Shown here piece after piece: positions 1 through 37,372 of a stretch of 37,372 bases of DNA; positions within the stretch are counted from its first letter, which is position 1, and each line of letters starts with the position of its first letter. Location: the NCBI GenBank assembly GCA_946803715.1, contig CAMPET010000018.1:554493-591864 (forward strand), given 5' to 3'. The notes below the pieces were generated by a model. It ran no database searches. It had not been told where the DNA came from and saw nothing but the letters and a program-made list of their open reading frames with translations. A program made the position numbers and the translations under genes. The DNA is from Beroe ovata (Eukaryota; Ctenophora; Nuda; Beroida; Beroidae).

Positions 1-34
1 CAGACACACACACACACACACATACATACACACG
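1..34. repeat. (CA)n microsatellite at window edge
   Basis: Interrupted CA dinucleotide repeat with CATA variants that starts at the first base, so it probably continues outside the window. Confidence 0.9.
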
Positions 35-1373
35 AGCGGAGCACTCAGAAACTATAATAATGTCGACCTGATCAGCTATCATCAGCAAATATACATCTCT
101 ACAAAACCGCAAACAATTGCACTCCACATCCCGGGAAACAATAGATCTGTCTGTCACGTGACATACTCGGTATTTGTGTGAGTATCATGGGGGTGTGCAT
201 GGCAATTCCAAATAGCAGAAGTGTGGTTTTTAAACGCGTGCCTCATGATATGAATTTCATGCAGGCTTCCCTCGCTCGCGCAGGCGCGTTCTCACAGTTA
301 CATTGTTGTAAGTACAAGTATAGGGAGTGGGAAGCGTTGAATAAAACCACAAAAACTGTCGTGGGGGTAAGACCATGGTTTTGTTAAAAAGCTCAATTAA
401 CATCGACATATGTGGTTGTTCAACAAATCTACTGGTGCCAACATGATGATGACGCATTTTTGAGAGTCTTTTAGTTATTGAGTTTTAGTGGCCGCTATAG
501 AATAGACAATGGCCAAATGGTTACACTTTTTACTGTTAAAATTTGTATCAGTTTTACAGATTTTACAAGAGTGGGTTTAAAAACGGTCAAAATTTCCCAT
601 GTCATTTTACTTCTGATCAAAGATAAGATTCAGTGAGAACTAACGAATCCATCATCCCAGATATTCTACCAGAGATAAAATGTAACTGAGAAGGTCAGAT
701 GAGGAATGAAGGATAACTGCAAGGTGACACGACTCTTGATATATAAGCTGTGAGCTTGTACATGCCGATAGTAACCACAGCTGCGCGGCAGATTTACAGC
801 GACAACTGATGATCTCTGTTGGAAACGTGCCAAAACAGGATTCTCAGGATCGCTACATGAAAACCACGCCCTAGATCAATATCATTCTGAAATCAGAAGG
901 CCGGCAGTTATACATGCTTGAACTTACAAAAGATATTAAGTAATGTGTAAGCGGCATACAAAAATGGACATTTGAGAGAGAAAAAAGCTTCCACCAATTC
1001 TCTTTGTTTTTTTTCTGTAATGGAGATAGATAACGTCGGCGTTCATGGTCATTGCTTTTCACGAAACAATTAAGGCTGAGCTCAGAAACAAGAACCTATA
1101 TAACATGAGTTTAACATACTAAGGAATAAGGATGGAAGATAACAGTTGGCTGTAAGGCATGCATGAGTTCATAGAACTTCGACATTTGTAAAGCGTCATA
1201 TAAATGCAAGTTAGGTAGTTAAGTTGTGGAACACGGTTCTAAATAGTCAGCAAAGTTAGACGCAGTCCATCCGACCGTTTTTCTAGACATTTAACCATCA
1301 TAGCAGGGCATGGAGTTAAAGGTCGCGTGCTATATCATCAGAGCCATACTTTTCTCTGGGATGTATCATGAAC

Positions 1374-1430
1374 ACTGTCCAGTGTCCATGGACACTGCAA
1401 CATTGCAACAACTAGTGTCCAATGGACAGT
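1374..1430. repeat. cluster of TGTCC/GGACA half-sites with an 18-bp palindrome
   Basis: Bases 1380-1397 form a perfect 18-bp palindrome, CAGTGTCCATGGACACTG. Further TGTCC and GGACA half-sites lie at 1374-1380 and 1414-1430. It could be a binding-site cluster or a small foldback. No function can be assigned from sequence. Confidence 0.5.
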
Positions 1431-2822
1431 TGTTATGCTGCTCAGTTACTACGTTCAAACTATAATTACCAATAAAATGTTCTTACAATGGCTTCTTAAC
1501 AAAAGTTAAATGGTAAAAGGTACTCAGAAAAGCTGCGGGAAATAAAAGCCGCCTCATACCCACCTGGGTCATGTGGGTATAACGATCATGCCCACTAAAA
1601 ATCCGAGCCCAATAATACTGCCCAATGATAAAATTTAAAATATGCGAAGCTTTAGCAAGCAGGGATTTGAAGATACGAATCTATATAAGTAGGTGGTAAA
1701 AGGGTCGGTGGTGGAGGATGGAGCTAATGGATGGCATATCTGTGAGCGGACCCGCGTGGTCCCCGCCCTCAGTTACCAGACAGGGCGAAAATATGTGCAG
1801 ACAACCAAATTATTACTGAATATACCAGAGAATGAAATGAGAAATATTTGAATTGTAAAATTGATTCCAGTGGTAGCTCCACGTCATGATGATTATCATG
1901 AGATGAGCATATTTTCATATACTTCTCGGAGGGGGATCAGAGGTTTGAAATTACTACTTGAAACTACTCACTACTCAGACGCGGCAACTCTCGAATGGAC
2001 CCATCTGTCCCGCAAAATTATTGAAAACATATCGAAATTCACAACACGCGGGGAGGGCGGTAAAAAAGCGGGCGGGTAAAAAAGCGGGTAAAAATCAGAA
2101 TCGAATGGCAGGAACTGACGAAATCTGGGGACCGGGATTCCTATGAAAACGCTCGCAGCACAAATAGTATCTCACAGGTAATTAACGTCAACTTGTCTGA
2201 AATAAAGGTAAATTTTCAAATTTAGAAATTAATTCAAGATATGCATTGTGGAGGTACAATGAGATTCAGTATATATGTGACTGGGTTATTTTTAGTAATT
2301 TAAGGATATATTACACAATGTACACAATACTAATTTTTCAATTAAAGCGCGAAAATGGTAGGGCCGGACCGCCAAAGTGAAAGTTCCTGCTGTCCCCACT
2401 ACAAAAACATAAACAGATCACGTAATCATGTCCCAGATATACATTGGATGAAGAGAGAGTGACGGAAACACACATATCAGGAAGAATAGGTAGGTAATTG
2501 ACGGGCAAACTATTAGTGTGACTCAAGCTTTAATTCATTACATCACAGCCAAATATGGCATAAGCACTATAGTCTGGGAATGCGCGCAGCATTTATGGCC
2601 TTGATTGCACGTGTGTTTTTCACGCATCAATAAAAATGGTTCGTTTCATTAACGTAATGGCAAAATAAAGTGACGAATATTTGATTATCTTTGCAGTTGA
2701 TAAAACATTAAAACAACCCTAAAATCAATGGCAAGGCAAAAGCGACCAATTAATAAAGTCGCACGCAAAGCGGCCCTAGAGTATACAATAGCTCGGATCG
2801 CGTATTTGAAAAATCACGACTT

Positions 2823-2888
2823 CACACGTGACTATGCCACGGCATCACGTTACCTATACGGCATCACGTGACTAGTAACTATCATGTG
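2823..2888. promoter_or_regulatory. cluster of CACGTGAC-type E-boxes
   Basis: Four related motifs (CACGTGAC twice, CACGTTAC and CATGTGAC) occur within about 65 bases. CACGTG is the core bound by bHLH-zip factors of the MYC/USF/TFEB kind, and TCACGTGAC resembles the CLEAR element of TFEB targets. A related palindrome, GTCACGTGAC, sits near 155. No gene start is recognised next to the cluster, so regulatory use is inference. Confidence 0.3.
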
Positions 2889-2947
2889 ACTCCCTACTGT
2901 GGCACAACCATTACATTAGAGTGGGGGACCCCCACGGAGCAAAGTAC

Positions 2948-2993
2948 CATGGTCCACACGATCATAGAGCCATGGTCCACACGATCATAGAGT
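2948..2993. repeat. 23-bp exact tandem duplication
   Basis: The 23-base unit starting CCATGGTCCACACGATCATA is present twice, head to tail, without a mismatch. It is a recent local duplication. Confidence 0.85.
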
Positions 2994-3559
2994 GTTACAG
3001 TCCCGCGTGTAACCACGCCCTGTTTCAGAGAGGGGGACAAAACAGAAGGGATATTATTCAGTCCTGCAGGACCTAATGCCAAGACTAACATACAAATACT
3101 GATAATATGGACTGTGCTATAATAGTAGACCTTCAGTGTAGACTATACGGCAATGGTCACTTCCTATGGTCAGTGGTCACATAAGAAGGAGTTTGATATT
3201 GATGATGAGACTGTTTCTGAATTCAAAACTAAATTTTATCTTTTATTCACCATCAAAATGAAATTAAATGTGAGATAAAATCTCAATAAGATAACGAAAA
3301 GCTTTCTATCGAATATAATAATTTGCGATAACTGCAAATAAGAATTTAAATATGAAAGAGATAACACTGAGCATTGATAAGAATTAATGAACTTTTATTC
3401 CATTTTACTATCTCCTTTAAAATTCTTATTTGAAAGAAACGCTGGAAGACCACTTGCCATTCCCAGCATTACAATTTATACAAAAGGAGAAACCACTGAT
3501 CGATCGAACTTTTAGAAAAAAACTGCTTGTTAGAAGATGATTCATCAACGCGTGAGCCC

Positions 3560-3672
3560 CACACCCCCACACACAGACACACACACAGACACACCCCCAC
3601 ACATGGACACAGACAGACAGCCACAGACACAGACACAAACACACACACANCACACAAAAAACACACACACAA
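3560..3672. repeat. CA-rich microsatellite with one ambiguous base
   Basis: Interrupted CACA/CAGA/CCCA repeat with a single N at about 3650. The repeat keeps several frames open on both strands, so the overlapping ORFs here are artefacts. Confidence 0.9.
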
Positions 3673-4948
3673 CAACAAATGAATTTCTGAGCTTCCTAAA
3701 TACCGGGGCACGCGGTTTTTGATCACGTGAGGGAGTGATCTAGGGAGTAGGGGACTAGGGGAGCGGTCAGCTGAATAATGAGGGGGAATAGTTCAGTAAT
3801 ATCTAGGGAAAGAAGGGGGAGGCGAGATAGATGCAAGGAAAAAGTGTGCAGCATGCGCTTAATAGGCGGCTTATGAGAAAGGAATATGGTGGCGATGATA
3901 TACTAAAAAGGGGTAAAGATCAGTGTATTAAAACACGCTTGCTGGAATGGTTCAGCCACCGACTAAAGAGAGGGACATGAAAGTATAAAATGAAAACCTC
4001 CCTGCTAACGCTACGGTATATTACCGTTACCAAATAGCAGGATATATCGAATTCTATACCGTCTGGCAATTTGTAGGAGTAGAGATAATGGAGGAGAGAT
4101 AAGGGTTTCGGCAGCATCTCCACCCCCTCACACACACACAGATATCTGTATCACATATTGAGCAGCGGGCAACGTATACATATTAGGTAGCATATGTAAG
4201 GGTTTCTGTCAAGAAACAACACGTCATGGGTCCTTCTAAATGGCAGTGGGCCAGTTGCCAAGTATAAGCTGAAGTAGTTACTTAAGTTAGGGATACTTTG
4301 TGCCTACTGGGAATTTGGAGAAGCAGTGAAAATTAAAAACTGGATTTCCTACTTAAGAGGGCTGTAGATATTGTCTGGGTGTGACCATTCAACTTCGACA
4401 CAGACCGAAAATTAACTGATAAAACTCATCAGACAAAGCCAAACTGCGAAAATTGTGAAAAATTGATTAGAGAAACGGCAATGATAATCGTTTTTTGGTC
4501 CCGGACATTCAGTATCAATTTATACTGTCTGTAGGTATGGGGTGTTCATTAACAGCTGACAAATACAGCTGCATCAATTCAAATTAGGATGCTGGAAATT
4601 GTCATCAAATTAGGTGATTTTAACTTGGGTAGATTGTTCTAGACTCTAGACATGGCTGAGAATTGATCTTACGGCAATCTGCAGTAGATGACATGAGAAT
4701 ATAACCGCGAACGAACACCCTGTGTTTGTGTGTAAATGGAGTCAGAACAACATGGCTGCAGTGCAGCGAGGCCGGCGGACTGTAACTAGTAGAAGATCTA
4801 CGAACAACCTCAAGTTACTCAAGTTAGTAAGTTATTAAATCAACACAGCCATTTAAGTGTTGCGAAAAAAGTTATATTGACCAGAACTGCATATTGGCGT
4901 TTATAATAACTAGTTGCTGGATTTGATGAAGGAGCAAAATCTGGGAAT

Positions 4949-5499
4949 ATGGGAATGGTTATGACTTTGCATCTCAGTATTTCGTCCAAAATGTTATTCA
5001 TCCAGTTTGACTACTTCATACTCGTCGGAACCATTTGTTCCGTGATTATTTTTTTCATCTTTTTGAAAACTCTAAATGTCGATTTTAGCACACTTTGCAA
5101 CTGTAAGAGAAGGGAATTAAAGCAGAAAAATGAAACCTATCTCGATCTCAACATATCACGATCGTCTGTGGTGAGTATCTTGTGTGTCATACAACCATTG
5201 CTCCAAATGATCACCAACGAAGGAATTTCCATAACCCTGACCACCACTTTCAGGGCTCCCTGGTGAATCAGCAACCATTGGAAAGAGGCTGGGCGTACAC
5301 CACAGAAAGAATAATCGGATATGGGCAAGAAGTGTCGCCTGTCGAAGTTCATATATCCGAGGCAGTAGAATTGACCGATATAATGGCCAGAGAAGATTCC
5401 CTATCCATGCTCAGTGGTCACACAAACAATACAACTGTCACCATTCCACTGGCAACGCCGACTATGAGTTTGAGTAGACTAGTAGCACCCATAGACTGA
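4949..5499 (+). CDS. small single-pass membrane protein, two exons
   Basis: Exon 1 is 4949-5170 and exon 2 is 5254-5499. An 83-base intron with donor GTGAGT and acceptor CACTTTCAG keeps phase 0. The joined product is about 155 residues. Residues 22-40 form one strongly hydrophobic segment (around FILVGTICSVIIFFIFLK). It is followed by a CNC motif and a basic stretch (CKRRELKQK), so the C-terminal part is predicted cytoplasmic. The C-terminal half is polar, rich in Thr, Ser and acidic residues, with no known domain. The start is uncertain: the frame stays open upstream to about 4905, where an acceptor-like TAACTAG lies, and a short ORF beginning MAAVQRGRR at 4752 ends at a GTAAGT donor. The true protein may therefore have further 5' exons, for example an ectodomain. 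I do not recognise the family. It converges with the DGCR6 homologue. Confidence 0.5.
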
Positions 5500-6235
5500 A
5501 AACGCTACCGACAACGAGACTGGCTTCTTGATTTTTACCAACTTCATGATTTGAAACTGTTCATTTTCGATTATATCTCGATCAACAAAACAAAGAAAAA
5601 CAGCGTTCGTAAAGTTGTGGAATGAGTAAAAACTGGAATGAACGAAATTGACACGTGCGGATAAATCAACACCTTATCAAGTGATTCAGGATATAACTAA
5701 ATCAACTGGAAGCCACAAAAAATGCAAGGAATCAGCGCACTTTGTTCAACGATCAAAAGTGCTATAAAAACGAGAATTTAACGGCGACACGCATACTACC
5801 AAGACGCTCGACAAAGCTCTGATTTCGTCAGAAAACTTCGGCGAATAAGGGATTTGATAACACAGGGACTAACGTTGATACCACATGTAATACCATAACT
5901 TGACTTGTCAGTGACTTGTTCATACCGTAGAAGAGACAAGTCATGGCATTGGCGTATACAAATGGCACAATTGGCATGGCGCGAGACATCATACGGGACA
6001 TTCAAATGAGACAGCCATGAATAGAGATATAAATTTACCATGAAATTTGTGCGTGATAGTATCCCAGTTCCCTTGAGTCTTCTCCGAAAAATTGGGCTAC
6101 GTCCACGGCCCTGGTTCGCTCAGTAGAGGGGGTTCGCTAGTGTTTTGAAGTCCAGTAGAGGGGGGATTGTTCTGTTTTGGTAAGTTGTCCACCGCTCACT
6201 CTGTATGATGAAGGGGTATTGCAGGGGTATCCTTG
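5500..6235. other. spacer between convergent genes
   Basis: No coding segment is supported here. It lies between the 3' end of the small membrane-protein gene (+) and the DGCR6 homologue (-), so it should hold both 3' UTRs. The only longer open frames are unremarkable. Confidence 0.5.
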
Positions 6236-7444
6236 CTAGTCTGTCAAAAGTGCCAAACTCTCGACTATCGAGAGGACAAACATCTGTTTCCGGATGATAC
6301 TCATGTCCCGTGTTCGTTCCATGCCGGGAATACCAGCTTTTTCCAGATAGCTCTGCTGATCCGACACCTATGATAACAGAGAGGAGGTCAAGGCCGGTAT
6401 ATGTCATTACCACTTGACAAACCTGGAATATTCTGGTTAAATAACAAGAGCGGATTGCTATCGGAACATATGTTCCCATTTCTGTGAATGTTCACCTGTT
6501 GATCGAGTTGTTCGAGAACATTCCTGTCAAATGAACGCAATGATTCCTGTTCTTCCTCCTTTAACTTGGCAGATTCTCTTTTAAAACGTTTCAGTGTCGC
6601 CTGTTTAAGTTATGAATGAATAGATTAACATGAGAGAAGTTGCGTGAGGTGGTTCGGGGTCAATTAAGTCGGAAAATTTGGACGAAATGAAGTTTTTGTA
6701 CAACAAAATACGAAAACACCAAGACCTCCTCCTGTGACGGCAGGTAACTCTCATCACTGAGCAGTTCATTGTACTCCTCAGCGTGCTCCCTATCCTGTTG
6801 CTCCTTCTTATCCTGGATCATAGAGTGGGAGGAGGTTCGTCATACGCGATTAGAATTGCGTCATTGCGATACTGGTATGTCAATAACCCCAGATATCACT
6901 ACACGGTGTACTTCCAATCGGCATGGTGTCAAGGGAATGGTAGAGTGGTATCAAAGTATCCAATAAAACTTCGACACTAAACTCCAATACAACCATCAGT
7001 CCATCTCCAGTTTGACACCATGTCAGTATTACTTGACCAGTGGTCAGGTAATACTGACATGGTGTCAATGACCACATTAAACCAGCCACATCTAACACCA
7101 GCATATACAATTACCTGATGTCTCTTGACCAGCTCGGCTCGTTCCTTCTGTAGACTACTCAGCTTGATATGCTGGATATCTCGGAGCTCTGTGATAATCC
7201 CAAACACAGTTCCATCACTCAGCGTCTCCGCCAAGTTTGTGATGAACTTAGCGCTGAGGTTGCAGCCCCTGAAAATAGGGACGATCGGTTTTTAGAAATG
7301 ATAGGCATCAATGATTGGGAATGCAAGATCATGGTTATTGAGTAGTCAAAGTTGACACCACCCTTTCCAATGAACTTACTCTGGAGCAGATGCATTCCTT
7401 GCAGTAATCCTCTGAATATACTCGTACTTGACATCAGAAGTCAT
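6236..7444 (-). CDS. DGCR6: DGCR6 / gonadal family protein
   Basis: Five exons in minus-strand order: 7444-7380, 7268-7115, 6812 to about 6726, 6600-6496 and 6367-6236. Together they encode about 180 residues (human DGCR6 is 220). Exon 2 encodes LAETLSDGTVFGIITELRDI, matching the family's conserved LLDGTVFEIV...LLEIQHL block. Exon 5 encodes VSDQQSYLEKAGIPGM, matching VADQQSTLEKAGVAGF, followed by a Leu-rich helical end that stops at TAG 6238-6236. The middle is charged and helical. The start ATG at 7444 has an in-frame TAG two codons upstream. Splice phases agree across all exons, but the exon-3 donor is weak (GTCTTG at 6725, or GTGTTT six bases later). Exon 5 is easily misread because another frame stays open for 119 codons. 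The family's molecular role is poorly defined; vertebrate members are linked to neural-crest migration. Confidence 0.87.
7012..7068. repeat. 57-bp near-perfect palindrome in DGCR6 intron 2
   Basis: Two 28-base arms (7012-7039 and 7041-7068) are reverse complements with one mismatch and are separated by a single base. The arm begins TTGACACCATGTCAGTATTA. It could form a cruciform, or a hairpin in the pre-mRNA. Confidence 0.9.
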
Positions 7445-8514
7445 AGCCTATGAAATATATCATAACGATCAGTTACGATAAATTATAAACCGTTATACTA
7501 GATAATCATTAAAGGAACTATCTCATAGTCAATAGTCATATCACTCTTAAAAGAGTAAGAGCAGTGTCGAAAATCTGATCCACTTAAACGAAGGAGATAT
7601 TTTATAAAACAAATAAAGTTAGTATATCGCGGAGCAAACACTGATATAATCTTCTCTGAAATTTCTCTTAAATTGGGAAAAATGCACCCAGAATTTCACC
7701 AGGTTGAGAGGAAAAGATCCCGAGATTCAAATTTCAGAAATCGGTCCTTGTTCTTTTTTTTCAATTAAAAATACGCTTTCATCATTAAAAAATAAAAAAA
7801 CTCTCCATTTTCTATTTCTGAAAAATACATAGCATCTTCAATTATCTGGCTTAAATATAGAACCTCAAAAAAAGTATCAGCACACCATAATTACACCTCA
7901 CTATAATTGGTCCTCTACTTTACAAGCTTCGCACAGCAAAATAAGCTAGACTATTATAGTACACATTTTGCAAAAATTTACATTCATACATTTTGCTATC
8001 GTTGCTAGGTCAAAGGGATTTTAAATTTACATTCCTATTTTGCGTAAATTTGTCTTTCTAAAATATCAGCTATGCTTTGTACGGCAAATTTGTGGTAGCA
8101 GTTATTTGGAAGCGTTTTCAACAAATAATTCAACTCACTAGAACACTATTTCGACACTATAGCAGCAGCAACATGCAGCAAGCTTTATCCATGTGTTAAA
8201 TCCATATATAGAGGTAGGGGGATCACCCAAAATGGGAGGGGAGGGAGGGGTTGAATTCTTTCCTTGACAAACGAAAAGATGGTGCTGAGTTTAAACGACG
8301 GTGCTATCATATTTCTAGAGTAGTTCGTAGTACAACGAAAATGACAAATATTGGACAGTGAAGGGGAGGAGTACGAACGCAACAATGATATGATGATCAT
8401 GAACTTATCCGTGAGATTGTCGCCCTACTCTGGTTAAGGAGGGTCGAGAATTCCCCAGGCACACGTTATGGTATTATAGTGGAACATATATGTGTGTGTG
8501 TGTGTGTGTGTGTG
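7445..8514. other. spacer between the MAP7-like and DGCR6 genes
   Basis: AT-rich DNA with no supported exon. It lies between the stop of the MAP7-like gene (8515) and the start of the DGCR6 homologue (7444), both on the minus strand, so it should hold the MAP7-like 3' UTR and the DGCR6 promoter. A (TG)n tract at about 8490-8514 abuts the MAP7-like stop codon. Confidence 0.5.
8490..8514. repeat. (TG)n / (CA)n microsatellite at the start of the MAP7-like 3' UTR
   Basis: On the minus strand the TAG stop (8517-8515) is followed directly by CACACA..., so the 3' UTR of the MAP7-like mRNA should begin with a CA repeat. Confidence 0.85.
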
Positions 8515-11500
8515 CTACAAAACGTGGGATAGTTGCAAATCCTCTGATGGTGTGATACCAATAGTGAACTCATCTGCTTCCTTATTCACCTGAGGAAATG
8601 AGATGTGAGTGGTCGAATACGGGGTGGTACTTCAACATTGTATCAGGGATCATATCAGTCGACGATATTGTTAAATCAGGAAAAAAAGATGTAACTCACC
8701 AACAGCTGATCGTTTAGATCAATAATCAAATCATCGGGAGGCTTCGGATCGCTCGATAATTTCACCAATGGTTCATTTCCATCGGCAGGTACAATATTAA
8801 TGTTGTTTTCCGAGACGAGTTGCACATCACTATCAGAGCTTTCTTCAGAGGCTCTCATTGACGAGTTATAAGACGATTCTGACCCTTCAACTTCGTTATT
8901 TCCATTTTCGCCAATATGAGGCGTCTCCGGGACTTGTTCTTCCGATTCTTTTGCACCATTCTCGACATCATGAGGCATATCAGAGGATTCCGTTTCCGGA
9001 ATTTGCTCCACATCCACACTCTCCGTGTCTCGTGGTTCTTGCTTTGTGGGGAGGTTGAGGGTGATATTGTGCTTAGCAAGGATTGCACTGGCGTTTGCGG
9101 ATATCTCACGCTGAAACAGACGATTATGTAGCAGTGGGAATAAAAAGCAGTGTGGTGAAGGAGGCACATCGCAGCTCATGTTAAATAGATGCCAAAATGA
9201 CATTTTGTATGTGTTTCCTTACCGTTGGAGCAGTCTCTACTTTTACTGACGATTTCTTGAGGATTGCATCCAATTTCTGAAAGGTTTTGTTCACATTAAA
9301 CGACATTTGCATGGACAAAAAGTGTCCAGTAGAGATGGCGAAAGCTGGTATAAGATAAACAAATCGGTGCAGAACGTCATAAAGTGTGAATGAGTCCGAT
9401 TCTGGGTCCCGATTTTATTCCACGTTACTGCTCCTCAACAAATAGGGAGTCTATGAGGTCGTCTAAGTTCCTGATGCAGTCACGTTCGAAGAGGAGTCCG
9501 ACTATGAGGGTCAGGTCACGCAAATATAGGAATCTCCCAAAGCCTTCCTCTTCACATGGATTTGGGAAAGGTCGAAATGTTGCTAGTTTCCCATGCATTA
9601 ACTCAGCTGTCGGTAAGGGGGAATATTCCTATGTTACCTCCTAAGTAAGCGCTTTAGCGGCCATGCAAGGTAATTGCCCAACTTAACCTGATACACAATA
9701 AATATCGAATAAGTATTTCTCTGTCCTAATCTACAACCTCCGCTCACTAATACTCCTGTTCGATTATTTTCATGAGGTAATAGTAAACGGGTGTACACTG
9801 ACGAACGTTTAAAGCAAGAATCGTGGTAATTACTTTTTGCCTCTCCCGTCGCTCGTGCTCCTCCTTTGCCATTCGTTCCTCCTCCGCTTTACGGCGTATC
9901 ATGTGTTCCTGTTGCTGTTCCTGTTGTTGCTGATCGATACGTTCCTGCTCCTCGCGTTGCTTCTCCTCAAGCTGGACCCGTTCTCTCTCAGCTCGCTCCT
10001 GCTCGGCGATACGAGACTGCTCCGCCTCCTCCTCTTGCTGCCTCCTTCACAGGGAGAGGAGATTTCAGATGAAAATATCAGCATGATGGGAGTCATTGAA
10101 TGATTGGAATAATGTCTCATACTTGCGCGCTTCCTTTTCCTTCTGCAGCCTGAGTCTTGCTTCTTCTGCTTCTGCTTTTTGTCTTTCCTCCTCGAGTCTT
10201 CTCTCCTCCTCTAACCTCCGTTCTTCCTCTTCTTTTCTAGCCCGTTCTTCCCTTGCTTTCTTTCTCCCTTCCTCCAACCGGGCCTTTGCTTCTTCTTGCT
10301 GAGACACTAGGAACACATCTATTCATTATCTCAGCGGAAATCAACGCATAAATGAGGGATATATCGCTATACAGTTACAAATGAGAAACTGAATCTATCT
10401 ACCTTTAGCTTGGGCCGAAGTGTTCATCACAGATTTAGAGGGTGATTCATTGGCAGCAGGAATTGGCCGCTGTCCAACAGATGACCGTCTCTTGGGGGCA
10501 GAACTTGGCCTGGAAACGCCATCACCCCGGCCAAAACTTTGTGTCCTGGTCGGTCGAGAGGATGTACTGGCCGGGCGATCTGAAAATTCATACAACGATC
10601 GTTTTAAATTTATCGACAGACAAAACCACGAACGCGCGCACGTAACGCCCTGCGCGCGCGTGAATAACTGAAATGACCGCGCATGGTGTTTAGAGGATCT
10701 ATCTCCGCGCGCGACGCGAAGTTAGTAGCAATTGATCGGTGGCACAATGAAGTGATGTCCTGATGATCGTTAGCCAGCCTCATTGGACGACGCAGATACA
10801 CAGTCTCACATCTACTGCCATACTCTCCGTGTAAGCATTATACACACACACAGACATACACCAAATCGCTTATGTGACCTATAATCCGCTGTGAAATGAT
10901 CGATCAGTGGTCACTATAATATTACTGCAGCCCTTCAGAGATTCCAGTAGACTCTATTGCCATCATTCTGAATACAAACAAACACGGTCGTTAAAATCCT
11001 CTTTCACAGGACAGCATCAGGATGTGTCCATTTAGCGTTTAATTGTAATCAATATACTCGTTCATGACGAAAACTCGTTTGTGAAAAACGGCTGTTTTTC
11101 AAAGGATCGCTTTTGACGGTTATTACACACGCACGGAACACACTAGAACAATGACATCAAGAAAATCTACGAATTCTGAATAAAAACTCATGACCTATAC
11201 TCTATAGTGAGTGTTTGAGACGGCAATAACTCGCCTAAATAACCTAAATAACCTTATTCTCACTTAAGCATATACCAGGTTGTTAGATGAACTGAAACTT
11301 CGGTGTATAACACATCGTATTATGTGATTCACGAAATTGCACCAGTTTACACTGTGAATAACTGTTTTGAGGGTGCTGTGAAAACATCATAGTGACAGTC
11401 GAGACAAATTGTGATAGACACTACTTGAATTAGGAAGCATGCTACTGGTGGATATGCAGCAATATTTGTATATTATTTCTCTGGTATGCAGTTTGTAAAA

Positions 11501-11855
11501 TTGTATTAATCGTTGCAAGACAAATTCTATTGATTGATATTTTATCACAAGCATGAAAGTGTTTATGTCTGCAATTACACTAAGTGTACGCAATTTGCAA
11601 ATCTGCAGATTGTTTTATTTTATCAATAAGCTATAAACAAAGTTTCAATTTTCATCTTTTTCGATACAGTCACTTAGGATACTCAATACCTAAAGTGGAT
11701 TCTCGACCTATTGAAATTTCATGACAGTGATCTGGTGCTAAGTTTTCCCAAATTCTGGTCCTATTCTATGTTCATAACGAGACATGTTGAGTGAGATCCT
11801 GGATGATAACGAGACAAGATGTGCGAGTTCCGGGATGATAGGGCAGTGATAAACA

Positions 11856-11895
<40 letters not shown>

Positions 11896-12395
11896 CTCNN
11901 NNNNNNNNNNNNNNNNNNNNNNNNNNNNNNNNNNNNNNNNNNNNNNNNNNNNNNNNNNNNNNNNNNNNNNNNNNNNNNNNNNNNNNNNNNNNNNNNNNNN
12001 NNNNNNNNNNNNNNNNNNNNNNNNNNNNNNNNNNNNNNNNNNNNNNNNNNNNNNNNNNNNNNNNNNNNNNNNNNNNNNNNNNNNNNNNNNNNNNNNNNNN
12101 NNNNNNNNNNNNNNNNNNNNNNNNNNNNNNNNNNNNNNNNNNNNNNNNNNNNNNNNNNNNNNNNNNNNNNNNNNNNNNNNNNNNNNNNNNNNNNNNNNNN
12201 NNNNNNNNNNNNNNNNNNNNNNNNNNNNNNNNNNNNNNNNNNNNNNNNNNNNNNNNNNNNNNNNNNNNNNNNNNNNNNNNNNNNNNNNNNNNNNNGTGTG
12301 TGTGTGTGTGTGTACTATTTCTAGTAGAGTCACAGATCATGGTAGTGTGAGGAACTTCATGTTGCCTGTGTTAGCTTTCCGTGTGGCTCACTAAA

Positions 12396-12442
<47 letters not shown>

Positions 12443-13145
12443 GCAAAACCATGCTTGTGTGTGTAAGCGTAGGTTTATCTGAGACGTTGGCAATATTTCA
12501 AATATACAGAGTTTTAACTGACTCACGAACGCGGAATGCGAGGAGTCATTGACCCCCTCTCCAATGGTGATCTAACTCCACGGTGAATGATGATCATCGT
12601 GAGAGCATGGAGAGCTTGATAAATGTGAGCGAGGTCAACGCTCAATATCACTCCTCACTTAATAAAATCCACTACATTTCCTTCCCAAACTAGACCATTA
12701 TTAGTTCAATATCAACCTATCGATAATTTATACAAAACTCCTGATCATAGTAGTTTGATAAAAGGAATAATCGAGAGTGTACAATGCAAGCTGAATTATG
12801 TGCTAGTAGCATAGTAGTACTAAGCTAATGTGTGTGTATTTCACAAGTAGGGTCCAAGTGTAATCTACAATGACCAGCAACCTATCGATAGAGACGATTT
12901 GGGTATGATTGTAGGCAACAGACGTAAATTATTGATCACATTCGTCATTCAATGTGAAATAGATTTATCAATCGGTGTAAGTTGTGCAACTCCGAATCGT
13001 AATTTCAATCATTAAGAATGATGTAACAATAATGGTGAAATGTGAACAGTGAATTCTCAATACAGGCACACAGTACATACACACACACAGTACACACACA
13101 TACACACAAACACCCACCAACACACACAAACACACACATACAAAC

Positions 13146-13178
<33 letters not shown>

Positions 13179-15027
13179 TACCCAGAAACATCGAAAAACA
13201 CGCTTACCTGAGGACACAGGTTTCTTGGGAGCAGTGTTCATGTTATGAGGGACTTTGGCTGTTTTCATCAGACCCTTGATGTCCACCTTGTCCTTGATTG
13301 CATTCTTCTTCGTGTCGTCCCGCTTAGCGTGTTTGATTATTGGTTGTCCCGCACCACCTGATCGTTTAGAGATGGATCTTCAACAAAGTGAACAGTGAAC
13401 ATGGTTTAATCAATCTTCAACCTCGTAAGTATTAAACACAGCATATGATATTTTGAAGAATTAGGATTAAAATGAGAGAAGTATGTTCATTCCACTGTTT
13501 AGTGTTTATCCCTTTGCCAACTTACCTTTAGTTGACGTAGGACCGGGGGTATAGGACTTCCTGTTTTGGTTACTACTGGTCACGATATCGGTATGGGCAG
13601 CGCCCCCAGACGGGATGGCGCCCATGGAAACCGGCCGTTTCAGACGTGGAGTGGTACTGCGTGGTCTCGGTATAGCCCTCTCCTCCGCTCCATTGTTGGG
13701 AGATGTGAGATTCTGTACAGACCTGGGAGTGTTTGTGTGTGTGTGTGTGTGTGTGTGTCTGGATACAGCTACTCAGGTATGGAGGAGATGGAGGGGGTTT
13801 GGTATCAGGAAAAAGAGGGGTTTCTGGGCGAGGGGTCCTTATTCGGTAACAGTATGGAATACCTAACTTCTAGAATACCAATTGTCGCGAATATTGTCGC
13901 GTATTCGCTATATTGTTGGGTATTCGCTACTTGGGTTTTCCGTGCATGGTGACTTGAATACCCAACTCATAACTGCGGGTCTCCCACAGAAGATAAATTT
14001 CTGCCTATTAAATGATTGACAACCTTGAGCTAGATGAGTTGATACATCAGTTCTGAGTTAGAGGAATGATTTGCTGCCTCTCAATAAGTATCATAAGGCC
14101 TGTATACCTCACACTGCACAGCAATAATGGTTAATCTCCACAAACTCCTAAACTCGTTATGCTCTAATGACTGCTTGTCATTGATCTAATTAAATGATGA
14201 TTAACGTTAACTTCGTCATGATCTCTCGCGATACCACAGAATGGAGCTATCTCGCAGTGCGTGTCTGTGTCTGTGTGTGTCTGTGTCTGTGTGTCGTGAC
14301 ATATGGATATTGGATGTATCTTGTGGTTACTGTGTATGAAACATATTTTATTGAGGTACTATAAATAGGACATTCCTTCCCGGCCGATACAAAATATATA
14401 TATACAGTAAAAAAGCTGTTTAAAATTTATCACTTAACTAATTTATCGTCAAATTCCATGCGAACAAACATTTCGACGACTAAGAAGTTGCAATACGTTG
14501 TTATCCCACACTTCAGTAAGGCAATATGTCGGAGCTAAAGATCGGGTATCCATGATTACTGCAGAATTCACAGTACACACACACACACACAGAATAGACA
14601 GTACAGACATACTGCACACAGACACAGACACACACACAAACACACACACACACACACACACACACAAATGGAAGTTCGCAAGTTACACATACCCTGATCT
14701 AGGAGGGGCATCCTTGATGTCAAGACTGAGCGACGATCGGGATCTGATCGTGGATCCGAACGCTTCTGATCGTCGGGGAGTTGCTCGAATTCTCTCTCGG
14801 AGCTGAAGTAACGGATGTGGTGAGTTTACGATAACTTTGCAGCGGAATAAATAAATATCTAGCGATTCATCATTGATGTTGTTGACATAAGTGATTAGTG
14901 AGTATTCTTCAATAAACATAATATCAATAGCGGGATAGGTTGCTAGCAACATACAGGAGCAACACCCGACCTGTGGTATACGAGACGGTCTGAGACGTGG
15001 TGGGATCACTGTCTTATCTTCAGCCAT
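8515..15027 (-). CDS. MAP7-domain-containing microtubule-associated protein
   Basis: Ten exons in minus-strand order: 15027-14971, 14802-14693, 13722-13526, 13357-13208, 10579-10403, 10306-10123, 10044-9834, 9276-9223, 9110-8700 and 8589-8515. All junctions are GT-AG and phase-consistent, giving about 541 residues. Residues 1-230 are basic and Ser/Pro/Arg-rich and look disordered, as in microtubule-binding linkers. Residues 231-380 are an almost pure Glu/Arg/Lys/Gln helix (RKEEEERRLEEERRLEEER, then many QQQ) ending in RQKKLDAILKKSS. This resembles the end of the MAP7 domain, where vertebrate proteins read RKKRLEEIMKRTRK. The rest is acidic and ends at TAG 8515. MAP7 proteins bind microtubules and recruit kinesin-1. 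Charged coiled coils are easily over-matched, so the family call is moderate. The 397-base run of N lies in the intron 13207-10580 and could hide another exon. The two exons at 18.1-18.9 kb might be its 5' part. Confidence 0.65.
11899..12295. other. assembly gap (397 N) flanked by TG repeats
   Basis: The run of N has (TG)n on both sides in the same orientation, so it probably sits inside or between microsatellites. It lies in an intron of the MAP7-like gene. The long X-filled ORFs across it are not real. Confidence 0.95.
12397..12439. repeat. (AC)n microsatellite
   Basis: About 20 uninterrupted AC units, 100 bases beyond the gap and in the opposite phase (AC rather than TG) to the repeats bordering it. 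Confidence 0.95.
13070..13185. repeat. CA-rich microsatellite just inside a MAP7-like intron
   Basis: On the minus strand this reads as a (TG)n-rich tract beginning about 27 bases after the GTAAGC donor at 13207. It is interrupted by TGTT and TGTA variants. Confidence 0.9.
13731..13758. repeat. (TG)n microsatellite next to a 3' splice site
   Basis: On the minus strand this is a CA repeat ending about 10 bases before the CTCCCAG acceptor of the exon that starts at 13722. Confidence 0.9.
14574..14666. repeat. CA-rich microsatellite next to a 5' splice site
   Basis: On the minus strand an uninterrupted TG tract starts about 27 bases after the GTATGT donor of the exon ending at 14693. A second interrupted block continues to about 14574. 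Confidence 0.9.
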
Positions 15028-16036
15028 GAGAAATACCCTCACATTTCCACTACACACAATAACATGAACACGATTACTGTTGCGAACATCTCGAAATTGA
15101 ACAAAACATCTCCGAGACGTAATAAGAAATGTTGCTAAGAAGCAATGATACAAGTTGCTGATGAGCGATGTTGGCGAGGAGTAATGCTGTAAAGTTGTAA
15201 CATTCTGGAGATCATCAACGAGCAACAACTCACGCTCAAACACATTCTACACGTCTATTAACAGAGATGTCGTAACTAAACAACAATAAGTGCAGATAGG
15301 AGACACATGTTGAAAACTGATAAACAGAGGGTTGACGTAAACCTCATGACATATCTGACATATCTATACTAAAGTAGTACACACTATGAACAAAATGAAC
15401 TAAGAAAGTGGGCACTGCCGTAGTACCTACACGAGTGTTAAATTATGAGAACTGTTATCAACTTAGTCAACATATATTCCCCACGGTATGGCTTGAGTAT
15501 CATACAACAGATGGATACAACGTGGAATTTGTAGCAGTACGAATTCCAATACCACGTGTTCTAACGGACGGACAAACGTTAAAGTGTCAGGTCAACGATT
15601 AATAGTAGGCCATTGGTCATCGCAAGAAGAAGGTCAAAGAGAAGGATATGTATCTATCGATTGATATATCGTCTTCATTAATAGCTCGATCGGTAGTAAC
15701 ATGAAATGGTTGGAACTACCATGTGACCATCTGTTTGACATCAGATAACAACGTCAGCAATCTATGCGCGTATAGAACAAGGAAGTAGGAACTATAGGAC
15801 TGGAGGAAATGCCCGATAGATGAGCACATGCTGACATTGTACGTTGGTTAACAACAACAGATGTAGCGGCCAATGTTTCAAATAATCGGTAGTATCGAGT
15901 ACAAGAGCAAGGGAGTTGGTACAATTATGCAGCAATAATGAGATAAATTAGTAACGGAAATAGTTACACAAGATGCAGCGGTTACGGTAACTATGAAGTA
16001 TGTATGGTGCAATCGGTGTCGTGGTTAAACGAGAAT

Positions 16037-16172
16037 ACACGTTGCTACGGACTACACGTTGCTACGGAATACACGTTGCTACGGACTACACGTTGCTACG
16101 GACTACACGTTGCTACGGACTACACGTTGCTACGGACTACACGTTGCTACGGACTACACGTTGCTACGGATT
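16037..16172. repeat. 17-bp tandem repeat, 8 copies
   Basis: Eight head-to-tail copies of ACACGTTGCTACGGACT. Only copies 2 and 8 differ, at the last two or three bases. Each copy carries GTTGCTA. The array lies about 1 kb upstream of the MAP7-like start codon. Confidence 0.95.
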
Positions 16173-16728
16173 AATGGAGCAATGGAGACAAAATGTAGAA
16201 ATAGATGCACCGTTAGTGTACACGATGTAGGTATAGACGTATAGTGTGGCATCTCTACCATAGAACCGCAGTGTTCCGTACAGATCAGTCTGTTGGCACA
16301 GAAGTTTTATACCGCCTCAACAAGATTTGTTCTGTATTCCGGTAGGATATGACGTTTCAGACTGAATTCCTACTGCAAGAATGTTATCAGACAGGCACCT
16401 CAACAAGAAATCAGAACTAGGAAAACAATAATGGGCAGGAGATTCAAATTGAAGCAAAATTTCGAATACTCCTCCATAAATACAACATAATCAAGTTTAG
16501 AACGATTCAAATGACACGACATAACACAGAGCGCGGGAAACCATAACTTGGAGTCATGACACAAGAGTCATATCACCACAGAGCTCACACAACTCGTAGA
16601 GCTGTATTTTCCTGCCACCTGCGCACTTGCAGATCACTAGATACCTACATACTGTGCTGACTATGACATATAATGTGGAGGTACCCTTGTATCAGCTAAA
16701 ATCACCGTGAAATGTGTATCGATCAACA

Positions 16729-16824
16729 ACTGATTATCACTTGGTAACAACGACTGATTATCAGTTGGTAACAACGACTGATAATCAGTTGGTAACAACG
16801 ACTGATAATCAGTTGGTAATTGGT
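16729..16824. repeat. 24-bp tandem repeat, 4 copies
   Basis: The unit combines the near-palindrome CTGATAATCAG (or CTGATTATCAG) with TTGGTAACAACG. The TTGGTAA anchor recurs at 16741, 16765, 16789 and 16813, an exact 24-base period. Confidence 0.95.
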
Positions 16825-17117
16825 GGTAGTAATGTTTTGATTGATTACGTCATAGAGAAAAAGGATAGGAAAAGTAAGCACGTCTAGGGACCGTAGTACA
16901 GTGACGCATGATTATGTCAGGTCTAAGAGAATACACCGTCTTTGAAAGTGGTATAACGCACAACCGAGTTATTGGCAGTTTCGGCAGTTTAACTGCTCGC
17001 AAAACTGGGGAGAACGGGCTGTAATGACACGATAATTTCCCGGTTCTATGATTGGAATTGTTAATTGCAGTGAACTTGATTGCATGCGACTGACGTTTGT
17101 CTGTGTAGTGTTTGTAT

Positions 17118-17210
17118 CTGTGTGTGTGTGTGTGTGTGTATGTGTGTGTATTTATGTATGTGTGTGTGTGTATGTGTACTGTGTGTGTACTGTGTGTATA
17201 CTGTGTGTGC
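17118..17210. repeat. TG-rich microsatellite
   Basis: Interrupted TG repeat with TATG and TACTG variants. It generates spurious Cys/Val and His/Thr ORFs on both strands. Confidence 0.9.
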
Positions 17211-18082
17211 GGCTGTAAAGTATAAGTGTGGATGCGTCTGCTCACAAACACTTGTCAAGTATGCGAGTGTATAATGTATGCTTGTTTGGTAGCATAAAAT
17301 AGCGTTATTATCTGCACACTCTAATATAGTCAATTTAAGGAGCTATTAGCTAAGTACATTCTGTACAGACGGTCAGGCACAATCATGTATATATCAGAAT
17401 TCAGAATCAAGCGTACGCATAGACCGTCAAACAGAAAACAACAGAAGAAGGCCAAAAATGTGATGACATTTCAAATTTGAACGTCTTATTTCTTATTTCG
17501 TTTTATGCTCGGCATTTCCGAGTTCTGTGTTTGTAAGGTATACCGACAAAAAAGTACAAATCTATTAGTTTCGTGCCAGAATCTTTACGCTTTCCTTGAT
17601 TTGTCACTGCCTGTATTTTGGTTTATAAATCATTTATGCGCTCCATATTAATGAAGGGTGGTACAATACAATGGTACAAAAAACCTGTAGTTGGTATCGG
17701 AGCATTCATTATACCGAATATGGTAAGTACAGATTGCTCCAGTACTATGGGGCTAACTGTGTTGTAGCCAGCGATGGAAATATCCGAAATGACGATAAAA
17801 TTTTGCGACACTAACAACCAGAATGCCAATAACAATACATCGAACAAGACTATAGAGCAGTCATATACTAGGGACAAACAGAGGACATGTAACCAACAGG
17901 CAACATCAGAGTTATAATGTGTATCATAATCTCAGGGAATTGATACATCTACTGGTGTTACCTTACACTGGCACAAACAATTCCTGATCATATTATCAGC
18001 TTGCAACACCAAATACATGGATTAGTTTGAGCAATGAGCATTGTTTGGACTTTGGAAGCACAGGTTTCACATTTCAACCTAC

Positions 18083-18862
18083 CCTCTGATCTGCTGCTTC
18101 ATGCTTCTTCAAGATTGCAATTCGCTTTCTTTCCATTTCCTCCTCCTGTTTCTTCCTCCTCTCCTCTTGTGCTTGCTTCTTCTCCGCTTCCCGCTGTTTG
18201 AACAGGGACAAGTGTCTTCGGTGATTCTCGGGAGAAAATACTTTCTTCCCCACTCTTGGTGAGCTTGCTGTAAGAAACAACCGGTTGTTGAAAGAATTTG
18301 GCAAAGTTAAATAAGTACACAACAAGTGTCAAGTATTTATGTTGATGAATTAACTGCTATTCTTTCATACCAGTTCTTCGAGGCTTTGGACTTGGTGATG
18401 CACTTGTTGGACCTGGTGACGGTACAGAGGAGGTGACCACATTTTGCTGTTCTGGTGGGGCAAGCACTGACTCAAGAGAAACTGTTGCTATGTCCTCAGG
18501 AGTATCCTCAGGCATTTTCCCCAAGAGACATTCCTCATCATCAATAGGGTCAGAAGAATCTGGTATACCAATACTGCTTCCATCTTTTTGCTGAGTACTG
18601 CAAGGAAATATATTTTCAGTAGATAAATGATCAATTTTAAATGCTATATTACCAGATGTCACACAATAGACATGCATTGACCTTTCAATATCAATATCTT
18701 CCTGATTGGTATAGTCGAGTTTTTCTTCCTTAACAACACATGGTTCAGAATTGATTGTATCATCAATGATTTCCTTATGGTTCTCGTTAAGAATATCTTC
18801 TTGAGGTTGGAATTCATCCATGTTAATCTTTATGTCAGTCACATCTAAGCTCCCATTTTGTA
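18083..18862 (-). CDS. unidentified acidic plus coiled-coil protein, two internal exons (partial)
   Basis: Two exons joined in phase: 18862-18371 (acceptor CTTTTATAG, donor GTATGA) and 18267-18083 (acceptor CTTACAG, donor GTAGGT). The first encodes about 160 acidic residues with Ser/Pro-rich ends (VPSPGPTSASPSPKPRRT). The second switches to a basic patch (SPRVGKKVFSPENHRRHLSL) and then a charged helix (FKQREAEKKQAQEERRKKQE) ending HEAADQR. Neither start nor stop is present: the first exon opens with a split codon, although an internal ATG at 18821 could initiate. The helix resembles microtubule-binding coils of MAP7 or CAMSAP proteins, but low-complexity helices give poor family evidence. It may be the 5' part of the MAP7-like gene. 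However, its last exon ends in phase 0 and the next recognised exon (15027) has no phase-0 acceptor before its ATG, so a direct join is not supported. Confidence 0.5.
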
Positions 18863-19050
18863 CTATAAAAGGAGGCAGTGACTGGTGTAAATAGAGATAC
18901 AAACAAAGCAACTTTATTTTTCTTACTATAACTTTTATATAGGCAACAGTTGATCTGCAATACAAACATCTTATATGAGAAACTGTACCAAATGCTCAAA
19001 TGGGATATCATAAAAACTTCAACCTCATAAATATCAAAACAGATCGAACT

Positions 19051-19437
19051 TCATCTCTCAATGAACTCTAAAAGGTAAATAATGAGACGTCCATAAAAAT
19101 CTGTAAATTCAGTAAAGTTCAGTTCAATTTGATTTGTGATACAGCCAATTGCAAACTCTTGGATATTATTGGAATCCTGTGGATGAATTATGTCCTTGAC
19201 AACATTGCCAACCTTAATCTCACAAGTTTTGGCTGAAAATCCACCCTGAAATTGAATCCTTACACAATCAACTTTTCCAGTCTCATCAAATTTCAAACCA
19301 ATTTGTTGTGACTTTCCTTGATCACTATTCCAACATGTATCTGGGCATCCATCAAACATGAAATTTTTACCATATTCCCTGGTTTTCCGTTCAAGAGTAG
19401 AGCTTACTTTACAGCTGGCCACTCCCAACGTTTTCAT
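19051..19437 (-). CDS. NR2C2AP: NR2C2AP homologue (nuclear receptor 2C2-associated protein)
   Basis: One coding exon of 128 residues, ending at TGA 19053-19051. The human protein is 139 residues. It matches the family along its length: KVSSTLERKTREYGKNFMFD, then the signature TCWNSDQGKSQ, VRIQFQGGFSAKTCEI, and near the end FTDFYGRLIIYLLEF (human FFGRVVIYHL). The family has a galactose-binding/discoidin-like beta-sandwich. The human member (TRA16) binds the orphan receptor TR4/NR2C2 and represses it; whether that holds in this animal is unknown. The start ATG at 19437 follows a good acceptor (CTCCACCCAG about 15 bases upstream), so an upstream 5' UTR exon is likely. The stop is about 190 bases from the first exon of the coiled-coil gene on the same strand. 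Confidence 0.92.
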   Translation of the reverse strand: MKTLGVASCKVSSTLERKTREYGKNFMFDGCPDTCWNSDQGKSQQIGLKFDETGKVDCVRIQFQGGFSAKTCEIKVGNVVKDIIHPQDSNNIQEFAIGCITNQIELNFTEFTDFYGRLIIYLLEFIER

Positions 19438-19724
19438 CAGTAAGAGTTGCTGGGTGGAGAACAAGTAAGTAATTAGAAGGTAGAAATATACAAAATGATT
19501 AAATAGCTGTGAAGAGAGAATACATTCAAATTTATGGTATAGAACCATGTCAATGAAATTTATTCAAAAATCCCAGAGTTGAGAGTTAAACCACTAAAAA
19601 CGACACCTTTCTACTAAGGACAAAGGTAAACATTTACAATAGCCGACTGCTGAAAATAAAAGTACCTCAACAAGCACCATAAAAATCACCTCATCATCAA
19701 AGGCCTTCGATGAAGGCGCGCGCG

Positions 19725-19804
19725 CTTGCTAGCGGGATTTTATCCATGGCACGGGCGGAATATTAATTGCGCGCACTGACGGTAGGGCCGGGTAAAATCC
19801 TACA
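19725..19804. mobile_element. truncated copy of the MITE at 29983-30077
   Basis: Shares with the complete element CTTGCT, GGATTTTATCC, GCGCGCAC.GACGGTAGGG and the terminal GGTAAAATCCTACAA, in the same order and orientation. The left terminal inverted repeat is absent. It lies about 300 bases upstream of NR2C2AP in a GC-rich patch. Confidence 0.7.
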
Positions 19805-20057
19805 AAGTCTCGTCTGCAAGGTCGAGTCATACAGTGCAGCGCGCGGGAACAGTGAACACTGGAAGAACAGGCTTCCTCTACTTATAGTTATATATCGCAT
19901 TATCGTCAATGCCGCGCAATTGTTCCTTGGCCTTGTCTGCAGAATGTCAAATGTTACCTGACCTGAAAACTGAGAAACTGAGGTCGGATAAAATTAAAAT
20001 CTGACAAATTGTTCCCGCGCTGCGTGACCCAAATAAATACTCCGCGCGCGTCTCTTC

Positions 20058-20135
20058 CTACGACTTTTCAGTTCACTGAGTAGAACATGATCAACACTGA
20101 ACAGCAGAACAGGGGCGCGCAACGTGTGCACACGC
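20058..20135 (+). repeat. dispersed GC-rich repeat block, copy 1
   Basis: Begins CTACGACTTTTCAGTTCACT and ends near GTGTGCACACGC. The same block occurs inverted at 30261-30312. This copy carries an extra 24 bases after GTAGAAC. Confidence 0.8.
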
Positions 20136-20661
20136 GCAATTCAATTCAATTTCAATCAAGATTCGGATCGAGATCGCACTGCAGGGCCGAGCTGAGTAAT
20201 ATAAATATAATCCTACGATACGGATATGACATCATCGATAGGAAACTATAAGGTGCAAGATCAATGATCAAGAACCTTTAATTTGTCAGATAAAATCTGA
20301 CAAAATTTGATAGCATAGGCTACAACTACAAGTACAAGTACAACGAGAAATAAAATCATAAAGTCCTGATCCTACTCTGATCGGATCTCATATAAGTATT
20401 ACTATTAGTATTAGTTAGTCTTAGCTTTAGTCTTGATTAATAATTGATAAATCGTATCGCAGCTGGACTGCAGACATCCCTTCAATTTCATAATCAGATG
20501 AACAAATTTGAACTTACCAAAAATATCATACTAATACTATCTGGCTATCAATTTTGATTCATATAAGTACAACGATAATTAACCTATAAGTATAAAGTAT
20601 AATATATAAATTGTAGCATCAGTAAATTAGCAAAAATATCGTGGAAAACACGTTTCTCGGA
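20136..20661. other. AT-rich spacer
   Basis: AT-rich intergenic DNA with no supported coding segment or strong repeat. Confidence 0.4.
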
Positions 20662-20961
20662 TCAAAAGTAGAAAGATAATGACGTATAGTTATACTTATA
20701 CTCTGCACTGACTAAAAACACATTGAGATAGGTACTGAAATTGAAATGATACTCTAATGGTGAAATTGCTGACTCGGATGTTTCGACACGGCACGATTCC
20801 ACACTGTGAGTAGAAACATGATCATTAGTTAATTCAAACTCCAAAGTCTTATCTATGGAGGTGTATGGGCAAACATAGAAAAATACTGGACATCGATTTT
20901 CTATACTAATCCAATTCCAAGGATTGGCACAAGAGATGGGAGAGTCTGAACTGTGAATCAT
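20662..20961 (-). CDS. 99-codon ORF of unknown status
   Basis: Open minus-strand frame beginning ATG ATT CAC AGT downstream of the SPT stop codon. Its composition is protein-like: balanced, with Cys and aromatic residues, for example NPWNWISIENRCPVFFYVCP and a Tyr-rich end. It could be a terminal exon, since an acceptor-like GATTCACAG sits at the start, or a chance ORF in the SPT 3' UTR. No family is recognised and no partner exon was found. Confidence 0.22.
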   Translation of the reverse strand: MIHSSDSPISCANPWNWISIENRCPVFFYVCPYTSIDKTLEFELTNDHVSTHSVESCRVETSESAISPLEYHFNFSTYLNVFLVSAEYKYNYTSLSFYF

Positions 20962-21140
20962 CAGCGGTTACCCTACAGATGTAAGGCCCTCAACAGCGAT
21001 ATGGAACTGAGTATCAGCAGGTGGCAAGAGAGAACGGAGGGGTTTCGGCCCACCGTACATCTACATGATCAATTAATATTTGATCACGTACGAGTACGAC
21101 TGCACTGGTTGCTGCAACCATTTCAACATGATTGTCCCAC

Positions 21141-24100
21141 TTATCTTCGATTTTTGCGTTTCTTTTGTGAAAGTTTGATTCCCAACTCTGGTTCCATCTT
21201 TTCCAACAAATCAAGAATCTGAAAATAATGGAAACACTGTTATTTCATTGATGCCTACAAGTTACTGTTGTTTAGAACTGAAAACTATGCGGAAATATTT
21301 GAGAAATTTGCATAGTTCATGGATTGGATGATTGAATAAGAGTCGCATTAGTTACGATACTGCGCGTACTATACTGCGCGTACTATACTGCGCGTACTAT
21401 ACTGCGCGTACTATACTGCGCGTACGATACTGCGCGTACTATAGTTACGATGAGAGATAGTAAGTTAATTCTCTTTTGACTCTGTTTACGCATTTCATTT
21501 GTGAACAGAGTCAAAAGAGAATTAACTTGAGAAATTTGGCACTTACCCAATCAAGATGCTCGCGAGTATGAGATGCTGAGATACAGAATCGTGCTCTAGA
21601 TCCCAGCATGGGCGTGGCCGGGAACCCAACAACCACCGGAGCTAGCCCCATCGCTAGCGAGTATTTGGCGAACGCTCTGAGGGCGGTATCGAGAATTAGA
21701 ATTCCGAATTCATGAGTTGTCGCCTGTCGACCTGAAGTTGCAACCTGATCTAGCCTATTCTACGAGAGGATTAAATTTCTCTCGGAATTATCCTGTCCCT
21801 GCAGATTACCCAATTATCACTAGTACTAGCACTAGCAGTTCACTTCATTCGTTTGGTTGATCAACTTCACCAGCAGCTGATTTTCAGCTGTTTCTCAATC
21901 GTGCATTCTTGATTCTCAAGCAAGGACTTTGCTCAAATGGTTGTACCATGGGTTTAATTACCGCGTTACTCGCATCGCAACACACGTGATTTTCCACCTC
22001 TTGACACAATTCATACGCTTCTCTACACGTGTTTTCTACTCACATTACTTGTGCAATGGTCAGTATTAGGACTGGAACGACGGGAGAGTGAAGGTCGCCA
22101 AACACAATATACCCTCGTTTCTGCAATTCTCTTCTAAAGTACCTAGTGAAAGTTAAAATATACATCAAATGAATCAGTTTAACGGTCATTCCATTGGATC
22201 TGTTAATCGTTGGTCAGCAAATAATCAGAACTGTGTTAGTATTACTATATTTCCGCTGCTGTATTAGCAGTGAGTTTTGGTGCTACCTTGTGTTTTCTGC
22301 AAGCTGTTTGATACGTCTAGCCCCATCATTCGTCCCATCAACCCCCATGATAGCACGTGTAGCAGCAATAATCTGCCGGCACACTGGCGGTGAGATGGAG
22401 TTACTGTATACGTGTGCGTGTGATTCCTTCTTCAGATGGGCGATAATTTCCTGGGGGAGTTTCAGTCAAACACAGATATACAGACGGACAGACAAACAGA
22501 CAGACAGCAGGCGTGTAAACGGACTCAAACATTCCTACGTGACAATTATGCATGCAGTGGTGTCAGCATGTTGAGACGAATGGGATACCCTAGCGTCACA
22601 CATCCCTGTTCTGACGTACTGGTGTCAGCGAATTCCATCGCAAGCATTCCTACGTCACAGTTATGTAGTGGTGTCAGCAAGTTGTGACGAACGGGGTACC
22701 CAATCGTCACGAAGCCCTGTTCTGACGTTCTGGTGTCAGCATATTCCATAGTCTGCATTCCTACGTCACGGTTTTGAAGTGGTGTCAGCGAGTTGTGACG
22801 AATGAGGTACCCAATCGTCACAAAGCCCTTTTCTGACGAACTGGTGTCAGCGCATTCCATCGCAAGCGTTCCTACGTCACAGTTATGTAGTGGTGTCAGC
22901 AAGTTGTGACGAACGGGGTACCCAATCGTCACGAAGCCCTGTTCTGACGTTCTGGTGTCAGCACATTCCCTAGTCTGCATTCCTACGTCACAGTTATGCA
23001 GTGTGTCAGCGAGCTGTGACGAATTATAGTAGCCAATCGTCAAAGAGCCCTGTTCTGACGTACAAAAAATTGGACCTCTGATGAGAATTTTCGAAAACTT
23101 CACCCTATAGAAGAGAACTTAACCTCTGACCCAATACCCCCGCTTCCACTTTATCAAAGATGTAATCCGACGAGAAATGTTAGTTGTCGACTTGAAATAG
23201 CTATCTATAATCCACATTTGTGGAATGAAAACATTGTTTAAAGCTTTGAAGTAGACCCTCTCTTAAATAGTACTGATGCACACACACACACANNNNNNNN
23301 NNNNNNNNNNNNNNNNNNNNNNNNNNNNNNNNNNNNNNNNNNNNNNNNNNNNNNNNNNNNNNNNNNNNNNNNNNNNNNNNNNNNNNNNNNNNNNNNNNNN
23401 NNNNNNNNNNNNNNNNNNNNNNNNNNNNNNNNNNNNNNNNNNNNNNNNNNNNNNNNNNNNNNNNNNNNNNNNNNNNNNNNNNNNNNNNNNNNNNNNNNNN
23501 NNNNNNNNNNNNNNNNNNNNNNNNNNNNNNNNNNNNNNNNNNNNNNNNNNNNNNNNNNNNNNNNNNNNNNNNNNNNNNNNNNNNNNNNNNNNNNNNNNNN
23601 NNNNNNNNNNNNNNNNNNNNNNNNNNNNNNNNNNNNNNNNNNNNNNNNNNNNNNNNNNNNNNNNNNNNNNNNNNNNNNNNNNNNNNNNNNNNNNNNNNNN
23701 NNNNNNNNNNNNNNNNNNNNNNNNNNNNNNNNNNNNNNNNNNNNNNNNNNNNNNNNNNNNNNNNNNNNNNNNNNNNNNNNNNNNNNNGTGCGTGTGTGTG
23801 TGCGTGTGATTGCTGCATCTACATGAACTGTGCACTCGACACCCATATCAGCATATCAGCATATATCAGCAGCGAATGTTACACTTCAACTGTTGTTCGG
23901 CAGAAGTTCCAGTACATAATTGAATTGTTAAAACTCTGAATTGTCCAGTACAGCTCTCAGTACAGCTGAATTGCCCAGTACAGCTCTCACACAGTTATCG
24001 CTCTCTCTCTCACTACATCACGATTATTTATGTTAACAAGTAGCGAGCTGAGGACAACATAAATCAAGCTTGTCATGATACTCGTCAAACATGTTACTAC

Positions 24101-27100
24101 ACAATAATGTTATTACAGTTTATTGAACAACTTCTGTTCAAGTCCGTCAAATTACATAACTTTGCAAAGGGAACACGTAAATGACCGTCTCTGACCACCC
24201 GATACCCCCAGCTCAGGTACAATGCTCGTAACGAGGATCCCTCTCCTCCTTCTCATCACCCTCCTCCCTCTGGTCACCAAGACGTCTAACATCCTCTTAA
24301 CAGTCCCGTTCAAAGGGAGCCACTACTTTGCCATCGCCGATATCGGGATCCTCCTGGCGGAGAAGGGTCACAAAGTGTCCTTCCTAACGATGATGCTCGA
24401 TCCTAGGTTTACCAAAACTCATGACAACTTCAGGATAATCCCGCAGTTCCCGACCACCATGAATGAGGACGGTTTCGATGCTATCGCGGAGAAATGTATC
24501 AGGGGTATCATTGGCGCGAGACGAGACTATGAAATGTACGCAGACTCCATGATGTCGGATGCCTTGTGCCGGGAAGGCTGGCTCCTTATCTACGAGTCAC
24601 TTGTTGATTATTACACTGGTACACATTTCAACGAATTGATACAGAACCATGCATTCGATCTCATTATCGCTGAGGAAAGAACTGTGGCGTCAATCCTTGT
24701 GCCAACACACGAGCAGAACATACCACTCGTGGCATATGTCCCCGAGGTGGAATACTCAATGCCACGAGAGGCACAGAATCTGCCCATGTTTTTGAGCAGT
24801 GAGCCGGGGCTGGGTATTCAGGTTTACCGTGGTCAGAAGCCCGGATTCTGGTACAGGGCAAAGTCACTGTTCAACCTGGTGAGTGGAGCTACTCTGATGA
24901 AAAGTGGTATAGCCAGGGTTATGCAACCTGTATACGAGAAGTACAATGTCGTGGACGGGCATGAGGAGCTCATGGAACGTGTCCAGCTGTACCTCATTAA
25001 CGACCACATAGCAGTGTCATTCCCGTACCAGATACCCAACAATGTGATCCAGATAGGAGGGTCGTCTGTGGGCCCTGGCAAACCTCTGCAGGGCCCTCTT
25101 CTGGAGTTTATAGAGAAACAAGAGCAACCAATCATCCTGGTGTCTGTGGGCTCGTATACGGACATGAAATGGTTGTATTGGTCCAATTCTCTGATACAAG
25201 CGTTGGAAGAGATGGATGTGGCTGTTATTGTGAAGACATTGCCAGACAGCATACCAAGCGTTTCCGACAAGTTCTACACATCAAACTGGCTGCCTCAGAA
25301 AGATCTGCTGTTCAGTGGGAAAATAGATCTGTTCATATCGCATTGTGGAAATAACGGTAAAATCGAGACGATCCTGTACAATGTTCCTGTTTTGTGCACC
25401 CCAATTTTTGCAGAACAGGCACTGAACGGTGAAGTTGTCCACGATAGAGGTTTCGGTGAAATGCTCCTACCACAAGAAATGACAGCCGAGAACTTCAGGA
25501 CAGCCATATCGAGAATGCTAAACGAAAAGGAGAGCTATGTAGCGAACATGAAACGGGCAACAGAATACTTCTACTCGGAACCCGCCACAGGTACCCAGAA
25601 AATGCTCTACTATCTGGACATACTTCTCCGTGATCGAAACCTCGATTTCTTGGAAAATAAGATGATAAAAACTCAGAGCTCGATTGAGATTTACCACCTG
25701 GATATCATCGGTTTTGTGCTACTGCTTGCTGGACTTGTTACAATGTTAGCTGGTGTTATTCTGGTTAAAGTTGTGAAACGCGTATGCTCAATTCTGCAAA
25801 ACAAAAAGAGTAAACGGGATTAGCAAACTTAACGTTTAACTGATAGTGTTGTAAGGAATGTGATTATGTAGCAATAGGCAAAATAAAGTCAATGATAATG
25901 GTATGATAATCTTTGATACACCAAGTTTTATTTCTACAATTACAAAGGACTCGTACCTTGTACCTCTTCTTGAGCTCGACAATTTTGGGAAGGTTGCAGG
26001 AAGTTCCTTCCATTGAGTAGATTCCCTCCACCACAATCAGTATTTTCTTCCACGGTCGCCTTGTTCTTGGCTCTCCTTCAACAATTGACGTCCGTAAAAT
26101 TGTTTCCAAGTGTTTCATATCTGAAATTGGAGATATTATCTTCGTGAGCGCTGACCAATCAACGGACGCGGAAGTGGTGTCATGAGATAGGTATAATTGA
26201 TTTAATCAAGGATACCGGAGACTTTTTACAAATTTAATTTGCTGTGATAAGAGTCATCGCAGTTCGAAGTTTGCTATCCAATTTCTTGATACTGCAGAGA
26301 GGTGGATCCAAAATCACGCCCGATGGAGAATTTCTGCAATATCCAATAGCACTCTCACAAGCATTAATTGTACGGTGAATTTGAAACACACAATATGCAG
26401 GTGCCGTGAGTCCACTATCACCTGATATCGACAAAATCGCAATGACAACGAGCGGAAACGATTCGCGCGCGCGCATTTGTTTTACAAGTAAGCCCAAATG
26501 TTTTTTCCACAAAATTTAGACATGACGTTCGCGCCTTCCATAGAAGTTGCCCGTTGCCCATCCTCTCTTTATATTCAGTTAAAACATGAAGAGAATTTCT
26601 CATTTCAAGAAGCTCACCGTTGTGTTTGAAAACTTTGATCTTTGCACCGGAGAGACGAGCTCCAAGGACAAGGGATGAGTGGTTCAGTTCGTCACTTATA
26701 AGAAGACACCCCTTCGAAGCAACGTATGAGAGAAATGAAGTTAGATCATGACCATATGCCTAAATTATCAATGCAACCTAAATTCTCTATTCAACAATTA
26801 TCTAACAGACCATTATCTAACAAATTGGTAATCACCTGCGATACAAGCGTAGCCATGTTCATTGAGTTTGTGGCGAAGCCCATTCCAAACACAATACTCT
26901 CCTCCTTCCCAACAAATGACGCAACGAGGGTCTCCAACTCGTTGTGTAGCTTGTTCGAGCCTGGGGTAGGAATGTAGGTTATCAAGCCAGAACTGATGCT
27001 TATCACTAAAACTGGATTAGGAGTGATCGCAGGCTGAATTTTCCCAATGAACACTGAGAAGTCTGCCGCCTCCTGTTTTTCAGTCTTCAGATTGGTCTAA

Positions 27101-28844
27101 AACAACTCATATCTGCACTGTAAGATGTTGATATCGCGTAGATACATGCATGTATATAAGAACACATGCACACACACACACACACACACAGTCACGCACG
27201 TATATACAGTGCACACACACACACGTTGGTACATAGTGCATACACAAACACACACACACAGACACACACACACACACAGACACACACACACACTTGCATG
27301 TTGAAAATAGGAAGAAGAGAATAGGGATATAGATTCACACTTGTCACGGTTACACAGTTAGTCGGTGGTTTCCTATGCATGAGTAATACACAGGAAAGAT
27401 ACGGTGGATAAAACACCCTGTCAGGGACCTGGCTAAATTCTACACCATCGTGGAACGGAAGTGACGTCATTATAATCCCCTGCTTTCTTCGTGACGCTTC
27501 TACAGAAATGGTGAATCGAATGTCCAGAAAATTCTAAATCCCATGTTGATGAGCCTGTCGGCTCAAATTTCTTTTCTATGATTCTATACGCGTTTACTAC
27601 CGAAATATGTAGGTACCAGTGACCGATTCATCCACACAAGAACTTACTGATTTCTCCACACAAGAACTTACTGATTTCTGCACACAAGAACTTACCGATT
27701 TCTGCACACAGCCACTTACTGATTTCTGCACACATGAACTTACCGATTTCTGCACACAAGAACTTACCGATTTCTCCACACATGAACTTACCGATTTCTG
27801 CACACATGAACTTACCGATTTCTGCACACATGAACTTACTGATTTCTGCACACATGAACTTACCGATTTCTGCACGTGAGCTGGAAAGAGCTGACCCGGA
27901 ACCCCATCTTATTTCATGGATTGTTTCCTGCGAACAGATGCCAGAGTTCTGAGCAAAGCCCAAGTAGTTGTAACTCCCAATGTTTATATACTTCCTCTTG
28001 GTATTCTGTAGTCTGTGGGAATGTTCATGCAATAGCCGCACTTTTATACTGTTACTGTGTACAAGCTTCAAAATGAGTGAGTTACTGTGTGTAGGTACTG
28101 GCAAAATTGAGACAGGAATTCGAGGAGAAGCACGAAAATCACACATTGTATTGATAAAAAATTCATGGTGATTATGAGGAAACCTGCTCCTGTGTGGACC
28201 AGTTGGGACTCAGTAATAACGAGCAATAATAAGTGCCTATATCACTGCACTGTACTCACTGCATGGTCTCGTTGAAAGGGCCGAACTTGCGGTCCCATAT
28301 CTCGATCTCCGGACCAGGCACACCCGCCACTGGGTGGTCCCAGAACTGTCTGACACGCTGGTAGATGTTCCGAGTGTAGAATGATTCAAAGTCCCGATAT
28401 AGTGGAACAAAGCCCTGAAACATTATAAACATTATTATGAACATTATAAATATCTTTTTATAATCTCGATTATTCTGAGGGCATTCTCATGATATAACTT
28501 ACAGTACCTACAGTACCAAAGCATTGTGCTATTACCTCATTTCCATATTCGACAGTGCTCATTGTCTTATCAAAGCCTAACTTGCGGAGCAATTCTCTCA
28601 AGTGTCCAAATACAACCAGAAGAAACAGACCCAGATATGTGGACATCACGGAGAAGAAAGGAGGTGGCTCAAATGAACTATCATATTCCTCTTCGTCAGT
28701 ATCATTGGGAACATCTGGGTGTTGATCTGTGGTGTCCCCATCGTTTTTCTTCCCCATTTTCCCCGAATCATGGTAAAGTTTAGGAGGTTGAGGAGGACAA
28801 TGGTCCTCACACAGACTCGTCGAATTTCCTCCTTCTGGGGGCAT
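21141..28844 (-). CDS. SPTLC2: serine palmitoyltransferase subunit 2 (SPTLC2/3 type)
   Basis: Catalytic PLP subunit of the ER enzyme that condenses serine with palmitoyl-CoA, the first step of sphingolipid synthesis. Ten exons are visible on the minus strand: 28844-28536, 28414-28260, 28012-27864, 26960-26836, 26711-26618, 26120-25957, then 22450-22287, 22142-22044, 21676-21547 and 21218-21141. All are phase-consistent. Exon 1 has an N-terminal membrane segment ([15 protein letters not shown]). Later exons carry [69 protein letters not shown] and [18 protein letters not shown]. Between 25957 and 22450 a block of about 54 codons is missing; in the family it holds DEAHS and the PLP-binding TFTKS lysine. 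The neighbouring phases (0 and 0) fit one lost exon, most likely inside the N run 23293-23787. The full protein would be near 540 residues (human 562). The stop is TAA 21143-21141. A UGT gene is nested on the opposite strand. Confidence 0.93.
21356..21439. repeat. 14-bp tandem repeat, 6 copies, in the last SPT intron
   Basis: Six copies of TATACTGCGCGTAC; the first and last begin GATACT. Each contains the palindromic core GTAC and a GCGC. Confidence 0.95.
21462..21528. repeat. perfect 25-bp inverted repeat with a 17-base loop
   Basis: Arms 21462-21486 and 21504-21528 are exact reverse complements; the arm begins AAGTTAATTCTCTTTTGACT. The structure lies in the last SPT intron, 22 bases from the 14-bp array. 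Confidence 0.95.
22480..22510. repeat. CAGA-rich microsatellite
   Basis: Short interrupted CAGA/CGGA tandem repeat inside an SPT intron, directly before the 111-bp satellite. Confidence 0.8.
22530..23063. repeat. 111-bp satellite, about 5 copies (SPT intron)
   Basis: The anchor TGTTCTGACG (TTTTCTGACG once) recurs at 22607, 22718, 22829, 22940 and 23051, an exact 111-base period. Each unit holds several CGTCA/TGACG and GTGTCAGC motifs. Because 111 is a multiple of three, a 185-codon frame stays open across it; this is not a gene. The same family lies at 36930-37372. Confidence 0.95.
23293..23787. other. assembly gap (495 N) in the SPT gene
   Basis: Bounded by (CA)n on the left and (TG)n on the right. 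It lies between the exons ending at 25957 and starting at 22450. The only missing conserved SPT block, with the catalytic lysine, is expected here. Confidence 0.95.
24222..25823 (+). CDS. UDP-glucuronosyltransferase family (GT1) enzyme, intronless
   Basis: A single 533-residue ORF, the usual UGT length. UGTs move a sugar from UDP-sugar to lipophilic acceptors in the ER lumen. Residues 1-22 are a signal peptide ([13 protein letters not shown]). His34 in [10 protein letters not shown] is in the position of the catalytic base. The donor-binding signature near residues 355-400 reads [10 protein letters not shown], then [14 protein letters not shown] and PIFAEQ. The acidic partner residue, usually Asp, is Glu in FDLIIAEE. 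A membrane anchor ([17 protein letters not shown], about 499-515) is followed by a basic tail ending KKSKRD, a KxKxx-type ER retrieval signal. The acceptor-like CAGCTCAG just before the ATG suggests a 5' UTR intron. The gene lies inside an SPT intron on the opposite strand. It is more GC-rich than its surroundings. The substrate cannot be predicted. Confidence 0.95.
   Translation: MLVTRIPLLLLITLLPLVTKTSNILLTVPFKGSHYFAIADIGILLAEKGHKVSFLTMMLDPRFTKTHDNFRIIPQFPTTMNEDGFDAIAEKCIRGIIGARRDYEMYADSMMSDALCREGWLLIYESLVDYYTGTHFNELIQNHAFDLIIAEERTVASILVPTHEQNIPLVAYVPEVEYSMPREAQNLPMFLSSEPGLGIQVYRGQKPGFWYRAKSLFNLVSGATLMKSGIARVMQPVYEKYNVVDGHEELMERVQLYLINDHIAVSFPYQIPNNVIQIGGSSVGPGKPLQGPLLEFIEKQEQPIILVSVGSYTDMKWLYWSNSLIQALEEMDVAVIVKTLPDSIPSVSDKFYTSNWLPQKDLLFSGKIDLFISHCGNNGKIETILYNVPVLCTPIFAEQALNGEVVHDRGFGEMLLPQEMTAENFRTAISRMLNEKESYVANMKRATEYFYSEPATGTQKMLYYLDILLRDRNLDFLENKMIKTQSSIEIYHLDIIGFVLLLAGLVTMLAGVILVKVVKRVCSILQNKKSKRD
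25882..25887 (+). terminator. polyadenylation signal AATAAA of the UGT gene
   Basis: Canonical AATAAA 59 bases after the UGT stop codon. It lies about 70 bases from the oppositely oriented SPT exon that ends at 25957. Confidence 0.65.
27168..27296. repeat. CA-rich microsatellite in SPT intron 3
   Basis: Three CA blocks separated by short unique pieces containing GTATATA and GTTGGTACATAG. Confidence 0.9.
27641..27880 (-). repeat. 24-bp minisatellite that multiplies the exon-3 splice donor of SPT, 10 copies
   Basis: On the minus strand the unit is GCAGAAATCG followed by GTAAGTTCATGTGT (24 bases). It joins the last bases of SPT exon 3 (coding A-E-I-G) to the first bases of intron 3. All ten copies keep GTAAGT; the base before it is G in six and A in four. 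The exon-proximal donor is at 27863. An eroded eleventh unit lies at about 27620-27640. The frame is open throughout and would read (AEIGKFMC)n. Confidence 0.97.
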
Positions 28845-29982
28845 CCTAATGAGTTACAGACTGTATCATGGAACAAAGGAATGTGGAAATCATGGTGAGC
28901 AAAGTTGTCATTGTATCTTCATGAAAATTGTCTGCTACTGAACAGGAAGATTTGAGAAAACCTGACCTGCACTAAGTGTTAAACTGCAGTGGGAGGTCTC
29001 AAATCTCAATGAACAATGAACATGATATGATACTGAAAGTTTGTGACCCCTGAAAGTTTGTGACCCCTACCCACTGATACAGATCTCTATAATTCTTAAA
29101 AATGTAGCAATGGTTAACTGCATTTTCCAACAAATATCTGATTCTGAATAGCAGGTCAAATCAGGTGTAAAGTAAATGTAAGATATCAGGTGCAAATAAT
29201 CAGGTGTAAATGTAAGAACAAGAGCAAACCAGTCAAATTAGCAGTGGAAAGTGGTCTTCGATTCTTTTGCTTATCAGTCCCCTCATTTGCAAGCAAAACA
29301 GCGAACAGATGACATTACATCTGGCAAGATATTTGAAATGAAACTGCCATACAAGAGAGCATTCAGCAGCCACTCTATGTATTTTATGATACTAGCTCTA
29401 GAAAATATGAACAATATTTAGAGAGTTATATCCACCTAACTCTCAATATTGCCAACTTACTGAGAGCCTGACTGCTTGCAAAAGTGATATGAAAGCAAAT
29501 CAGTGACTGGAATATGACTTATTTGACAGTTGTCACTGATCATACTGCAATACAAAAACATAATTATAGCAGGCATGGTTCCATATAATTGAATGTGTCA
29601 TGATGTCATGCAAAAATAAATGTGTGAAACACACATCTGCAAAAAATCGACATTATTGATTATTTGCCCCAAAAATAGGATGAAAGGACAAACAAAATTC
29701 ATAACATGAAAATTCACAAGCTTCAGACGATTGAACATTGTAGACAGTGAGACAATGTCAATCGAATCAGACCCATAATCCTCACCACAAATCTGCTGAC
29801 AGTTTGAAGACATTATAAAGTCTTCTTCAGGATCCTCACTTCTCAAATTTGATCTTTTTAAGTAGTGTTGATCAGTTCAAAATTGATAAGTTTGCTAAGT
29901 AACAACACAAAAAAATCAAAAGCGAGTTTGCGTCAATAAAATGCAAAAGCACAAAAACGTTTGACAAAAGTTTTAAATAAAG
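28845..29982. other. SPT upstream region, AT-rich
   Basis: No supported gene. It contains a two-copy 17-bp repeat (AAAGTTTGTGACCCCTG, about 29036-29069) and several CAGGTGTAAA/CAGGTCAAA motifs at about 29150-29215. It also holds a minus-strand open frame at about 29600-29860 with an acidic start (RSEDPEEDF) whose status is unclear. Confidence 0.4.
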
Positions 29983-30086
29983 TTGTAGGATTTCACCCTA
30001 CCCTTGCTGGCCGGATTTTATCCCTGGCAAGGCGGATTGAAAATCGCGCGCACCGACGGTAGGGTAAAATCCTACAATAAATAAAG
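29974..30086. mobile_element. 95-bp MITE with 20-bp inverted ends and a 9-bp target duplication
   Basis: The element spans 29983-30077. Its ends, TTGTAGGATTTCACCCTACC and GGTAGGGTAAAATCCTACAA, are inverted repeats with one mismatch. It is flanked on both sides by the exact direct repeat TAAATAAAG (29974-29982 and 30078-30086). A 9-bp duplication fits Mutator-like transposases, but the superfamily is inference. A truncated relative is at 19725-19804. Confidence 0.88.
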
Positions 30087-30260
30087 AAATATAAGAGTTA
30101 TGGAATCAAACCGCGAACCGTCACGATTCACAGTTTATTGAAAACTGGGCATTCATTGTCGATCGATGATAGACCCTGTCGAGAATTTCGTTTTGCGCGC
30201 GCGGCACAAACTTATTCTCAGACAGCTTGCTCACGCAACCGGTTTGCGGCTTGCATCAGC

Positions 30261-30312
30261 GTGTGCACATGATGCGCGCCCCTGTTCTACTCAGTGAACT
30301 GAAAAGTCGTAG
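30261..30312 (-). repeat. dispersed GC-rich repeat block, copy 2 (inverted)
   Basis: Reverse complement of the block at 20058-20135, lacking that copy's 24-base insertion. As in copy 1 it lies about 180-250 bases beyond a copy of the MITE. Confidence 0.8.
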
Positions 30313-30540
30313 AAAGTCTGGCATCGCCAGGCAAATTTATTGTGGCTCTAGCTTTCCTGATCAGGGCCGTGTCACAATGTGTACTGCAGATTTGATCGAT
30401 GTGTACTGCTGATTTGATCATGGATCAGGATGGATCAGGAACTCTGCAACTTGACCCCATAGAAGTGTCATGTGGATCAGGAATTAGGTTGTTAAAATCT
30501 GACTGGGCCCCAGAGAAGCTCCACAGTCTACATGGCCATG

Positions 30541-30599
30541 GATCACACACAAGATCATGGAGGTTCACCTAAGGTGAACCTCATGATCTTGTGTGGATC
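30541..30599. repeat. 59-bp near-perfect palindrome
   Basis: The left arm begins GATCACACACAAGATCATGG, and the right arm reads back as GATCCACACAAGATCATGAG. The arms meet at CACCTAAGGTG with almost no loop and differ only by small indels. It lies about 300 bases upstream of the PEX12 start. Confidence 0.88.
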
Positions 30600-30894
30600 A
30601 GAGATGAAATGCTAGACAAAGCTTCTGGTCCACTATTGTTTGACAATGCCATGAGCCATATTATTCCTACTTTTTTACTTGTTAGAGGAAAGTCTTGCAT
30701 ACAGCAAGGAATCTGTGCCATACTATCATGATCACCATTGATTCAATGCTAATGTGCTTTGATAATGCCATTTATTAGCATGATTCTTGGTCCAAGCTGT
30801 AAAAATCTATGCTATACTCTAATCACTCTGACTTTAAACCTAAATAAATTAAGGGATAGCTCTCTATTTTCATTCTGATCCATGCTTCACAGCC

Positions 30895-31901
30895 ATGGCC
30901 CCTTCATTACTGGTCCTTGCTTCATCAGATGAGCTGAATAAAAGCATTTCCAATGCAGTATATCACTTCACTTCCCAATCCAGGTATGTTCTGTATGATA
31001 TCCATTGAATATAAGAGAATATAATCAAGGCTGCTTTTGCTTGAGCCTCTTTGATTCTTTAGTTCTAAAAATTGTAAAGAATTTTTAGTACCAAGAAACC
31101 AAGTATTGCAATTGAGATAGCCTTCTCCTAACCAGGTTATCAGACACATTCAAAGATATCAGTTACCTCTTGGTGTGCAGTCTGTTTCAAGGATACTACC
31201 ATTTCTACACCAGTTCTTCACTGTCAGAGCACTATTGGGGTCTTATGCGAATATTTCCAAGTAATCAGGATGAGTCTAGGAGACAGTTTCAGCTTCAGAA
31301 ATTATTGGGATTTTTAGAAACTGTGTTGACCCCATTTCTTAACAGAAAACTTGTAGAATTGAATAAACAGTTATATTACCATGATATTAAATTGAATGAT
31401 CTTGAAGAAGCAGCTGCAAGACTTTATCCAAGAGTTAATTTAGGTGTCACAACTGCAAACATTATAGTGAAGTTAGCCTATTACCTGAAGTTGACTTCCA
31501 AATATGCAATCACCAGTCATCTGATGGGTGTTGAATACTCCGTTCAAAATGATTTTACTGTCAAAAGTGCGAACCCTGCCCATTATGCAATGCAGACATT
31601 ATTCCCATTATCTATGTTTAGCATAAAGCTCATGAAACAGTGGCAGGGCAGTGAGATATCTTCCTATAAAGCAGATGTAAATCAACCACCATCAACACAG
31701 TATTTGTATCACAATTCTGCTGCAGAATGTGACACATGCAGCTTGTGTAACAGGAACTTTATCACTCCTACTGCTATACCCACCACAGGCAATGTATTTT
31801 GCTATATTTGTATATTCAATCACATTCAGAAAGAAGGTAATTGCCCCTCATCAAATTTACCATTGAAAACAAGTGATTTGGTTCGATTGAACCTGACATA
31901 G
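30895..31901 (+). CDS. PEX12: peroxin-12, RING-type subunit of the peroxisomal import receptor ubiquitin ligase
   Basis: Two exons, 30895-30983 and 31136-31901, joined by a phase-2 GT-AG intron, give 284 residues. The start lies in a strong context (GCCATGGCC). PEX12 acts with PEX2 and PEX10 in the peroxisomal membrane to ubiquitinate the receptor PEX5. Visible family marks are PSLLVLASSDELNKSI near the N-terminus, SLSEHYWGLMRI (human FSENFYGLKRI), and a C-terminal zinc-binding half-RING with CSLC followed by GNVFCYICIFNHI (human GYVFCYRCVFHYV). As in other PEX12 proteins only four Cys ligands are present. It is shorter than human PEX12 (359 residues). The conserved FLWRWFDE-type segment before the LLLQ helix is missing or replaced, so a small exon in the 152-base intron may have been missed. 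Convergent with GGT. Confidence 0.85.
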
Positions 31902-32305
31902 TTCTCTAAATCCTTAAAATGTTTATTTTTATTGATTTAATTCCAATTTGATGAGCATTGATTATTTTTTTATTACTTTGCACTCTATCGTTTTGGCTAC
32001 CTGAATCCTGAAGCAAAAAAGTTGAAAATCACTATTGTGTGCCCATTAAATCCACTACTGTCAACTATCAGGGTATATAAACGTTCCTGAATCAACTTGT
32101 GTGTTCAATTCAATTCTAAGTTCTTTGATCATGACAAAGCAATCATATTCAAGATTATATGAGAAATGACGTCACATGCTTAAAGTATGGCAGCCGTGCA
32201 GCGAAAGCAAGGAATTTAGTAAATTGTTCAATGATATGTTTTAAATGGTTGATTTTAGTAAATATTTAAATCTCAGAAACGAGAATATTTGTAACTTTTT
32301 CGAGA
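31902..32305. other. spacer between convergent PEX12 and GGT
   Basis: AT-rich 3' flanks of the two genes. It contains a perfect cAMP-response-type TGACGTCA at about 32168-32175, and then an ATG at 32187 whose first six codons read MAAVQR, as does the ATG at 4752. Confidence 0.5.
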
Positions 32306-34518
32306 TCACACAACTCTTCCTGTTCCAGCTTTACGAGGATCCCCAGATGCTTCAGTTTCACCCCTCAGTCGGGAGACGCTTGTTACCACACTCATGTAAG
32401 AACTCCTCTCGGTCATATTATACCCAATTTCCTGAATTGCATCAATTGTACTCTGGTTCAATCCCACGCCATACTCACTCCCTTCATACAATGTTTTTCC
32501 CGATAGTTGGTCGTGAATTCGGGCCATTTTGAAATTTTGTTCAAGCGTCATGTCCCAATCAATTGCATTAATGATAGAAAGGAGTGTTCCTGATATGATT
32601 CTCGAGCCTCCTGCTGCACCGGAAACAAAAGTGGCTTCCCCATTGTCATTAAACACGATGACAGGAGAAGAGGAGGACATTGGACGTTTGCCAGGCTGGA
32701 TAAAGTTCTCGGGGGATGGAGCATAACCGAACGAGTTCACTACACCAGGAGTTGAGAAATCATCCATCTCGTTATTCATTACAACTCCGTCATCGGTCAT
32801 TATGCACGAGCCAAAGAATAGGTTTATTGTCGAAGTGCAAGATACAGCTTCACCATCGTTCCCCAGTACGGAGACATGAGTTGTATGGGTGCCGTCGTAG
32901 TTCCCGAAAATAGGGTCACTGTATTGGTTTATGTTGATGTGAGGTGTCACATATCCTGTACCTTGAGACTCCCGAAACTCACTCTCCAAAATGTTGTCAG
33001 CATACGTGTGGTTTTTAATCCTTTGAAATACATTCCGAGTCTCCTGTGAAAATTCCATGTCCCCCGTTTTGCTCCGCATGGCGTATCCAAACCTCATTGC
33101 CTCGATTATGAAGTTCCAGGCCTTGATCTTTGGAAAGTCTCTGATGTTGAAACTATCTAGGAGTTGTAGAACAAGTGCTATTACATGTCCTGATGCGGGA
33201 GGGGGTGCTGAGAGTATCTGGTGACCTGAAATTTCATGTTAGAAAAAGGATTGCTAACATGTTAGCAATTGTGAATGAAATTTCTGGTATTCATCTGATT
33301 TGCGAACTCCGACCGACGCAACAGTAATTAGTCTTTAAATCAAAGGACTAACTACTGTTGGGTGTTTCATTTGTCCGAATTCGCAAATCAGAGGAATGTC
33401 AGAAATCTGCTTTGCAATCTACTGTAACAACTATGCGACTCTTGAAGATTATCTCACTCCAATTGTCAAAGCTAGCATTCTCAACAAATACATAGTTTTA
33501 TGACACTATGACGGCCTTTACAACGTCATGGTGAGGAAATATAGCATGGTGGAAAGGATCAATAACCTCTGTATTTGAAGCTGAATGGTTCGTCCACTGA
33601 CGGCGAATAGTTAGCCAAGTCACTGAGCTCCATGATTCCCCCTACACTCGGTCCTGTCACACTCACTATGTTCTCTGCAGCTTGACCTTTGTAAAATGCA
33701 TCAGGTCCATCTATAGATATCTTCTCATACAAGTTGGCCAGTTTTAAATTGGTGAAGTTTTGGCCCTGTCTCTTGTATGAGTCTGCGCTATCTGATGTGA
33801 AAAATGTCTCTTTCATGTTCCTGTCTAAGAACAGATACTCAGCCCGGATCCTTAGAGCATTTTCCATATGTTGGGTCACAATGATTCCTTCTCTCAATAC
33901 CTTGATCGATGGCGTGAAAAGGTCAGCCCATGGCAATTTGCCAAATTTCTGATGAGCCATCCAATGTCCTTTGACTGAACCTGGAATTCCGCTGGCTAGT
34001 GCTCCGTTAATAGCTTTAGTTTTGTCTGCCACATACATGTCCTCGGTAGCTGCAGCTGGTGCCCGCTCTCGGAAGTTTATCACCGTGTCGTTTTTCTTGG
34101 TGTGAATCAGCATGAAACCACCTCCGCCAATCCCATTGGATTGTGGCTGTACAGCGCCCAGGCAGAGTAGAGTAGCAATTGTGACATCAACAGCGGAACC
34201 CCCTTGAGACAGAATGTCGGCTCCTATTTGTGTACAAACATCATTGTCTGATGCCACTGCCATGCACTTCACACACCCTGTGAGAGTAGACGGATTACCT
34301 ATTCGGGGTCAAAACTCAGTTAAAAGCAGCGATCCTATGCAGTGTTACTTTGATAGTTCCTGATGCAAAAGGTCTGAATGAATGATACCTCCACTGCGCC
34401 TCAACACACTCCAGACTATGACTGCAAGGAGGAGTATTACCCCGATTGCAACACCACATCCGATCAACAAGATCTTCCGTCTTGCTAAACTTCGCTGGTT
34501 TCTTACACCCGATGCCAT
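32306..34518 (-). CDS. GGT1: gamma-glutamyl transpeptidase
   Basis: Cell-surface N-terminal nucleophile hydrolase that cleaves the gamma-glutamyl bond of glutathione. Three exons on the minus strand, 34518-34389, 34277-33567 and 33225-32306, are phase-consistent and encode 586 residues (human GGT1 569). The N-terminus is a type II membrane anchor (ILLIGCGVAIGVILLLAVIVW). Exon 2 carries GGSAVDVTIATLLCLGAVQP, NGIGGGGFML and the substrate-binding Arg in INFRERAP. Exon 3 carries the autocleavage/nucleophile Thr (about 395) in THTTHVSV, STINLFFG, NNEMDDFS, the SSSSP loop and GAAGGSR. All catalytic positions known from human GGT1 are conserved, so the enzyme should be active. Two donors are weak (GTATCA at 34388 and GTTATT at 33566), but both are required by phase. 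Gene symbol by family; the exact orthologue within GGT1/5 is unsettled. Confidence 0.94.
33251..33268. repeat. perfect 18-bp palindrome in a GGT intron
   Basis: TTGCTAACATGTTAGCAA, immediately before the larger foldback at 33280-33406. Confidence 0.9.
33280..33406. mobile_element. 127-bp foldback (MITE-like) in a GGT intron
   Basis: The arms 33280-33336 and 33342-33406 pair imperfectly. Shared blocks are ATTTCTG, CTGATTTGCGAA, CAACAGTA.TTAGTC and CTTT. The loop is about five bases. No target duplication is evident, so a mobile origin is inference from the structure. Confidence 0.65.
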
Positions 34519-34721
34519 TGCTTCTGCTCACGCTGATTGCAAAACAAATTAATATACAACCTAGATCTATATCCTGCTCCACCATCAAAATTAAGGTATA
34601 CTTTTTGTCGAAAAATAATGTCAATTTTATCATAGCAAACAAAAGAACGAAATTCCGGAATCGCTACACTATAATATATCGCGAGATATATGCATGTTAA
34701 GATTCGTACTGCTGACGTTCT

Positions 34722-34832
34722 GTTATAATCAAATAATACCTTCTGGCGTGAGGGATACGTGCGATAATGCACGAACGCAGTGAGGGCGAGCACGTATCAC
34801 GAAAACAGCCAGAAGGTATTATGTGTTATAAT
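34722..34832. mobile_element. 96-bp MITE-like element with 18-bp inverted ends
   Basis: The ends CAAATAATACCTTCTGGC (34730-34747) and GCCAGAAGGTATTATGTG (34808-34825) are inverted repeats with one mismatch. They are flanked by TTATAAT on both sides (7 bp; 8 bp if a shared G is counted). An inner inverted repeat, GATACGTGC/GCACGTATC, adds a second stem. It lies about 200 bases upstream of the GGT start. Confidence 0.75.
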
Positions 34833-34929
34833 ATTCTCCCTGTGATATATAAAACAGATATATATTTCAAAACAAAAAATATATAGTCTGTCCCGGAAGA
34901 GAGAGCAGTCAAAACAACGAAGGTATTAG

Positions 34930-35030
34930 CTGCTATAATCTTGCACTGCGAGCACTATTATCAGAAATAGAGAGCGTGCATTATTAGCGGAAATAACGCC
35001 CGAAGAGTATTATAACTGATGGGGGTGTGA
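34930..35030. repeat. possible second, decayed MITE-like element
   Basis: Contains CTATAATCTTGCACTGCGAG and a partly complementary GCGTGCATTATTAG, with GTATTATAAC at the end. Resembles the preceding element in layout but pairs poorly. Confidence 0.3.
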
Positions 35031-35039
35031 TTGGAAACG

Positions 35040-36900
35040 CGAATTTTAAGTTTTGATGCCAAGAGTTAATAGTTTTTGTTGTTTATGGTAATAAACTAAA
35101 CGAACAATTGTTTGAGTGACATCCTGAAGCTAAATACGAATAAGTGTAGGTACATGCGATGCATTGTTTATTTTTCCAATGCCTTCATGTCAGTAGACAG
35201 TACTAAATTGTAGATGCAGTTGACACATTTGCATTCTGTAGGATTGGGAGCATACACAGCACACGCATGTCTTTGTTCTATTGTAACTTCATGACGACAG
35301 GCAGGTATACAATCATGCTTTGTTTCCAATATTTCATCCCAGCCATGATAGTCATTTCCCGAGCTAAGTCAACATTCGTCACCTTCGTTTCCTACGCTCA
35401 AACTTCAATTATTGCAGATAATTGCAAGATGTCATGGGTCTGTCATTGAAGGACTTAGCAGCGTGTTCATAATCACTATGTAACCATCATCCAGTTTTAT
35501 GCGAATCTGAGCCAAGGGTTTATTCTTCTATGATACTTTAGGTATCTGAATCTATCTAGGTGCAGTGTATCTCGACTTAGTATGGACTTCTATAATATTG
35601 TCATTGGACTCTAGAGTAGGTACTGTTCATAATAGTAACAGTCAAGTGCTGGCAGGATGAGTACAAAATTTATCTTTGTCCAATTCTCAGCACAAAGGCA
35701 GTAGGTAATGCACACCGCCATACCGAATACCACATATATTTGGGAGAATGGGAGATAATTGGATTGATTTTAAGTTAATGACTGATAGCCCATTATGTTG
35801 TTAACACTATGAGCATCAATATTGAAATTATGCACCTGAAATCAAACATATCAACAAACAAACAAAACAAGCAATAAGTACACAACAGGGTTATAATTAT
35901 AAACTACACACGATATACTGTCCCGACCTAGCCGCAGGAATGCTACGATCCTATCACTGACCTAAGTGACGTCACTCACTAATTCAAATAACTCCGGATA
36001 TCAGGTGACAGAGTACAGACAATAGACAACGGAATTTCACTATTGTGTTAAGGTGGTATAATTAGACGTATTTTCTAGTACTAGACGTAAATTTAAGAAA
36101 GTGAAAAATTGATGACCATACACCTCTCAAGGTTCGGCGAAAATTCCGAAATTAAAGAACAAGGAGCTTCAAACTCCGGCAAACTCCGCAATCGAATCAG
36201 TGCGAAAAGAATTGTCGCCCATCGTAACGGTTCCTAGTAAAAAACGAAAAATCTGGTGCACACAAGCCATTTATGGTTATCACGTGACAGCGTTTGTATC
36301 GATTGTATCACGGTTACCAACGGTCAACTCTGTAGGGTGTCTCAATTTTGGTAATTCTCAACAATTCCTATGGGTTCAAATGCATGGTCAATAAAATTGC
36401 CCAACTTAGGAGTTAGGTGATCGGTGATAAAATTTGCTCCGGCAGTAATATCAAATGAAAATCACTTGATATCTACTGATCTTAATTTCATGAAATAAAT
36501 TGTGCGACCGACATGAAATAAAGTGTACGACCGACAAAAAACTGCGATTCGAGATGTTAATAGAATTAGGATTTCATTCTATGAGAGAGTTCATATGGGT
36601 TTCCAGGCCAGGGTGAGAATAATTTGATCACCTGATACACCTGAACCGAGCTCGAATTACAGTATTGAAAATTAACATGCACAATGCCTGAATAATTTGG
36701 AACTAATTGGTGATAATTAGATTAATCCACTGATCTGAAGCGGTATGGGTTCCATTTTTCGCACAAGAAAAAACCTTGTGTTAACTGTGTATTATAAGTA
36801 TCATATGCCATAGCAAAGAGTAGATGTTATAATAGTTGTTATAATGATGGATGAGGCGGAAGAACCGACCGGCGACCATCAAGTACAATCTCGCCGGACT
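35040..36900. other. long stretch without a recognisable gene
   Basis: Only short open frames, no phase-consistent exons and no recognised motif. It contains a TGACGTCA site at about 35965 and a TCACGTGAC E-box at about 36280. Confidence 0.5.
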
Positions 36901-36929
36901 ATAGAATCAATGTGGTTTGGCATTCAACT

Positions 36930-37372
36930 TCGGTGGTGTCAGCAAGATGCGACGAAAGGGGTACCCAATCGTCACGCAGACCTGTTCTCACAAACAGGTG
37001 TCAATGCATTCCATCGCAAGCATTCCTACGTCACCGTTATGCACCTTGCAGTGTTGTCAGTATGTTATGACGAACGTGTACCCCAATCGTCACACAGCCC
37101 TGTTCTGACGAACTGGCGTCAGTGCATCCCATCGCAAGCATTCCTTTGTCACCTGTTTGCAGTGGTGTCAGCATGTTGTGACGAACGAATACCCCAATCG
37201 TCACACAGCCCTGTTCTGACGAACTGGTGTCAGCGCATCCCATCGAGAGCATTCCTACGTCACCGGTATAAAGTGGTGTCAGCATGTTGTGACGAACGAG
37301 TACCCTGATCGTCACACAGCCCTGTTCTGACGAACAGGTGTCAGCGCATTCCATCGCAAGCATTCCTACGTC
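36930..37372. repeat. 111-bp satellite, about 4 copies, continuing past the window end
   Basis: Same family as 22530-23063. The anchor TGTTCTGACG is at 37101, 37212 and 37323 (period 111), with a diverged unit before it (TGTTCTCACA at 36983). A 154-codon frame runs through it but has no protein features beyond the repeat. Confidence 0.95.

Follow-up and report, generated by a model that had tools for sequence, protein, structure and literature searches.

A splice donor repeated ten times in frame at an exon end of an SPTLC2-like gene of the ctenophore Beroe ovata

Results

A ten-donor minisatellite at an exon-intron boundary

Exon 3 of an SPTLC2-like gene in Beroe ovata ends in a minisatellite in which the 5' splice donor is present ten times, and this donor array is real. 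Our preferred reading, to which we assign a probability of roughly 0.75, is that a minisatellite spanning the donor expanded in place, with the first donor remaining dominant and the longer isoforms being minor. Within the window (the whole stretch of 37,372 nucleotides of DNA analysed here, with the positions of which all unlabelled coordinates are given), the array runs on the minus strand from 27875 down to 27636 as ten tandem 24-nt units, and Tandem Repeats Finder reported it at 27622-27875 with a period of 24, 10.6 copies and 91% matches. Its features are as follows, with a caret marking the exon-intron boundary.

27636..27875, minus strand: minisatellite of ten units GTGCAGAAATC(G/A)^GTAAGTTC(A/T)TGT, all with the donor intact
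27858..27863, minus strand: first donor GTAAGT, in the context TCG^GTAAGT, of the stronger U1-pairing class; gives the co-linear protein
27642..27647, minus strand: tenth and last intact donor GTAAGT, in the context TCA^GTAAGT, of the weaker class; joining from it adds 72 residues
27612..27635, minus strand: eleventh unit, degenerate, ATCG^GTCACT, donor lost

In each unit, 12 nt from the exon end (GTGCAGAAATCG or a variant) precede 12 nt from the intron start (GTAAGTTCATGT or a variant), and the first exonic half-unit of the array is the coding end of exon 3 itself. The initial annotation had described ten 24-base units of this composition at 27641-27880; the composition stands, and the coordinates were 5 bases off. 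Its statement that GTAAGT is present in every unit is borne out by ten intact copies, which start, in plus-strand positions, at 27863, 27839, 27815, 27791, 27767, 27743, 27719, 27695, 27671 and 27647.

A DNA search of the 77.8-Mb assembly, of a kind that skips simple repeats, located the array and its edges at a single site. This single location speaks against a dispersed or inserted element as the origin of the array and favours its growth in place. In most units (27636-27875, minus strand), exonic AAATCG is also immediately preceded by a stretch resembling TTGTGTGCAG or ATGTGTGCAG that may act as an acceptor, so that splicing between array units via such stretches is conceivable.

The host gene and its paralogue

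The exons around the array were modelled as listed below.

28536..28757, minus strand: SPTLC2-like exon 1, 222 nt, from the putative start ATG, ending GAG^GTAATA (gene model, tblastn of P0001)
28260..28414, minus strand: exon 2, 155 nt, ending CA^GTGAGT (gene model, tblastn)
27864..28012, minus strand: exon 3, 149 nt, phase 1, with the canonical end ...SSSRAEI G^ (gene model, alignment)
26961..27863, minus strand: intron 3 as spliced from the first donor, 903 nt; splicing from the tenth would make it 687 nt
26836..26960, minus strand: exon 4, starting GC TCG AAC, which completes Gly, or Ser after TCA donors (gene model)
26618..26711, minus strand: exon 5 (gene model, tblastn)
25957..26120, minus strand: exon 6 (gene model, tblastn)
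22046..22453, minus strand: later SPTLC2 coding pieces with an intron inside, approximate (tblastn span)
21544..21675, minus strand: later SPTLC2 coding piece, approximate (tblastn)

The six-exon model (28757-25957) has GT donors at all six exons and AG acceptors at exons 2-6, and its joined product comprises 303 amino acids. This product of the first six exons matched human SPTLC2 over chain positions 58 to 338 (E=2e-90), which upholds the earlier naming of the host gene as SPTLC2, and the window product also matched the Pfam family Aminotran_1_2 (E=1.9e-19). Judging from the gene model and from an alignment to human SPTLC2 that is gapless at the junction, the array starts at a true coding exon end. 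The relatives compared were the 120 listed of 6154 matches. Among the named relatives listed, Mnemiopsis leidyi had the highest identity (53%), and a sequence from Caligus rogercresseyi (37% identity) stood just above it by E-value. In a quick tree of the query and the 120 listed relatives, the window product formed a clade with Mnemiopsis leidyi SPTLC2 and four other sequences (support 1.0).

The assembly holds a second, divergent SPTLC2-like gene with a Mnemiopsis-like sequence (L061, C178:61520-63749), and ctenophores may carry two old SPTLC2 paralogues. In the paralogue, intron 3 of the window copy has a counterpart of identical position and phase, with a single donor (GTTAGT) and without an array, such that the array is confined to the window copy among the two. 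The existence of this second gene gives some footing to the idea that the window copy is decaying, its array then being a sign of relaxed constraint and not of what a functional gene tolerates. The paralogue contains the exon with the motif TF(S/T)KSFG, which we take to be the site of the PLP-binding (catalytic) lysine, and tblastn of P0001 and P0002 did not find this exon in the window, where the expected interval includes 495 N. The six modelled exons, however, have clean frames and splice signals, and identities to P0001 in nine pieces of the window copy range over 51-80%, with five pieces reaching at least 69%; moreover, the missing exon may fall in the gap, a run of 495 N at 23293-23787 that lies between CA/TG repeats at the place where the catalytic-lysine exon is expected. 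Decay of the window copy therefore seems unlikely to us.

Within an intron of the same gene, and on the opposite strand, is nested an uninterrupted ORF of 542 amino acids (24195-25823, plus strand), which by eye resembles a UDP-glucuronosyltransferase.

Other donor arrays in the genome

We examined the flanks of 40 distinct places drawn from pattern matches, a non-random set that was partly picked by eye. At two of the 40 places, in genes for transportin-1 and DHTKD1, homology supported a first donor at an exon end. The transportin-1 array (L008; C2, within 750480-753513, minus strand) has five identical donors, GAG^GTAAGT, at spacings of 29, 27, 29 and 29 nt; the protein from its first donor aligned without a gap across the junction to a PDB protein (E=6.2e-57), and all four downstream donors break the frame or reach a stop before the next exon. 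The DHTKD1 array (L043/L036; C88, about 161814-161848, minus strand) has three donors 14 nt apart, with the repeated exon end CTAATCAG^GTAAGA and the next acceptor TTTCAG^GTGAATGAT; the first-donor protein was gapless across the junction relative to human DHTKD1 (E=1.9e-15), and the second and third donors give a frameshift and then a stop. Like the SPTLC2-like array, both repeats start at a real exon end, carry a full donor in each unit and yield the co-linear protein from the first donor. They differ from it in their geometry (27-29 nt and five donors in transportin-1, 14 nt and three donors in DHTKD1) and in that their downstream donors spoil the frame or hit a stop.

Since these downstream donors spoil the protein, donor arrays evidently arise and keep intact donors regardless of frame. 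In-phase and out-of-phase arrays thus both exist, which fits an expansion indifferent to frame with a dominant first donor. Because only the first donor of the DHTKD1 and transportin-1 arrays gives a co-linear in-frame protein, first donors probably dominate in such arrays.

Two further places have partial signs of an exon end. At L057 (C13, about 610313-610353, plus strand), a 17-nt repeat places three GTGAG donors at a putative exon end, and the exon has a weak Pfam Rgp1 match reaching the donor (E=2e-4, below the curated cut-off). At L059 (C1, about 532419-532473, minus strand), the end of a Glu-rich open exon is itself a repeat of 24 nt that contains three GTGAGG donors, all in frame; this exon had no Pfam match, though its splice signals are good. 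For the remaining 36 of the 40 places, the exon-end position was without support, most having been judged by open frames only. Pfam was run on upstream ORFs at L007, L008, L012, L017, L025, L027, L029, L035, L037, L042, L043, L056, L057 and L059, and the sole match above cut-off among these was a DEAD helicase at L056, where the repeat sits in a GT-rich intron start. L037 (C34:321261-321340, minus strand) is a perfect 12-nt array, CAG^GTAAGTTGT, with seven donors and a form like that of the human IFI6 minisatellite; Pfam gave no match above cut-off for its upstream ORFs.

How surprising is one such array? With minisatellites defined by a period of 8-70, at least three copies and at least 80% matches, we counted 4 in 36.5 kb of the window (the SPTLC2-like array included) and 22 in 82.7 kb of locus flanks, that is, 11-27 per 100 kb. 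The flank sample, which is not a random sample of the genome, comprised 35 of 60 loci, leaving out L001-L006, overlapping copies and L057-L060, among others; bases 1251-1850 were removed from each locus because the loci had been chosen for donor pairs. Assuming about 80,000 introns with about ten usable registers each, order-of-magnitude arithmetic predicts that chance would produce about a hundred donor-spanning arrays, prior to any removal by selection, so a single one is unsurprising. The window also contains two arrays of a similar-looking 111-nt repeat (22526-23063 and 36933-37372), about 14 kb apart.

Across the whole genome, GTAAGT pairs 24 nt apart numbered 94, nine of them from the SPTLC2-like array, versus 85 in a reversed control, and AGGTAAG pairs numbered 66 versus 56; a genome-wide excess of donor-bearing tandem repeats, as judged by these two motifs, was accordingly rejected as little or none. 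Pairs of AGGTGAG spaced 10-28 nt apart were 2.4 times commoner than in the reversed control (445 versus 183). Many of the AGGTGAG pairs among the places listed belong to purine-rich GGTGAGG-like repeats. The excess of AGGTGAG pairs may be a hint that donor-like repeats are more than neutral, and to that extent it counts against our preferred reading.

Conservation and strength of the donors

The units vary at five of their 24 columns (-9, -1, +7, +8 and +9). If variable columns are placed at random, the chance that all six columns of GTAAGT stay invariant is about 0.20, and selection on GTAAGT is thus not significant by this count. The initial annotation had taken the invariance as a sign of either recent expansion or selection. 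Recent expansion is plausible; selection is supported neither by the probability of about 0.20 nor by the transportin-1 donors.

These numbers bear on the possibility that the downstream donors serve as decoys or buffers, binding U1 and thereby protecting the exon end from mutation of the first donor, or slowing splicing, with selection keeping GTAAGT. Such a role would agree with the constancy of GTAAGT over ten units while five other columns vary, and with its integrity in all five transportin-1 units. The constancy, however, is within reach of chance as calculated above, the donor has already been lost in the eleventh unit, and falling back on a downstream donor in transportin-1 would give no good protein. 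We therefore regard a selected decoy as quite improbable; a buffered decoy cluster as such requires no selection.

Donor strengths were taken as U1 pairing energies, without a splice model. By this measure, six donors with G at -1, the first donor included, pair with the U1 end at -9.0 kcal/mol, and four with A at -1 at -5.3 kcal/mol. Given that six of the ten are equal at -9.0 kcal/mol, pairing strength alone gives the first donor no preference.

Predicted products of the ten donors

All ten donor-to-exon-4 junctions are in frame, with Gly or Ser at the joint, and the ten predicted products have 0 to 9 octapeptides inserted after EIG and before SNKLHNELE. This agrees with the earlier claims that the frame is open with the correct downstream phase, exon 4 starting with GC TCG, and that the extra peptides are of the form AEI(G/S)KFMC, to which we add variants including KFLC, KWLC and GEI. 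The co-linear protein results from the first donor alone. The frame of exon 3 is open through the array and meets a stop directly past it, where retention of the intron would end translation.

An insert between G176 and S177 was found in none of the 120 listed relatives, among which P0021 has one extra residue two positions past the junction, and the junction glycine (Gly176) is invariant in all 121 alignment rows. Judging from this absence of inserts and the invariant glycine, an octapeptide inserted at EIG^S is likely to harm the enzyme.

The array might nevertheless be a functional generator of isoforms, in which several donors are appreciably used, SPT is tuned in its activity or its binding of partners by 0-9 octapeptides, and individuals differ in the length of the array. 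Ten intact donors, a unit that is a multiple of three, an open frame and ten in-frame junctions speak for such a device, and human IFI6 transcripts are said, in the available part of PMC4526556, to use more than one array unit as donor. An open frame comes cheaply, however: four of the six frames are open through the array, and 69% of random fillings around a fixed exon half and GTAAGT have an open exon frame. Together with the lack of inserts and the invariance of Gly176 in the relatives compared, and with the existence of the DHTKD1 and transportin-1 arrays although their downstream donors spoil the protein, this makes an isoform generator very unlikely. The family of enzymes with 0-9 octapeptides proposed in the initial annotation thus holds as a possible set of isoforms, and its usefulness is not borne out, given the 0/120 relatives with an insert and the single donor of the paralogue. 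More doubtful still is a length dial, in which several donors would be used, repeat number would set, in each individual, graded SPT isoforms having 0-9 octapeptides within the catalytic domain, and the second gene would cover the basic need. Least probable among the explanations considered is an assembly or sequencing artefact hiding a different true copy number, perhaps of few units: tandem repeats are error-prone, but patterned differences between units (five variable columns, mean pairwise identity 0.92) and a degenerate last unit are unexpected from a simple artefact.

Discussion

Origin and consequences of the array

Under the in-place expansion that we favour, a 24-nt segment made up of the last 12 bases of exon 3 and the first 12 of intron 3 would have been duplicated at one ancestral 5' splice site, and would then have grown by slippage or unequal exchange into ten intact units and a decayed one; the order of these duplication events is one that we infer. 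Every intact unit would possess a complete donor because the duplicated segment spanned the donor, and the exonic half would place each new donor in the local context of the old one. The first donor (27863) would be the ancestral one, giving the normal co-linear enzyme, and it probably accounts for most transcripts. The donors further downstream would compete with it, probably at low use, and lead to proteins lengthened in frame by 1 to 9 octapeptides. These would fall inside a conserved loop, and the longer proteins probably work poorly. The array would be tolerated since it spares the first donor and has a unit length, 24, divisible by three; the presence of a second SPTLC2-like gene may also contribute.

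That the first donor probably predominates is suggested by the transportin-1 and DHTKD1 arrays, which would otherwise be hard to tolerate, and by the predominance of the 130-residue form of IFI6. Against first-donor dominance, however, work on duplicated donors has often pointed to preference for the intron-proximal copy, and here that copy would be a downstream donor. The available part of PMC5585400 did not settle which of the duplicated donors is preferred.

Whichever donors are used, the array amounts to a natural contest of ten almost identical 5' splice sites at regular spacing, none of which takes exon 4 out of frame, and each choice of donor can be read from one exon-exon junction. The transportin-1 and DHTKD1 arrays allow in-phase and out-of-phase cases to be compared within the same genome. 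Use of several donors would turn the number of repeats into a heritable switch between enzyme isoforms.

Comparison with known systems

In the literature searched by titles and the starts of abstracts, which covered few subscription papers, we noticed no other multiple-donor minisatellite beyond the cases discussed here. Two kinds of repeat come close. As in intron gain by tandem duplication (PMC4974935, available part), splice signals have been multiplied by tandem duplication; unlike there, the SPTLC2-like array copies the donor side only and needs no new intron. Human segmental duplications are described in the available part of PMC2812944 as containing variable internal tandem repeats at exon-intron boundaries. 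In those cases, too, expansion of a boundary minisatellite alters gene structure, and is said there to accompany alternative transcripts; they involve recent primate paralogues and putative new introns (PMC2812944, available part), whereas the SPTLC2-like array multiplies the donor of an old intron.

The architecture resembles the minisatellite of human IFI6 (6-16), with a donor in every unit, a start at an exon end and an in-frame unit that is a multiple of three. The IFI6 unit is 12 nt long, a multiple of three, and the 130-residue form is the first-donor form. A 1995 paper on this minisatellite is cited in PMC2572611, PMC3618361 and PMC4526556. According to the available part of PMC4526556, two downstream repeat units of IFI6 are said to serve as donors, with three mRNA species as the result, among whose products the form of 130 residues is predominant. 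The two systems thus share minisatellite units that carry donors, the use of downstream units giving isoforms in IFI6 (PMC4526556, available part). The SPTLC2-like array differs in its 24-nt unit, its host gene for a conserved lipid enzyme, its ctenophore host and the predicted position of its repeat peptide in a conserved loop.
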